Source: Lachnospiraceae bacterium (GTDB lineage Bacteria > Bacillota > Clostridia > Lachnospirales > Lachnospiraceae). Taken from it: DNA of 53,729 nucleotides. The position numbers and the translations under genes are program-made. This document shows, piece by piece, positions 1 to 53,729 of this stretch; the stretch's first letter is position 1, and the number at the start of each line of letters is the position of its first letter. The notes beneath the pieces were generated by a model. The model was not told where the DNA came from. It ran no database searches and saw only the letters and a program-made list of their open reading frames with translations. The DNA is taken from positions 1-53,729 of the forward strand of contig JAGAPK010000040.1 of NCBI GenBank assembly GCA_017623295.1, read 5' to 3'.

Positions 1-148
1 ATATACAAAGAGACTGTGGTTGTAGCCTTTCTAAAACCATCAAGTGGTAGGAAAAAGTAAACAATCCGCAGCATCTCTAATAGTATAGCATACAGACCTT
101 GGAGAGGGTCTATAAACACTACTACTTTATAATACGAGGATGATGTTT

Positions 149-376
149 ATGATGCAACATAGAATCAAGCTCAGACCTGATGAAGTCAAAGATTTTGTAG
201 CAGCAGCGACAAAATGTGCATGCGATGTTGATATTTCTTATAATAGTTTCATCGTAGATGCAAAATCTATTATTGGTGTACTTGGGTTAAATTTTAATCA
301 GGTATTAACTGTTTCTTATAATGGATATGATGAAGCTTTTGAGAAATATCTTAAGAAATTTGCAGTTGCGTGCTAA
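149..376 (+). CDS. HPr-like protein lacking the active-site histidine
   Basis: Small protein (75-78 aa) with the overall HPr (PtsH) pattern. The second half, KSIIGVLGLNFNQ followed by an alternating hydrophobic stretch and a C-terminal helix, matches the region around regulatory Ser46 of HPr (KSIMGVM in Bacillus). At the N-terminus, where HPr carries the phosphorylated histidine in HARP, this protein reads KLRPDEV and no histidine is present at that place. It therefore resembles Crh-like or regulatory HPr paralogues more than a phosphotransfer protein. Four in-frame ATGs occur (140, 143, 149, 152). GAGGA at 135-139 is best spaced for 149 or 152. A terminator follows, so it appears monocistronic. 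The fold is fairly sure; the role is not known. Confidence 0.6.
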   Translation: MMQHRIKLRPDEVKDFVAAATKCACDVDISYNSFIVDAKSIIGVLGLNFNQVLTVSYNGYDEAFEKYLKKFAVAC

Positions 377-440
377 TGTGCAAACCAAAGCAACAGCAGA
401 AAAACAATAACAGCAAGACAACAATTATAAAGTAACATTG

Positions 441-487
441 ACTCCCTATACAAGTTATATTACGATACTTGTGTAGGGAGTTTTTGT
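441..487 (+). terminator. Rho-independent terminator of the HPr-like gene
   Basis: ACTCCCTATACAAGT (441-455) pairs with ACTTGTGTAGGGAGT (467-481), with one G-U pair, and runs into TTTTT. It ends the transcript of the upstream small gene and isolates the helicase gene that starts 27 bases on. Confidence 0.85.
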
Positions 488-513
488 ATAAATGAAAGGT
501 ATGGTAGCAGAAA

Positions 514-2904
514 ATGGAAATCCGTATTTCGGTCAGAAGTTTAGTAGAATTTGTTCTGCGTTCTGGAAATATTGACAATAGAAAAGCTTCTTCGCCGGAA
601 AATGCCATGCAGGAAGGCGGACGGATTCATCGAATGATTCAACGGCGTATGGGAGCAGAATATCATGCAGAAGTTGGGTTGAAATTTTCCTATTCCGCGC
701 CGGATTACGACATTATTATAGAAGGAAGGGCAGATGGAATCATTACGGAGCCTTTCGGGGTAACAATTGATGAAATCAAGGGGACTTACCACGACCTTGT
801 GAAAATGAAGGAAGCGGTTCCGGTGCATCTGGCACAGGCGAAATGTTATGCCTATATTTATGCGAAGCAGAATGAATTGAAATCTATTCGAGTCAGAATG
901 ACATATTGTCATTTGGAAACAGAGGAAATTCGTTATTTTCATCATGAGTATTCTTTTAAAGAGTTAGAAGAATGGTTTGAAGATGTGATGCAGAAGTATC
1001 GCAAATGGGCAGATTATAGTTTTGCATGGCAAACAACCAGACAAGATTCTATTAAAGCGCTGGAATTTCCGTTTGCATACAGAGAAGGTCAGAAAGACCT
1101 TGTTACTTATGTGTATCAGACTATTTACCATAAAAGAAAATTATTTATTGAGGCACCAACCGGAGTTGGTAAGACTATTTCTACGGTATTTCCGGCGATT
1201 AAGGCTGTGGGAGAAGGTATGGGAGAGAAAATATTTTATCTGACTGCCAAAACCATCACCCGGACCGTTGCGGAAGATACTTTTCAATTATTGCGTGACA
1301 GAGGCTTACAATTTAAGACGGTTGTGCTGACCGCAAAGGATAAAATCTGTTTTCAGGAAGAAACAGAGTGCAATCCGGAAGCCTGTCCTTATGCCAAAGG
1401 GCATTATGACAGAATTAATGAGGCCATATATGATTTGCTGACACACGAGGATAGTTTTCATCGGGGTAAAATAGAAGAATATGCTAAGAAACATCAGGTT
1501 TGCCCGTTTGAGATGTGTCTGGATATGAGTCTGTTTTCGGATGCTGTGATATGCGACTATAATTATGTGTTTGATCCGCATGTTTACTTACGTCGTTTTT
1601 TTTCAGAGGGAAATAAAACGGATTATTTGTTTTTGATTGATGAGGCACATAATCTGGTTGAACGGGGTAGAGAGATGTACAGCGCATTGCTTCGCAAGGA
1701 AGATTTTCTAAGTTTAAAGAAAATTGTGAAGGAGTTTTCTCCGAAAATGGAAAAGCAGCTTGAAAAGTGCAATAAAGAGCTGCTTGCATTAAAAAGGGAA
1801 TGTGACAATTATAAAATAGAGGAATATATTGCACCTTTTGTCATGGCGCTTAACCGGTTAAATGCGACAATGGAAGATTATCTGGAAGACCACGAAGATA
1901 GTCCTGTTCGGAATGATATCTTGGAATTTTATTTCGAAGTATCTCATTTTCTTGGAATTTATGAACTTGTCGATGAAAATTATGTGACCTATTCTCAGAT
2001 GGAGGATGATGGAAGTTTTATTTTGAAGCTGTTTTGTGTTAATCCGGCGAAAAATCTGCTGGAATGCATGATGAGAGGGCGGAGTACCATTCTCTTTTCG
2101 GCAACGTTACTTCCGATTCAATATTACAAAACCTTACTTGGTGCACAGGAGGGCGATTACGAAGTTTATGCAAAGTCTGTTTTTCAACCGGAAAAAAGAG
2201 GCTTATATATAGGAAGTGATGTGACAAGCAAATACACAAGGCGAAGTGAGATGGAATATTACAATATTGCTTCTTATATTTATGAGATTGTGAAGAACAG
2301 ACATGGTAATTATATGATTTTCTTTCCGTCGCACGTTTTTTTGCGGAATGTCTATGATACTTTCATGGAGCATTTTGCAGATATCCAGATGGAATGTATT
2401 GTGCAGGAAGACTATATGAATGAACAATCCCGGGAAGATTTTTTAAATCGTTTTACCGGGAATGAAAATTGCGATCTGGCAGAACTTATTCATATGGACA
2501 TTGAAATCGAAGAGGAAAAAAGTCTGCTTGGTTTTTGTGTACTGGGTGGTATTTTCAGTGAAGGAATCGACTTAAAGAATGATAGCTTAATCGGAGCAAT
2601 CATTGTTGGAACCGGATTGCCTCAAGTATGCAACGAAAGAGAGATTCTGAAAAATTATTTTGACGGATGGGGTGAAAATGGTTTTGACTATGCCTACCGT
2701 TATCCGGGAATGAATAAAGTCTTGCAGGCAGCGGGACGTGTTATTCGAACGGCGGAAGATGTGGGAATCGTTGCACTGTTAGACGAACGATTTTTAAATT
2801 CATCCTATCAGCGGCTCTTTCCAAGAGAATGGAATAACTATGAAGTAGTAACAACCACTCAGGTTGCCAAAAGAGTGGAACGCTTCTGGAATGAGTGGTT
2901 GTAA
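514..2904 (+). CDS. PD-(D/E)XK nuclease-XPD/DinG-type Fe-S DNA helicase fusion
   Basis: 796-aa protein of two parts. Residues ~1-165 carry a Cas4/RecB-like nuclease signature: D74 in GRADG, E87-x-K89 in DEIKG, and the LAQAKCYAYIY motif (residues 106-116). The rest is a superfamily 2 Rad3/XPD/DinG helicase: Walker A APTGVGKT (214-221), DEAH box (376-379), and motif VI QAAGRVIRT near the C-terminus. Cysteines 279, 286, 291 and 330 sit between Walker A and DEAH, where XPD and DinG bind a 4Fe-4S cluster. This is a family expectation: an ATP-dependent 5'-3' helicase with an attached nuclease for DNA repair or R-loop/recombination intermediates. The SD is weak (AAAGG about 15 nt upstream of ATG 514). 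The next gene is convergent endonuclease IV, which also fits a repair context. Confidence 0.85.
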   Translation: MEIRISVRSLVEFVLRSGNIDNRKASSPENAMQEGGRIHRMIQRRMGAEYHAEVGLKFSYSAPDYDIIIEGRADGIITEPFGVTIDEIKGTYHDLVKMKEAVPVHLAQAKCYAYIYAKQNELKSIRVRMTYCHLETEEIRYFHHEYSFKELEEWFEDVMQKYRKWADYSFAWQTTRQDSIKALEFPFAYREGQKDLVTYVYQTIYHKRKLFIEAPTGVGKTISTVFPAIKAVGEGMGEKIFYLTAKTITRTVAEDTFQLLRDRGLQFKTVVLTAKDKICFQEETECNPEACPYAKGHYDRINEAIYDLLTHEDSFHRGKIEEYAKKHQVCPFEMCLDMSLFSDAVICDYNYVFDPHVYLRRFFSEGNKTDYLFLIDEAHNLVERGREMYSALLRKEDFLSLKKIVKEFSPKMEKQLEKCNKELLALKRECDNYKIEEYIAPFVMALNRLNATMEDYLEDHEDSPVRNDILEFYFEVSHFLGIYELVDENYVTYSQMEDDGSFILKLFCVNPAKNLLECMMRGRSTILFSATLLPIQYYKTLLGAQEGDYEVYAKSVFQPEKRGLYIGSDVTSKYTRRSEMEYYNIASYIYEIVKNRHGNYMIFFPSHVFLRNVYDTFMEHFADIQMECIVQEDYMNEQSREDFLNRFTGNENCDLAELIHMDIEIEEEKSLLGFCVLGGIFSEGIDLKNDSLIGAIIVGTGLPQVCNEREILKNYFDGWGENGFDYAYRYPGMNKVLQAAGRVIRTAEDVGIVALLDERFLNSSYQRLFPREWNNYEVVTTTQVAKRVERFWNEWL

Positions 2905-2945
2905 AAAAGGACTAATATAAACGACTGTAAGAGATGGTAGCGGCA

Positions 2946-3809
2946 TTATACATTTTGTAACAGCATCTCAATTTCTTCTTTATAAGGAGCCACCTTCTTG
3001 TCGGGATTTTCGGCAGAAGGAATATAAGGCGTTTCCAGAATTTTAGGTAGGTTGATAAAATCAGGATGGTGCACTACATAACGGATAGCTTTCAAGCCAA
3101 TTGTACCATCTCCGATATTTGCGTGGCGGTCTTTGCTGGCACCCAGAACATTTTTGCTGTCGTTGATGTGAATAACGGCAGCATTTTGTTTTCCAATCAA
3201 TTTATCAAAACGGTCAATAACACCATCAAAATCATTTGCAACATCGTAACCGGCATCATTTAAATGGCACAAATCCAGACAAACACGAAGTTTATCGTTA
3301 TATTTCACACCGTCATAGATGGCTGCCAGTTCTTCGAAGGTTCTTCCGATTTCAGAACCCTTTCCTGCCATTGTTTCTAGTGCAATATAGCACGTCGTAT
3401 CAGATGTAAGGACTTCATTAATGCCTTGAGTGATTCGGTCAATGCCGATTTCAACACCGGCACCCACATGAGAACCGGGGTGCAGAATCAATATATTACT
3501 GCCCATAGCGACGGTACGTTCCAGTTCTAATGCCAGAAAATTCACAGCAAGCGTATAAGTATCAAGGTTGACTGAGTTAGCCAAATTGATAATATAAGGC
3601 GCGTGTACGACAAATTCATCTATCTGATGGGATTTCATATAATCCCATGCTGCCGGAATATTTAACTCAGAAATATCTTTCCGTTTGGTATTCTGTGGGG
3701 CACCGGTATACACCATAAAAGTGTTGGCACCATAGGAAACAGCTTCTTTTGCGGAGGCAAGCAGCATTTCTTTGCCACTCATACTCACGTGAGAACCAAT
3801 CTTAATCAT
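2946..3809 (-). CDS. nfo: Endonuclease IV (AP endonuclease)
   Basis: 287 aa, the usual length for deoxyribonuclease IV, a trinuclear-zinc TIM-barrel enzyme that nicks 5' of abasic sites in base-excision repair. All nine expected metal ligands can be seen: H69 (VVHAPY), H110 (LILHPGSH), E145 (ALETMAG), D179 and H182 ([13 protein letters not shown]), H214 (VIHINDSK), D227 and H229 ([10 protein letters not shown]) and E259 (ILETP). The start is supported by AGAAGGG about 10 nt upstream on the minus strand. It is convergent with the nuclease-helicase gene, with a 41-nt gap and no obvious terminator. The cytoplasmic DNA-repair role is established for the family. Confidence 0.97.
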
Positions 3810-3918
3810 AATATCATTTCCCTTCTAAAGATAATATAAATATAAAGTGATAATAAGATTATAAAGGGAACGACAAAAAATGAAAAGAGTGTCATAGGAA
3901 AATGACATTCGTGTCAAA

Positions 3919-4001
3919 TGTGGATAACTATGTGGAAACGGGGGATTTCTCATAGTTTTTGATGAAAAATTTGATAAATGTGTCAAAAAGGCTGTGGAAA
4001 A
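3919..4001. other. Cluster of three DnaA-box-like 9-mers
   Basis: Between nfo and the exporter leader are TGTGGATAA (3919-3927, the exact complement of the consensus DnaA box TTATCCACA), TGTGGAAAC (3931-3939, one mismatch to the relaxed consensus) and TGTGGAAAA (3993-4001, fits TTWTNCACA), all in one orientation. An AT-rich stretch follows. There is no dnaA, dnaN or other replication gene here, so calling it an origin is not justified. It may be a titration or regulatory site, or chance in AT-rich DNA. Confidence 0.35.
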
Positions 4002-4002
4002 G

Positions 4003-4114
4003 TCGGTCAATTTCAGTTTAAGAAGTAAAGTATAAACCGATTCGGTCAATTAAAGATGTAAAAAATGTAAATAACAAATAATGGAAATTAAAGATGTAAA
4101 AATAGATGTAAAAA
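4003..4114. repeat. Short direct repeats (~38-bp period) upstream of the exporter leader
   Basis: TCGGTCAATT occurs at 4003-4012 and 4042-4051. ATTAAAGATGTAAAAA occurs at 4049-4064 and again at 4087-4102, and a further GATGTAAAA begins near 4105. The 38-39 base offsets are similar, suggesting an imperfect tandem duplication just upstream of the 4123 promoter. It could bind a regulator or simply be an expanded AT-rich repeat. Confidence 0.5.
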
Positions 4115-4122
4115 AATAATGG

Positions 4123-4151
4123 TTGACATTTCAGAAAAAATTGCGTAGTAT
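4123..4151 (+). promoter_or_regulatory. SigmaA promoter of the exporter leader
   Basis: Consensus -35 TTGACA (4123-4128), a 17-nt spacer and -10 TAGTAT (4146-4151). The RNA would start near 4158 and carry the leader ORF at 4206 and the terminator at 4354-4391 before the ABC exporter genes. Confidence 0.8.
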
Positions 4152-4205
4152 AGCAATTACGTTACACAGACAATTTAGAAAAATTAGGAAAAGGAGGTAA
4201 ATAAT

Positions 4206-4298
4206 ATGTTTTTGCATAAGTTAATTAACAAAAATAGAAACGTTGTATGTAACAGAATAATAAGACATGAGATTACCTCCGCATATTTTCTGAGATAA
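4206..4298 (+). CDS. 30-aa leader peptide upstream of the ABC exporter
   Basis: ATG at 4206, 30 codons, stop TAA at 4296-4298, with a near-perfect SD AAGGAGG (4191-4197) eight bases upstream. The peptide is basic and Asn/Ile/Arg-rich (starts MFLHKLINK, ends SAYFLR). It sits between a strong promoter and an intrinsic terminator that precedes a heterodimeric multidrug-type exporter, the arrangement known for bmrB-bmrCD of Bacillus subtilis, where translation of a leader controls read-through. The bases right after its stop (GAAACCGC, 4301-4308) can pair with GCGG and TTTC in the terminator stem and loop (4362-4365, 4369-4372), a possible antiterminator. Its regulatory role is inferred. Confidence 0.6.
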   Translation: MFLHKLINKNRNVVCNRIIRHEITSAYFLR

Positions 4299-4353
4299 TA
4301 GAAACCGCCGGTTGATAGACCGGGGTGTAGTGTACTATTCACAACAAGAACAG

Positions 4354-4391
4354 AGACAGTCGCGGTAGTTTCGCCGTGACTGTCTTTTTTT
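4354..4391 (+). terminator. Intrinsic terminator / attenuator before the exporter operon
   Basis: A 12-bp stem (4354-4365 with 4374-4385, one G-U pair), an 8-nt loop and seven T residues (4385-4391). It lies 183 bases before the exporter start codon and downstream of the leader ORF, so it should stop most transcripts unless an antiterminator forms. Confidence 0.85.
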
Positions 4392-4463
4392 ACGCAATTT
4401 TTATACCATAGGAAACGTGGTATGAGTTGATTGTGGATAGAGTCAGGTGATTTTATGCGGGGA

Positions 4464-4540
4464 AATCGTGTCGGACGAGTTGAGCATGACACAATCGTGT
4501 TTGACGAGTTGGGCATGACACAATCATGTCTGATGAGACA
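4464..4540 (+). repeat. Three tandem 29-bp units, each a potential hairpin
   Basis: Two units of 29 bases (4464-4492, 4493-4521) differ at only three positions; a third, diverged unit starts at 4522. Each contains an inverted repeat: GTGTC...GACAC in the first, GTGTT...GACAC in the second, and CATGTC-tgatga-GACATG in the third. They lie in the 5' untranslated region between the attenuator and the exporter start. They could be protein-binding sites or RNA hairpins. Confidence 0.7.
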
Positions 4541-4573
4541 TGAAAGAGAAGAGAGAGGGATAGTAGGAGTATT

Positions 4574-6325
4574 ATGAGAAAAGAGAAAGGAATGAAAAGA
4601 TTATCAGATTATATCTGGGGAAATAAAGTGCCGTATTTATGTGCGGTAGCGGCACTGCTGATTGCAGTAACCTTGGATATGCTGGCACCGAGACTGACGG
4701 CTCACGTAGTGGATGATGTTATTGTAGGCGGCAATATGGGCGAACTGAAATATCTGTTATTGGGATTTCTGGGCATTGGTGTAGGCAGATGTGTTTTCCA
4801 ATATATCAAGGAATATACTTTTGACAGAATTGGTTCCAAGATTGCATCCATGATGCGAAGAGATTTGTTTGTGCACATTCAGTCTTTGAGTGCGGATTTT
4901 TTTGACAGAACTAACACCGGGGAACTGATGTCACGTGTCAAAGAGGATGTTGACCATATCTGGGATGCCTTAAGTTTCGTGGGAATGTTGATTATTGAAG
5001 TAATTTACCATACTGGTATCATTCTGGCGTGTATGTATATGCTGAATTGGAAATTAGCACTCATACCGACGGTTGCCATGATTTTCTGCGGAACAATTGC
5101 GATTGTCATGGAACGGAAGCTGGGTGGTGTCTATGAAGAAATCAGTGAAGAGAATGCGGTGTTAAATACGGTAGCAGAGGAAAATCTGGCGGGAGTGCGC
5201 ACTGTAAAGGCGTTTGCCAGAGAGAAGTTTGAAATTACCAAGTTTTTGTCACACAATCAGAGATACTATGAACTGAATATGACACAGTCAAAAGTTTTTG
5301 TGAAGTATTATCCATATTTTTCAGTAGTAACAAAGGTGTTGCCATTATTGACTATTTTGGTCGGCGGAAAATTTGTTATTGCCGGCGAAATGTCGCTTGG
5401 CGAAATGACGGCTTTTGTAGAGTATTCCAGTAACATTGTGTGGCCTATGGAAATGTTAGGCTGGCTGACAAACAGTTTTTCTTCCGCAGTAGCATCCAAT
5501 AAAAAAATACGCAAGATTTATCAGGAAACTCCCAGTATTCGGGAAAGTGAAAAGCCGGTGCTGATTGAGAATATGCAGGGAAAAATCTGTTTTGATCATG
5601 TATCGTTTCATAAAGCTGATATGCATGAAATCCTGCATGATATTTCATTTACGTTAGAGTCCGGTAAGACACTTGGCATCATGGGAGCAACCGGTGCCGG
5701 TAAAACATCGATTGTACAGCTTTTGCAGCGTATGTATGATGTCACGGACGGAGCAATTTATGTAGATGATGTTGATGTAAAAGAACTTTCCTTAGAACAG
5801 CTTCGTACCAACATCAGCTACGTTATGCAGGATGTTTTCTTATTTTCCGATACGATTAATGAGAATATTAAACTTGGAAAAAAGAAGCTGATTGATTTTA
5901 ACACAGTGCGTAAAGCATCAACGGATGCACAGGCGAGCGAGTTTATTGAGCGTATGGAACGACAGTATGATACGGTTATTGGTGAGAGAGGTGTTGGCTT
6001 ATCCGGTGGGCAGAAACAACGAATCAGCATTGCCAGAGCATTATCCAAGCATGATCCGATTCTTGTGCTGGATGATTCCACTTCGGCACTGGATATGGAA
6101 ACAGAACATTTAATACAGGAAACCTTACAGAATTTGCAGGATACAACTAAGATTATTATTGCACATCGTATCAGTGCGGTACGAAATGCGGATGAAATTC
6201 TGGTTCTGGAGAATGGAAGTATTGCGGAGCGCGGCACGCATGAAAGTTTACTTGCAAAGAAAGGCCTGTATTATGAAACTTATCTTGCCCAATATGGTGA
6301 TTTTTTAGAGGGGAAGGAGGCATAG
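4574..6325 (+). CDS. Heterodimeric ABC exporter subunit with degenerate ATP site (BmrC/TM287-like)
   Basis: 583 aa: six-helix type IV exporter membrane domain (residues ~15-310) followed by a nucleotide-binding domain with Walker A GATGAGKT (371-378), signature LSGGQ (476-480), and Walker B ILVLDD. The residue at the catalytic glutamate position is D501 (LDDSTSALD), the mark of the non-hydrolysing half in heterodimeric exporters such as BmrCD, LmrCD and TM287/288. The partner follows 3 nt after the stop. An SD-like AGGAG lies at 4565-4569, unusually close to the start. Expected role: export of drugs or lipophilic compounds across the cytoplasmic membrane. Likely regulated by the upstream leader. 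Confidence 0.9.
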   Translation: MRKEKGMKRLSDYIWGNKVPYLCAVAALLIAVTLDMLAPRLTAHVVDDVIVGGNMGELKYLLLGFLGIGVGRCVFQYIKEYTFDRIGSKIASMMRRDLFVHIQSLSADFFDRTNTGELMSRVKEDVDHIWDALSFVGMLIIEVIYHTGIILACMYMLNWKLALIPTVAMIFCGTIAIVMERKLGGVYEEISEENAVLNTVAEENLAGVRTVKAFAREKFEITKFLSHNQRYYELNMTQSKVFVKYYPYFSVVTKVLPLLTILVGGKFVIAGEMSLGEMTAFVEYSSNIVWPMEMLGWLTNSFSSAVASNKKIRKIYQETPSIRESEKPVLIENMQGKICFDHVSFHKADMHEILHDISFTLESGKTLGIMGATGAGKTSIVQLLQRMYDVTDGAIYVDDVDVKELSLEQLRTNISYVMQDVFLFSDTINENIKLGKKKLIDFNTVRKASTDAQASEFIERMERQYDTVIGERGVGLSGGQKQRISIARALSKHDPILVLDDSTSALDMETEHLIQETLQNLQDTTKIIIAHRISAVRNADEILVLENGSIAERGTHESLLAKKGLYYETYLAQYGDFLEGKEA

Positions 6326-6328
6326 AGA

Positions 6329-8101
6329 ATGGCAGTCAATTCTTATAAAGATGATGAAACAAGTGTAGAACGCAGTAAATTACAGACATTGAAAAGACTT
6401 TTTTCGTATCTGTTTGCTTACAAATGGCAGATTGTGCTGGTGCTTTTGATTATGGGGTATGGTGTAGCAATCAGTCTGATAAATCCGCTTATTATGGAGG
6501 CGGCGATTGATAAGTATATTTCAGCTAAGGATTTGAATGGTTTATACCGTTTGTTATTGACTGCACTGGTTCTTAACTTATTACTGGTTTTTGTGGTGAA
6601 GTTAAGAATGTTTATTATGGCAAAAGTGTGTAATCAGATTCTGCTGACCATCCGGCAGGAATTATACACACACATTCAGAAACTTGATTTTCACTTTTTT
6701 GACAGCAGACCGACCGGAAAGATATTGTCCAGAATTATTGGCGATATCAATTCTTTGAAGGATGTACTTTCAAACTGTGTAACGACTTTGATACCGGATG
6801 GTCTGACGGTAGTTGCTGTTGTAGTAATTATGGTTTATAAAAATCCGAAGCTGGCGTTAGCTTCCATGTTGACAATTCCTTTTATGGCAGTTGCAACAAC
6901 ATGGATTGAGATTAAGGCACACCCGCGCTGGCAGAGTTTTCGGAAGAAATCAGCAAATCTGAATGCCTTTGTACATGAAGACATGGCGGGAATTCGTATT
7001 ATTCAGAGTTTTCATGCACAGGAGGAAACAAGAGATACCTTTGATAATTTGTTAAAAGAACATAGAGGAAGCTTTTTGCAGGCAGTCAAAATGAGCGATG
7101 CTTTTGGCTCTATCATTGACTTTTCCTGGGGTATTGGTTGTATTTTGCTATATTTTACCGGTATTGTAATTCTGGGAGTAGATGAGGTGTCGGTTGGTAC
7201 TTTTATCGCATTCGGAACATACTTAAATATGTTCTGGCAGCCAATCCGCAATATCAGTAATTTCTATAATCAGTTGGTAACAAATATTGCAGGAGCTGAA
7301 CGTATTTTTGAAATCATGGATACACAACCGGCGATTTTAGATGCAGATGACGTGGAAGAAATGCCGGAGATTACTGGAGAAGTTGCGTTTGAGCATGTAA
7401 GCTTTTCTTATGATGAGCAGACGAAGGTGTTAGATGATGTCAGTTTCCGGATTAAACCGGGAGAAACCATTGCCTTAGTAGGACCGACGGGAGCGGGAAA
7501 ATCTACGATTGTAAACTTAATCAGTCGTTTCTATGATGTACAGCAGGGAAAGGTATTGATTGATGAAAAAGATGTGAAAAAGGTTTCGATTGAAAGCCTT
7601 AGAAAACAGATGGGTATTATGACTCAGGATAATTTCCTGTTTTCCGGTACAATCAAAGACAATATCCGCTATGGAAAACTGGATGCGACAGATGAAGAAA
7701 TTATTGCTGCAGCGAAAGCGGTCAATGCACATGACTTTATTATGAAGTTAGACAAAGGCTATGATACGGAACTTTCAGAGCGTGGCGGCGGTCTTTCGAT
7801 TGGGCAGAAACAGTTGCTTGCTTTTGCCAGAACGATGGTTTCCATGCCGAAAATTTTGATTCTGGATGAAGCAACTTCCAGCATCGATACAAAGACGGAG
7901 CTTTTGGTGCAGAGTGGAATTGAGAAGCTTTTGCAGGGAAGAACCTCTTTTGTCATAGCCCATAGACTTTCTACGATTCAGAAGGCAGACCGTATTTTTG
8001 TTGTGGATGATGGAAGAATTGTAGAAGAAGGCAGTGCAAAAGAACTGCTTGCCAAGAAAGGTATTTACTATCAGCTTTATATGGCGCAGTTTTCGGCATA
8101 A
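6329..8101 (+). CDS. Heterodimeric ABC exporter subunit with catalytic ATP site (BmrD/TM288-like)
   Basis: 590 aa with membrane domain (~25-330) and ATPase domain: Walker A GPTGAGKS, Walker B ILILDEATSSID with the catalytic glutamate intact, and the variant signature LSIGQ instead of LSGGQ. In a heterodimer this altered signature faces the degenerate Walker B of the upstream partner, giving one consensus and one defective ATP site; the two proteins therefore complement each other exactly. The SD AAGGAGG lies inside the end of the previous gene, so translation is coupled. Substrate is unknown; multidrug export is the family expectation. Confidence 0.92.
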   Translation: MAVNSYKDDETSVERSKLQTLKRLFSYLFAYKWQIVLVLLIMGYGVAISLINPLIMEAAIDKYISAKDLNGLYRLLLTALVLNLLLVFVVKLRMFIMAKVCNQILLTIRQELYTHIQKLDFHFFDSRPTGKILSRIIGDINSLKDVLSNCVTTLIPDGLTVVAVVVIMVYKNPKLALASMLTIPFMAVATTWIEIKAHPRWQSFRKKSANLNAFVHEDMAGIRIIQSFHAQEETRDTFDNLLKEHRGSFLQAVKMSDAFGSIIDFSWGIGCILLYFTGIVILGVDEVSVGTFIAFGTYLNMFWQPIRNISNFYNQLVTNIAGAERIFEIMDTQPAILDADDVEEMPEITGEVAFEHVSFSYDEQTKVLDDVSFRIKPGETIALVGPTGAGKSTIVNLISRFYDVQQGKVLIDEKDVKKVSIESLRKQMGIMTQDNFLFSGTIKDNIRYGKLDATDEEIIAAAKAVNAHDFIMKLDKGYDTELSERGGGLSIGQKQLLAFARTMVSMPKILILDEATSSIDTKTELLVQSGIEKLLQGRTSFVIAHRLSTIQKADRIFVVDDGRIVEEGSAKELLAKKGIYYQLYMAQFSA

Positions 8102-8102
8102 A

Positions 8103-8125
8103 CAGCGCAGTTATTTTCTGCGCTG
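8103..8125. terminator. Hairpin shared by convergent exporter and araC genes
   Basis: CAGCGCAG (8103-8110) and CTGCGCTG (8118-8125) form a perfect 8-bp stem. The loop holds the stop codon of the minus-strand AraC gene. No long T-run follows on either strand (TTTATG on minus), so it is a weak or factor-aided terminator. Confidence 0.5.
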
Positions 8126-8989
8126 CTGTAACCGGTATTGACCGGGTGTAATGTCCTTCCACTTCCGAAACGTTTTGATGAAGTGGCTGCAGTCGGAAAA
8201 ACCGGTTTCCTGACTGATTTCTGAGAGGGAAGAATCTGTGAAAAGAAGCAGTTCTTCCCCTTTTTCTATTTTAATCAGTTCAATGTAGTCTTTGCAGGAA
8301 CGACCATATAGTTCTTTGAAACATTTCGCAAAGTGTGAGTAACTCATGTGACACATCGCGGCAAGTTCTTCGACCCGAAGAGATTCATTCGAATGATTAT
8401 CGATGTATTCCGTAATATTCTGAATAGAAGATTCTGTTTCAGAGCCAATAGAAAAAAGTTCTTTGATATGCAAACCATCTGCCTGCCAGATACGAATCAT
8501 TTCTATTAGAAGAGAACTGATTTCCCCATGAATTCTTACATCATAGCCATAGTCTTTGGTATCAATTTCACGAATACAGGTTTCAAATCGTTCTCTAATA
8601 GGAAGGTTCTGCAAACGATGAGCAGGGAAAACAATATCCGCCTGTTCTGATTTGCGCGCAAATTGCAAAATAGCGGATAGCTTAGGCGTGTAGCTGCTAT
8701 TGATAGAAAGGCGGTTAATATCAAATTTTAAAACCAGATATTTCAGTGGGTTGCTGGATGCAGCATAAATAGCGTGGACATCTCTGGCGTGAAAAAGAAT
8801 CAAGTCACCTTCCGAAACATAATATTCTTTCTGGTTGCTCTCGACAAAAGAGGTTCCTTCTATCATATAAATGATTTCTACAAAATAATGCCAGTGTGGT
8901 TTAATTGGAAAAATTTCGCATGCTGTATCAAATAAAAATGCTTCATATGGCGAGTTTAGTATATCTGCGCTTTCGTATAAATAATTCAT
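8111..8989 (-). CDS. AraC-family transcriptional regulator
   Basis: 292 aa from the chosen start. The N-terminal half is a cupin-type ligand-binding domain (PHWHYFVEIIYMIEG, then EGDLILFHARDVHAI). The C-terminal ~100 residues form two helix-turn-helix units (LRVEELAAMCHMSYSHFAKCFKE and LSEISQETGFSDCSHFIKTFRKW), the AraC/XylS signature. An in-frame ATG exists 17 codons upstream (9040), but AAAGGA lies 8 nt before the ATG at 8989, which is preferred. It is divergent from the GH113 gene, with ~130 nt between, so it probably controls that mannosidase/exporter unit in response to a manno-oligosaccharide. Target and ligand are inferred from position. Confidence 0.88.
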   Translation of the reverse strand: MNYLYESADILNSPYEAFLFDTACEIFPIKPHWHYFVEIIYMIEGTSFVESNQKEYYVSEGDLILFHARDVHAIYAASSNPLKYLVLKFDINRLSINSSYTPKLSAILQFARKSEQADIVFPAHRLQNLPIRERFETCIREIDTKDYGYDVRIHGEISSLLIEMIRIWQADGLHIKELFSIGSETESSIQNITEYIDNHSNESLRVEELAAMCHMSYSHFAKCFKELYGRSCKDYIELIKIEKGEELLLFTDSSLSEISQETGFSDCSHFIKTFRKWKDITPGQYRLQQRRK

Positions 8990-9123
8990 CTGGAAAATCC
9001 TTTCAAACGATTGATAATACATGATAATAGATTTATACAATTTTTATGTGTATTCATTATAGCATTATAGAAGCAGAGTTGCTATATTGAAGTTCAAGAT
9101 ATTAGAAAGGAAATTAAGAAACG

Positions 9124-10071
9124 ATGGAATATATCAAAGGAATTACATTCGGCCCATTTGCAGGAAGGGGCAGTTTTGAAAGCAAAGAAGCGTATAAAAG
9201 TATGGACAATCTGATTGAGCGAACCGGAGCGAATTTTATTATTCTTGTGCCAAACGGAGTGCAGGATACACCACAGTCAGAAATAATTGATTTTACCACT
9301 CCGGCAACTATGACGGATGTAGAGTTGATTAAGATGATTGATTATATTCATGCCAAAGGTCTTCGGGTAGCTTTAAAACCTACTGCTAATTGCAAAAATG
9401 GTACATGGCGTGCGCACATCAATTTTTTTGACAAGGATGTACCATGTGAGCCAAAGTGGTGTAACTGGTTTGCAAGTTATACAAAGTTTCAGCTACATTA
9501 TGCGAAGATTGCAAAGCAGACAGGTTGCGAGATGTTTATTGCAGGTTGTGAAATGATAATGTCTGAACGGAGAGAAGCAGAGTGGCGGAAGCTGATTGCG
9601 GATATTCGAACCGTATATGACGGACTTGTTTCTTATAATACGGATAAATATCAGGAAGATAATGTTACATGGTGGGACTGTGTGGATGTGATTTCTTCCA
9701 GCGGCTATTATCCGATAGATGACTGGGATAGTCAATTGGATAGAATTGAAGCCGTTGTAAAGAAATTCCACAAACCATTCTTTTTTGCGGAAGCAGGATG
9801 TATGTCTACCAAAGGTTCTGCCCATGTGCCAAATGACTGGACTGTACGGGGAGAGTTAGATTTAGAAGAACAGGCTGCATGGTATCGGGAAACTTTTGAC
9901 CGAGCTGGACAACGTGATTTTGTGGAAGGTTTCTGCTTATGGGATTGGGCATGGAAGCAACATTCTTTGCAGGCGGCACTGAAAGATAGGGGCTATGATA
10001 TTTATGGCAAACCGGCAGAAGCTGTGGTAAGTGAGTTTTACAGGATGCAGCATAACAATAAAAATGCCTAA
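9124..10071 (+). CDS. GH113 beta-1,4-mannosidase/mannanase, cytoplasmic
   Basis: 315 aa (beta/alpha)8 glycosidase. It fits glycoside hydrolase family 113: acid/base E143 in IAGCEM and nucleophile E223 in FAEAGC, with aromatic subsite residues (WRAHINF, WDWAW). There is no signal peptide, so it acts inside the cell on imported oligosaccharides. In Roseburia intestinalis the mannan locus includes a GH113 that trims manno-oligosaccharides; that is the likeliest role, releasing mannose or mannobiose for the epimerase/phosphorylase pathway encoded 8 kb downstream. SD AGAAAGGA lies upstream. The next gene, an ABC exporter, starts 30 nt after the stop. The family call is strong; endo versus exo mode cannot be read from the sequence. 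Confidence 0.85.
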   Translation: MEYIKGITFGPFAGRGSFESKEAYKSMDNLIERTGANFIILVPNGVQDTPQSEIIDFTTPATMTDVELIKMIDYIHAKGLRVALKPTANCKNGTWRAHINFFDKDVPCEPKWCNWFASYTKFQLHYAKIAKQTGCEMFIAGCEMIMSERREAEWRKLIADIRTVYDGLVSYNTDKYQEDNVTWWDCVDVISSSGYYPIDDWDSQLDRIEAVVKKFHKPFFFAEAGCMSTKGSAHVPNDWTVRGELDLEEQAAWYRETFDRAGQRDFVEGFCLWDWAWKQHSLQAALKDRGYDIYGKPAEAVVSEFYRMQHNNKNA

Positions 10072-10101
10072 TTGCAGAATAACGAAAACGAGGATAGTAT
10101 T

Positions 10102-11925
10102 ATGGAAAAGAAAAGGGAGAAGTATCAGTATCAGCTTGGGCAGCAGGATATTGACTTGAATGAAACAGAAAAGAAGTTGTTAGATACTTTCAAAAGAAAT
10201 CAGAACAATTCGTTTAAAACTTTAATAGGAATCTACAAAGGGCATTATCTGGAATTGTTTTTGTCGATTGTGTTTTTTGTAATCAAACATTCGCCGGTCT
10301 GGTTTCTGCCGATTGTTACGTCTAATATCATCAATATTGCTACAAATCCGGATGAAAATGCAGGTATGAAGATATTCATAAATGTAGCATTTATGACGGT
10401 TATGATTGCTCAGAATATTTTGACAAACTATTTTCATACATTGTTTTATGCTCGTTCCATACGAAATGTAGAACGTGATTTGCGTAGTGCGCTGGTGAGA
10501 AAACTGCAGCAGCTATCCATTACATATCATAATGAAATGCAGTCGGGTAGACTTCAATCTAAAATTATGCGTGATGTAGAACAGATTGAAACGCTTTCCT
10601 CCCAGATTTTTATTACCGTATTAAGTATTATTTTGAATGTGGTAGTTGCACTGGGCGTTGTTGTAACCAAGAGCCTGACTGTGTTCTTGTTCTTTATCGG
10701 AACGATACCGGTTGCGGTCTGTATTATGGTAGCCTTCAAAAATAAGATTAAAAGATATAACAAAGAATTCCGTAAGGATATGGAAGAAACTTCGGTTCAT
10801 GTTATGGAAATGCTAGAACTGATACCGGTAACAAGAGCGCATGCACTGGAACAAAAGGAAACTGATAAAATGGATCATCAGTTACGCCATGTAGCTAAAT
10901 CCGGTCTTCGCCTGGATATGGTGCAGTCTTATTTTTCCTCTATCAGCTGGGTTGCATTTCAGGTATTTCAGGTGCTTTGTCTGGGATTTACCGGTTATCT
11001 GGCAAGTCAGGGTAAGATTAGTGTGGGCGAAGTGGTTATGTATCAGACCTATTTCAGTTCGATTGTCGCGCAGGTATCAGGTGTAATTACGTTATTGCCG
11101 ACGATTTCCAAAGGACTGGAATCAGTAGATTCTATCAGTGATGTATTGCTTTGTCATGATATAGAAGACAATCATGATAAGAAAAAGCTGACGTCTGTGC
11201 ATGGAGAAATTTTGTTTCAGAATACTGGTTTTCAGTATAAAGATGGCGACCAGCCGGTGTTTGAAAATTTGAATCTCAAAATCGAAGCAGGAAAAACAAT
11301 CGCTTTTGTAGGAGAATCGGGTGCCGGCAAAACAACCATTTTGAATATGGTAATCGGATTTCTTCGTGCCACAGAAGGAAAGGTTTTTATTGACGGCAAT
11401 GATATAGAAGAAATTGATTTACAGAGTTACCGTAGCAATATAGCAGTAGTGCCGCAAACTCCGATTCTTTTCTCGGGAACAATCCGGGAGAATATTACTT
11501 ATGGAAAAGAAGATATTTCCGAGGAACGTTTGCAGGAAGTTATTGAGGCGGCGAATCTGGCGGAAGTAATCGAACAGCTTCCGGATGGAGTGGATACTGC
11601 AGTAATGGAACATGGAAGTAACCTTTCCGGTGGACAGCGCCAGCGAATTTCCATTGCCAGAGCTTTTATCCGTGACCCGAAAATTCTGATTCTGGATGAA
11701 GCAACTTCTGCATTGGATAGCATTTCAGAAGAAAAAATACGTGTGGCTACTGATAATCTGGTACAGAATCGTACAACACTGATTGTTGCACACCGTTTAT
11801 CTACCATTAAAAATGCAGATTACATTGCTGTTATCGGAAGAGGCGGCTTAAAAGAGTTTGGAAGCTATGAAGAACTAATGGAAAAAAAGGGTGAATTCTA
11901 CCAGTTACGCCAGTTACAGATGTAG
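10102..11925 (+). CDS. ABC exporter (type IV, apparently homodimeric) linked to GH113
   Basis: 607 aa: long basic N-terminus, six-helix exporter domain (~60-330), then an ATPase with all consensus motifs, Walker A GESGAGKT, LSGGQ and ILILDEATSALD. It can therefore work as a homodimer, unlike the pair at 4.6-8.1 kb. A TTG-initiated extension from 10072 is possible, but GAGGA at 10090-10094 with 7-nt spacing supports ATG 10102. It follows GH113 by 30 nt and is surely co-transcribed. Why an exporter is paired with a sugar hydrolase is not clear; the substrate cannot be predicted. A short gap and its own lacI promoter follow. Confidence 0.88.
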   Translation: MEKKREKYQYQLGQQDIDLNETEKKLLDTFKRNQNNSFKTLIGIYKGHYLELFLSIVFFVIKHSPVWFLPIVTSNIINIATNPDENAGMKIFINVAFMTVMIAQNILTNYFHTLFYARSIRNVERDLRSALVRKLQQLSITYHNEMQSGRLQSKIMRDVEQIETLSSQIFITVLSIILNVVVALGVVVTKSLTVFLFFIGTIPVAVCIMVAFKNKIKRYNKEFRKDMEETSVHVMEMLELIPVTRAHALEQKETDKMDHQLRHVAKSGLRLDMVQSYFSSISWVAFQVFQVLCLGFTGYLASQGKISVGEVVMYQTYFSSIVAQVSGVITLLPTISKGLESVDSISDVLLCHDIEDNHDKKKLTSVHGEILFQNTGFQYKDGDQPVFENLNLKIEAGKTIAFVGESGAGKTTILNMVIGFLRATEGKVFIDGNDIEEIDLQSYRSNIAVVPQTPILFSGTIRENITYGKEDISEERLQEVIEAANLAEVIEQLPDGVDTAVMEHGSNLSGGQRQRISIARAFIRDPKILILDEATSALDSISEEKIRVATDNLVQNRTTLIVAHRLSTIKNADYIAVIGRGGLKEFGSYEELMEKKGEFYQLRQLQM

Positions 11926-11932
11926 AAAATTG

Positions 11933-12012
11933 ACTTAAATATACTTAAAAAATTTTCACGTTGGTGTTGACAAGAAAATCTTTTACTTTATAATTTAAGT
12001 AGAGCACTTAAA
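11933..12012 (+). promoter_or_regulatory. lacI-type regulator promoter with ACTTAA/TTAAGT operator
   Basis: Promoter: TTGACA (11967-11972), 16-nt spacer, TATAAT (11989-11994). Around it are ACTTAA at 11933-11938 and 11943-11948 (10 bp apart) and an exact inverted repeat TTTAAGT-agagc-ACTTAAA (11994-12012) overlapping the end of the -10 box and the start site. The same half-sites recur before the sugar-binding protein gene (14420-14456). Likely operator for autoregulation. Confidence 0.7.
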
Positions 12013-12055
12013 ATATAAACATAAGATAAATGATTAAAGACATGGGGAAATAGCG

Positions 12056-13084
12056 ATGGCAAAGGCAGTAAAAATGGCGGATATCGCCAAAGTAATGGGA
12101 GTCAGTACCGTAACAGTATCCAAAGCTCTCTCAAATCAGAAGGGGGTCAGCGAAGAACTGCGAATTAAAATTAAGCAGCAGGCTGACAAAATGGGATATC
12201 GTACGAACTCCTCACTATATCAGGACAGAGTAAAAAATAATGCTAGCTATAATATTGGAGTTATTGTGTCTGGCAGATTTTTAGATCAGTATCAGTCCTT
12301 TTATTGGAAATTATATCAGGAAGTAGCAACGGCAGCAGTTCAGAAAGGTTGTTTCACAATGCTGGAAGTTTTACAGACGGAAGATGAGATGAATTGTGAA
12401 ATGCCGAAGCTTTTGCAGGAAAAAAGAGCTGACGGACTGATTGTAATCGGACTTTTGAAAGCAGATTACCTTGAGAAATTAAATGAATATGCTGAGATTC
12501 CTGTATTGTATCTGGATTTCTATGATAAAAACAGAGAATGTGATGCGGTGGTATCTAACAACTATTTTGGCATGTATAAGCTGACCGATTATCTGTTTAA
12601 GATGGGGCATACAGAAATTGCATTTGTGGGAAGCGTTCTTTGCACAGAAAGTATTACAGATCGCTATTTTGGATATGCGAAGGCTCTTTATGAACATGGC
12701 ATTGAAGTGAAAAAGGAATGGGTAATAGAAGACAGGGATGCCCAGACCGGAAGTATGGAAGATGGCTTTGAACTTGTTCTTCCCGAAAAAATGCCGACAG
12801 CATTTGTATGTAACTGTGATGTAACTGCAGGTATTGTTATTAAGAAGTTAAAAGCAAAGGGCTATAAAGTGCCAGAAGATATTTCGGTAGTGGGATATGA
12901 TAACTATCAGCCACCGGGAGTTTCCGAGGTGGGAATTACTAGTTATGATGTTGACATGAGAGAAATGGCAAAAAGAACGATTCGTAACATGATTCGAAAA
13001 ATTTCCGGTGAACATTATAAACAAGGTGTGGCGATTGTCACAGGACACATTGACTATAAAGACAGTGTTGCACCAAAAAAATAA
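12056..13084 (+). CDS. LacI-family transcriptional regulator
   Basis: 342 aa. N-terminal LacI helix-turn-helix (VKMADIAKVMGVSTVTVSKAL, residues 5-25) with hinge, then a periplasmic-binding-protein-like sugar sensor (YNIGVIVS, ADGLIVIG, DISVVGYDNY). The regulator binds DNA without sugar and is released or tuned by a ligand. Its position between the GH113 unit and the transporter/phosphorylase operon, and the shared inverted repeats at both promoters, suggest control of manno-oligosaccharide use. The start is set by GGGGA 8 nt upstream. A large inverted repeat ends the gene. Ligand is unknown. Confidence 0.9.
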   Translation: MAKAVKMADIAKVMGVSTVTVSKALSNQKGVSEELRIKIKQQADKMGYRTNSSLYQDRVKNNASYNIGVIVSGRFLDQYQSFYWKLYQEVATAAVQKGCFTMLEVLQTEDEMNCEMPKLLQEKRADGLIVIGLLKADYLEKLNEYAEIPVLYLDFYDKNRECDAVVSNNYFGMYKLTDYLFKMGHTEIAFVGSVLCTESITDRYFGYAKALYEHGIEVKKEWVIEDRDAQTGSMEDGFELVLPEKMPTAFVCNCDVTAGIVIKKLKAKGYKVPEDISVVGYDNYQPPGVSEVGITSYDVDMREMAKRTIRNMIRKISGEHYKQGVAIVTGHIDYKDSVAPKK

Positions 13085-13098
13085 ACAGAAAAGACTTC

Positions 13099-13197
13099 AA
13101 AAAACGACTTCGCAATGATATGATTCCCCTTAAGTAGACAAGGTAAATAACCAAAATCTACTTAAGGGGAATCATATCACAAAGGAAGTCGTTTTTT
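13099..13197. terminator. Large two-step perfect inverted repeat, bidirectional terminator
   Basis: Two nested perfect palindromic arms: outer 13 nt (13099-13111 with 13185-13197, A6 on one side and T6 on the other) and inner 22 nt (13117-13138 with 13157-13178), separated by a small internal loop, with an 18-nt apical loop. The T-run on each strand suits a terminator for both lacI (+) and araC (-), whose stop lies within it. The 35 paired bases are far more than a terminator needs, and the inner arms contain CTTAAGTAGA, which includes the operator-like half-site. Confidence 0.8.
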
Positions 13198-14098
13198 ATG
13201 TTATAATGGTTTCTCGATAGACTAATGGAGTCAATCCGGTTTCTTTCTTAAATAAGTTAATGAAATGATTTGTGTTCTCATATCCGACTTCGTTGGCAAT
13301 TTCATGGATATGCTTGTCTGTGGACAATAGAAGGTTTTTGGCAATCTCAATACGCCGTTTGTTCAGATATTTTAACGGTGGAAGCCCGAAGATATTTGAA
13401 AATTCACGGCAAATGCGATATTTGCTAATATGATATTTGTTTTCTAAATCCTCTAATCGGAATGGGTCCATAAAGAAAGTGTCCAGAGATTGTCTGATTT
13501 CTAGTAAATAAGAAGGGCATTTGACTTCGGGTACTTCCATATGGAACGCTTCTATAAAAAGTTCTGTAATAATACCATTTAAAATAGTTGCATCGGTCAG
13601 TTTGTTGCAAAGTGAGGCTCTGTCTCCGTATTGAAGCAGTTTTTCAAGACCGGGCAGAATGTTCGAATAAGTAGAAACAGAAATAAGCAATGGTTGGGAA
13701 AAAGAAACCAGTGCTTCATAATTTGAAAGCAAATCACCTTTTATAAAAAAGACAGTGTATTGCCAGTTGGCATCTGCCAGACCAATTTCCCAAAGTGGAA
13801 GTGTGCTGCAGTTTAAATAAAGAAGTGTGCCGGGAGTCAGACGGTGAGTCTTTTTTGAAACACGCAGAACGCCATTTCCTGATTTGGTATAAAGTAACAT
13901 GCGACAGTTAAGCGACAACAGAGAAAAAGCGTACTCATCCCTTGCTTCTACGGTGCCGCCGGATAATATAGTAAGAAAATCATTATCAGTTTCTTCTAAT
14001 AAAGTGTAAGGCTTTCCAAGAAAGACAGTAGGCTGAATCCCTGCCGGAAGGGTTGGGGTATTTGCAAGTGCCTGTAAAAAAGAATCCGTAAAAGTCAT
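13196..14098 (-). CDS. AraC-family transcriptional regulator
   Basis: 300 aa from the preferred start. Divergent N-terminal sensor domain and C-terminal AraC-type double helix-turn-helix (LEDLENKYHISKYRICREFSN; IHEIANEVGYENTNHFINLFKKE). An ATG 41 codons upstream opens a hydrophobic extension, but AAAGGAG six bases before ATG 14098 fixes the true start. It is transcribed away from the solute-binding-protein gene, sharing a ~390-nt regulatory region, so it is the likely activator of the transporter/phosphorylase operon. Together with the LacI protein this gives the locus two local regulators besides the AraC at 8.1 kb. Confidence 0.88.
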   Translation of the reverse strand: MTFTDSFLQALANTPTLPAGIQPTVFLGKPYTLLEETDNDFLTILSGGTVEARDEYAFSLLSLNCRMLLYTKSGNGVLRVSKKTHRLTPGTLLYLNCSTLPLWEIGLADANWQYTVFFIKGDLLSNYEALVSFSQPLLISVSTYSNILPGLEKLLQYGDRASLCNKLTDATILNGIITELFIEAFHMEVPEVKCPSYLLEIRQSLDTFFMDPFRLEDLENKYHISKYRICREFSNIFGLPPLKYLNKRRIEIAKNLLLSTDKHIHEIANEVGYENTNHFINLFKKETGLTPLVYRETIIT

Positions 14099-14147
14099 AG
14101 ATAACTCCTTTGTTAAGTTAATTGTTTCCTTTACTAAGAATATTAGT

Positions 14148-14176
14148 ATATTACAATAATAGATATTAAAATGCAA
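14148..14176 (-). promoter_or_regulatory. Promoter of the second araC gene
   Basis: Read on the minus strand: -35 TTGCAT (14176-14171), 17-nt spacer, -10 TAATAT (14153-14148). About 50 nt before the araC start codon at 14098. Confidence 0.55.
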
Positions 14177-14319
14177 GAATAAGTGATATTTAGCTAAAAA
14201 AACCAAGTAAGATTTATTCATAAAGTTGTTTTGAAAAATGTTAAGCTAAAAAACTTAATTAACATAACTGCCTAAATAGGGTAAAAGTACCATATTTTGT
14301 TGTTAATATGCACAAAACA

Positions 14320-14456
14320 AAGTGGTCGAAATTGGTAAAATGGTAAAAATCAACAATAATAACAAAAATAATATATAATTAGCAAGAATAGTTGATGATT
14401 AAAAAATAAAGTAAGGTATACTTAAATTAAGTTAAATGAATTAACTTAAGACTTAA
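14320..14456 (+). promoter_or_regulatory. Regulatory region of the manno-oligosaccharide transporter operon
   Basis: A -10 TATAAT lies at 14374-14379 without a recognisable -35, as expected for an activator-dependent promoter. Upstream, TGGTAAAA is repeated in tandem around 14333-14348. Downstream are ACTTAAATTAAGT (14420-14432, a 13-bp palindrome) and ACTTAAGACTTAA (14444-14456), the same half-sites seen at the lacI promoter. The rest of the araC-binding protein interval is AT-rich, with TTAAGCTAAAAAACTTAA near 14241. Confidence 0.6.
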
Positions 14457-14490
14457 AAACAAGTCCAATCAAAAAGGAGGAAAACTTATT

Positions 14491-15939
14491 ATGAAACTGA
14501 GAAAAGTTTTAGCACTGACTTTAGCAGCAGCAATGACATTCTCTTTAGTAGGATGTGGTTCATCTGATGACAGTGCAGCAACAACTGAAGAAACAACAAC
14601 TGAAGATGCAGCAGCAGAAGAAGCTCCTGCAGAAGATGCAGAAGAAGCTCCTGCAGAAGATGCAGCAGCAGAAGGTGGACTTACATATGGTTCCATCACA
14701 CTTGGTGAAGACTACACAGATATTACAACAACTATCAAATGGATTCACCACAAAACAGACCGTGAAGAAGACGGTACAATCGCAAACATGATTGCAGAAT
14801 TCAACAAAGTATATCCTAACATCACAGTTGAAACTGAAGGTGTTACAGATTATGCAGAAGATTCTTTGCTTCGTCTTTCTACAGGTGACTGGGGCGATAT
14901 CATGTTCATCCCTGCAGTAGATGCAGCAGAACTCTCCACATATTTCGTTCCTTACGGAACAGTAGAAGAGATGGATCAGTACATCAACTTCGCTGATCAG
15001 TGGAAAGATGCAGAAGGTAACTGCTACGGTATCGGTTATATGGGTAATGCACAGGGTCTTCTTTACAACAAAGCTGTATTCGAAGCAGCTGGTGTAACAG
15101 AACTTCCTAAAACTCCAGACGAATTAATCGCAGCTTTACAGGCAATTAAAGATAACACAGATGCTATTCCGTTGTATACAAACTATGCAGCTGGCTGGAC
15201 AATGGGTGGTCAGTGGGATGCATTCTTAGGTGCAATCACAACTGGTGATGAAACATGGTTAAATCAGAAATTCGTTCACACAGCTGAACCTTTCGCTGAT
15301 AATGGTGATGGTACAGGCGCATACGCTTTATACAAAATCCTTTATGATGCAGTTGCTCAGGGTCTTATCGAAGATGACTACACAACAACTGACTGGGAAG
15401 GTTGTAAAGCAATGATCAACAACGGTGAAATCGGATGTATGGTACTTGGTTCTTGGGCTATCGCACAGATGAAAGCAGCTGGCGAAAATCCAGACGATAT
15501 CGGATATATGCCATTCCCTATCACAGTTAACGGACAGCAGTATACAACAGCAGGTCCTGACTACTGCTACGGTATCAACGTAAACGCTTCTGACGATAAC
15601 AAAGCAGCAGCTATGGTATTCGTTAAATGGATGGTTGAAGAATCCGGATGGTGTGATTTTGAAGGTGGTTATCCAATCTCCAAAACAGCTCCTACATCTT
15701 TCGTATTCGAAGGTGTAAACGTTGTAACTAACGTAACATCTCTTGAAGGTGAAGAAGATTTCATGAACGAAATGAACTCTGAATCCGAACTTTCCTTCAA
15801 TGCAGGTGGTGATGCTAAAGTTCAGGCTATCGTAGAAGCAGCAGCTACAGGTTCTAAGACATATGATGAAATTATGGCTGAGTGGACAGAAGCTTGGAAT
15901 GCAGCTCAGGAAGCTTGCGGTATCGAAGTATTATACTAA
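14491..15939 (+). CDS. ABC transporter sugar-binding lipoprotein (manno-oligosaccharide type)
   Basis: 482 aa. Lipoprotein signal peptide with lipobox LVGC (C22), then a low-complexity acidic linker of Thr/Glu/Ala/Asp (residues ~25-62) and a family 1 extracellular solute-binding domain (IKWIHHKTDREEDGTIANM, YGIGYMGNAQGLLYNK, LGSWAIAQMKAAGE). Anchored on the outer membrane face, it should deliver oligosaccharides to the permeases that follow. The strong SD AAAAAGGAGG and codon choice visibly more uniform than in neighbours (GCA, GAA, GGT, AAC-rich) suggest high expression. No ATPase gene is present in the locus; a shared MsmX-type ATPase elsewhere is expected. Mannoside specificity is inferred from the linked GH130, GH113 and epimerase genes. 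Confidence 0.92.
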   Translation: MKLRKVLALTLAAAMTFSLVGCGSSDDSAATTEETTTEDAAAEEAPAEDAEEAPAEDAAAEGGLTYGSITLGEDYTDITTTIKWIHHKTDREEDGTIANMIAEFNKVYPNITVETEGVTDYAEDSLLRLSTGDWGDIMFIPAVDAAELSTYFVPYGTVEEMDQYINFADQWKDAEGNCYGIGYMGNAQGLLYNKAVFEAAGVTELPKTPDELIAALQAIKDNTDAIPLYTNYAAGWTMGGQWDAFLGAITTGDETWLNQKFVHTAEPFADNGDGTGAYALYKILYDAVAQGLIEDDYTTTDWEGCKAMINNGEIGCMVLGSWAIAQMKAAGENPDDIGYMPFPITVNGQQYTTAGPDYCYGINVNASDDNKAAAMVFVKWMVEESGWCDFEGGYPISKTAPTSFVFEGVNVVTNVTSLEGEEDFMNEMNSESELSFNAGGDAKVQAIVEAAATGSKTYDEIMAEWTEAWNAAQEACGIEVLY

Positions 15940-15980
15940 GATATAGCTTACTTACAGGGAAGTAGTTAATTGATGAATAT

Positions 15981-16010
15981 TGGGCCAAGGGGAGGTTTCT
16001 CCTTGGCTCA
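15981..16010 (+). other. Intercistronic stem-loop after the binding-protein gene
   Basis: A 13-bp stem (15981-15993 with 15998-16010, two G-U pairs) with a GGTT loop and no T-run. It lies in the 93-nt gap between the binding protein and the first permease. Such hairpins commonly protect the 3' end of the abundant binding-protein mRNA and lower downstream expression, as between malE and malF. Confidence 0.65.
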
Positions 16011-16032
16011 AATTATCAGGAGGAGAGTGTGT

Positions 16033-17034
16033 ATGGCAGCAGTAACTCAAAAAACAAAGAAAAAAAGAACATTTGGGGAGTGGGCAAGAAGCAGAGACGG
16101 ACAGAAAGTATTTGTTATGGTAGCTTTCATGATTCTCCCATTGTTACTCTTATTTACATTTACATATCTGCCTTTTGCAGAAATGTTTGGATTTAGTTTT
16201 TACAAAATGAAATATATCGGTGAAAGAAAATTCATCGGACTTGACAACTACATAAAAGTTTTCCAAAGAGATGACTGTTTCGGAGCTCTGAAATTGAGCT
16301 TGTATTACATGGTTGGTTCTGTTGTACAGCTTGCATTATCACTGTATCTGGCAACCGTATTAAGTTTTAAGGTAAAAGGCGGTAACATTTTCAAGGGATT
16401 TATGTTTTTTCCTTACTTAATCAATGGTATCGCAATCGGTTTTATTTTTAAATTTTTCTACACAAGAGGTTTCGTATTCGATACGGTACTTCAGTGGTGT
16501 GGATTTGAACTTGAAAATCTTCCATATTGGTTAAAAGACCAGAGTATTAACAATATCTCTCTGGTGGGCACATCTGTATGGCGTTACTTTGGACAGAACA
16601 TGGTACTTTTCATCGGTGCGATTATGTCCGTAGATTCTGAATTATATGAAGCAGCTATGCTTGATGGTGCTAATAAATTACAGCAGTTTAGATATATTAT
16701 TCTGCCAAGTATTAAGACAATTATTACATTGAATGTTATTTTATCTATTACAGGTTCCCTGAGCGCATTCGAACCACCTTACGTTATTACAAGTGGTGCG
16801 AACGGAACCGGAACATATTTTGTTATCATGCATGAAATTGCACATACACAGCAGAAGGTAGGTCTTGCATCTGCTATGGCTATTGTTCTGTTATTGATTA
16901 TTATTGCAGCAACAATCTTACAGAAACTGTTCTTCAAGTATGTATTCAAGAGTGCAGAAGATGAAGATTTAAATGCAACAGCAAAACGTGATAAAAAACT
17001 GGCTAAATTAGCACAGAGAAAGGCAGGAAGATAG
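16033..17034 (+). CDS. ABC sugar transporter permease (MalF type)
   Basis: 333 aa from the chosen start. About six membrane helices and the permease EAA loop (YEAAMLDGANKLQQFRYIILP), which contacts the ATPase. A longer ORF opens at 15970 but would cover the intercistronic hairpin; GGAGG at 16019-16023 with 9-nt spacing supports ATG 16033. Forms the pore with the MalG-type permease that starts 2 nt after its stop. Imports sugar oligomers captured by the lipoprotein. The lysine-rich C-terminus is cytoplasmic. Confidence 0.92.
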   Translation: MAAVTQKTKKKRTFGEWARSRDGQKVFVMVAFMILPLLLLFTFTYLPFAEMFGFSFYKMKYIGERKFIGLDNYIKVFQRDDCFGALKLSLYYMVGSVVQLALSLYLATVLSFKVKGGNIFKGFMFFPYLINGIAIGFIFKFFYTRGFVFDTVLQWCGFELENLPYWLKDQSINNISLVGTSVWRYFGQNMVLFIGAIMSVDSELYEAAMLDGANKLQQFRYIILPSIKTIITLNVILSITGSLSAFEPPYVITSGANGTGTYFVIMHEIAHTQQKVGLASAMAIVLLLIIIAATILQKLFFKYVFKSAEDEDLNATAKRDKKLAKLAQRKAGR

Positions 17035-17035
17035 G

Positions 17036-17884
17036 ATGACAGCATTACAGAAAATTTGGAAATATCTTTTAATCTTTTTGAAATATTTTTCACTGGTGTT
17101 CTTTTCCTTTGTGGCAGTTTTGCCAATCGTGTCCTGTGTTATTACAGCCTTTAAGACAGACACAGAATATCAGCAGACCAACGTAATGACTATGCCGGAA
17201 AGCTGGTTGAACTTTGATAACTTTGTTCAGGCATTCCAGAAAGCGAACATGGGCAGAGCGTTTATTAATTCAACAATCGTACTTGTTTGCGTATTGGTTG
17301 TATCCGTTTTTGTTGGTACACAGCTTGCTTATGTACTTGACCGTTTTAAATTCCCGGGCAATGGCATGATTCGTAACTTGTTTATGTTTGCATCTTTATT
17401 ACCGGGTGTTGCTATGCAGGTTGCTGTTTATCAGATTATGTACAACTTACACTTCATCAACTCCTTATTCGGATACATTGTTATGATGTGTGGTACGGAT
17501 GTTATAGCGATTTATATTTATATTCAGTTCTTTGAAAATATAAGCTTCTCGTTAGATGAGTCAGCGATTGTGGATGGTGCATCTTATTTTACAATCTTCT
17601 ATAAGATTCTGCTTCCACTTTTGAAACCGGCAATTGTTACATCCTGTATCTTAAAAGCAGTAGGTACTTACAATGAATACTACTCTGCTAACTTATACTT
17701 GCAGGATAAGAAAACATTACCGACAGTAGCAACTTCCCTCTACACCTTCGTAGGTCCTTTGGGAAGCAAATACAACTTAATCTGTGCAGGTGTTATCATT
17801 TCTCTGTTACCGGCGTTAATCGTATTTATTACATGTCAGAAACAGATTTACAGTGGTTTGACATCCGGTGCGGTTAAAGGTTAA
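17036..17884 (+). CDS. ABC sugar transporter permease (MalG type)
   Basis: 282 aa, six predicted membrane helices and the EAA-type loop (DESAIVDGASYFTIFYKILLPLLKP), with the short C-terminus usual for MalG-like subunits. It starts 2 nt after the first permease stop and is surely translated together with it. Partner of the binding lipoprotein and MalF-type permease; energised by an ATPase not encoded here. Confidence 0.93.
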   Translation: MTALQKIWKYLLIFLKYFSLVFFSFVAVLPIVSCVITAFKTDTEYQQTNVMTMPESWLNFDNFVQAFQKANMGRAFINSTIVLVCVLVVSVFVGTQLAYVLDRFKFPGNGMIRNLFMFASLLPGVAMQVAVYQIMYNLHFINSLFGYIVMMCGTDVIAIYIYIQFFENISFSLDESAIVDGASYFTIFYKILLPLLKPAIVTSCILKAVGTYNEYYSANLYLQDKKTLPTVATSLYTFVGPLGSKYNLICAGVIISLLPALIVFITCQKQIYSGLTSGAVKG

Positions 17885-17921
17885 AAGCTACATGAATAAA
17901 TAATGAAAGGTTGCGACAACT

Positions 17922-19100
17922 ATGATGGTAGAAGAAATAAGAGCGCATTTGGTTGATGGTATCATTCCTTTCTGGAAAAAGCTGCGTGATGATGAGTTCG
18001 GCGGTTACTATGGCTGGATGGACTATGATTTGAATGTAGATAAAAAAGCGGTAAAAGGATGTATTCTGAATAGCCGTATTACATGGTTTTTTGCAAATGC
18101 TTATATGCTTCTGAAAGACGAAAGTCTTTTGGAAGAAGCTAAGCATGGTTATGAGTTTATGCAGAAATACTGTGTAGATAAAGAAAAAGGTGGTGTTTAC
18201 TGGTCAGTACAGTATGACGGAGCACCGGAAGATACAACCAAACACACTTATAATCAGGCATTTTCTATTTATGCATTATCTTCTTATTATGATGCATCAA
18301 AAGATAAGAGTACACTCGATACAGCAATGGAATTATTTCACATTATTGAAAATCGCTGTATGGATGAAATCGGATACAAAGAAGCGTTTGACAGAGAGTT
18401 TGTTGAAATTGAAAATGATAAGCTTTCTGAAAATGGGGTTATCGCAGATAAAACCATGAATACTCTTTTGCATGTATTCGAGGCATATACAGAGTTATAT
18501 CGTGTCAGCCATGACAGTGATGTTAAGAAAAGACTGGAATGGATTTTAGATACGATTGCAGAGAAGATTTATAATCCTAAGTTACATCGCCAGGAAGTAT
18601 TTTTTGACAGAGAGATGAATTCCATTCTCGACTTACATTCTTATGGACATGACATTGAAACAACATGGCTGATTCAGAGAGGTGTTGATGTATTGGGTGA
18701 TAAGTCTTATCAGGATAAGATGTTACCGATTATTCTTGATTTAACCAATCAGGTATATAAAGTAGCATTTGATGGACATTCACTTGCAAATGAATGTGAA
18801 AAAGGTGTTGTAGACCAGAACCGTATCTGGTGGGTACAGGCAGAAACAATTGTAGGTTTCCTCAATGGTTATAAGCTTGCTCCGGAAAGAACAGAGTATC
18901 TGGATGCAGCCAAAGCAACATGGAATTTTATCAAAGAATATGTAATTGATAAACGTTCCGGTTCTGAATGGTTCTGGGATGTAACCGAAGAAGGAAAGTC
19001 CGTAAGCGGTAAGCCGATTGTTGAACCTTGGAAATGTCCATATCACAACGGTAGAATGTGCATTGAAGTAATAAGGAGGAGCAGTGATGTTGCACGGTAA
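17922..19100 (+). CDS. Cellobiose 2-epimerase (AGE family), mannobiose-converting
   Basis: 392 aa, (alpha/alpha)6-barrel of the N-acylglucosamine/cellobiose 2-epimerase family. Three histidines characteristic of the active site are present: H184 (LLHVFEAY), H243 ([11 protein letters not shown]) and H375 ([11 protein letters not shown]), with the aromatic wall residues WWVQAE. In the mannan pathway the enzyme epimerises the reducing-end mannose of beta-1,4-mannobiose to glucose, giving mannosyl-glucose for the phosphorylase encoded next. The gene overlaps that phosphorylase by 14 nt, strengthening the link. AAAGG lies 11 nt before the ATG; a second ATG follows at once. No signal peptide: cytoplasmic. 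Confidence 0.92.
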
Positions 19101-20259
19101 ATATTATGAAGAACAGGCAAAGTATGAAAAGCTTGTTGCCAGAAAAAATATCAAATCAGATTTTTACAATGGTGTTTTTGACAGATACGAATATCCGGTA
19201 TTGACAAGAGAGCATATTCCGCTTACATGGAAATATGATTTAAATCCTGAAACAAATCCATATTTTATGGAACGTTTAGGAATCAATGCTGTTATGAACT
19301 CAGGTGCGATTGAATTAAATGGCAAATATTATCTGGTTGCACGTATCGAAGGAAATGATAGAAAATCTTTCTTTGGTGTAGCAGAAAGTGATAACGGCGT
19401 AGATGGTTTCAAATTCTGGGATTATCCGATTCTTTTAGAGGATACTTGTCCGGAAGAAACGAATGTATATGATATGCGTCTGACAAAACATGAAGATGGT
19501 TATATTTACGGTGTATTCTGTTCTGAAAGCAAAGATACTTCTGTAAATGACCTTTCTGCAGCAGTTGCAGCAGCTGGTATTGTCAGAACAAAAGATTTGA
19601 AAACATGGGAGAGATTACCGAATCTGGTAACCTTAAATTCCCCGCAGCAGCGAAATGTTGTGCTTCATCCTGAATTTGTAGATGGAAAATATGCTTTCTA
19701 TACAAGACCAATGGATGATTTCATTGATACCGGTTCAGGCGGTGGTATTGGATTTGGTCTTTGTGAAGATATTACTCATGCAGTAATTGATGAAGAAAAG
19801 ATGACAAGCCTTCGTAAATATCACACCATTACAGAATCTAAGAATGGTGCAGGTGCTGTTCCGATTAAGACAGAAAAAGGCTGGATTCATATTGCACATG
19901 GTGTTAGAAATACAGCAGCAGGACTTCGTTATGTTATCTATGCATTTGCAACAGATTTAAACGATCCATCCAAGGTAATTGCGGAGCCTTCCGGACTTTT
20001 AATCGGACCTAGAGAAGAAGAACGAGTTGGTGACGTTTCCAACGTAGTATTTACGAACGGTGCAATTGCAACAGATAATGGCGATGTTTATATCTACTAT
20101 GCTTCCAGTGATACAAGATTACATGTTGCAACAACAACAGTAGATAAGCTGATTGATTATGTATTCAATACACCAAGCGATCCGCTTCGTTCTGTAGAAT
20201 GTGTTGCACAGAGATGTGATTTGATTAAGAAAAATATTGAATTTCTGAACAAACAGTAG
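19087..20259 (+). CDS. GH130 4-O-beta-D-mannosyl-D-glucose phosphorylase
   Basis: 390 aa, five-bladed propeller of glycoside hydrolase family 130. Catalytic aspartate D129 sits in NVYDMRLTK, and phosphate-binding residues are expected in RNVVLHPEF and the conserved HGVRNT. Length and sequence style match subfamily 1 (MGP), which phosphorolyses mannosyl-glucose to mannose-1-phosphate and glucose. A GTG at 19084 is in frame, but AAGGAGG spacing favours ATG 19087. It overlaps the epimerase that makes its substrate, giving a coupled two-step module. Confidence 0.92.
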
Positions 20260-20306
20260 AAACGTAGAAGAATAGAACAAATAGAAGGAAGAATGAGGGA
20301 AATAAA

Positions 20307-21329
20307 ATGAGCGAAATTAAAATGATTAGCCCAGTTGTAAAAAATGTACCTTGGCAGGAAAAACCGGAAGGATTAAAAGGTGCGCCTATTTGGAGATACA
20401 ACGAAAACCCTATTATTGGAAGAAATCCGGTAGAAGGTGTAGCGAGAATTTTCAACAGTGCTGTTATGCCTTATGGCGATGAATTCATCGGTGTATTTCG
20501 TGGCGAGCAGACTAACGGTATTCCTTATATCTACTTGGGACACAGTAAAGATGCTATTCACTGGGAATTTGAACCAAACAAAATTCCATTCAAGGATGAA
20601 GACGGAAATGATTTTATGCCGGTATACGCATACGATCCTCGTCTTGTAAAAGTAGAAGACACTTACTATATTATCTGGTGTCAGGATTTCTACGGCGCAT
20701 CTATTGGTATGGCGAAAACAACAGATTTCAAGACTTTCACAAGAATTGAAAATCCGTTTATCCCATTTAATAGAAATGCTGTATTATTCCCGAGAAAGAT
20801 TAACGGCAAGTATATGTTGCTCAGCCGTCCATCCGATTCCGGACATACACCATTTGGTGATATTTTCTTAAGTGAAAGCCCGGATATGGTTTACTGGGGA
20901 AAACACAGACACGTTATGGGCAGAAGTTCCGAATGGTGGGAATCTGTTAAAATCGGTGGTGGTGCAGCTCCTATCGAAACAAGCGAAGGCTGGTTGTTAT
21001 TCTATCACGGTGTAAGTGGAACATGTAACGGATTCGTTTACTCTATCGGTGGAGCAATCCTTGATATTGATAACCCATCCAAAGTACTTTACAGATGTGA
21101 AAACTTCCTGTTAACACCGGAAGAATGGTATGAAGAAAGAGGATTCGTACCTAACGTATGTTTCCCATGTGCAACCATTCATGATTCCGAAAGCGGAAAA
21201 ATTGCATTGTACTATGGATGTGCAGACAGCTATGTTGGTCTTGCATTTACAAAACTGGATGAAATCGTGGCTTACATCAAAGAACACAGCCATGTAACAG
21301 AATCCGATACAGAAATCGGTATCAGATAA
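20307..21329 (+). CDS. GH130 beta-1,4-manno-oligosaccharide phosphorylase
   Basis: 340 aa, second GH130 enzyme, shorter than the first and of the subfamily 2 type. Catalytic D110 in YAYDPRLVK; other family residues in RNAVLFPRK and YHGVSGTCNGF. Expected to remove mannose from the non-reducing end of beta-1,4-manno-oligosaccharides with phosphate, releasing mannose-1-phosphate and finally mannobiose for the epimerase. The alternative in this subfamily is mannosyl-N-acetylglucosamine phosphorylase; the epimerase and GH113 neighbours argue for mannan. Cytoplasmic, same operon, 47-nt gap from the previous gene. Confidence 0.88.
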   Translation: MSEIKMISPVVKNVPWQEKPEGLKGAPIWRYNENPIIGRNPVEGVARIFNSAVMPYGDEFIGVFRGEQTNGIPYIYLGHSKDAIHWEFEPNKIPFKDEDGNDFMPVYAYDPRLVKVEDTYYIIWCQDFYGASIGMAKTTDFKTFTRIENPFIPFNRNAVLFPRKINGKYMLLSRPSDSGHTPFGDIFLSESPDMVYWGKHRHVMGRSSEWWESVKIGGGAAPIETSEGWLLFYHGVSGTCNGFVYSIGGAILDIDNPSKVLYRCENFLLTPEEWYEERGFVPNVCFPCATIHDSESGKIALYYGCADSYVGLAFTKLDEIVAYIKEHSHVTESDTEIGIR

Positions 21330-21368
21330 TTCCGATTCTGAATCGGTAAGGAAAGGAACGGATTCGTT

Positions 21369-22418
21369 ATGTTTATTTCGCCGGATAATTCCTACTTGCA
21401 GTATAGTGGAAGAATAGATTTTGATAATCCGAAAGTACCGGAATTTGTATATCCATGTAGCTCTATTAAAATGCGTTTTTGTGGAACTTCTATCAAAGTG
21501 ACAGTGGAAAACCACAAAAATTATTGGGGCAGCTATCTTGGTTATATTCTGGATGGTAAACAGGGTAAAATCAAATTGCCGGATACAGGAAAAGTAACCT
21601 TGGAATTGGCAACGGGTTTAGAGAATGCAGAACATGAGCTTCTTTTCTTCAAACGAATGGATTCCTGTCATACTTTCCAGTTCTATGGTTTTGAATTATC
21701 GGAGGGGGCAGAACTTCTTACCGTAGAAGAGAAACCAAAGCGAAGAATGGAAGTATATGGAGACAGCATTTCGGCGGGAGAAATTTCAGAAGCAGTGGAG
21801 TATGTTGGCAAGCCGGACCCGGAACATGACGGAGAGTATTCCAACAGCTATTATTCTTATAGCTGGATGACAGCGAGAAAACTAAATGCTGAGATTCACG
21901 ATATTGCGCAAGGAGGTGCGGCACTTCTGAATAAGACCGGTTGGTTTTGTGCACCGGACTATGTGGGAATGGAAGAGATTTATGATAAAATCCAGTACAA
22001 TCTACAACTGGGAGCAGCCAAAACATGGGATTTTGCAAAATATCGTCCGCATGTGGTAATTGTAGCAATTGGACAAAACGACAGCAATCCTGAGAATTAT
22101 ATGGCACAGGACTACGAAGGTGCCAAAGCATGTCACTGGAGAAGCGAATATAAAGCTTTTATTATAAGGCTTCGCGAGCTGTATCCAAATGCAACAATTA
22201 TTCTTACAACAACGCTTTTAGAGCATCATGCCAACTGGGACAAAGCCATAGACCAGGTGTGCATGGAATTAGATGATAAAAAGGTGCATCACTTCCTTTA
22301 TTCAAAAAATGGAATTGGTACACCGGGGCATGTCAGAATACCGGAGGCAGAAATGATGTCAGATGAATTGACAGCATTCATAGAGTCTCTTGGAGAAGAA
22401 ATCTGGCAAGATGCCTGA
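21369..22418 (+). CDS. CE2-type SGNH carbohydrate esterase (deacetylase)
   Basis: 349 aa: N-terminal beta-sandwich (residues 1-115) typical of carbohydrate esterase family 2, then an SGNH hydrolase domain with nucleophile S133 in YGDSIS, the GQND block (235-238) and a C-terminal histidine (H321 in GTPGHVRIPE). Roseburia mannan loci contain a CE2 esterase that removes acetyl groups from manno-oligosaccharides so that the phosphorylases can act; the same role is inferred here. No signal peptide, so it works on imported substrates. It is the last gene of the operon; a terminator follows 35 nt later. Confidence 0.88.
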   Translation: MFISPDNSYLQYSGRIDFDNPKVPEFVYPCSSIKMRFCGTSIKVTVENHKNYWGSYLGYILDGKQGKIKLPDTGKVTLELATGLENAEHELLFFKRMDSCHTFQFYGFELSEGAELLTVEEKPKRRMEVYGDSISAGEISEAVEYVGKPDPEHDGEYSNSYYSYSWMTARKLNAEIHDIAQGGAALLNKTGWFCAPDYVGMEEIYDKIQYNLQLGAAKTWDFAKYRPHVVIVAIGQNDSNPENYMAQDYEGAKACHWRSEYKAFIIRLRELYPNATIILTTTLLEHHANWDKAIDQVCMELDDKKVHHFLYSKNGIGTPGHVRIPEAEMMSDELTAFIESLGEEIWQDA

Positions 22419-22452
22419 GTTAAATAAGGTAGCAATTCACACAAACCTCATA

Positions 22453-22499
22453 GACAGCCCGGTGGGAGATGGACAGTTCCTGCCGGGTTGTCGTTTTTT
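22453..22499 (+). terminator. Terminator of the mannan operon
   Basis: GACAGCCCGG pairs with CCGGGTTGTC (one G-U pair), with a further GGA/TCC pairing within, followed by a six-T run. It ends the operon that starts at the binding-protein gene. Confidence 0.88.
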
Positions 22500-22511
22500 A
22501 TATAATATATA

Positions 22512-22665
22512 TTGACAAATAATATTATATATCGTATAGTATGTTTACAAACAATATTATACATTGTATAATATTACATGAAGTCACAATACTATAAAAG
22601 AAAATAGTAATATATGAAGTGCTAATATTGCGGGCGGAAGTGATACTATACGAGATCATAATATT
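22512..22665 (+). promoter_or_regulatory. padR operon promoter with three operator-like palindromes
   Basis: Promoter: TTGACA (22512-22517), 17-nt spacer, TATAGT (22535-22540). Operator candidates: a diverged copy on the promoter (22521-22543); a perfect palindrome with arms AATATTATAC/GTATAATATT and centre ATT (22553-22575); and a third copy in reverse orientation (22642-22665). PadR proteins typically bind such AT-rich dyads at their own promoter, so autorepression is likely. The rest of the 340-nt gap shows no ORF with a ribosome site. Confidence 0.7.
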
Positions 22666-22756
22666 GTCATAAGAGTGATTGAGAAAGAGGATTAACTGAA
22701 ATCTGGAAGCGGGTTTGCTTATGAGATATGTGAAAGAGAAGAAAGGAGTATATCGT

Positions 22757-23083
22757 ATGGTTTTTAACACTGGTGCTGCCTTATTGGATGCGATTGTACT
22801 GGCAGTTGTGTCAAGTGAGACAGAAGGCACATATGGATACAAAATAACACAGGAAGTAAGACAGGTTATAGAATTGTCAGAATCTACTTTGTATCCGGTG
22901 CTTCGCAGATTACAAAAGGATGAATGTCTGGAAGTGTACGACATGGAATGTGCCGGACGAAACAGGCGGTATTACAAGGTAACGGAAAAGGGGCGTGCGC
23001 AGCTGAATTTGTACATCAGCGAGTGGTATCGTTATTCTGCTAAACTAAATCGTATTTTTGAGGGAGGATTAAAAAATGACTAG
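22757..23083 (+). CDS. PadR-family transcriptional regulator
   Basis: 108 aa: winged helix-turn-helix with the PadR hallmarks YGYKITQEV, STLYPVLRRLQKDECLEV and GRNRRYYKVTEKG. An in-frame ATG at 22715 exists, but AAAGGAG (22742-22748) eight bases before ATG 22757 decides the start. It overlaps the DUF1700 gene by 8 nt, a pairing seen in many Firmicutes, where PadR controls membrane-associated DUF1700/DUF4097 proteins. Likely represses its own operon through the palindromes upstream. Confidence 0.92.
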   Translation: MVFNTGAALLDAIVLAVVSSETEGTYGYKITQEVRQVIELSESTLYPVLRRLQKDECLEVYDMECAGRNRRYYKVTEKGRAQLNLYISEWYRYSAKLNRIFEGGLKND

Positions 23084-23885
23084 AGCAGAATTTATGAAAA
23101 GACTGGCGGAATTGCTAAATGATGTGTCACCGTCGGAGAGAGAAGAAGCGATTCAATATTATAATGATTATTTTGATGATGCAGGCGAAGAAAATGAACA
23201 GGGAGTCATTGCTTCTCTGGGTACCCCGGAAGCGGTTGCGAAAACCATCAAAGCAGGTCTTGCAGACGGAGGCAGTGTTGGAGAATTTACCGAGAAAGGT
23301 TTTAACAGCTATGAGGCAGAAAGAACCAATGAAGTAATGAATCCACAGCAGGACTCCCAACAGGAAGCGAAAGGGGACAATCAGAATAGCTATGACCAGA
23401 AAAGTTATACTTATTCCGGATATGAGAATCCTTATAAGAATGCACAGACAAATAATCAGCAGTCTTATGGACAGCAGTCAACGGAAATTCAACCAAAGAA
23501 AAAGAAAATGTCTGGCTTTATGATTGCCTTGATTGTGATTTTATGTATTTTTGCATCCCCAGTTCTGATTGGTATTGCCGGTGGATTGTTTGGCGTTCTG
23601 GTTGGTATACTTGGTGCATTATTTGGTATTATTATCGGTTTTGGTGCCGCAGCAGTATCTTTAATTGTAGTGGGTATCTGTTTATTTGTATATGGAATTA
23701 CTCTTTTATTCGGAACACCTCTTGGCGGACTATGCCTGATGGGAATTGCTATGGTTTGCGTGGCAATCGGACTTATATTCCTGTGGCTTACAGTGCTTAT
23801 CTGTGGTGGTTTGATACCGGCAATTGTAAGAGGAATTGTGAAACTGTTTCAGAAAATTTTTCATAGAGGAGGAGCTAAAGCATGA
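23076..23885 (+). CDS. DUF1700 (HAAS) membrane protein
   Basis: 269 aa. Residues 1-60 form the HAAS/DUF1700 helical domain (FMKRLAELLNDVSPSEREEAIQYYNDYFDDAGEE, LGTPEAVAKTIKAGL). Then follows a Gln/Asn/Tyr-rich hydrophilic linker (~90-145), and about four hydrophobic Gly-rich membrane helices (150-255). The start overlaps the padR stop; the stop overlaps the next start (ATGA). Members occur with PadR and DUF4097 and are thought to take part in envelope sensing, but the biochemical function is not known. Confidence 0.88.
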   Translation: MTRAEFMKRLAELLNDVSPSEREEAIQYYNDYFDDAGEENEQGVIASLGTPEAVAKTIKAGLADGGSVGEFTEKGFNSYEAERTNEVMNPQQDSQQEAKGDNQNSYDQKSYTYSGYENPYKNAQTNNQQSYGQQSTEIQPKKKKMSGFMIALIVILCIFASPVLIGIAGGLFGVLVGILGALFGIIIGFGAAAVSLIVVGICLFVYGITLLFGTPLGGLCLMGIAMVCVAIGLIFLWLTVLICGGLIPAIVRGIVKLFQKIFHRGGAKA

Positions 23886-24916
23886 AAAAATTTACAAAAG
23901 GCTGTTTGATTATAGCAGTAGCATTGTTGGTTATCGGTACTATTTTTTGTGCGGTTTTCGGTGCACTTGGCGGCTATGAACAATTAGACAGTAGTGGTAA
24001 GAGAGTTTATAATCTTGGTTTTAACGGTTTGAAATTTGGTTATGATGGAAATCGTTTTGGCTTCGGATATTGGGAAGACGAAGATGAGTGGGATGAAGAA
24101 TGGGATGAGGCAATGGAAGGCCTGAAAATTCTGGATGTCAGTCATGAGAAAGTCAAAACAGAATACACAGCTTCGGATGTGACTGATATTGTAATTGCAA
24201 TCGGTGGTAATAATCTGGTTATCGAAGAATCAGAAGATGAGTATATCTGGATTAAAAATAACAACTCTGAGAAAACCATCAAATATGGAATGAGGGACGG
24301 ATGTTTTGAACTTCGCACCAGAAAAAAGATTAATATCGTAAACATTGAAGTGGGAATTAATGATGAAAATGGTAAAATTTATCTTTATCTGCCAAAAGGA
24401 ATGAGTCTGGAATCACTTGATTTGGAATTGGAAGGTGGAAATATTACAAGTATAGACCTTGTAGCAGATGATATGATTGTGGCAATCGGAGCTGGCAATC
24501 TGACTGTGGATGGTCTGAGTGCCAAGACGATGGATGTGGCAATCGGAGCCGGTAAAGCAGATATTGAAAAGCTGGTGGCAGAGAAGGTAACCTTTGAAGT
24601 CGGAGCAGGAACTTTGCAGCTGAATGATTTTACAGTAGGAGAAGTGATAGCCGAAGTTGGTATGGGCAATCTGACAGCAGGTGGCAGCATTGCAGAAAAC
24701 GCTGAAATTGACTGTGGAATGGGTAATGTGATTCTTGATTTGAAAGGTAAAGAAACAGATTACAATTATAATATCGAATGTGCGATGGGTAATGTGAAAG
24801 TTGGAGAAAACAAGATGAGTAATCTTGCAGCAGAACGCTCCGTAGACAATGGAAGTGAACGTGAGTTGGATGTCGAATGTGCAATGGGTAATATTACCAT
24901 TGATTTCGTAGAGTAA
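23882..24916 (+). CDS. DUF4097-type beta-helix surface protein
   Basis: 344 aa. One N-terminal membrane helix (residues 6-28), a very acidic Trp/Asp/Glu stretch (YWEDEDEWDEEWDEAMEG) and then a repetitive beta region. At least seven repeats of about 20-25 residues carry a G-(A/M)-G-(N/K/T) turn (IGAGNL, IGAGKA, VGAGTL, VGMGNL, CGMGNV, CAMGNV, CAMGNI), as in DUF4097 'putative adhesin' proteins. Probably anchored in the membrane with the helix domain outside. Translation is coupled to the DUF1700 gene by a 4-nt overlap. Role in envelope stress is inferred from the operon. Confidence 0.8.
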   Translation: MKKFTKGCLIIAVALLVIGTIFCAVFGALGGYEQLDSSGKRVYNLGFNGLKFGYDGNRFGFGYWEDEDEWDEEWDEAMEGLKILDVSHEKVKTEYTASDVTDIVIAIGGNNLVIEESEDEYIWIKNNNSEKTIKYGMRDGCFELRTRKKINIVNIEVGINDENGKIYLYLPKGMSLESLDLELEGGNITSIDLVADDMIVAIGAGNLTVDGLSAKTMDVAIGAGKADIEKLVAEKVTFEVGAGTLQLNDFTVGEVIAEVGMGNLTAGGSIAENAEIDCGMGNVILDLKGKETDYNYNIECAMGNVKVGENKMSNLAAERSVDNGSERELDVECAMGNITIDFVE

Positions 24917-24936
24917 AAAAGGAAGGATGGGTAATT

Positions 24937-25140
24937 ATGGATAATGATTATAAGAAACTGAAACGTTCCAAAACAAACAGAATGATTTGTGGTGTTTGTG
25001 GCGGTCTGGGTGAATATCTGAATATTGACCCAACAATTATTCGAATCATCTGGTTGTTGTGTTCCTTAGCAGGACTTGGAACCGGAGCAATTATTTATCT
25101 GATTGCAGCAATTGTAGTACCGGAAGAACCCTTGGCTTAA
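24937..25140 (+). CDS. PspC-domain membrane protein
   Basis: 67 aa, a single PspC domain: RMICGVCGGLGEYLNIDPTIIRIIWLL followed by a hydrophobic helix and VVPEEP. PspC-domain proteins act at the membrane in phage-shock/envelope stress responses. Last gene of the padR operon; the stop codon lies in the loop of the terminator shared with the convergent ECF gene. Confidence 0.93.
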   Translation: MDNDYKKLKRSKTNRMICGVCGGLGEYLNIDPTIIRIIWLLCSLAGLGTGAIIYLIAAIVVPEEPLA

Positions 25141-25158
25141 GCCTTGGGTTCTTTTTTT
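25126..25158. terminator. Bidirectional terminator formed by overlapping gene ends
   Basis: GAACCC-tt-GGC-TTAA-GCC-tt-GGGTTC (25126-25151) followed by seven T on the plus strand. The TTAA loop carries the stop codons of both convergent genes, which overlap by 4 nt. Confidence 0.85.
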
Positions 25159-25736
25159 CCGATTTCAAAGAAAAGACCGGATTTCTTGAGTGCCGGGCGA
25201 AGTGCCATGTATACGGCAACGGAAACAATCGTAGATGTTACTGCATTGATAGAAGTAGAAGCTACATTCCATGCCAGAGTTAATTCGGCTGCCGGTTTGC
25301 CCAAGATAAGCAGTTTGTAGTAATAACCAACCAATGGATCAAAAATAACATTGAATAGCAAACCACCAACAGCTGCTAAAATAGTCCATTTTAAAACCTT
25401 TTTTGTATCGTTTTCGGTAGAAATGTGACCAAGTTTGTGAGCGATTACGCCGGTAATTAAGCCGATGCACAGTTTCAAAATAAAGGTTTTAGGTGCGTAA
25501 GTAATATATACCGGGTCGAATAAATCACCGATTGTCATACCGAGAGCACCACCCAGACCACCGTAAAGACCGCCCAGAAGCAATGCACCGAGAACACATA
25601 CGGCGTTACCAAGATGGATAGAAGTGGCATCGCCACCCGGTAAGGTAATTTTGATTTGTAAGAACGTAAATACAACATAGGACAAAGCTGCGAATAAGCC
25701 TGTCAAAACAATTTTTTGAACTTTTTCATTTCTCAT
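25137..25736 (-). CDS. ECF transporter S component (substrate unknown)
   Basis: 199 aa from the ATG preceded by GAGGAG (7-nt spacing); a longer frame opens at 25850 without a ribosome site. Six hydrophobic segments and the ECF S-subunit features KIVLTGLFAALSYVVFTF, GDATSIHLGNAVCVLGALLLGGLYGGLGGALGMTIGDL and YAPKTFILKLCIGL. It binds a vitamin or other micronutrient and couples to a shared EcfAA'T module, not encoded here. No known riboswitch was recognised upstream; instead there is a 9-bp inverted repeat around the promoter. The substrate cannot be named from sequence. Confidence 0.85.
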   Translation of the reverse strand: MRNEKVQKIVLTGLFAALSYVVFTFLQIKITLPGGDATSIHLGNAVCVLGALLLGGLYGGLGGALGMTIGDLFDPVYITYAPKTFILKLCIGLITGVIAHKLGHISTENDTKKVLKWTILAAVGGLLFNVIFDPLVGYYYKLLILGKPAAELTLAWNVASTSINAVTSTIVSVAVYMALRPALKKSGLFFEIGKKEPKA

Positions 25737-25815
25737 GATAATCTCCTCATTTCTATTATTTATTGCTGTTTTTATGTTGCGATAACTTTTGCAAGAGCTC
25801 TTATGTATGTTCCTT

Positions 25816-25872
25816 ATTATAAACAGAAATGGCATGGTTGAAAGTGCCAAAATAGATTTTTTTAACCATGCC
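25816..25872 (-). promoter_or_regulatory. ECF gene promoter flanked by GGCATGGTT inverted repeat
   Basis: On the minus strand: -35 TTTCAA (25843-25838), 16-nt spacer, -10 TATAAT (25821-25816). GGCATGGTT (25831-25839) and AACCATGCC (25864-25872) are perfect 9-bp inverted arms separated by 24 nt; one arm overlaps the -35. This looks like a two-site operator. Confidence 0.6.
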
Positions 25873-26024
25873 AGTTTTTAACATGTCATGTATAGAATAA
25901 GTTAAGAAATAGAGGGGAAGTGCAGGATAACGCATTTGAAGGTTGCGGTTTATATGGGATAATGATAAAATAGTAAAAATGGGGATTTATGGAAAAAACA
26001 ATATAATGAATGGATGAGGAAACT

Positions 26025-28049
26025 ATGGTCTGGTATACGCTTTTATATTATTTGGTAGCGATATGTTTAATCTATACAGCAGTGAAAGCTTTTTCTCATA
26101 AAAATGAAACAGGTAACAGAGTTGCTATCATACAGGTGGCAGCTACTTTTGTAATTTTGTTCTATACCGTGACATTCTTGGTCGATAATTTAAAGGCAGT
26201 TTCGATTGCCAATAGTCTTTATGTTATAAGCATGGATATTTTTCTTATAACATTATTACAGTATGCAGTTCATTGCGTTGCTCAGAAAGAAGATTCCAAG
26301 ATATACAAAATACTAATATATGGATTATATGGTCTGGCAGTTGTTGATATAGTGTTGTTGGCAATCAATGTCTTTCATGGAATTGTATTAACTTATAGCG
26401 AGCTTGATGTAGTAAATGGTATTATCTGGTGGAAGGCAGAAGAACAGCCGCTATATTGTCTGCATTTGGCAATATGTTATTTTTGCGTATTGATGATTTT
26501 TGTAATCTTTGTAAAGAAGCTGATAGAAATGCCGAAGCTTTACAGAAGTCGTTATAGTAGCAGTTTGGGAGCTTTGGTATTAATTGTGTTTGTCAATTAT
26601 ATTTTCCAGACAGGCTATATAAGTTCGAGCTATGGCAATATTTCGATTCTATTATATGGATTTGGCTGTATGCTGACATACTGGAGTACATTTGACTATA
26701 CTTCGAAAGGTATGCTTAACACAATCCGTCGTATGATTCTGGAGTATATGGATACTCCAATGATTCTTTTTGACTATGAAGGATATGTAGCAGATTCCAA
26801 TAAGGATATGCGTAAAATCTTCCCGATTCTGGAAAAACCAAAGTCAAAGATGGGCTTGATTGACTTTTTACAGATTGGAGCTTTTAAAGAATTACAGAAT
26901 ACGGAAACTGACCAGAATTTTGAATGGTATAATCCAAACGAAAATGGTGCAAGAGTATATCAGTGTAGTTTTTTGTGTCTGAAAGATGAAAAGGGAAGAG
27001 ATATAGGCCACCTTCTGATGCTTCGAAATGTAGAAATTGAGAAGGATGCTTTGACACAGCTTTATACGAAGCAGGGCTTCTGGCAGAAATTGCAGATTCT
27101 GGAGCGTGAAGAAGTTTATCCGGTTACGGTTATTGTATGTAATGCGAATAGTATTGGTTTAATCAATGATGTATTTGGTTGGGCCAAAGGAAATGAAATG
27201 CTTCGTATGGTAGCAGATTTGTTGCGTGAGAATCTTCCACAGTCAGCATTCTTAGCACGACTGGAAGACGGAAATATGGCAGCTGTTTTTACGGAAGTAG
27301 AACAGAAATATGCAGAACAGTTATTTGAAAATATCAGAAAATTATATCAGGATGCCAATGATACCGGTATTGATTCTGACTTGGAATATGGTATTGCAGT
27401 TGCCAGAAATAAAGAGAAATCACTGGAAGATGCCTATCGGGAAGCCATTGACAGTATGCGAACCAAGAAGCTGATGAATGGCAGTTCCAAAAAGAGTTCA
27501 CTTATGGATTCTCTGACACAGACCTTGACAGAAAGTGATTATGAAACAGAAGAACATGTAGAACGTACGAAGGAAATGGCAATTAAGTTGGGACGAGCTC
27601 TGAATCTGACGGATGCCGATTTAGGTAAACTGGCATTGTTAGCAGTATTGCACGATATTGGTAAAATTGCTATTCCTCATTCGATTTTGTTAAAGCCGGG
27701 TAAGCTGACTCCGGAAGAATGGGAAGTTATGAAGAGTCATACCGAGAAAGGATACCGGATTGCCAGTGCTTCGCCGGAATTGGAGTCGATTGCGGAACAC
27801 ATATTGCATCATCATGAAAGATGGGATGGAAATGGTTATCCAAGTGGACTGAAAGGGGAAGATATTCCTCTGTTGTCCCGTATTATTACAGTTGTTGATT
27901 CTCATGATGTTATGGTACATGACAGACCATATCATAAGGCAATGAGCGAAGAGGCGGCACAGGAAGAATTACTTCGTTGTTCGGGAACACAGTTTGACCC
28001 TCATCTTGTTACTGTATTTTTGGAAGTCATTAATTCGACTGATGAGTAA
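26025..28049 (+). CDS. Membrane HD-GYP phosphodiesterase with degenerate GGDEF domain
   Basis: About 674 aa. Seven or so N-terminal membrane helices (histidine-kinase-type 7TM sensor, residues ~1-220), a PAS-like segment (MDTPMILFDYEGYVADSNKDMRKIF), a GGDEF-like domain (DALTQLYTKQGFWQKL) whose active loop reads LEDGNM instead of GGDEF, and a C-terminal HD-GYP domain with HDIGK, HHHERWDGNGYPSGLKG and VVDSHDVM. Expected: the HD-GYP part hydrolyses cyclic di-GMP, with the degenerate GGDEF domain serving as a sensor or scaffold. ATG 26010 is in frame, but AGGA just before ATG 26025 favours the latter. Monocistronic; a terminator follows. Confidence 0.87.
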   Translation: MVWYTLLYYLVAICLIYTAVKAFSHKNETGNRVAIIQVAATFVILFYTVTFLVDNLKAVSIANSLYVISMDIFLITLLQYAVHCVAQKEDSKIYKILIYGLYGLAVVDIVLLAINVFHGIVLTYSELDVVNGIIWWKAEEQPLYCLHLAICYFCVLMIFVIFVKKLIEMPKLYRSRYSSSLGALVLIVFVNYIFQTGYISSSYGNISILLYGFGCMLTYWSTFDYTSKGMLNTIRRMILEYMDTPMILFDYEGYVADSNKDMRKIFPILEKPKSKMGLIDFLQIGAFKELQNTETDQNFEWYNPNENGARVYQCSFLCLKDEKGRDIGHLLMLRNVEIEKDALTQLYTKQGFWQKLQILEREEVYPVTVIVCNANSIGLINDVFGWAKGNEMLRMVADLLRENLPQSAFLARLEDGNMAAVFTEVEQKYAEQLFENIRKLYQDANDTGIDSDLEYGIAVARNKEKSLEDAYREAIDSMRTKKLMNGSSKKSSLMDSLTQTLTESDYETEEHVERTKEMAIKLGRALNLTDADLGKLALLAVLHDIGKIAIPHSILLKPGKLTPEEWEVMKSHTEKGYRIASASPELESIAEHILHHHERWDGNGYPSGLKGEDIPLLSRIITVVDSHDVMVHDRPYHKAMSEEAAQEELLRCSGTQFDPHLVTVFLEVINSTDE

Positions 28050-28055
28050 AATTAT

Positions 28056-28099
28056 AACGCCAGTAGACTGAGAAAAGGCGAAGTCTACTGACGTTTTTT
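28056..28099 (+). terminator. Terminator of the HD-GYP gene
   Basis: AACGcCAGTAGACT pairs with AGTCTACTGaCGTT, followed by TTTTT. It separates the HD-GYP gene from the convergent GH31 gene. Confidence 0.85.
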
Positions 28100-28145
28100 A
28101 TTGCAATGTGTTTAAGGATTGGTAATCCTATTGTCTGTATTTCTA

Positions 28146-30413
28146 TTAACAGTTTATATAATTAACTTTGATGTCGGGATAATCATCATAACCGGCATGC
28201 ACTTTGGTAATAGAAAGGTTGTTGTCCCCTTTGTTTTCGAAAAGATATTCATTATAAGCCCCATTCTGATAGGCGAAGTCTTCTCCGTTATCATGGTAGT
28301 GAGTATAGGAGCCGCATCCCGGATATACTTCCAGAATTAATTCGGGATTCTCAAGTTCACCTACATACATCTGCGCCGGAGCTTTTGGCAGTATAGTTCC
28401 TGCTTTGACAAAAATCGGACAGGTATCTAATGGCGCATCCACCAGATAGTATTGTGAACCTTGATATTCCTTGTGGGTCCAATAATCATACCAAATGCCT
28501 TCCGGCAGATAAACCATACGTTTTACAGCACCCTGTTCGACAACCGGGGCAACTAACAACTGCTCACCCACTAAGAACTCGTCATTTAAGTTTCTTACAT
28601 TTTCATCTTTTTCATAGTGCAATACAAGAGGTCTGATAACAGGAAGACCGGTCTGCTCACATTCATGACATAAATCATAGAAGTATGGAATCAGACTGTA
28701 ACGAAGTTCTACATATTTGCGGTAAATGTCTAATATCTTATCACCAAATAACCAAGGTTCCTGATTCATATTACCTTTTGCACAATGACTGCGGAAAAGT
28801 GGAGAAAAACAGCCAATTTGTACCCAACGTGCCATGAGCTCCGGTGTGGTATCAGCACCAAAACCACCGATATCTGTTCCTACAAATGCCATACCGCTTA
28901 AACCAAGATTACACTGCTGAGGAATTGCCATGCGAAGGTGTGTCCAGATACTCTGATTATCGCCTGTCCACGCAGTAGAGTATTTTTGAGAGCCACTGTA
29001 ACATGCTCTGGTAATAACAAAAGGTCTTTTATTGGTCAGTTTCTTCCAGCCTTCGTAAGTAGCCTTTGCCATATTGTGGCCATAAACGTTGTGTATTTCC
29101 GCGTGAGTAGACGGTCTGTCTTCATCTGTGAAAATAACATCATTTGGCAGTGGACCATTGAAGCTTGCCGGTTCATTCATATCATTCCAGATACCGCTGA
29201 CACCCAAGTTGGTATAGAAATCAAGGTGTTCGCCCCACCAGTCACGAACCTTTGGATTGCCGAAATCAGGATATACGGCATCTCCGGGCCAGACTGCATT
29301 CACATAAACACTACCATCCGGAGATTTGGCATAATAACCTTTTTCCATACCTTCTTCATACATGTTGTAACCTTTTTCTACTTTTACACCCGGATCAATA
29401 ATGGTAACAGTTTTAATGCCTTGTTTCTGAAAATCAGAAATTAGAGTTTTCGCATCGCTAAAACGTTCTTTATCCCAAGTGAATACTTTGTAGCGCTCCA
29501 TATAGTCGATGTCAAAGTGTATGGCATCACAAGGGATGCGACATTCCTTTAACTTAGCAGCCACGTTACGGAAAACTTCTTCGCTGTCATATCCCCAACG
29601 GGACTGATGATAACCCAAAGTCCATTTCTGAGGAAGTGGTGTCCGTCCGGTCAGATAAGTGTAATTTTCTACAATATCAGGCATGGAATTGCCACCGATA
29701 AAATAATAATCCAAATTGCCATTATCGCTGCCGAAGCTGTAATAGTCGTTGTTTTCTTTTCCAAAGTTAAAATAGCTCTTAAAAGTATTATCATAGAAAA
29801 TACCATAAACGCCATTTTCTTTCAGAGTAATGAAGAAAGGGATGCTTTTGTAGAGCGATTTAAAACAATCCTCGTGTGGGTCCGGAATATCACTGTTCCA
29901 GTTCTCATATTCATAAAACCGTTTGTTGAGGACTCCGGTTTTGTCTCCAAGACCGTAGATGCAGTCTCCCTCATCCAATTGTTTCACACACTGTACCGGA
30001 TAATTCTGACCGCCAGCCATGTCTACGTCATGACCTTCCTGCTTAATAAATTCAATGAAGGACTCCTGTAATTCGAAGCGAGGAATTCGTCTGCCACGAT
30101 AATCGGCACAGAGAAGATTACCGGTTTTGTCATAGAAATCTATCATGCAATCATCATAAATTTTGCAGATAAGAGAACTTGTGGTTAACATAATATTCTT
30201 TTTGCCATCTTCTGTGCAGCTATCTACTATGCGAAATGGTGTTGGTTGCTCTTTATCGCCTTCGATTGCTTTGGAACGGTGCTCCGTAGTATACAGAGGA
30301 ACAAATATATTGATAATTTCGGGAGTGAGTACGTGAAGTGTCACATCCTGTTCTTCATAGTGAAGTGTAATAATCTGGTTTGTTTGCTCATAGCTTAATA
30401 ATTTACCAAACAT
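28146..30413 (-). CDS. GH31 alpha-glucosidase-type glycoside hydrolase
   Basis: 755 aa, full-length family 31 protein: N-terminal beta-sandwich (1-255), (beta/alpha)8 barrel with nucleophile D411 in GIWNDMNEP and acid/base D485 in WTGDNQSIW, then C-terminal beta domains (DFAYQNGAYNEY). The motif FDIDYMERYKVFTWD also fits the alpha-glucosidase/alpha-xylosidase group. No signal peptide: cytoplasmic hydrolysis of alpha-glucosides is likely. The start has GGAGG about 9-10 nt upstream. No transporter or regulator is adjacent, so the exact substrate (maltose, isomaltose, other) is open. Convergent with the HD-GYP gene. Confidence 0.93.
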   Translation of the reverse strand: MFGKLLSYEQTNQIITLHYEEQDVTLHVLTPEIINIFVPLYTTEHRSKAIEGDKEQPTPFRIVDSCTEDGKKNIMLTTSSLICKIYDDCMIDFYDKTGNLLCADYRGRRIPRFELQESFIEFIKQEGHDVDMAGGQNYPVQCVKQLDEGDCIYGLGDKTGVLNKRFYEYENWNSDIPDPHEDCFKSLYKSIPFFITLKENGVYGIFYDNTFKSYFNFGKENNDYYSFGSDNGNLDYYFIGGNSMPDIVENYTYLTGRTPLPQKWTLGYHQSRWGYDSEEVFRNVAAKLKECRIPCDAIHFDIDYMERYKVFTWDKERFSDAKTLISDFQKQGIKTVTIIDPGVKVEKGYNMYEEGMEKGYYAKSPDGSVYVNAVWPGDAVYPDFGNPKVRDWWGEHLDFYTNLGVSGIWNDMNEPASFNGPLPNDVIFTDEDRPSTHAEIHNVYGHNMAKATYEGWKKLTNKRPFVITRACYSGSQKYSTAWTGDNQSIWTHLRMAIPQQCNLGLSGMAFVGTDIGGFGADTTPELMARWVQIGCFSPLFRSHCAKGNMNQEPWLFGDKILDIYRKYVELRYSLIPYFYDLCHECEQTGLPVIRPLVLHYEKDENVRNLNDEFLVGEQLLVAPVVEQGAVKRMVYLPEGIWYDYWTHKEYQGSQYYLVDAPLDTCPIFVKAGTILPKAPAQMYVGELENPELILEVYPGCGSYTHYHDNGEDFAYQNGAYNEYLFENKGDNNLSITKVHAGYDDYPDIKVNYINC

Positions 30414-30535
30414 TTTATGATGCCTCCGACAATAAAGTTTTTCTTAAAGAATAGTATTTACTTTTTTCGTAAATTTTAGTTGATTGTAATTGTATTGTAG
30501 TGGAAAAGGATGGAAGATGCAAGAAGTAATTATGA

Positions 30536-30564
30536 TTGACATTGCGATAACAATATTATAAAAT
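30536..30564 (+). promoter_or_regulatory. Promoter ahead of the 64-aa ORF
   Basis: TTGACA (30536-30541), 17-nt spacer, TAAAAT (30559-30564). The 300-nt interval between the GH31 start and the small ORF otherwise contains a GATTC-T7-GAATC dyad (~30588) and GC-richer short repeats (GCAGTTCGC at two places near 30606 and 30627), but no gene I can support. Confidence 0.5.
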
Positions 30565-30713
30565 AAAGTCATCTAAAAATGGGTCGATTCTTTTTTTGAA
30601 TCAATGCGCAGTTCGCGCAAACAGAGCAGTTCGCTTTGGGATTCCTAATATGCAGTAACAATAGTTAGAAACTTATTGCTTTATAAGAAAACGAGGAATG
30701 GAGGTGCGAATAT

Positions 30714-30908
30714 ATGACGTTGATGATGAGAGAAAAAGAGAAATATGAAGAAGGCCGTGCTGACGGACACACCGAGGGTACTTTGTTGACATTATTTGCA
30801 CTAGTTAAAAAAGGATTGATAAGTTTAAAAGATGCTTCAGAAGAAGCAGGTATGTCGGAAGAACTTTTTAGCACGAAAATGCAGCAAGCGGAATTTGATA
30901 AGAAATGA
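30714..30908 (+). CDS. Small orphan protein resembling the C-terminal tail of Rpn/PDDEXK transposase-like proteins
   Basis: 64 aa with a good ribosome site (GGAGG about 8-9 nt upstream). The sequence runs EKEKYEEGRADGHTEGTLLTLFALVKKGLISLKDASEEAGMSEELF: a charged EGxxxGxxEG segment, then the LVKKGLISLKDAxEEAGMSEEEF pattern that ends many Rpn-family (recombination-promoting nuclease) proteins. The catalytic part is absent, so this is either a remnant of such a gene or a stand-alone small protein. The presence of its own promoter and SD leaves both possible. Confidence 0.5.
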   Translation: MTLMMREKEKYEEGRADGHTEGTLLTLFALVKKGLISLKDASEEAGMSEELFSTKMQQAEFDKK

Positions 30909-30941
30909 AGTGAAAAGATGAAAAATTAACCACGACCACTC

Positions 30942-30970
30942 TTGACAAAAAAATCCCAATTTAATATAGT
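30942..30970 (+). promoter_or_regulatory. valS T-box promoter
   Basis: TTGACA (30942-30947), 17-nt spacer, TATAGT (30965-30970). Transcription would start about 20 nt before the T-box stem I. Confidence 0.85.
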
Positions 30971-30994
30971 TGTACTATATAAATATGTTTTTCA

Positions 30995-31268
30995 AAGGTA
31001 ATGACAAAGAGGAGTACATGATGACCGCCGCCAGAGAGAGCAACCATAAGCTGAAAGGATGCTTCGGAGAGGAATGATGGAAGGTAGCTTTGGAACCGGG
31101 ACACTGAACTTGCTGTATTATCATAACGCATGGATGATGACGATAGTAAGTGTTCACGTTTTATCCCCGTTAACGGATAAGATTCTGATAGGAATCATTG
31201 AGTGAGAAATTAAGGTGGTACCGCGTATGATGCGCCCTTTGCTGACAGTGTCAGCAGAGGGCTTTTTT
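30995..31268 (+). ncRNA. T-box leader (tRNA-Val sensing) of valS
   Basis: The T-box motif AATTAAGGTGGTACCGCG (31208-31225) is followed by a 13-bp terminator stem (31234-31262) and six T (31263-31268). Stem I shows the AGAGAG and GCTGAAAGG elements. The probable specifier is GTA at 31084-31086 in GAAGGTAGCTTTGGAA, a valine codon, agreeing with valS downstream. Uncharged tRNA-Val would pair with specifier and T-box, stabilise the antiterminator and allow valS transcription. Confidence 0.95.
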
Positions 31269-31321
31269 GTTATATAGGAAAGCATGTTGTACAAAGTAAA
31301 AATATAAAGGAGATAACGACT

Positions 31322-34036
31322 ATGAGCAAAGAATTAGCAAAGACCTATGACCCGAAGGGCATAGAAGACAGATTGTATCAGAAGTGGCTTGATAAGAAAT
31401 ATTTTCATGCCGAAGTAGATAAGACAAAGAAACCATTTACCATTGTGATTCCGCCTCCAAACATTACGGGACAGCTGCACATGGGACATGCACTTGATAA
31501 TACCATGCAGGATATTTTAATTCGTTATAAGAGAATGCAGGGATACAATGCACTCTGGCAGCCGGGTACAGACCATGCTTCTATTGCAACAGAAGTTAAG
31601 ATTATTGAGAAACTGAAAGAAGAAGGCATTAACAAAGAAGATTTAGGACGAGAAGGCTTCTTAGAGCGTGCGTGGGCTTGGAAAAAAGAGTACGGCGGAC
31701 GTATTATCAGCCAGCTGAAGAAATTAGGTTCTTCCTGTGACTGGGACAGAGAACGTTTTACAATGGATGAAGGTTGTAACAAAGCTGTTACAGAAGTTTT
31801 TTGTAAGATGCACGAAAAAGGATGGATTTACAAAGGTAGCAGAATTATCAACTGGTGTCCGGTATGTAATACTTCCATTTCTGATGCAGAAGTAGAATAC
31901 GAAGAACAGGCAGGACATTTCTGGCACATCAAATATCCTCTTGTTGATGAGAATGGTCAGCCAAGTAAAACGGAATTTCTGGAGTTTGCAACAACCCGTC
32001 CGGAAACGATGTTAGGTGATACGGCAGTAGCAGTTAATCCGAAAGATGAAAGATATACTTACTTAAAAGGCAGACAGGTTTGGCTTCCTATCGTAAACAA
32101 ACCGATTCCGGTTGTAGAAGATGAGTATGTTGATATGGAATTTGGTACCGGTGTTGTTAAAATTACACCTGCTCATGACCCGAATGACTTTGAAGTTGGT
32201 AAGAGACACAACTTACCGGAAATCAATATCATGAATGATGATGCAACAATCAATGCAAACGGCGGTAAATACGAAGGACTTGACCGTTATGAAGCAAGAA
32301 AGCAGATTGTAGCAGAATTAGAAAAAGAAGGTCTTTTGGTACGCATTGAGGATTATTCTCACAATGTAGGTACACATGACCGTTGCAAGACAACTATCGA
32401 ACCACTTATCAAAAAACAGTGGTTTGTCAGAATGGATGAGTTAATCAAACCGGCAGTAGAAGCAGTAAAGAATGGAGATATTAAACTGATTCCGGAACGT
32501 ATGGAGAAAACATACTTCAACTGGACAGATAATATCCGTGACTGGTGTATCAGCCGTCAGCTCTGGTGGGGACACAGAATCCCGGCTTATTACTGTGATA
32601 AATGTGGTGAAGTTATTGTAGCCAAAGAGGAACCAAGTGTATGTCCAAAATGTGGAGAAACACATTTCACACAGGACCCGGATACGCTGGATACATGGTT
32701 CTCGTCCGCACTCTGGCCGTTTTCTACTTTAGGATGGCCGGAAATGACAGAAGATTTGAAATACTTCTATCCGACAGATGTATTAGTAACCGGATATGAT
32801 ATTATTTTCTTCTGGGTTATCCGTATGATTTTCTCCGGTTTCGAGCAGATGGGTGAGAAACCATTTAAGACGGTATTGTTTCACGGACTTGTAAGAGACT
32901 CTCAGGGACGTAAGATGAGTAAATCTCTCGGAAATGGTATTGACCCACTTGAGATTATTGATCAGTATGGTGCAGATGCACTTCGTCTGACTTTGATTAC
33001 CGGTAACGCACCTGGTAATGATATGCGTTTCTACTATGAAAGAGTAGAAGCAAGCCGTAATTTTGCAAATAAAGTATGGAATGCATCCCGTTTCATTATG
33101 ATGAATATGGAAAATGCGTTGGAAGAAGCAAAAGCGCAGGGCAAAACCGGCAAACCGGGTTGGGAAGTTTCCTTTGAAGAAATTAAAGAGGAGCTTGGAC
33201 CGGTAGATAGATGGATTATTTCTAAATTGAATACTTTAATTCAGGATGTTACTGACAATATGGAGCATTTTGAACTTGGTATTGCGGTTCAGAAGGTATA
33301 TGATTTTATCTGGGATGAATTCTGTGACTGGTATATAGAAATGGTAAAACCACGTCTTTATGGTAAAGAAGAAGATGGAAGAGCAAGCCGTGATGCAGCA
33401 CTTTGGACTTTGAAAAATGTATTGATTGATGCATTGAAACTGTTGCATCCATATATGCCATTTATTACAGAGGAAATTTTCTGTACCATTCAGTCTGAAG
33501 AGGAATCTATTATGATTTCCAAATGGCCTGAATTCACACAGGATAGAAATTTCGCAATCGCTGAAAATGCAATTGAGTTAATCAAAGAAGCAGTTCGCGG
33601 TATTCGTAACGTTCGTACCCAGATGAATGTTGCACCAAGCAGAAAAGCAGCTGTTTTTGTAGTAAGTGAAAAAGCTGATGTCAGACAGATTTTCGAAGAA
33701 GGTAAGCTGTTCTTTGCTTCTTTGGCAGGTGCTTCCGAAGTAACTATTCAGGCAGACAAAGCCGGTATTGCAGATGACGCGGTATCCGTAGTGATTCCGA
33801 ATGCTACACTGTATATTCCTTTTGCCGAATTGGTAGATATCAAGCAGGAAATTGAACGACTGGAAAAAGAGCAGAAACGTCTGGAAGGCGAGCTTGCACG
33901 TGTTAATGGTATGCTGAATAATGAACGCTTTATGTCTAAGGCACCGGAAGCTAAAGTTGCCGAAGAAAGAGCAAAATTAGAGAAGTATACACAGATGATG
34001 GAACAGGTAAAAGAACGTTTGACACAATTGCGATAA
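31322..34036 (+). CDS. valS: Valyl-tRNA synthetase
   Basis: 904 aa, class I synthetase charging tRNA-Val. HIGH-type motif HMGH (53-56) in [15 protein letters not shown], editing (CP1) domain with [17 protein letters not shown], zinc-like Cys pairs (CDKCGEV, CPKCGE), KMSKS at 531-535 ([11 protein letters not shown]), and a C-terminal coiled-coil arm ([23 protein letters not shown]) that is specific to ValRS. Length is normal. Regulated by the T-box leader immediately upstream. Confidence 0.98.
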
Positions 34037-34112
34037 AATATTGTGTTTGGACTGGAAAAGAATTGCTTTTTAGTATAGAATAATAGAAAGGGTATAAAAG
34101 GAGGTGAGTCAC

Positions 34113-35657
34113 GTGAGTAAACAGTTTTCTCCGGAACAGATTGATAAACTGAAAAATGCAATGGCAAAAGCACAGGATGCACTTGCTAACGTATCAGAAG
34201 TAAAAAATCCGTCCACGGAAGAGGAAAAAGCGACTAACACGGCAGAAGAACAAAACCCAGAGGAAGAATATTCTATTCTGGCACAGGGTACTTATTTGAA
34301 TGTCGATGAAGATGAAATGGCAGCGTGGCTCTATCTTATGCCACCCGAGAAAGGGAAAATCTATGAGAAACAGGATCTGATTGATTACCTTTCGAAGAAT
34401 GGTGTGACGGATGGATTACATCAGTCCAACCTTTCTGCTATGATTAAGAAAAAAGTATATAATCGTGAAATTCTGGTTGCACAGGGAAAACCCGTAAAAG
34501 AAGGTTCTGATGGTTATTTTGAGTATTTGTTTACACCGGAAGAATATGGTGTGCCAAAGGTCAGAGCAGATGGTTCGGTAGATTATACAAATATCAATGC
34601 ATTACAGAATGTCCGTGCAGGTGAGAAAGTAGCTATTTATCATCAGGCGGTACAGGGAGAAGATGGAATTACCGTTCTTGGACATGAGATGAAAGCGAAA
34701 TTATGTCGTGATTTGCCACCAATGCGTGGTAAAGGAATCCGTCGTGAGAATGAGGCATATTATGCACAGTCGGATGGTAAGATTGAAGTAAAAGACGGTA
34801 AGATTGATATTCAGAATGTACATGAAATTTCCGGTGATGTAGATGCTATTATTGGTAAAGTAGAATTCTTTGGAGATGTTATTATTTTTGGTAATGTTGA
34901 AGAAGGTGTTGTAATCCGTGCCGGACGAAACATTGAAATTCATGGTTCTACGAGTCTTGCCAATCTGTATGCAGGTGGTGATATTATTTTATCGCGTGGT
35001 ATTCAGGGTGGTAATAAATCCAAGATTTCTGCAAGGGGAAATGTATTTGCAGATTTTATCGAGCATACTACCGTAGAAGCAGGTGGAACTGTGCAGGCGA
35101 ATACGATTCTAAGTTCTCATATTTACGCCAAAGATAAGGTAATTGCAACTGGTAAAAGAGGTGCAATTATTGGCGGAGAAGTACATGGAATCAAAGGCGT
35201 TGAGGCAGCAACAGCTGGTAATGATGTAGAAGTCAAGACGATCCTTCATTGTGGTTATGCGCCGGAAACCCATGAGCGATTGATAGAAATTAGAAAGAAG
35301 GAAATGGAGATTCGTGAGAATCTTGCTAATTTAGTAGATTCTATGACGGAAGCTCTTCGTGAGAAACGTATGCGGGGTGCGAGCACTTCGGCAGCTACGG
35401 AAGCCAAACTTTCCGAATGGAATAAAATGAAAGACCAGTATTTTGCGGAATTAGATAAAGTAGAAAGTGAAAGAGAAAGTCTGGAGGAAGTGGTAGAACA
35501 AAGCAAGGGTGCTGAAATTAAGGTAGATGGAAACATTTATCGCAACGTGGTTATCAGCATCAATGCAGAGCAGATGATGCTTGACCGCAACACCTGTTTT
35601 ATGAAATACCAGGCCGACAGAGGAGTGATAGAAGGTAGTGTCATTGTCCATAATTGA
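34113..35657 (+). CDS. FapA/DUF342-family protein
   Basis: About 514 aa. Central right-handed beta-helix region of the DUF342/FapA type (DLPPMRGKGI, GDVDAIIGKVEFFGDVIIFGNVEEG, AGGDIILSRGIQGGNKSKISARGNVFADFIEHTTVEAGGTV) and a C-terminal helical/coiled-coil segment (EIRKKEMEIRENLANLVDSM). GTG at 34113 with AGGAGG 8 nt upstream is preferred over GTG 34104. FapA proteins are linked to flagellar or polar assembly and ParA-like partners, but many DUF342 members are in non-motile bacteria; no flagellar gene is seen here. The folC gene overlaps its end by about 20 nt. Confidence 0.85.
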   Translation: MSKQFSPEQIDKLKNAMAKAQDALANVSEVKNPSTEEEKATNTAEEQNPEEEYSILAQGTYLNVDEDEMAAWLYLMPPEKGKIYEKQDLIDYLSKNGVTDGLHQSNLSAMIKKKVYNREILVAQGKPVKEGSDGYFEYLFTPEEYGVPKVRADGSVDYTNINALQNVRAGEKVAIYHQAVQGEDGITVLGHEMKAKLCRDLPPMRGKGIRRENEAYYAQSDGKIEVKDGKIDIQNVHEISGDVDAIIGKVEFFGDVIIFGNVEEGVVIRAGRNIEIHGSTSLANLYAGGDIILSRGIQGGNKSKISARGNVFADFIEHTTVEAGGTVQANTILSSHIYAKDKVIATGKRGAIIGGEVHGIKGVEAATAGNDVEVKTILHCGYAPETHERLIEIRKKEMEIRENLANLVDSMTEALREKRMRGASTSAATEAKLSEWNKMKDQYFAELDKVESERESLEEVVEQSKGAEIKVDGNIYRNVVISINAEQMMLDRNTCFMKYQADRGVIEGSVIVHN

Positions 35658-36981
35658 TACAATAAACACCTATGCGCAGGCAGAGGAATATATTTTTGGA
35701 ATACCCAAATTTACCAGAAAGAACAGCATGGAAAATACCAGATGTTTTTTGGCACATTTGCAGGATTCTGTACAGGAAATCAAAACGATTCATGTAGCGG
35801 GCACAAACGGAAAAGGTTCCGTTTGTGCTTATTTGCGTTCCATCTTGCAAGAGGCGGGGTTCGCAACGGGAATGTTTACTTCGCCGCATCTGGTGACGAT
35901 GAGGGAGCGTTTTCTGATTAACGGTGAAATGGTATCGGAAGAAGAATTTATGTGGGCATTTAAGCAGGTGGCGGAGAAACTTGCCAATATGCCGGAAAGC
36001 CTTCGTAAAATATCATATCATCCGACTTTTTTTGAATATCTTTTCTTTATGGCGATGGTTTTGTTTGCACGACACAAAGTAGATTATATGATATTGGAAA
36101 CCGGTCTTGGCGGCAGACTGGATGCAACCAATGCGATAGATAGCAAAGAGGTGTGCATCATCACTTCCATTGGCTATGACCATATGGAATATCTGGGTGA
36201 AACTTTACCTGAGATTGCAGCAGAAAAAGCGGGCATCATGCGCCCGAATGTACCGGTAGTATATTTTGATAAAGAAAAAGAAGTGACGGAGACATTGGAA
36301 AAATGCGCAGCTAAAGTTGGAACGAAAACAGAGCCAGTGTCTTTTTGTGCGATAAAAGAAATAAATAGTGAGAATAAAACTATTGATTTTTCTCTCCAAT
36401 CAAATTATTATGGTTATATTAGGTTTCGTATGTCTACAATTGCATTATACCAAGTGGAAAATGTTGCTTTGGCGATAAAAGCAGTTGAGCAGTTAAAAGA
36501 CAGAGAAATCATTAGTACCCGGATGCTTCAGGAAGGCATACGGAAAGCACATTGGGAAGGCAGAATGGAAGAAATTATGCCTTCGGTTTATTTAGATGGA
36601 GCACATAATACCGATGGAATGAAAGCTTTTCTTCATACAGTAAGAGAAGATGGATGTTTAGGACATCGAAAACTGCTTTTTTCTATGGTAAAAGATAAAC
36701 AATATCAGGCAGTAATCGCTATGATTGGGCAGGCAGAACTGTTTGATGAAATTGGAGTTGTGGCATTGCAGGATGCAAGAGCATTGCCATTACAGGAATT
36801 AGAAGACAATTTCAGGCAATATACGGAATTAAAGATACGAAAATATGACAGACTAGAGAATGCCGTGCAGGATATTACTGCTGACAGGAGTGACGAAGAC
36901 AGAGTGTATATTGTCGGTTCATTATATTTGGTGGGCGAAGTGAAAGCCCTTTTAAGGAGGCACTCGCATGATAAATTTTGA
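35638..36981 (+). CDS. folC: Folylpolyglutamate synthase / dihydrofolate synthase
   Basis: About 445 aa Mur-ligase family enzyme that adds glutamates to folates in the cytoplasm. P-loop AGTNGKGSV (residues 54-62), the folate-binding TSPHL motif, LETGLGGRLDATNAI, SIGYDHMEYLG and the C-terminal ligase motif VYLDGAHNTDGM. The start is uncertain: GTG 35638 (open frame) or TTG 35644, which is better spaced from GAAGG at 35631-35635. Overlaps both the FapA gene and the next small ORF, so it is part of a tight operon. Confidence 0.96.
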   Translation: MSLSIIDTINTYAQAEEYIFGIPKFTRKNSMENTRCFLAHLQDSVQEIKTIHVAGTNGKGSVCAYLRSILQEAGFATGMFTSPHLVTMRERFLINGEMVSEEEFMWAFKQVAEKLANMPESLRKISYHPTFFEYLFFMAMVLFARHKVDYMILETGLGGRLDATNAIDSKEVCIITSIGYDHMEYLGETLPEIAAEKAGIMRPNVPVVYFDKEKEVTETLEKCAAKVGTKTEPVSFCAIKEINSENKTIDFSLQSNYYGYIRFRMSTIALYQVENVALAIKAVEQLKDREIISTRMLQEGIRKAHWEGRMEEIMPSVYLDGAHNTDGMKAFLHTVREDGCLGHRKLLFSMVKDKQYQAVIAMIGQAELFDEIGVVALQDARALPLQELEDNFRQYTELKIRKYDRLENAVQDITADRSDEDRVYIVGSLYLVGEVKALLRRHSHDKF

Positions 36982-37114
36982 AGAAGAATTAAAAAAGTTT
37001 CATCCCAGCCTTGAGGTAGAAGATGCAGAAGAAGCAATCTATAATCAGGATTTGACCGATATGGCAGATTTGATGGTAAAAGTAGTGAAGGAATCAAAGG
37101 CAGCAGAAGAATAG
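36968..37114 (+). CDS. Conserved-looking 48-aa acidic protein
   Basis: ATG 36968, 48 codons, stop TAG 37112-37114. It has an excellent SD (AAGGAGG at 36954-36960, 7 nt upstream) inside the end of folC, which it overlaps by 14 nt. Sequence begins MINFEEELKKFHPSLEVEDA and is rich in Glu/Asp, predicted helical, with no membrane segment. No family recognised. Its position between folC and the TPR protein, with 12 nt to the latter, makes it a real operon member rather than chance. Confidence 0.7.
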   Translation: MINFEEELKKFHPSLEVEDAEEAIYNQDLTDMADLMVKVVKESKAAEE

Positions 37115-37126
37115 GGGATGTCATAG

Positions 37127-38545
37127 ATGAGATGTTATAATTGCGGATGTAACTTGTCAGAACATGATTTTTGTACCAGTTGCGGTGCGGATGTATCCCT
37201 TTATAAGAAAATCATATATATCTCCAATCGTTTCTACAATGAAGGATTGGAGAAAGCAAGTGTCAGAGATTTGACAGGTGCTATTTCAAGTTTACGTCAG
37301 AGTTTAAAATTTAATAAAAATAATGTAGAAGCAAGAAATTTATTAGGACTAGTTTACTTTGAAACAGGTGAAGTGGTAGCTGCACTCAGCGAATGGGTTA
37401 TCAGTAAGAATCTTCGCCCTAAGAAGAATATAGCAGACGATTATATTGATATGATACAGACCAATCCATCCAGATTGGATACCATCAATCAGACAATCAA
37501 AAAATATAATCAGGCATTAACTTATTGCCATCAGGATAGTCTGGATTTGGCAATTATTCAGTTGAAAAAGGTATTATCTTTAAATCCGAAGTTCATAAGA
37601 GCACATCAGCTGCTTGCCCTTCTTTATATTAACAATGAAGACTGGGAGAAAGCAAAGCGTGAACTGACAAAATGTGTTCAGATTGATACAAATAATACCA
37701 TTACACTTCGTTATCTTAAAGAAGTTGACGAAATGCTCGCGCCCGAAGAAGGCGTAAAAACCAATAATAGGAAGAAAAATCAGTCGGATGAGGTAATTAA
37801 ATACCAGAGTGGTAATGAAACCATTATTCAGCCGATGAACATGAAAGAAGGCAAAGGCGTAGGTTCTTTACTCAATCTTGGTATTGGTTTGGTAATTGGT
37901 ATTGCCATAGCTTATTGTTTGATTTTACCAGCGCGTATTCAGACAGCAAAAGCGAATATTAACGACGAACTCCGAATTGTCAGTGAACAGTCGGATGCTA
38001 AAACAGCAACGATTGATGAATTAGAGCAGCAGTTAAGTGAATTGCAGGAATCTAATAGCAATTTGGAACAGGATTTGCAGGCGTATATGGGCAAAGACGG
38101 CAGTCTGCAGTCACTTGACAGTCTGATGAAAGCAGCAAATGCTTACCTCACAAATCCGGAAGATATTACAACGGTAGCTGATTATCTGGAAGAAATTGAT
38201 TTGGATATCCAGAGTGAAGAAGTTGAGAAATCAGAAGCATTTGAAGGTCTTTATAATACTTTGCTTGCACTGGTAGGACCGAGTGTGGCAGAATCTTATT
38301 ATAATGATGGCTATGAGGCTTACAGACAGGAGAATTACGAAGATGCCATTCCGAATCTGGAGAAGGCATTCCAGTATGATCCGACCAATGGTGAAGCACT
38401 TTACAATCTTGCTAATGCTTATTATCGTTCCGGCAAGGAAGAAGAAGCCAAAGCGGCATATCAGCAGATTATTGAGCTATTTCCGGGTACTGAGAAAGCC
38501 AGCAAATCAGAAACTTTCTTAGCCGAAATGGAATCAGAAGAATAA
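37127..38545 (+). CDS. Zinc-ribbon/TPR membrane protein
   Basis: 472 aa. N-terminal zinc ribbon with two CxxC knuckles (C3/C6 and C16/C19), tetratricopeptide repeats in the first half (ISSLRQSLKFNKNNVEARNLLGLVYFETG; LDLAIIQLKKVLSLNPKFIRAHQLLALLYI), one membrane helix at ~248-268 (LLNLGIGLVIGIAIAYCLIL), a coiled coil (~285-325), and two further TPRs at the C-terminus (AYRQENYEDAIPNLEKAFQYDPTNGEALYNLANAYY). With one membrane span the C-terminal TPRs should face outside and the zinc ribbon inside. Probably a scaffold for protein assembly; exact role unknown. Confidence 0.85.
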   Translation: MRCYNCGCNLSEHDFCTSCGADVSLYKKIIYISNRFYNEGLEKASVRDLTGAISSLRQSLKFNKNNVEARNLLGLVYFETGEVVAALSEWVISKNLRPKKNIADDYIDMIQTNPSRLDTINQTIKKYNQALTYCHQDSLDLAIIQLKKVLSLNPKFIRAHQLLALLYINNEDWEKAKRELTKCVQIDTNNTITLRYLKEVDEMLAPEEGVKTNNRKKNQSDEVIKYQSGNETIIQPMNMKEGKGVGSLLNLGIGLVIGIAIAYCLILPARIQTAKANINDELRIVSEQSDAKTATIDELEQQLSELQESNSNLEQDLQAYMGKDGSLQSLDSLMKAANAYLTNPEDITTVADYLEEIDLDIQSEEVEKSEAFEGLYNTLLALVGPSVAESYYNDGYEAYRQENYEDAIPNLEKAFQYDPTNGEALYNLANAYYRSGKEEEAKAAYQQIIELFPGTEKASKSETFLAEMESEE

Positions 38546-38561
38546 TACAAACAATTACGAA

Positions 38562-38595
38562 AGAGAACAGGGAAATTCCCATGTTCTCTTTTTTG
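38562..38595 (+). terminator. Terminator of the fapA-folC-TPR operon
   Basis: AGAGAACA pairs with TGTTCTCT, with an inner GGGA/TCCC pair, and a six-T run follows. It separates this operon from spoIIA. Confidence 0.88.
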
Positions 38596-38678
38596 TGTGA
38601 TAGAAAAGTACACGCAGGTAGTAAGAAAAGAGCAAAAGAGATGGAACAAAAGCGGTAAAAAAGGAAAGGGGAAAAGAA

Positions 38679-38987
38679 ATGGAAGAAGAGTTTAAAATCA
38701 TTGACAATTACCTGATGATAAGGCTACCGGATGAAATTGATCATCACAGGTCGGTTAACATAAGTAAAACTGCAGATAAATATATTATGAGTGAGAAAGT
38801 AGGGAATGTAGTATTTGATTTTGAAAGGACAACCTTCATGGATAGTTCTGGAATTGGTGTAATTGTGGGAAGATATAAGAAAATAGCATGTTTCGGAGGT
38901 AAAGTATTTGCGATTAATGTAGATAATCGTATTCGACGGATTTTATTGTTATCTGGGTTACATAACATAGTGGAAATAATGGAATAA
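38679..38987 (+). CDS. spoIIAA: Anti-anti-sigma factor SpoIIAA
   Basis: 102 aa STAS-domain protein. The phosphorylation site motif FMDSSGIGVIVGRYK carries the two serines after D55; the kinase SpoIIAB modifies one of them. When dephosphorylated by SpoIIE it binds SpoIIAB and frees SigmaF in the forespore. First gene of the canonical spoIIA operon; SD GGAAAGGGG upstream. A sigma-H promoter would be expected, but I could not find a convincing one in the 84 bases after the terminator. Confidence 0.95.
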   Translation: MEEEFKIIDNYLMIRLPDEIDHHRSVNISKTADKYIMSEKVGNVVFDFERTTFMDSSGIGVIVGRYKKIACFGGKVFAINVDNRIRRILLLSGLHNIVEIME

Positions 38988-38998
38988 GGGAGGCAAAT

Positions 38999-39487
38999 AT
39001 GATAGAGATTGTAAACGTAAAACAGGACAAGCAGATAAAAAATGAAATGAAACTGGAATTTCGGGCAGTGTCTTCGAATGAGGCGTTTGCCAGAACTGCG
39101 GTAGCAGCCTTTGTGACACAGTTAAATCCGACTCTGGAGGAAATTTCCGATATCAAGACAGCCGTTTCTGAAGCTGTTACGAATGCGATTATTCATGGCT
39201 ATGACGGAGAAGATGGCGAAGATTGTAAAGTGTGGGTGAGTTGTCTGATTCGCAACGATGTTCTGGAAGTAGAGATTCAGGATAAAGGAGTAGGAATTGA
39301 AAATATTGATAAGGCGATGGAGCCGCTTTTTACGACAAAGCCGGAGTTAGACCGATCCGGTATGGGATTTGCTTTTATGGAAGCGTTCATGGATGATTTG
39401 GAAGTTATTTCGGAAGTGGGTCAGGGCACGATTATCCGGATGCAGAAAAAAGTAGGAACTTCCTCATGGATTATGAGAGAGGATTAG
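38999..39487 (+). CDS. spoIIAB: Anti-sigma F factor / serine kinase SpoIIAB
   Basis: 162 aa GHKL-fold kinase. N-box SEAVTNAIIHGY (E58, N62), G1 DKGVGIENIDKAMEPLFTT and G2 RSGMGFAFMEAFMD match SpoIIAB. It holds SigmaF inactive and phosphorylates SpoIIAA. The start is set by GGGAGG 6 nt before ATG 38999; this gives about 13 extra N-terminal residues compared with the Bacillus protein, which begins at the region equivalent to KNEMKLEF. Gap of 11 nt from spoIIAA, 3 nt to sigF. Confidence 0.96.
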   Translation: MIEIVNVKQDKQIKNEMKLEFRAVSSNEAFARTAVAAFVTQLNPTLEEISDIKTAVSEAVTNAIIHGYDGEDGEDCKVWVSCLIRNDVLEVEIQDKGVGIENIDKAMEPLFTTKPELDRSGMGFAFMEAFMDDLEVISEVGQGTIIRMQKKVGTSSWIMRED

Positions 39488-39490
39488 CCT

Positions 39491-40276
39491 ATGGAAGAGA
39501 CTGCCGTATTGATTGAACGTTCACAGGCAGGAGATAAAGAAGCCAGAGAGAAGCTGATAGAAGAGAATCTGGGTTTGGTAAGGCACATTGTAAAACGCTT
39601 TCTGGAAAGAGGATATGATGCGGAAGATTTGTTCCAGATTGGCTGTATCGGTTTGATGAAAGCGATTGATAAATTTGATTTAAGTTTTGATGTACGTTTT
39701 TCGACTTATGCGGTCCCTATGATACAAGGAGAAATCAAACGTTTTCTGCGGGATGACGGCATGGTAAAAGTCAGTCGTACGTTAAAGGAAAACGGTTGGA
39801 AAATCAAGCAGGCGGCACAGCGCCTTGCACATGCTTATGGAAGAGATGCGACTTTACAGGAGATATCGAAAGAAACCGGATTGAGCGTAGAAGATATTGT
39901 TCTGGCACTGGATGCCAATGTGGAAGTGGAGTCGATTTATAAGTCAGTCTATCAGTCAGATGGCAATGAAATCTATCTGGTAGATCAAGTGGTTGGTAAA
40001 GCCGGCGGGGTAGGCCATTCCGTGCTGGAAGGCGGACTGATTAATGACAATGGAATCTGCGAAGATATTGAGAAAGAAGAATTACTGAACCACATGCTGT
40101 TAGAGCAGCTTCTAAATGGGTTAGAAGAACGGGAAAGAGAATTGATTTCTCTTCGTTATTTTCAGGACAAGACACAGGTTGAAGTTGCAAAGCAAATGGG
40201 AATCAGTCAGGTGCAGGTCAGCCGTATGGAGAAAAGGATTTTATTACGCTTACGCAAGGAGGTTTGTACTTGCTAG
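39491..40276 (+). CDS. sigF: Forespore sigma factor SigmaF
   Basis: 261 aa sigma-70 family. Region 2: ENLGLVRHIVKRF, DAEDLFQIGCIGLMKAIDKFD, FSTYAVPMIQGEIKRFLRDDG; region 3 RDATLQEISKETGLSVEDI; region 4 LEERERELISLRYFQDKTQVEVAKQMGISQVQVSRMEKRIL. Between regions 3 and 4 there is a short Gly-rich insertion (VGKAGGVGHSVLEGGLINDNG) compared with Bacillus SigmaF. Directs the first forespore genes; held by SpoIIAB. Completes the spoIIAA-AB-AC operon. Confidence 0.96.
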   Translation: MEETAVLIERSQAGDKEAREKLIEENLGLVRHIVKRFLERGYDAEDLFQIGCIGLMKAIDKFDLSFDVRFSTYAVPMIQGEIKRFLRDDGMVKVSRTLKENGWKIKQAAQRLAHAYGRDATLQEISKETGLSVEDIVLALDANVEVESIYKSVYQSDGNEIYLVDQVVGKAGGVGHSVLEGGLINDNGICEDIEKEELLNHMLLEQLLNGLEERERELISLRYFQDKTQVEVAKQMGISQVQVSRMEKRILLRLRKEVCTC

Positions 40277-40309
40277 AGTGCTTAGAGTGTTCTGACTATA
40301 AGATTGTTC

Positions 40310-40338
40310 TTGCCAGAGTAAAAAGGATGTGCTAGAAT
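40310..40338 (+). promoter_or_regulatory. Promoter of the ABC-F leader
   Basis: TTGCCA (40310-40315), 17-nt spacer, TAGAAT (40333-40338). Transcription from ~40345 would include the 3-codon ORF at 40368 and the attenuator before the ABC-F gene. Confidence 0.6.
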
Positions 40339-40367
40339 ACAGACAGAAAATTGAAAGAGGTGGGAAG

Positions 40368-40379
40368 ATGCGGAAATAA
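40368..40379 (+). CDS. Three-codon upstream ORF (Met-Arg-Lys) in the ABC-F leader
   Basis: ATG CGG AAA TAA preceded by GAGGTGG (40357-40363) at proper spacing, about 25 nt after the predicted start site. Very short leader ORFs before ABC-F antibiotic-resistance genes are known to sense ribosome-targeting drugs (for example Listeria lmo0919). The next strong feature is an intrinsic terminator just before the ABC-F start. Translation is inferred only. Confidence 0.4.
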   Translation: MRK

Positions 40380-40443
40380 TCTACTTTTGAAACATGAGTT
40401 ATTGTAAAGAGCGAAACGCTTACATTTGCGTTTTGTTTTGTCA

Positions 40444-40604
40444 TGTTGCCAAAAGTGGATTATGTTTCCCTAATCCCCTCTTTTTTTGTGCACAAATTTT
40501 ATAATAAAAATTATATATTGTATATATAATGGAAATTTGTGTGCTGACATAAATAAGAATCGGATAAGAAACAGAATCATTTGGCAACAGATGATTCTTT
40601 TTTT
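40444..40604 (+). terminator. ABC-F attenuator with 10-nt complement to the terminator loop
   Basis: The terminator is AGAATCAT (40573-40580) pairing with ATGATTCT (40591-40598), then seven T (40598-40604), only 20 nt before the ABC-F start codon. TGTTGCCAAA at 40444-40453 is perfectly complementary to TTTGGCAACA at 40580-40589, which is the terminator loop, so the two pairings exclude or remodel each other: a candidate antiterminator. Between them CACAAATTT (40491-40499) and AAATTTGTG (40533-40541) also pair. An earlier hairpin AAACGC/GCGTTT with TGTTTTG (near 40418-40440) may be the sigF terminator. Confidence 0.7.
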
Positions 40605-40624
40605 GTGCAGGAAAGGCGGTAAGA

Positions 40625-42157
40625 ATGTCTAAAATCAATGTATCGAATTTAACATTTTGCTATGAAGGCAGTTTTGACAATATTTTTGAAAATGTATCTT
40701 TTACGATTGATACCGATTGGAAACTTGGATTTATCGGCAGAAACGGAAAAGGTAAAACAACTTTTTTAAATCTGTTATTAGGAAAATACGAGTATCAGGG
40801 CAGTATTCAGGCAAGTACGGCATTTGATTATTTTCCATATGGGTTAAGCAACGAACAGATGAAGGAATGTATGGGTGAAATTCTGGAAGATGTGAAACCG
40901 GATTGTGAACTGTGGCGCGTTATCATGGAACTGGAGAAAATGAAGATGGATGCAGAGGTGCTGTATCGCCCATTTGAAACATTAAGTCATGGAGAGCGAA
41001 CCAGAGTGATGCTTGCTATACTTTTTTCCAGAGAAAACTATTTTCTGCTGATTGATGAACCGACGAATCACTTAGATCAGGCATCAAGAGAGATTGTGAA
41101 AGTATATTTACAGCAGAAAAAAGGTTTTTTGTTAGTATCCCATGACCGGGATTTGTTGGATGCCTGTGTGGATCATGTGCTTGTTTTAAATCGTGTCAGT
41201 ATTGAAGTACAGAAAGGAAACTTTTCTTCCTGGTGGGAGAATAAAGAACGCATGGACAATTTTCATATAGCGGAGAATGAGAAACATCGAAAAGAAATTG
41301 GCAAGTTAAAACAGGCAGCAGAACGTACACGCAACTGGGCAGATAAAAATGAAAGTACAAAGATTGGTTTCGACCCGGTAAAAGAGCATGATAGAAGTAT
41401 TGCAACAAGAGCCTATATTGGTGCAAAAACGAAAAAAATGCAGAGCCGGGTGAAGCAGACTGAAAATCGAATTCAGAAAGAAATTGAAGAAAAGGAAGGT
41501 CTGTTGCAGGATATCGAAAATACAGTGGATTTAAAAATCATGCCATTGAAGCATCATAAAGAGGTTTTGATACGCGCTGAAAAGTTTGGACTTGCTTATG
41601 GGGAGCATGAGGTACTGAAGGATTTTGATTTTGAACTCAGACAAGGCGAGCGTGTTGTATTACAAGGCAGAAATGGTTGTGGTAAATCCAGTTTTATCAA
41701 GGCGATTTTGAGGCGGCTTGTAGGAAATGATTTGTCAGGAGAAATGACAAGTCAGTTAAAAGAATATGGAAGTCTTCAGATGGCAAGCGGGCTTATCATT
41801 TCGTATATCAATCAGGATACGTCTGCGCTGCAAGGGAATTTGACTGATTTTTGCAAGGAACGGGATTTGGACGAGAGCCTTTTAAAAGCAATTTTACGGC
41901 AGCTTGATTTTGAGAGGGTTCAGTTTGTCAAAAATATGGAAGAATTTTCGGAAGGACAGAAGAAAAAAGTGCTGATTGCAGCAAGTTTGTTGAAACAGGC
42001 GCATTTGTATATCTGGGATGAGCCGCTGAATTATATCGATGTTTTTTCCAGAATGCAGATAGAAGACCTGATTCTACGCTATCAACCAACGATGCTGCTT
42101 GTTGAACATGACATTCGTTTTCAGGAAAAGATAGCCTCAAGAATTGTTGCAATGTAG
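40625..42157 (+). CDS. ABC-F ribosomal protection protein (Lsa-like)
   Basis: 510 aa with two ATPase domains and no membrane segments, the ABC-F type. Site 1: GRNGKGKTT (38-46), LSHGER, LLIDEPTNHLD, SHDR. Site 2: GRNGCGKSS, FSEGQKKK, YIWDEPLNYID, EHD. Between them lies a charged helical linker (ERMDNFHIAENEKHRKEIGKLKQAAERTRNWADKNE), the interdomain arm that reaches toward the peptidyl-transferase centre. N-terminus MSKINVSNLTFCYEGSFDNIFENV and WDEPLNYID closely recall Lsa/Vga-type proteins giving lincosamide/streptogramin A/pleuromutilin resistance. The attenuator upstream fits drug-inducible expression. The actual drug spectrum is not predictable. Confidence 0.9.
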   Translation: MSKINVSNLTFCYEGSFDNIFENVSFTIDTDWKLGFIGRNGKGKTTFLNLLLGKYEYQGSIQASTAFDYFPYGLSNEQMKECMGEILEDVKPDCELWRVIMELEKMKMDAEVLYRPFETLSHGERTRVMLAILFSRENYFLLIDEPTNHLDQASREIVKVYLQQKKGFLLVSHDRDLLDACVDHVLVLNRVSIEVQKGNFSSWWENKERMDNFHIAENEKHRKEIGKLKQAAERTRNWADKNESTKIGFDPVKEHDRSIATRAYIGAKTKKMQSRVKQTENRIQKEIEEKEGLLQDIENTVDLKIMPLKHHKEVLIRAEKFGLAYGEHEVLKDFDFELRQGERVVLQGRNGCGKSSFIKAILRRLVGNDLSGEMTSQLKEYGSLQMASGLIISYINQDTSALQGNLTDFCKERDLDESLLKAILRQLDFERVQFVKNMEEFSEGQKKKVLIAASLLKQAHLYIWDEPLNYIDVFSRMQIEDLILRYQPTMLLVEHDIRFQEKIASRIVAM

Positions 42158-42264
42158 TAGTTTTTCGTGTAAAATAATAAGCAGTGTAGATAAGATTTAT
42201 GTTACGTTTTGAAGTATGGGAAATGGGTTAAAATAGAATGAAAACGTGGCAAGGAGGTATTCAT

Positions 42265-42378
42265 ATGGAGTTTATAATTTTAGCAGGCGGTTTATTAGTT
42301 ATTATCATTGCAGTTATTGTTGCAGTAGTATCTTCTGTATCGGCAGCAGTTGCAGCAGATCAGGATGTAGAAGATTAG
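42265..42378 (+). CDS. 37-aa single-helix membrane peptide
   Basis: ATG 42265 with AAGGAGG (42251-42257) seven bases upstream; 37 codons ending QDVED. Residues 3-30 are almost all hydrophobic (start MEFIILAGGLLVIIIAVIV), then an acidic tail. No family recognised. Good ribosome site and clear membrane helix support a real gene; it sits between the ABC-F gene and a small cytoplasmic ORF. Confidence 0.65.
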   Translation: MEFIILAGGLLVIIIAVIVAVVSSVSAAVAADQDVED

Positions 42379-42442
42379 GAGTATTCGCCTAAGGAAAAGC
42401 GTAAGCAAGTCGGATAAAAGTAATAAGAGAGGTATGTTATCT

Positions 42443-42616
42443 ATGAATACTTTTCAATATCAGGTAGCAAGTATTGATGGTGATTATGCGAATCTGAAAC
42501 GCATCGATATCGAAAGTGATGAAATAAAATTAGTGGCAAGAGCATTATTGCCACCGGAAATCGCGGAAGGTACGAAGCTGTTATATGAATGTATGCAGTA
42601 TCAGATTATACCGTAA
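42443..42616 (+). CDS. 57-aa DUF3006-like small protein
   Basis: 57 aa from ATG 42443 (GAGAGG about 10 nt upstream; the ATG at 42434 is too close to it). The pattern VASIDGDYANLKRID...ARALLPPEIAEGTKLLYE resembles the small DUF3006 beta-barrel proteins (DRFEGDYAVLE...LPEGVKEGDVL), which are found throughout Firmicutes with unknown function. A strong terminator follows, so it ends the local transcript. Confidence 0.6.
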   Translation: MNTFQYQVASIDGDYANLKRIDIESDEIKLVARALLPPEIAEGTKLLYECMQYQIIP

Positions 42617-42649
42617 ATGAATAATAGATATGAAATAGTACATGATGAG

Positions 42650-42684
42650 ACAGAGTGAAGTTAATAATTTCACTCTGTTTTTTT
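42650..42684 (+). terminator. Terminator before the spoVA operon
   Basis: ACAGAGTGAA (42650-42659) pairs perfectly with TTCACTCTGT (42669-42678), followed by seven T. Confidence 0.92.
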
Positions 42685-42714
42685 GCATAATTTTTCTTTA
42701 AAGCAAAGATAATA
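42685..42714 (+). promoter_or_regulatory. SigmaG/SigmaF-type forespore promoter of spoVA
   Basis: GCATA (42685-42689), 18-nt spacer, GATAATA (42708-42714), compared with the Bacillus SigmaG consensus gHATr / cATnhTA. It lies 44 nt before spoVAA, and spoVA operons are transcribed by SigmaG in the forespore. Confidence 0.65.
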
Positions 42715-42758
42715 AGAAAAATAGATAATTGATAAAACATAGAATGGATGTGTGAGTT

Positions 42759-43394
42759 ATGTCAGCTAGTAATGCAACAATATATTTAAAAGCAGAGCAG
42801 AATGTGGAACTGCAGTCGGATGATGTGTATTTAAAAGATATTGGAAAAATGACTTGTAGTGATGAAGCAATATTAGCCAAAGTGAAAACAATAAAACTAC
42901 ATCGATTTAAAGAAGGAGAATCCAAGCGACAAGTCATCAGCGTTTTAAAAATAATCGAGGAAATTGAAAAGCTATACCCCAATGTAACAGTTGAGAATCT
43001 TGGGGAAAGTGATGTTTTAATAGAAAGAATTAATGTAAACCGGCATAAAGGACCTATACAATTTGCCAAAATTGTTTTTGTTTCCGCAATTAGTTTCTTT
43101 GGAACTGCGTTTACCATTATGGCTTTTCATAATGATATAGGTATCAATGGTGTTTTTTCCAGAATCTATGAAATGGTGACCGGACAAGTGGCTGATGGAT
43201 ATAGCATTTTGGAATTCTCATATTCCATTGGACTTGCAGCGGGAATTATTATTTTCTTTAATCACATCGGAGGCAGGCGAATTACCAAAGATCCGACACC
43301 GATAGAAGTAGAAATGCGTGTTTATGAAAGGGATGTAAACAAAGCTTTGATTGAAACAGCGGATAGAGAGGGGAAAACAATTGATGTTCAGTAA
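42759..43394 (+). CDS. spoVAA: Stage V sporulation protein AA
   Basis: 211 aa. N-terminal soluble domain with the SpoVAA pattern (IYLKAEQNVELQSDDVYLKDIGKMTCSDEAILAKVKTIKL, VISVLKIIEEIEKLYPNVTVENLGESDVLIE) and two C-terminal membrane helices (~108-125 and ~147-168). SpoVA proteins form the forespore inner-membrane channel for dipicolinic acid. The forespore-type promoter upstream agrees. The SD is weak. Followed by spoVAB with an 11-nt overlap. Confidence 0.9.
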   Translation: MSASNATIYLKAEQNVELQSDDVYLKDIGKMTCSDEAILAKVKTIKLHRFKEGESKRQVISVLKIIEEIEKLYPNVTVENLGESDVLIERINVNRHKGPIQFAKIVFVSAISFFGTAFTIMAFHNDIGINGVFSRIYEMVTGQVADGYSILEFSYSIGLAAGIIIFFNHIGGRRITKDPTPIEVEMRVYERDVNKALIETADREGKTIDVQ

Positions 43395-43881
43395 ATGGAT
43401 TTTTCTGGCCGTTTTAGGGATAAGCTCTGGTTTGGTAGTTTCAGGTGGTGTATTCACAGTATTACTTGCTGTAGGGTTGATTCCTCGTTTTGCCGGGAAA
43501 ATGCATATTGCAAGACATGTATTCGTATTAGAAGAAATGGTGGTGTTTGGAACTCTTGTAGGTAATTTCTTAAGCGTATTTAGTGATTATGGGCGCTTAG
43601 GTGAGTGGATACTTAGCAGACAGCTATTTGGTCAAGGAACTACGAATGGAATCTGGCATTTTATTAGTACAATACTCTTGATTCTTTTTGGATTTTTTTC
43701 GGGAATTTTTGTTGGATGTCTGGCACTTGCCATTGCGGAAATGTTAGATACGATTCCTATTTTTTCCAGAAGAGTTGGATTCAGGCATGGACTTGGAATT
43801 TCTATTCTGGCGGTGGCGATTGGCAAGGTATTAGGCAGTTTGATTTATTTTACACAGGAATTTTTCCTGTATAGTGGTTAG
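43384..43881 (+). CDS. spoVAB: Stage V sporulation protein AB
   Basis: 165 aa, four to five membrane helices; conserved pieces ISSGLVVSGGVFTVLLAVGLIPRFAGKM, EEMVVFGTLVGN and GCLALAIAEMLDTIPIFSRR are typical of SpoVAB. ATG 43384 (after AGAGGGG) overlaps the spoVAA stop; a longer frame from 43351 lies inside spoVAA and is not favoured. Works with SpoVAA and SpoVAC in dipicolinate movement. Confidence 0.92.
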   Translation: MFSKWIFLAVLGISSGLVVSGGVFTVLLAVGLIPRFAGKMHIARHVFVLEEMVVFGTLVGNFLSVFSDYGRLGEWILSRQLFGQGTTNGIWHFISTILLILFGFFSGIFVGCLALAIAEMLDTIPIFSRRVGFRHGLGISILAVAIGKVLGSLIYFTQEFFLYSG

Positions 43882-43916
43882 AAATGTGCAAAATGAAAGG
43901 AAGGATCGAGAAAACT

Positions 43917-44423
43917 ATGGAGCAGAATCAGAAAATGACAGAGAAAGAAAAACAGCAGCAGGCAGCAAAAGAAGCGGAAAATGAGCAGTATCAGGAACGC
44001 GTAAAACAAGTAACTCCGACACATAATCTCTGGATTCAGATGGCAAAAGCATTTGTTACCGGTGGCATCATCTGCTGTATCGGACAGGCAATTTTAAATT
44101 ATGCGACCAACAGTATGGGACTTGATAAAGAAACAGCGGCTTCATGGTGTTCTATGCTGCTAGTGCTTCTTAGTGTGTTGCTGACCGGATTCAATATTTA
44201 TCCCAAAATCGTAGAGTGGGGCGGGGCCGGAGCCCTTGTACCGATTACCGGGTTCGCCAATTCGGTAGCAGCACCGGCAATTGAGTATAAGAAGGAAGGT
44301 CAGGTTTATGGCATCGGCTGCAAGATTTTCACGATAGCTGGTCCGGTTATTTTATATGGTATTTTCACGAGCTGGGTGTTAGGGCTTGTGTATTGGATAG
44401 GGAAATGTATGGGAGTGGTGTAA
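43917..44423 (+). CDS. spoVAC: Stage V sporulation protein AC
   Basis: About 168 aa; hydrophilic N-terminus (~30 residues), then the SpoVAC membrane core: NLWIQMAKAFVTGGIICCIGQAILNY, LLSVLLTGFNIYPKIVEWGGAGALVPITGFANSVAAPAIEYKKEGQVYGIGCKIFTIAGPVILYG. SpoVAC acts as a mechanosensitive channel for dipicolinate. In-frame ATGs at 43884 and 43893 are alternatives. A terminator overlaps the gene end, so spoVAD and spoVAE, which usually follow, are not in this operon. Confidence 0.93.
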   Translation: MEQNQKMTEKEKQQQAAKEAENEQYQERVKQVTPTHNLWIQMAKAFVTGGIICCIGQAILNYATNSMGLDKETAASWCSMLLVLLSVLLTGFNIYPKIVEWGGAGALVPITGFANSVAAPAIEYKKEGQVYGIGCKIFTIAGPVILYGIFTSWVLGLVYWIGKCMGVV

Positions 44424-44437
44424 TCCACTCCTGTTTT
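44411..44437 (+). terminator. Terminator overlapping the spoVAC end
   Basis: GGAGTGG (44412-44418) pairs with CCACTCC (44425-44431), followed by TGTTTTG; the stop codon lies in the loop. T-run is interrupted, so moderate strength. Confidence 0.65.
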
Positions 44438-44585
44438 GATTTATTTTATGAAAGTTATTGTTGCATATAATCAGAATAGGTAATACAATATGCGAAGAAT
44501 TTGGAAAAAATGAGTATGAAAGCTATCTTCTTATTGATTTATTATATTTGATAAGGTTCAGATGTTTCCGATAGAGGTTAAAATT

Positions 44586-45113
44586 ATGAAAGTAAACGAC
44601 AAAGAATTTGAAATTATAAAATTATTGGGAAAAGGGAAAGGTGGTTATTCTTATCTGGCTTTCGATGGACAGAAGCAGTATGTGCTGAAACAAATTCATC
44701 ATGAACCATGCGATTATTATCAGTTTGGAAATAAGATTGAGGCAGAGATGAATGATTACCAAAAGTTAAAAAATATTGGAATACGGATTCCTGAAATGCT
44801 GGATGTAGACGTTACCAATGAACGTATCTTAAAAGAATACATAGAAGGTGATACAATCTACGAATTAGTGCTTCAGGACAAAATGAAGCCGGAATATTTA
44901 GAGCAGGTCAAAGGGATGTGTGAACTGCTATATCCGGCAAAAACCAATATCGATTACTTTCCAACGAATTTTATTGTACAGGACGATGAAATGTATTATG
45001 TGGACTATGAGTGCAATGATTACATGGAAGAATGGAATTTCGAAAACTGGGGTATAAAGTATTGGTCTAAGACAAAAGAATTTATGGAATATGTGGAAAA
45101 ACATAGAAAATAA
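44586..45113 (+). CDS. Small protein-kinase-like fold protein
   Basis: 175 aa from ATG 44586 (AGAGG 8 nt upstream; ATG 44562 lacks a site). Kinase-like motifs: glycine-rich loop LLGKGKGGYSYLAF, lysine K35 in YVLKQI, catalytic-loop-like NIDYFPTNFIV (D123, N127) and a DFG-like VDYE (D140). It is much shorter than Hanks-type kinases, with a reduced C-lobe similar to Bud32/RIO or aminoglycoside phosphotransferase-like families. Could phosphorylate a protein or small molecule. The target is unknown; neighbours give no hint. Confidence 0.65.
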   Translation: MKVNDKEFEIIKLLGKGKGGYSYLAFDGQKQYVLKQIHHEPCDYYQFGNKIEAEMNDYQKLKNIGIRIPEMLDVDVTNERILKEYIEGDTIYELVLQDKMKPEYLEQVKGMCELLYPAKTNIDYFPTNFIVQDDEMYYVDYECNDYMEEWNFENWGIKYWSKTKEFMEYVEKHRK

Positions 45114-45253
45114 TTGGTAATAATGCGAATGGGAAAATTGGTGAACGATATATTATAATATTTCTACACTATGAATTAGTGCTGTACAAGAAGATGTGGA
45201 CAAGGTGTAATAGAAAGTTATAGAGAATGTATGAAGAAAGGGGATAAGGCAAG

Positions 45254-45508
45254 GTGGATAAAGGTACTCGTGAAAGTATATATAATGATATACAAGGAAT
45301 GAAAAAACAGATAAAAGATTTACAATTAACACTTGAAAATGAAACCAATCGTAATATCATGCTTATCGCAGAAGGGCATCTTGATTTGACGAGAAAGCTG
45401 GATGAAGCATTACAGGTAGACAATGAAAAGGAAATGCTTCTAATTCGAGTAAACAGTCTTGAAAATGATGTTAGAAGATTAAAAGAACGAATTGAAAATA
45501 TTGCGTAG
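45254..45508 (+). CDS. 84-aa coiled-coil protein
   Basis: GTG start with AAAGGGG about 10 nt upstream. Sequence is almost entirely charged helix (IQGMKKQIKDLQLTLENE; LIAEGHLDLTRKLDEAL; LLIRVNSLENDVRRLKERIENIA), two coiled-coil segments with no membrane span. Similar tails occur in small Clostridia proteins of unknown function. A terminator follows 20 nt later. Start codon is tentative. Confidence 0.6.
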   Translation: MDKGTRESIYNDIQGMKKQIKDLQLTLENETNRNIMLIAEGHLDLTRKLDEALQVDNEKEMLLIRVNSLENDVRRLKERIENIA

Positions 45509-45530
45509 GTTGGATTAGTGAACATAATTT

Positions 45531-45560
45531 AAAGGAAGTAGCTGAGGCTACTTCCTTTTT
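45531..45560. terminator. Bidirectional terminator
   Basis: AAAGGAAGTAGC-tgag-GCTACTTCCTTT, a perfect 12-bp stem with T-runs on both strands, between the coiled-coil gene and the convergent permease. Confidence 0.92.
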
Positions 45561-45576
45561 TAATAAAAAATAATTT

Positions 45577-46938
45577 TTACAGATATCTTACCATAATACA
45601 TATCATAGAGATTGCAACGACAATGATTGTTGCCGGAGCACAGTATTTACAGTATGTGCCCCATCCAATCGGATGACCGGATTTAGCAGATACAGAAGTA
45701 CCAACAACGTTAGCAGATGCACCGATAGGAGTTGCATTACCACCAACATCAGTACCCATAGACAATGCCCATACCAAGGTGTCTAATGGCATACCTGTTG
45801 TAGCAGCCATACTCTGAATAACCGGAACCATAGTTGCTGCAAATGGAATGTTATCAACGAATGCACTGGCAACTGCGGAAAGCCAAAGAATAATGAAAAC
45901 CATAATACTTGGATTACCACCGCTGACAGATTCAATCAGGTTAGCTACCATTACTAACACACCAGTCTGTTCCAGACCACCAACTGCGATAAACAAACCG
46001 ACGAAGAATAATAAAGTTTTGTAGTCAACACGTTTCATAATGTATTTAACGCCTTCGCCGCCAGCAGTAGCAAGTGTCAGGACTGCTGCAAGAACACCAA
46101 TTGTTGCAACGGTAAGGCCTGTCTGTGCATGGGTAATTAACAACACAACGGCAAGTGCAAAAATACAAATGCTGATAACGAACGCTTTCTGGTCTGCAAC
46201 TGCTTCCTTTGGATCAGGATATGAAGTAACATTGCCTCTTGCAGCTTCTTCTGCTTTTAACTGTTTGTGGCAGAGTAAGTAGAAGTAAACTAACATTACA
46301 AGTAAACTGATAAGTGCAATTAAACCAGTGTTTGTAATGAAGTCTGCAAAAGTATATCCAAGAGAAGTTCCGATAATGATATTTGGCGGGTCACCGCACA
46401 TAGTAGCAGAACCACCTAAGTTAGCACAGAAAATCTCGGATAAAATAATCGGAACCGGATTAAATTTCAAAATACTTGCAAGTTCGCATGTTACTGCAGC
46501 AAGGAACAAAATAACAGTAATACTGTCGATGAACATTGCTAAGAATGCGGACATACACATAAAGGCAATAAAAATAGGAATAATCTTATAATTTACTGCT
46601 TTAGCAATACGCAGGCAGAGCCATTTAAAGAAACCGGAACGACCCATACCTTCTACCATAATCATCATACCGGCAATAAAAATAATGGTTGCCCAGTTAA
46701 TACCGGAGGTAGACTCTCCAGATTCTCCGGTTGCAAGCCAGAAGTCCGGTGTAAAAATCGTACTTACATTTAATGTTTCCCAAAGTGCCTGTGGGCTTTG
46801 CATTGCAATAAGGAATACAAAGATTGCAACAAGCACGCCTGCAGCTAATGTTACAATGTGTCTTTCGATTTTATCTAAAACAATCATAATGAACATAGCT
46901 ACGAAAATAGCGATAGCAATTATTTGACTAATATTCAT
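45577..46938 (-). CDS. ArsB/NhaD-like (ion transporter superfamily) permease
   Basis: 453 aa with about 11 membrane helices in the two-fold repeat layout of the IT superfamily (SLC13, ArsB, NhaD, CitM). Characteristic hairpin motifs: ILSEIFCANLGGSATMCGDPPNIIIG in the first half and SMGTDVGGNATPIGASANVVG in the second. Such SNT/GDPPN-type motifs bind the substrate and sodium. Substrates may be citrate/dicarboxylates, arsenite or Na+/H+; no neighbour helps. Start ATG 46938 with GGAGGGGG upstream on the minus strand. Not part of an operon. Confidence 0.85.
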   Translation of the reverse strand: MNISQIIAIAIFVAMFIMIVLDKIERHIVTLAAGVLVAIFVFLIAMQSPQALWETLNVSTIFTPDFWLATGESGESTSGINWATIIFIAGMMIMVEGMGRSGFFKWLCLRIAKAVNYKIIPIFIAFMCMSAFLAMFIDSITVILFLAAVTCELASILKFNPVPIILSEIFCANLGGSATMCGDPPNIIIGTSLGYTFADFITNTGLIALISLLVMLVYFYLLCHKQLKAEEAARGNVTSYPDPKEAVADQKAFVISICIFALAVVLLITHAQTGLTVATIGVLAAVLTLATAGGEGVKYIMKRVDYKTLLFFVGLFIAVGGLEQTGVLVMVANLIESVSGGNPSIMVFIILWLSAVASAFVDNIPFAATMVPVIQSMAATTGMPLDTLVWALSMGTDVGGNATPIGASANVVGTSVSAKSGHPIGWGTYCKYCAPATIIVVAISMICIMVRYL

Positions 46939-47176
46939 TTGCTACCCCCTCCTTTGTTTATAAAATTTTTATATTTTCAGTCCGACCGTTATTATGGACT
47001 TATGTACAAGAAATGTCAAGAAGGTTTTTTGAATTTACCCTTTTTTAGCAGTATCTTTGCAGAAATTAAGCGATTTTAGTACATTTTTAACACATGATAT
47101 TGAGGAGGGAAAAGGTGTACATATTTCTGTTTGTTTGGTAAAATAGAGAAGAAATTTGCAAGGAGGTTGGTCGGAA

Positions 47177-47878
47177 ATGAAATGGAACATAGAGCATAGT
47201 AAATATAAAACTTGTTTTATGCCGTTAGTAGGAATGGCAATCGGATTTTTGATGTATCTGTTTAGCATGTTCTGTCAGCGGTTTGGATTCGGACAACCCT
47301 GTTTTGCTCTTCTGGGAGCAGTTCTGCCGGTGCTTTTATCAGGAGGCATACCGCTTGCCGGATTTATGAAAACGGCAGATGCGCTTAGTACTCCAAAGGT
47401 TAAAGAGAAAAGACTGGAGCAGATGCAGAAAGGCCAGACGGGAGTCTATGGCATGATAGCAATCGCCTGTTATTTTATGCTTTATGCAGGAGGGCTTATT
47501 TTAATATGGAAGGAACGACATTTATTCCTGTTGGGGATGGGATATATTATTTCCAGAATATTAAGCGGAATGGCGGAAGTGTGGTTTCCGTTTGCTGATG
47601 GGGAGAAAGTTTCGTTTGGAAAAGAGGCAAAACAGCACAAGCAAAATCTCAGAGCAATTCTTGTTACGGTTCTGGCACTTTGCTTTGTTCTCTGTATTTT
47701 TATCTCGCCTATTTTAGGTATATTGGAAGCGTTAGCATGTATGTGGGTGTGGACCTACTATTATTATATGTCCAAAAGCAAATTTGGTGGAATTACGAAA
47801 GAAACGACAGGATATTTTCAGTCGCTTTGTGAACTGGCGGTGGTCCTTTTAATAGGAATTATCGGCAGAATTTGGTAA
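47177..47878 (+). CDS. Divergent CobS-like membrane protein with lost aspartates
   Basis: 233 aa, several membrane helices. Matches adenosylcobinamide-GDP ribazoletransferase (CobS) in length and layout: PLVGMAIGFLMYL, the block GGIPLAGFMKTADALSTPKVKEKRLEQMQKGQTGVYGM, and the C-terminal KFGGITKETTGYFQSLCELAVVL. In CobS the central motif reads HLDGLADTADG...KDSRIGAYG. Here two of its three aspartates are A61 and K65, and the second aspartate block is KGQTG. Activity in cobalamin synthesis is therefore doubtful, and no other cob gene is nearby. SD AGGAGG 10 nt before ATG 47177. Confidence 0.7.
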   Translation: MKWNIEHSKYKTCFMPLVGMAIGFLMYLFSMFCQRFGFGQPCFALLGAVLPVLLSGGIPLAGFMKTADALSTPKVKEKRLEQMQKGQTGVYGMIAIACYFMLYAGGLILIWKERHLFLLGMGYIISRILSGMAEVWFPFADGEKVSFGKEAKQHKQNLRAILVTVLALCFVLCIFISPILGILEALACMWVWTYYYYMSKSKFGGITKETTGYFQSLCELAVVLLIGIIGRIW

Positions 47879-47909
47879 ATAGATGTATTTATGGGAAGAA
47901 TGAAAATAG

Positions 47910-50627
47910 ATGGATAGAAAAAAATTAGTGCTTGGCATTCTGGCGCATGTGGATGCCGGAAAAACTACATTAGCAGAGAGTATGTTGTATTTAAGCGGAA
48001 GTATCCGTAAAGCGGGAAGAGTAGATCATGGGGATGCTTTCCTGGATACCGACAGCCAGGAGAGAGAACGAGGGATTACGATTTTCTCAAAACAAGCGGA
48101 GTTTTCGTGGGAAGAGATGGATGTCACTTTGCTTGATACACCGGGGCATGTGGATTTTGGTGCAGAGATGGAGCGTACTTTGCAGGTGCTTGATTATGCA
48201 ATTCTGGTAATCAGCGGTGCTGATGGAGTTCAGGGGCATGTGATGACATTGTGGAAGCTTTTGAATCGTTATCAGATACCGGTTTTCCTGTTTGTGAATA
48301 AAATGGACCAGCCGGGAACGGATAAGGAGCGTTTGTTGCAGGAATTGCAAGAGCGCCTAAGCGGACAATGTATCGACTTTTCCAAAGAACAGGATGAGAG
48401 TTTTGCAGAAAATGTTGCGGTTTGTGACGAGAAGTTATTAGAGAAATATTTGGAAAATGGCAGCATTGGGACAGAAGAAATTGCAGAGCTTGTAGCACAG
48501 CGAAAGGTTTTTCCTTGCTTTTTTGGCTCTGCACTAAAAATTGAGGGTGTAGAGGAACTGTTATCCGGTGTGTGCAGATATAGTCTGGCAAGACGATATC
48601 CGGATGCTTTTGCTGCCAGAGTTTTTAAAATCGCAAGAGATGCACAGGGAGATCGTCTGACTTATTTGAAAATAACAGGTGGCAGTCTGAAGGTAAAACA
48701 GATTCTGACGAAAGAAGCAGAAGCCGGTAAGGAAGGCTGGGAAGAAAAAGTTGACCAGATACGTGTGTATTCTGGTACAAAATATGAAGCCATTCAGGAA
48801 GCAGCAGCTGGAGTAGTCTGTGCAGTAACAGGACTTAGTAAGACCTATTCCGGTGAAGGACTTGGAGCAGAAGAAGAAAATGAAGCACCGTTACTTGCTC
48901 CGGTTATGACTTATCGGATTTTGTTGCCGGAAGAATGTGACTTGCATGTGATGTACAAAAAGTTATGTCAACTAGAGGAAGAAGAACCGCAGTTGCATAT
49001 TGTATGGAAAGAACAGCTTGGAGAAATTCATGCACAGCTTATGGGGGAAGTGCAGATAGAAATTTTGAAAAAGCTGATTGAGGAGCGTTTCGGTGTTTCG
49101 GTAGAGTTTGATGAGGGCAGTATCGTATATAGGGAGACCATAAGGACCGCAGTGGAAGGTGTCGGACATTTCGAGCCGCTTCGCCACTATGCGGAAGTAC
49201 ATTTGCTTTTAGAACCGGGTGAGCCGGGAAGCGGTCTTGTATTTGGGGCTGACTGTAGCGAAGATGTGTTAGATAAAAACTGGCAGCGATTGATTCTGAC
49301 CCATCTGGAAGAAAAAGAACACATCGGTGTGCTGACAGGTTCACCAATTACGGATATGAAGATTGCGTTAGTTGCTGGCAGGGCGCATCTGAAGCATACA
49401 GAAGGCGGTGACTTCAGACAGGCAACTTATCGTGCGGTAAGACAGGGGCTTTCTAAGGCAGAAAGTATCTTGTTAGAGCCTGTTTATGAATTCCGGTTGG
49501 AACTTCCGTCATCTATGATTGGGCGTGCTATGTCAGATATACAGGCAATGCACGGAAGTTTTGAACCGCCGGTAATAGAAGGCGAAATGTCAATATTGAC
49601 GGGAACAGCACCGGTTGCAACGATGCAAGGGTATCAGAAAGAATTGATTGCGTATTCCGGGGGCTGCGGCAGGATGTTTTGTAGTCTGAAAGGATATGAG
49701 CCTTGTCATAATACGGAAGAAGTCATAGACAAGATTGGCTATGATGCAGAGCGTGATTTGGATAATCCGGCATCCTCTGTTTTCTGTGCACATGGAGCCG
49801 GTTTTGTAGTGAACTGGTATGACGTAGAGAACTATATGCATGTGGAAAGTCCTCTGCAAAAGCATTTTGCTGATGATGGGGCAAATGAATGGCGTGTGCA
49901 GGGAATCGAAAGAAGTCAGCAAAATACAGAGAAACTTCGGAATGCAGGAAAGTCGGGCAGGCAGGAAGATAAAGAACTGGAAGAAATTTTCAAGCGCACT
50001 TATGGAACGGTGGAACGCGTAAAGCCAGGATATCAGAAGACGATTCGTGCCAAACAGAATGAGTATATTTCATCCGGAAAAGCCAAGCCGTTGACGGAGG
50101 ATCAGAAAAAAGAATATTTATTAGTAGACGGCTATAATATTATTTTTGCATGGGAAGAGTTAAAAGAACTTGCAAAAGTAAATCTGGACAGCGCCAGAGG
50201 AAAGCTAATGGATATTTTGAGCAATTATCAGGGATATCGGAAAATGACGTTGATACTTGTTTTTGATGCCTATAAAGTAAAAGGTAATCCGGGAAGTGTT
50301 TCTATGTATCATAATATCCATGTGGTATATACCAAAGAGGCAGAAACAGCAGACCAGTATATCGAAAAAGTAACTCACGAAATTGGCAGAAAGTATCGTG
50401 TTACGGTAGCAACTTCCGATGGACTGGAACAGCTTATTATTATGGGTCAGGGCGCAGCAAGAATTTCTGCCAGAGAATTAAAAGAAGAAATTATGTCAAC
50501 CAATCAGGAGATGCGAGAAGTTTTTCTGGAAAAACCGGTGCAGGGAAAGCAATATCTTTTTGATGAGCTTTCGGATGAACTGGCAGAACATATGGAAGAA
50601 GTACGATTAGGAAAAAAGGAGTTTTGA
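47910..50627 (+). CDS. TetM/EF-G-like GTPase fused to Rae1/YacP NYN ribonuclease domain
   Basis: 905 aa. Residues 1-~640 are a ribosomal-protection/EF-G-type translational GTPase: G1 AHVDAGKT (12-19), G2 RGITI (54-58), G3 DTPGH (76-80), G4 NKMD (130-133), G5 GSAL (206-209), then EF-G domains II-V as in TetM. A charged linker (~640-735) leads to a full YacP/Rae1-type NYN domain (~736-895): LLVDGYNIIFAW (D740), FDAYKVKG, KEAETADQYIEK (D815), ATSDGLEQ (D837), GQGAARISAREL, with all acidic catalytic positions kept. Free-standing Rae1 cleaves mRNA in the ribosomal A site, where TetM also binds; the fusion suggests GTPase-directed A-site mRNA cleavage or rescue. The relQ gene follows 6 nt later. 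Tetracycline resistance should not be assumed. Confidence 0.88.
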   Translation: MDRKKLVLGILAHVDAGKTTLAESMLYLSGSIRKAGRVDHGDAFLDTDSQERERGITIFSKQAEFSWEEMDVTLLDTPGHVDFGAEMERTLQVLDYAILVISGADGVQGHVMTLWKLLNRYQIPVFLFVNKMDQPGTDKERLLQELQERLSGQCIDFSKEQDESFAENVAVCDEKLLEKYLENGSIGTEEIAELVAQRKVFPCFFGSALKIEGVEELLSGVCRYSLARRYPDAFAARVFKIARDAQGDRLTYLKITGGSLKVKQILTKEAEAGKEGWEEKVDQIRVYSGTKYEAIQEAAAGVVCAVTGLSKTYSGEGLGAEEENEAPLLAPVMTYRILLPEECDLHVMYKKLCQLEEEEPQLHIVWKEQLGEIHAQLMGEVQIEILKKLIEERFGVSVEFDEGSIVYRETIRTAVEGVGHFEPLRHYAEVHLLLEPGEPGSGLVFGADCSEDVLDKNWQRLILTHLEEKEHIGVLTGSPITDMKIALVAGRAHLKHTEGGDFRQATYRAVRQGLSKAESILLEPVYEFRLELPSSMIGRAMSDIQAMHGSFEPPVIEGEMSILTGTAPVATMQGYQKELIAYSGGCGRMFCSLKGYEPCHNTEEVIDKIGYDAERDLDNPASSVFCAHGAGFVVNWYDVENYMHVESPLQKHFADDGANEWRVQGIERSQQNTEKLRNAGKSGRQEDKELEEIFKRTYGTVERVKPGYQKTIRAKQNEYISSGKAKPLTEDQKKEYLLVDGYNIIFAWEELKELAKVNLDSARGKLMDILSNYQGYRKMTLILVFDAYKVKGNPGSVSMYHNIHVVYTKEAETADQYIEKVTHEIGRKYRVTVATSDGLEQLIIMGQGAARISARELKEEIMSTNQEMREVFLEKPVQGKQYLFDELSDELAEHMEEVRLGKKEF

Positions 50628-50633
50628 TAGTAA

Positions 50634-51401
50634 ATGGATAATAGTAATATTTTGGAACAGTTACAGGCAAAAATTATGAGAGAGAGTATTTTATCAGATG
50701 GCTTTCTTGATTTTCTGCAGGAAAATAAATTGCCTGTGGATACGCTTATGGCTTATTACCGCTGCGCTATTATGGAAATTGAAACAAAATTTAAGGTGCT
50801 TAACGAGCAGTTTTCCCTGCGATATGACCGTAATCCAATCGAGAGTATTAAAACACGTATTAAATCGATGGAAAGTATCATGAAGAAAATGCGGAATAAA
50901 AATCTGCCGATTACATTAAGTTCGATTGAAGAATATATAAGAGATGTGGCAGGTGTCCGGGTAGTATGTTCTTTTCTGGATGATATTTATATGCTGGCAG
51001 ATTGTTTGTTGCAGCAGGATGATATTACATTAATTGAGAAAAAAGATTATATTCAGAATCCAAAAGAAAGCGGTTATCGAAGTCTGCATCTGATTATCGA
51101 AGTTCCGATTTTCTTGCAGGATGAAAAAAAGAATATGAAGGTAGAAGTACAGCTTCGTACGATAGCAATGGATTTCTGGGCAAGTCTGGAACACAAGCTG
51201 CGTTACAAGAAAAACATTCCGGATGAAGAAGCGGAACAGTTAGCAAAAGAACTGGTGGAATGTGCACGGACAAGTGCTGCATTGGATAGCCGCATGCAGG
51301 ACATCAAAAATCGCATTGCAACGGAGGAAGAGAAGCATAGCAATGAAGAACCGAAGACGATAGGGGATATTATTTTGCGAAATGGACTGTTCAATTTCTA
51401 G
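50634..51401 (+). CDS. relQ: Small alarmone synthetase (RelQ/SasB-like GTP pyrophosphokinase)
   Basis: 255 aa, RelA/SpoT synthetase domain only: RYDRNPIESIKTRIKSMESIMKKM, IRDVAGVRVVCSFLDDIYMLADCLL, NPKESGYRSLHLIIEVP and VEVQLRTIAMDFWASLEHKLRYKK. No hydrolase domain and no TGS/ACT. Makes (p)ppGpp from ATP and GDP/GTP; RelQ-type enzymes are tetrameric and allosterically controlled by pppGpp and RNA. The C-terminal ~40 residues are an acidic helix. Almost certainly co-transcribed with the TetM-Rae1 fusion, whose end contains its ribosome site (AAAAGGAG). Confidence 0.94.
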   Translation: MDNSNILEQLQAKIMRESILSDGFLDFLQENKLPVDTLMAYYRCAIMEIETKFKVLNEQFSLRYDRNPIESIKTRIKSMESIMKKMRNKNLPITLSSIEEYIRDVAGVRVVCSFLDDIYMLADCLLQQDDITLIEKKDYIQNPKESGYRSLHLIIEVPIFLQDEKKNMKVEVQLRTIAMDFWASLEHKLRYKKNIPDEEAEQLAKELVECARTSAALDSRMQDIKNRIATEEEKHSNEEPKTIGDIILRNGLFNF

Positions 51402-51536
51402 AATTTCCAGAAGATGAAAATGATACACTTTTATTTCGTCATGTGTTAAGATAAAGACTGGACGTTATGTATATAAAATATAACATAAAGATCAGATATG
51501 AATAAAACAGTAAAAATGAAACAGGAACAGGTGCAG

Positions 51537-52172
51537 ATGGAGAATATCAAAGAACCATATAAAATCATAGAGCGGGGTGGTATGGGAGAAATCGAAGAGA
51601 AGAAATCCCGTTTTATTGCAAATGTGGCACCGGTTCAGAATGAGGAAGAGGCACTTGCATTCATTGAAGCAATGAAGAAGAAATATTGGGATGCAAGGCA
51701 TAATTGTCATGCCTATGTTCTTGGAGAAAAAGCGCAACTGGTAAGGTTTTCAGATGATGGAGAACCCTCCGGTACAGCGGGAAAACCGATTCTGGAAGTG
51801 TTGCTTGGTCTGGAAGTAAGAAATGTTGTTGTCGTTGTTACCAGATATTTTGGCGGTACTTTGCTTGGTACGGGTGGATTGGTGCGTGCTTATACGCAGG
51901 CGACACAGGCAGGGATGGAAGCATGTAGCATTCGGACTATGCGCTATGGAACACTTTTGCAGATTACAACGGATTACAATGGAATCGGTAAGATACAGTA
52001 TTTGTTAGGACAGCGGAAAATTGCGATAGAAGAACCGGAGTACACGGATGTGGTTTCTCTGAAAGTGAAGCTTCCTTTTGAAGAGGAAGAGTCTGTTTTG
52101 AAGGAAATTACAGAAGCAACAGCCGGAAAAGCCCAGATAGAGAAAATCGAAAACCTATATTATATGGAATGA
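51537..52172 (+). CDS. IMPACT/YigZ family protein
   Basis: About 212 aa. N-terminal UPF0029/IMPACT domain with EIEEKKSRFIANVAPVQNEEEALAFIEAMKKKYWDARHNCHAYVLG, FSDDGEPSGTAGKPILEVL and VVVVTRYFGGTLLGTGGLVRAYTQAT, then a ferredoxin-like C-terminal domain (DUF1949). ATG 51537 (AGGAACAGG upstream) fits the usual family length; ATG 51498 would add 13 residues. The eukaryotic relatives (IMPACT/YIH1) regulate the stress kinase GCN2; bacterial YigZ function is poorly known. Sits 135 nt after relQ, so it may share the translation-stress theme. Confidence 0.92.
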   Translation: MENIKEPYKIIERGGMGEIEEKKSRFIANVAPVQNEEEALAFIEAMKKKYWDARHNCHAYVLGEKAQLVRFSDDGEPSGTAGKPILEVLLGLEVRNVVVVVTRYFGGTLLGTGGLVRAYTQATQAGMEACSIRTMRYGTLLQITTDYNGIGKIQYLLGQRKIAIEEPEYTDVVSLKVKLPFEEEESVLKEITEATAGKAQIEKIENLYYME

Positions 52173-52243
52173 AATGATGTGGACTGAAATTTTATAAAAT
52201 AATAGGTAATAATTTGGATAGATAAGAAGCAAGGAGGTTCATG

Positions 52244-53575
52244 ATGGAAGAAATCTTAGAATTATTAAATGCAGGACAGTATACAAAACTCCGTCAGCTC
52301 ATTGTGGAATTGAATGTAGCAGATATAGCAGCATATATGGAAGAAATGGAAAAAGATGATTTGCTGAAGCTTTTTCGTATTCTCCCTAAGAATATGGCAG
52401 CAGATGTTTTTTCTTATCTGGAACTGGAAACAGAACAGTATATTATCACATCCCTATCAGATAAAGATGCAGCACATATTATTGATAACCTGATGGCAGA
52501 TGATGCCACAGACTTACTGGAAGAAATGCCGGCCAATGTGGTAAAAAGGTTGCTTGCAAATGCCAGTGCAGAAACAAGACGAGATATCAATCACTTGCTC
52601 CGTTATCCGGAAGATTCTGCCGGAAGTATCATGACGGTGGAATATGTTGATTTAAAAGAAACTTTGACAGTGGAAGAGGCAATTGCCCGTATTCGTAAAG
52701 TTGGAGTGGACAGCGAAACGATTAATGTCTGTTATGTATTAGACCAGCGAAGAACGTTAGTTGGTACGGTAGCACTTCGTTATTTGCTTCTTAGTCCGCC
52801 GGATGCCATTATTGGAGAAATCATGCATGAGAATATTATTTCTCTGCACACAATGATGGATCAGGAAGAGGTTGCCAGACAGTTTAAAAAATACGACTTC
52901 ACTTCCATGCCTGTCGTTGATAATGAGGAACGTCTTGTCGGTATTATCACCATCGATGACGTTGTGGATATTTTGGAAGAAGAGGCTACCGAAGATATCG
53001 AGAAGATGGCGGCGGTTATGCCATCCGACAGACCTTATATGAAAACTTCGGTAATTGAAGCGTGGAAAAACCGTATTCCCTGGCTTTTGCTATTGATGCT
53101 TTCAGCAACGTTTACCGGAAGCATTATTTCTTCTTTTGAAAATGCATTAGCCCGTTATGTAGTTTTAACAACTTTTATTCCGATGCTGATGGGTACGGGT
53201 GGAAATGCCGGTGGACAGTCCAGTGCGATTATCATTCGTGGATTGTCTTTGGATGAGATTTCTTTCAAAGATTGGCCGGTTGTCGTATGGAAAGAAATCA
53301 GAACCGCTTTTTTGTGCGGTCTGACATTGGCAGTCTGCGGTTTTGTGAAAATGCTTATTGTAGAACAGGTTAGTGTTACCGTAGCATTAGTTGTTAGTGT
53401 AACTGTGTTCTTAGTTGTCATTGTTGCGAAAATTGTAGGCGCTTCGCTGCCGATACTTGTTAAGAAAATAGGAATGGACCCGGCCGTTATGGCGAGTCCA
53501 TTCATTACCACAATTGTGGATGCAATATCACTTTTAATTTATTTCAAGATTGCAACTTTAGTTCTGGGAATCTGA
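52244..53575 (+). CDS. mgtE: Magnesium transporter MgtE
   Basis: 443 aa: N-terminal superhelical domain (MgtE_N, 1-125), two CBS domains (~130-250: PEDSAGSIMTVEYVDL, MHENIISLHTMMDQEEVARQFKKYDFTSMPVVDNE) and a five-helix pore domain with the magnesium-selective motifs PMLMGTGGNAGGQSS and DPAVMASPFITTIVDA. CBS and N domains gate the pore by cytoplasmic Mg. AAGGAGG with 6-nt spacing supports the second ATG (52244) over 52241. No Mg riboswitch was recognised in the 70 bases upstream. Confidence 0.97.
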   Translation: MEEILELLNAGQYTKLRQLIVELNVADIAAYMEEMEKDDLLKLFRILPKNMAADVFSYLELETEQYIITSLSDKDAAHIIDNLMADDATDLLEEMPANVVKRLLANASAETRRDINHLLRYPEDSAGSIMTVEYVDLKETLTVEEAIARIRKVGVDSETINVCYVLDQRRTLVGTVALRYLLLSPPDAIIGEIMHENIISLHTMMDQEEVARQFKKYDFTSMPVVDNEERLVGIITIDDVVDILEEEATEDIEKMAAVMPSDRPYMKTSVIEAWKNRIPWLLLLMLSATFTGSIISSFENALARYVVLTTFIPMLMGTGGNAGGQSSAIIIRGLSLDEISFKDWPVVVWKEIRTAFLCGLTLAVCGFVKMLIVEQVSVTVALVVSVTVFLVVIVAKIVGASLPILVKKIGMDPAVMASPFITTIVDAISLLIYFKIATLVLGI

Positions 53576-53594
53576 TGCAGATTCCCAGTTTTTT
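53564..53594 (+). terminator. Terminator of mgtE
   Basis: CTGGGAATCT-gatgc-AGATTCCCAG followed by six T; the stem overlaps the last codons and the stop. It is also the insertion target of the intron that follows. Confidence 0.93.
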
Positions 53595-53596
53595 AG

Positions 53597-53729
53597 TTTG
53601 CGCGCCACGGGCGCGCTCTAACGGGTGCAAGTCCCGAACATGCCCAGGTAGTGGGAAATGTATAGCTGAACAGCAAGGGTGTCCATCGTGAGGTGAAATC
53701 TGAAGGAAGCTGTAAGCAAACCTCTGGTC
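53597..53729 (+). mobile_element. Group II intron, 5' end (domain I), cut by the window edge
   Basis: Beginning a few bases after the mgtE T-run, the sequence GCGCGCC-acg-GGCGCGC then CTCTAACGGGTGCAAGTCCC, AACAGCAAGGGTGTCC, CGTGAGGTGAAATCTGAAGG and AAGCTGTAAGCAAACC matches the conserved start of domain I in bacterial group II introns. Insertion right behind an intrinsic terminator is typical of class C introns. The reverse transcriptase and domains II-VI would lie beyond the window. The exact 5' boundary (GUGYG-like) is uncertain. Confidence 0.8.

Follow-up and report, generated by a model that had tools for sequence, protein, structure and literature searches.

Our data suggest that Lachnospiraceae nearly always carry their Rae1-type nuclease as part of a dedicated translational GTPase. 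We tentatively propose that this fusion serves ribosome rescue as a GTP-clocked nuclease: its EF-G-like factor would inspect the decoding site of a paused ribosome and then hand the A site to a tethered, mRNA-cutting nuclease. The fused gene was found in a 53,729-nucleotide contig of a Lachnospiraceae bacterium (JAGAPK010000040.1), referred to here as the window.

Results

A translational GTPase and a Rae1-type nuclease in one chain

We found that positions 47910 to 50627 on the forward strand of the window form a single intact open reading frame of 905 amino acids with an ATG start. By reading frame, Pfam and structure model the product is an EF-G/Tet-type GTPase followed by a C-terminal extension, a linker and a Rae1/YacP NYN nuclease. 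Pfam placed GTP_EFTU at residues 7–223 (177.8 bits; 47928..48578), EF-G_D2 at 234–312 and EFG_III at 331–401 (domains 2 and 3, together residues 234–401; 48609..49112), EFG_IV at 404–517 (49119..49460) and EFG_C, domain V, at 521–601 (49470..49712). The alignment showed intact G1 (AHVDAGKTT), switch I (RGIT), G3 (DTPGH) and G4 (NKMD) motifs in the G domain; these motifs and domains I–V are those of the EF-G/EF2 group of translational GTPases. Domain IV carries two subfamily-specific stretches, GHFEPLRHYAEV and HLKHTEGGDFR. Residues 602–646 (49713..49847) form a C-terminal extension that is conserved in the alignment and folded in the structure model. The nuclease domain spans residues 736–899 (50115..50624) by Pfam, structure match and alignment, and its NYN_YacP match at 737–899 scored 182 bits against a Pfam cut-off of 24.6. 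Thus the sequence-only reading, which saw one polypeptide joining a translational GTPase with all its G motifs to an NYN nuclease, was borne out, with GTP_EFTU, EFG_IV and NYN_YacP all matched.

The predicted structure consists of two modules (pTM 0.55) joined by a linker at residues 647–735 (49848..50114; model and alignment) that is predicted to be disordered. Residues 655–732 have a pLDDT below 50, with a helix assigned within them at 684–698, and the motif [RK]T[YF]G was present in 17 of 33 aligned linkers.

The fusion is widespread in the Lachnospiraceae

We surveyed a family sample of 200 Lachnospiraceae genomes from 199 genera. Among the best 150 NYN_YacP matches, 133 sit in frames of at least 800 amino acids; in 17 of these 133 the matched stretch contains stop codons, which probably lie beyond the end of the gene. 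Since the fused architecture recurs across many genera, it is neither a chance nor an assembly join, and a sequencing error or frameshift is ruled out on the same grounds. A profile search that scored the six best candidates per genome, with E up to 1e-150, found the GTPase in 172 of the 200 genomes and 171 of the 199 genera (~86%). When the two lists were compared by hand, all 172 genomes with the GTPase also had NYN_YacP.

Some loci in this sample were not intact fusions. Seven genomes had NYN_YacP without a GTPase match that reached the cut-off (G045, G094, G095, G121, G155, G189 and G230), and in at least three of these the fused locus is broken or partial. A few assemblies carry copies that are split, overlapping or partial (G159, G073, G155, G232 and G012), and contig edges cut the fused locus in G118 and G230. 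Split, partial and contig-edge loci were excluded from the set of truly separate NYN genes, which numbered ten; G121 lay outside the loci inspected. We found that 8 of these 10 genomes encode an unfused GTPase of the same subfamily elsewhere, compared with 0 of the 21 genomes of the sample that lack NYN_YacP (Fisher p = 5.7e-6, uncorrected for relatedness, and members of a single family are not independent data points). The lack of the GTPase in all 21 is new in this analysis. The fusion is thus conserved in relatives of the window, in most sampled genera, and looks like the usual form of the Rae1-type enzyme in this family.

The GTPase half is a subfamily apart from Tet(M/O/W)

The GTPase had been called TetM-like from sequence. 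As a relative of the ribosomal protection proteins this description holds; by NCBIfam cut-offs the protein is not one of them. Its best NCBIfam match, tet_protect (NF012153), scored 416 bits where the cut-off is 775, and the TetM/W/O/S model (NF033148) scored 279.5 against 1100. The fusion shares with Tet(M), Tet(O) and Tet(W) an EF-G-like GTPase with all five domains, but differs from them in its domain IV stretches, its 45-residue C-terminal extension, its clade and these scores far below the cut-offs. Where Tet(M), Tet(W) and Tet(O) have a YSPVSTPADF-type stretch in domain IV, the fusion carries HLKHTEGGDF. HTxGGDF was present in 64 of 67 aligned subfamily rows and GH[FY]EP in 65 of 67, while YSPVSTP was found in none of the 67; of the three rows without HTxGGDF (L125, L168 and L177), two also lack GH[FY]EP. 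The extension at 602–646 occurs in unfused relatives as well, but none of the compared rows of Tet(M/O/W) and EF-G has it. EF-G, which gave the best structural matches, has the same fold at 21–28% identity and other domain IV stretches. In the GTPase tree the subfamily forms a clade separate from Tet(M/O/W). Judged by alignment and tree, the GTPase half is therefore a subfamily apart from Tet(M/O/W), a distinction new in this analysis.

These features bear on whether the fusion protects ribosomes, with the GTPase removing tetracycline or another A-site drug in the manner of Tet(M) and the nuclease added on for blocked ribosomes. A resistance role close to this was proposed by Atkinson 2015 (PMC4342817), and a tetracycline protection model is the best NCBIfam match even if below its cut-off. 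An unfused copy in Ligilactobacillus salivarius is annotated as TetM/TetW/TetO/TetS family on a 214-kb plasmid, and further plasmid records so annotated match an unfused relative, by match and annotation alone. Against this stand the domain IV stretches and the separate clade, and occurrence in 172 of 200 family genomes resembles a core gene more than a resistance gene. A home-made upstream scan for terminator-like elements, run without a shuffled control, showed nothing regular (hits at 13 of 44 fused loci and at 3 of 18 unfused ones), and a drug-inducible leader was set aside. The literature searched gave no record of a subfamily member conferring tetracycline resistance. The tetM of B. toyonensis does confer it (PMC5209696); the peptide of its published qPCR primer, translated by eye as VWGLSDIKI, has the W of the Tet rows where the subfamily mostly has G-S/A-P-x-T-D. 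These nine residues suggest that the B. toyonensis gene is probably not a subfamily member, and it was dropped as a functional proxy. We consider ribosome protection an unlikely role for the fusion.

The fusion seems to replace stand-alone Rae1

A second sample covered the phylum, with 28 genomes carrying the fused gene and 370 others (best three candidates per genome scored). All 28 fused genomes had a single NYN_YacP match, and at least one match was found in 191 of the 370 genomes without the fused gene. By this count the fusion occupies the place that a separate Rae1 has in other genomes. This suggests that it replaces the stand-alone, rlmB-linked Rae1, which is new in this analysis.

To follow the history of the two halves we built quick trees, with SH-aLRT support alone and many weak forks; the GTPase tree was rooted on L003_EFG, a long, odd, truncated row used as outgroup only. 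Both the GTPase and the NYN tree nest the same five other families (f29, f73, f76, f87 and f148) among the fused copies of the Lachnospiraceae, which suggests joint movement of the halves. The fused gene thus seems to have been transferred between families as one unit, also a new observation. The fused label changes twice in the GTPase tree and four times in the NYN tree. The two basal rows differ (L182 fused, L128 unfused), which leaves the first state either way; one fusion followed by losses is the simplest reading.

These distributions also bear on whether the halves do two independent jobs, the GTPase as an EF-G2-like accessory elongation factor and the nuclease as an ordinary Rae1, with fusion merely co-ordinating their dose. 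The GTPase was missing from 187 of the 219 NYN_YacP genomes in the phylum sample, thus Rae1 needs no GTPase in general. Among the seven phylum-sample genomes with an unfused GTPase, four had NYN_YacP and three (G548, G593 and G570) did not, so that co-occurrence outside the Lachnospiraceae is weak. Neobacillus cucumis and Intestinibacter bartlettii have both genes, a Collinsella with the unfused GTPase has a weaker NYN_YacP match (91 bits, 232-amino-acid frame), and none was found in two Bifidobacterium genomes carrying the GTPase. Since the GTPase occurs without NYN_YacP in the latter and in G548, G593 and G570, it can presumably act without the nuclease. The two-module model with its disordered linker fits independent jobs as well. 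However, the GTPase was never found without NYN_YacP in the family sample, most sampled genera there hold the fused state, and the same other families are nested in the trees of both halves. Co-occurrence within the family, replacement of stand-alone Rae1 and apparent joint transfer are indirect evidence that the halves belong together, and we regard wholly separate jobs as improbable.

The nuclease half keeps the Rae1 catalytic residues

We found that D740, D786, D815 and D837 are invariant across 46 fused and 44 stand-alone NYN domains; three of these (D740, D815 and D837) had been noted as kept from the window alone. The domain matches the solved YacP structures 5mq8 and 5mq9, which we take to be B. 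subtilis Rae1. The nuclease of the fusion thus has the same invariant aspartates as the stand-alone copies; in B. subtilis Rae1 stands alone, with 181 residues in the solved YacP chain, whereas that of the window is the C-terminal domain of a GTPase. A849, R851 and R899 are 93–98% conserved in stand-alone Rae1 but kept in just 43%, 46% and 37% of fused domains, respectively, with R899 lying near the trimmed end of the alignment. This drop, which counts against reading the fusion as a GTP-controlled Rae1, may reflect altered ribosome contacts or a partly altered function.

Rae1 is described as a ribosomal A-site endoribonuclease (PMC6613710, PMC10100781). An early proposal for NYN domains, repeated for Tet-NYN proteins by Atkinson 2015 (PMC4342817), would instead place the nuclease in rRNA or tRNA processing, here maturing or removing rRNA under the guidance of a ribosome-binding GTPase. 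In the Lachnospiraceae a SpoU/RlmB-like gene, an rRNA methylase type, directly precedes 8 of the 10 separate NYN genes, which would suit such a role; the arrangement also resembles that of B. subtilis, where rae1 lies just after yacO (PMC6613710). The reported effect of B. subtilis Rae1 is a destabilisation of mRNA that depends on translation (PMC6613710, PMC10100781), and the catalytic residues of the fusion match YacP. Both observations argue against rRNA or tRNA processing, which we judge very unlikely.

relQ and yigZ are neighbours, not conserved parts

A RelQ-type (p)ppGpp synthetase gene (50634..51401, forward strand; RelA_SpoT, 118 bits) starts 6 nt downstream of the fusion, the gap between 50627 and 50634 confirming the spacing first read, and a YigZ/IMPACT family gene follows (51498..52172, forward; Pfam and NCBIfam). 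A CobS-like gene (47156..47878, forward; Pfam) ends 31 nt upstream and is possibly co-transcribed with the fusion; in a same-genus genome (G012, locus L103) such a gene also lies directly upstream of the GTPase. We found no relQ beside 40 other fused loci (flanks of ~5 kb at most) or beside 19 same-genus loci (flanks up to 1.5 kb, at least four cut by contig ends). The 31 genomes of the genus gave 63 RelA/SpoT-type matches; among the 24 of these that were fetched, the fusion adjoins relQ in two, the window and its closest relative G672. G672 has the same GTPase-NYN-relQ order, and yigZ was not found beside relQ there. The (p)ppGpp-linked ribosome-stress module of fusion, RelQ and IMPACT protein proposed in the sequence-only reading is therefore most improbable, since despite the close spacing in the window and the shared order in G672 the survey found no conserved neighbourhood.

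Discussion

The protein described here combines, by its sequence, an intact EF-G/Tet-kind GTPase having domain IV stretches of its own with a Rae1-type nuclease that keeps its catalytic residues. We give about even weight to the view that it works as a GTP-controlled Rae1 and cleaves the A-site mRNA of paused ribosomes, the resident Rae1 being tethered to its own translational GTPase. Models of EF-G/Tet proteins and of Rae1 would put domain IV in competition with the nuclease for one site, so a sequential hand-over would be needed. The GTP form of the GTPase would enter the factor site of ribosomes with an empty or abnormal A site, and domain IV would probe the decoding site. Upon GTP hydrolysis domain IV would withdraw, and the linker would let the NYN domain occupy the A site and cleave the mRNA at its codon. 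This would allow rescue of the stalled ribosome and decay of the message. Rae1 would in this way gain ribosome targeting and a GTP checkpoint from the GTPase.

The architecture itself had already been published, whereas the sequence-only reading had taken the module for one not described as a unit. Atkinson 2015 (PMC4342817) reports ten clostridial species whose Tet proteins bear a YacP-like NYN domain, places these proteins under Tet and suggests rRNA cleavage or antibiotic resistance. The window gene, whose product joins a Tet-like GTPase to a C-terminal YacP-like NYN domain, is a Tet-NYN fusion as defined there, with the same domain architecture and host group. Our analysis differs from that work in separating the GTPase from Tet(M/O/W), in counting the spread of the fusion and its replacement of Rae1, and in preferring A-site mRNA cleavage. 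Within the literature searched this was the only paper found to describe the fusion, and an earlier mention in other Rae1 papers is possible; no functional test of a fused translation factor was found there.

A GTP-controlled A-site nuclease would unite the sensing of stalls, the cutting of mRNA and rescue within a single molecule and would offer a clean handle on how Rae1 finds ribosomes. If true, this would be, to our knowledge, the first translational GTPase shown with its own mRNA nuclease. Unfused relatives can carry a tetracycline resistance annotation, and such a role would caution against tallying these genes as antibiotic resistance genes in metagenomes. In related genomes the unfused GTPase would then perhaps work with free Rae1 in trans.

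Domain organization of the fusion protein

We found that the frame at 47910-50627 (+ strand) encodes 905 aa without interruption and that its product carries the full EF-G domain set followed by the Pfam nuclease domain NYN_YacP. This bears out the proposal, made in the sequence-only reading, that one polypeptide joins a translational GTPase to a Rae1-type nuclease. By Pfam the last GTPase domain reaches residue 601; it is followed by a 45-residue C-terminal extension (residues 602-646), an 89-residue linker and the nuclease domain. In an AlphaFold2 model based on an alignment of 33 fused proteins (mean pLDDT 78.1, pTM 0.55) the extension is folded, as are the greater part of the GTPase and of the nuclease, with block means mostly above 75, and residues 655-732 score below 50 with a helix assigned inside at 684-698. 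EF-G heads the Foldseek matches to solved structures. The linker is 66-110 residues long in the 33 fused proteins (median 77), and 17 of these linkers contain [RK]T[YF]G, which in the window protein lies inside ELEEIFKRTYG. This recurring ELEEIFxRTYG-like motif (window 49959-50003) is modeled as a short helix in an otherwise disordered linker and is possibly a binding motif. At four other loci (L099, L100, L102, L103) the GTPase and NYN frames are split or overlapping, through either frameshift error or true gene split.

The GTPase is distinct from Tet proteins and EF-G

The GTPase had been called TetM-like. The window protein scored 416 bits with the tet_protect model (cut-off 775) and 279.5 with the TetM/W/O/S model (cut-off 1100). 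Judged by sequence it is not a bona fide Tet protein; what stands of the earlier label is best worded as an EF-G/Tet-type GTPase. In the subfamily formed by its fused and unfused relatives, domain IV carries GH[FY]EP in 65 of 67 rows and HTxGGDF in 64 of 67, whereas the stretch in place of HTxGGDF reads YSPVSTPADF in Tet(M), Tet(W) and Tet(O), and GSYHDVDSSE in the EF-Gs. Likewise, among the rows shown, an extension with CHN..EVI-like and SVFC..G-like motifs was present in all 11 fused or unfused relatives but in none of four Tet or three EF-G rows. A 76-row tree split the 67 subfamily rows from four Tet and five EF-G rows at 100 SH-aLRT. The subfamily profile A2, run on 398 genomes of the phylum, left a clear score gap between the subfamily and the remaining matches: 35 genomes scored at least 633 bits, the next group 520-540, and EF-G-looking rows (about 690-700 aa) at most 448.

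Conservation and copy number of the nuclease

The nuclease had been said to keep its catalytic aspartates, and we found these invariant across 46 fused and 44 stand-alone NYN domains. In contrast, A849, R851 and R899 (the last near the trimmed end of the compared rows) are conserved at 93-98% in stand-alone Rae1 and only 37-46% in fused domains. This loss would fit, but does not prove, a takeover of some ribosome contacts by the GTPase.

In the phylum sample (n=398), taking the best three candidates per genome, the GTPase lay in 857-937-aa frames in 28 genomes and in 651-674-aa frames in 7. The 28 long-frame genomes were counted as fused, with the NYN domain in the same frame for 25; for G191, G597 and G504 the assignment combines frame length with an NYN match somewhere in the genome. 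Exactly one NYN_YacP match was found in 28/28 fused genomes, and at least one in 191 of the 370 others. The fused protein thus seems to take the place of a stand-alone Rae1. The family sample comprised 200 genomes of 199 genera, at least 90% complete except the window's own. This family is most likely Lachnospiraceae, since Lachnospiraceae loci group with its members in the trees. NYN_YacP was present in 179, as a single match in 175 and as two in G070, G101, G150 and G185; the GTPase was present in 172 (best six candidates per genome).

The two halves co-occur within the family

Among the 150 family NYN_YacP matches listed, 133 lay in frames of at least 800 aa, a frame being counted from one stop to the next; 17 of these 133 have stops inside the matched stretch. 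Sixteen of the 17 shorter frames were fetched (G121 was left out): ten were separate NYN genes, two were cut by contig ends and four had GTPase sequence either within that frame or in the neighboring one. A SpoU/RlmB-like methylase gene directly precedes eight of the ten separate genes, an order like the pairing of yacO with rae1 in B. subtilis (PMC6613710).

Of the ten genomes whose NYN gene is separate, eight have an unfused GTPase at another place in the genome. The exceptions are G045 and G094, and the candidate in G094 is only 33% identical and probably an ordinary Tet-type protein. In none of the 21 family genomes lacking NYN_YacP did a GTPase match reach the cut-off used. Among the 20 of these that were inspected, one (G218) encodes a probably Tet-type protein of 32% identity. 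The difference (8/10 versus 0/21) gives a Fisher p of 5.7e-6 with genomes treated as unrelated. Outside the window's family the association is not tight: the GTPase occurs without NYN_YacP in three genomes of the phylum sample and in two of Bifidobacterium, and NYN_YacP without the GTPase in 187 of the 219 NYN_YacP genomes of the phylum sample.

Probable transfer between families

In the 90-row NYN tree, fused copies of five other families (f29, f73, f76, f87, f148) nest among those of the window's family. The GTPase tree places these five in a single nested group (99 SH-aLRT), which also holds f2, f33, a Clostridiaceae locus and G149 of the window's family. The simplest reading of these trees is that the fused gene moved jointly between clostridial families. 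Unfused copies from two Bifidobacterium, one Collinsella (L183, L184, L185) and Ligilactobacillus salivarius (L140) group in a single clade (97), placed among fused rows by a weak fork (80), which suggests transfer with nuclease loss. A 518-kb Monoglobus plasmid record carries a fused copy, whose annotation is 'translation factor GTPase family protein'. The L. salivarius copy is also on a plasmid, where rpsN (S14; L140 3862-4131) lies about 2 kb from it.

The relQ neighbor is recent and local

The fusion had been read as a possible module with relQ (50634-51401) and the IMPACT-family gene yigZ (51498-52172), a grouping that did not survive comparison. No neighbor family recurred in more than 6 of 40 other fused loci within flanks of up to about 5 kb each side; by eye, the commonest neighbors look like general transporters and regulators. 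When RelQ, YigZ, MgtE, CobS-like and CitMHS queries were run by tblastn against loci L008-L126, RelQ matched only the window's own locus and L100, where it lies about 0.8 kb from the split copy, and CobS-like matched only the same-genus L103. Only two of 24 fetched RelA/SpoT-type matches (of 63 in the genus) adjoin the fusion: those of the window and of its closest relative, G672, whose proteins at this locus are 88-89% identical. Within the flank examined in G672, yigZ was not found beside relQ. The adjacency is therefore recent and local.

The window's genome (G000) has two more RelA/SpoT-type matches, on C73 and C30. SpoVAA, SpoVAB and SpoVAC lie in a row at 42759-44423, and the organism is therefore probably a spore former. 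At 44562-45113 a 183-aa protein without a Pfam match is weakly similar to kinases of the Bud32 and defence types, with scores that fall far short of the cut-offs.

Possible function of the fusion

Leroy 2017, later than Atkinson 2015, reportedly described Rae1 as an A-site nuclease. That activity is also given for Rae1 elsewhere (PMC6613710, PMC10100781). According to Atkinson 2015 (PMC4342817), Tet proteins have gained a YacP-like NYN RNase domain in ten clostridial species, and the role proposed there is rRNA cleavage or a new antibiotic resistance mode. Since the architecture was reported there, the fusion is already in print and cannot be called undescribed; no further mention was found in the literature searched.

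The anatomy of the protein points to a ribosome factor able to cut RNA. That the protein is a drug protection factor seems improbable, and we likewise doubt that it performs two unlinked jobs in one chain; both rank below a GTP-controlled cut in the A site of paused ribosomes, which we judge the most likely, with about an even chance of being right. The sequence comparisons establish the architecture, its conservation, the co-occurrence of the halves in the family and the single NYN copy of fused genomes; for the A-site cut we infer ribosome binding, GTP use, the target and the sequence of steps. Domain IV and the nuclease would be rivals for the A site, and the model therefore needs a hand-over of the site between them, for which the long linker would be suited.
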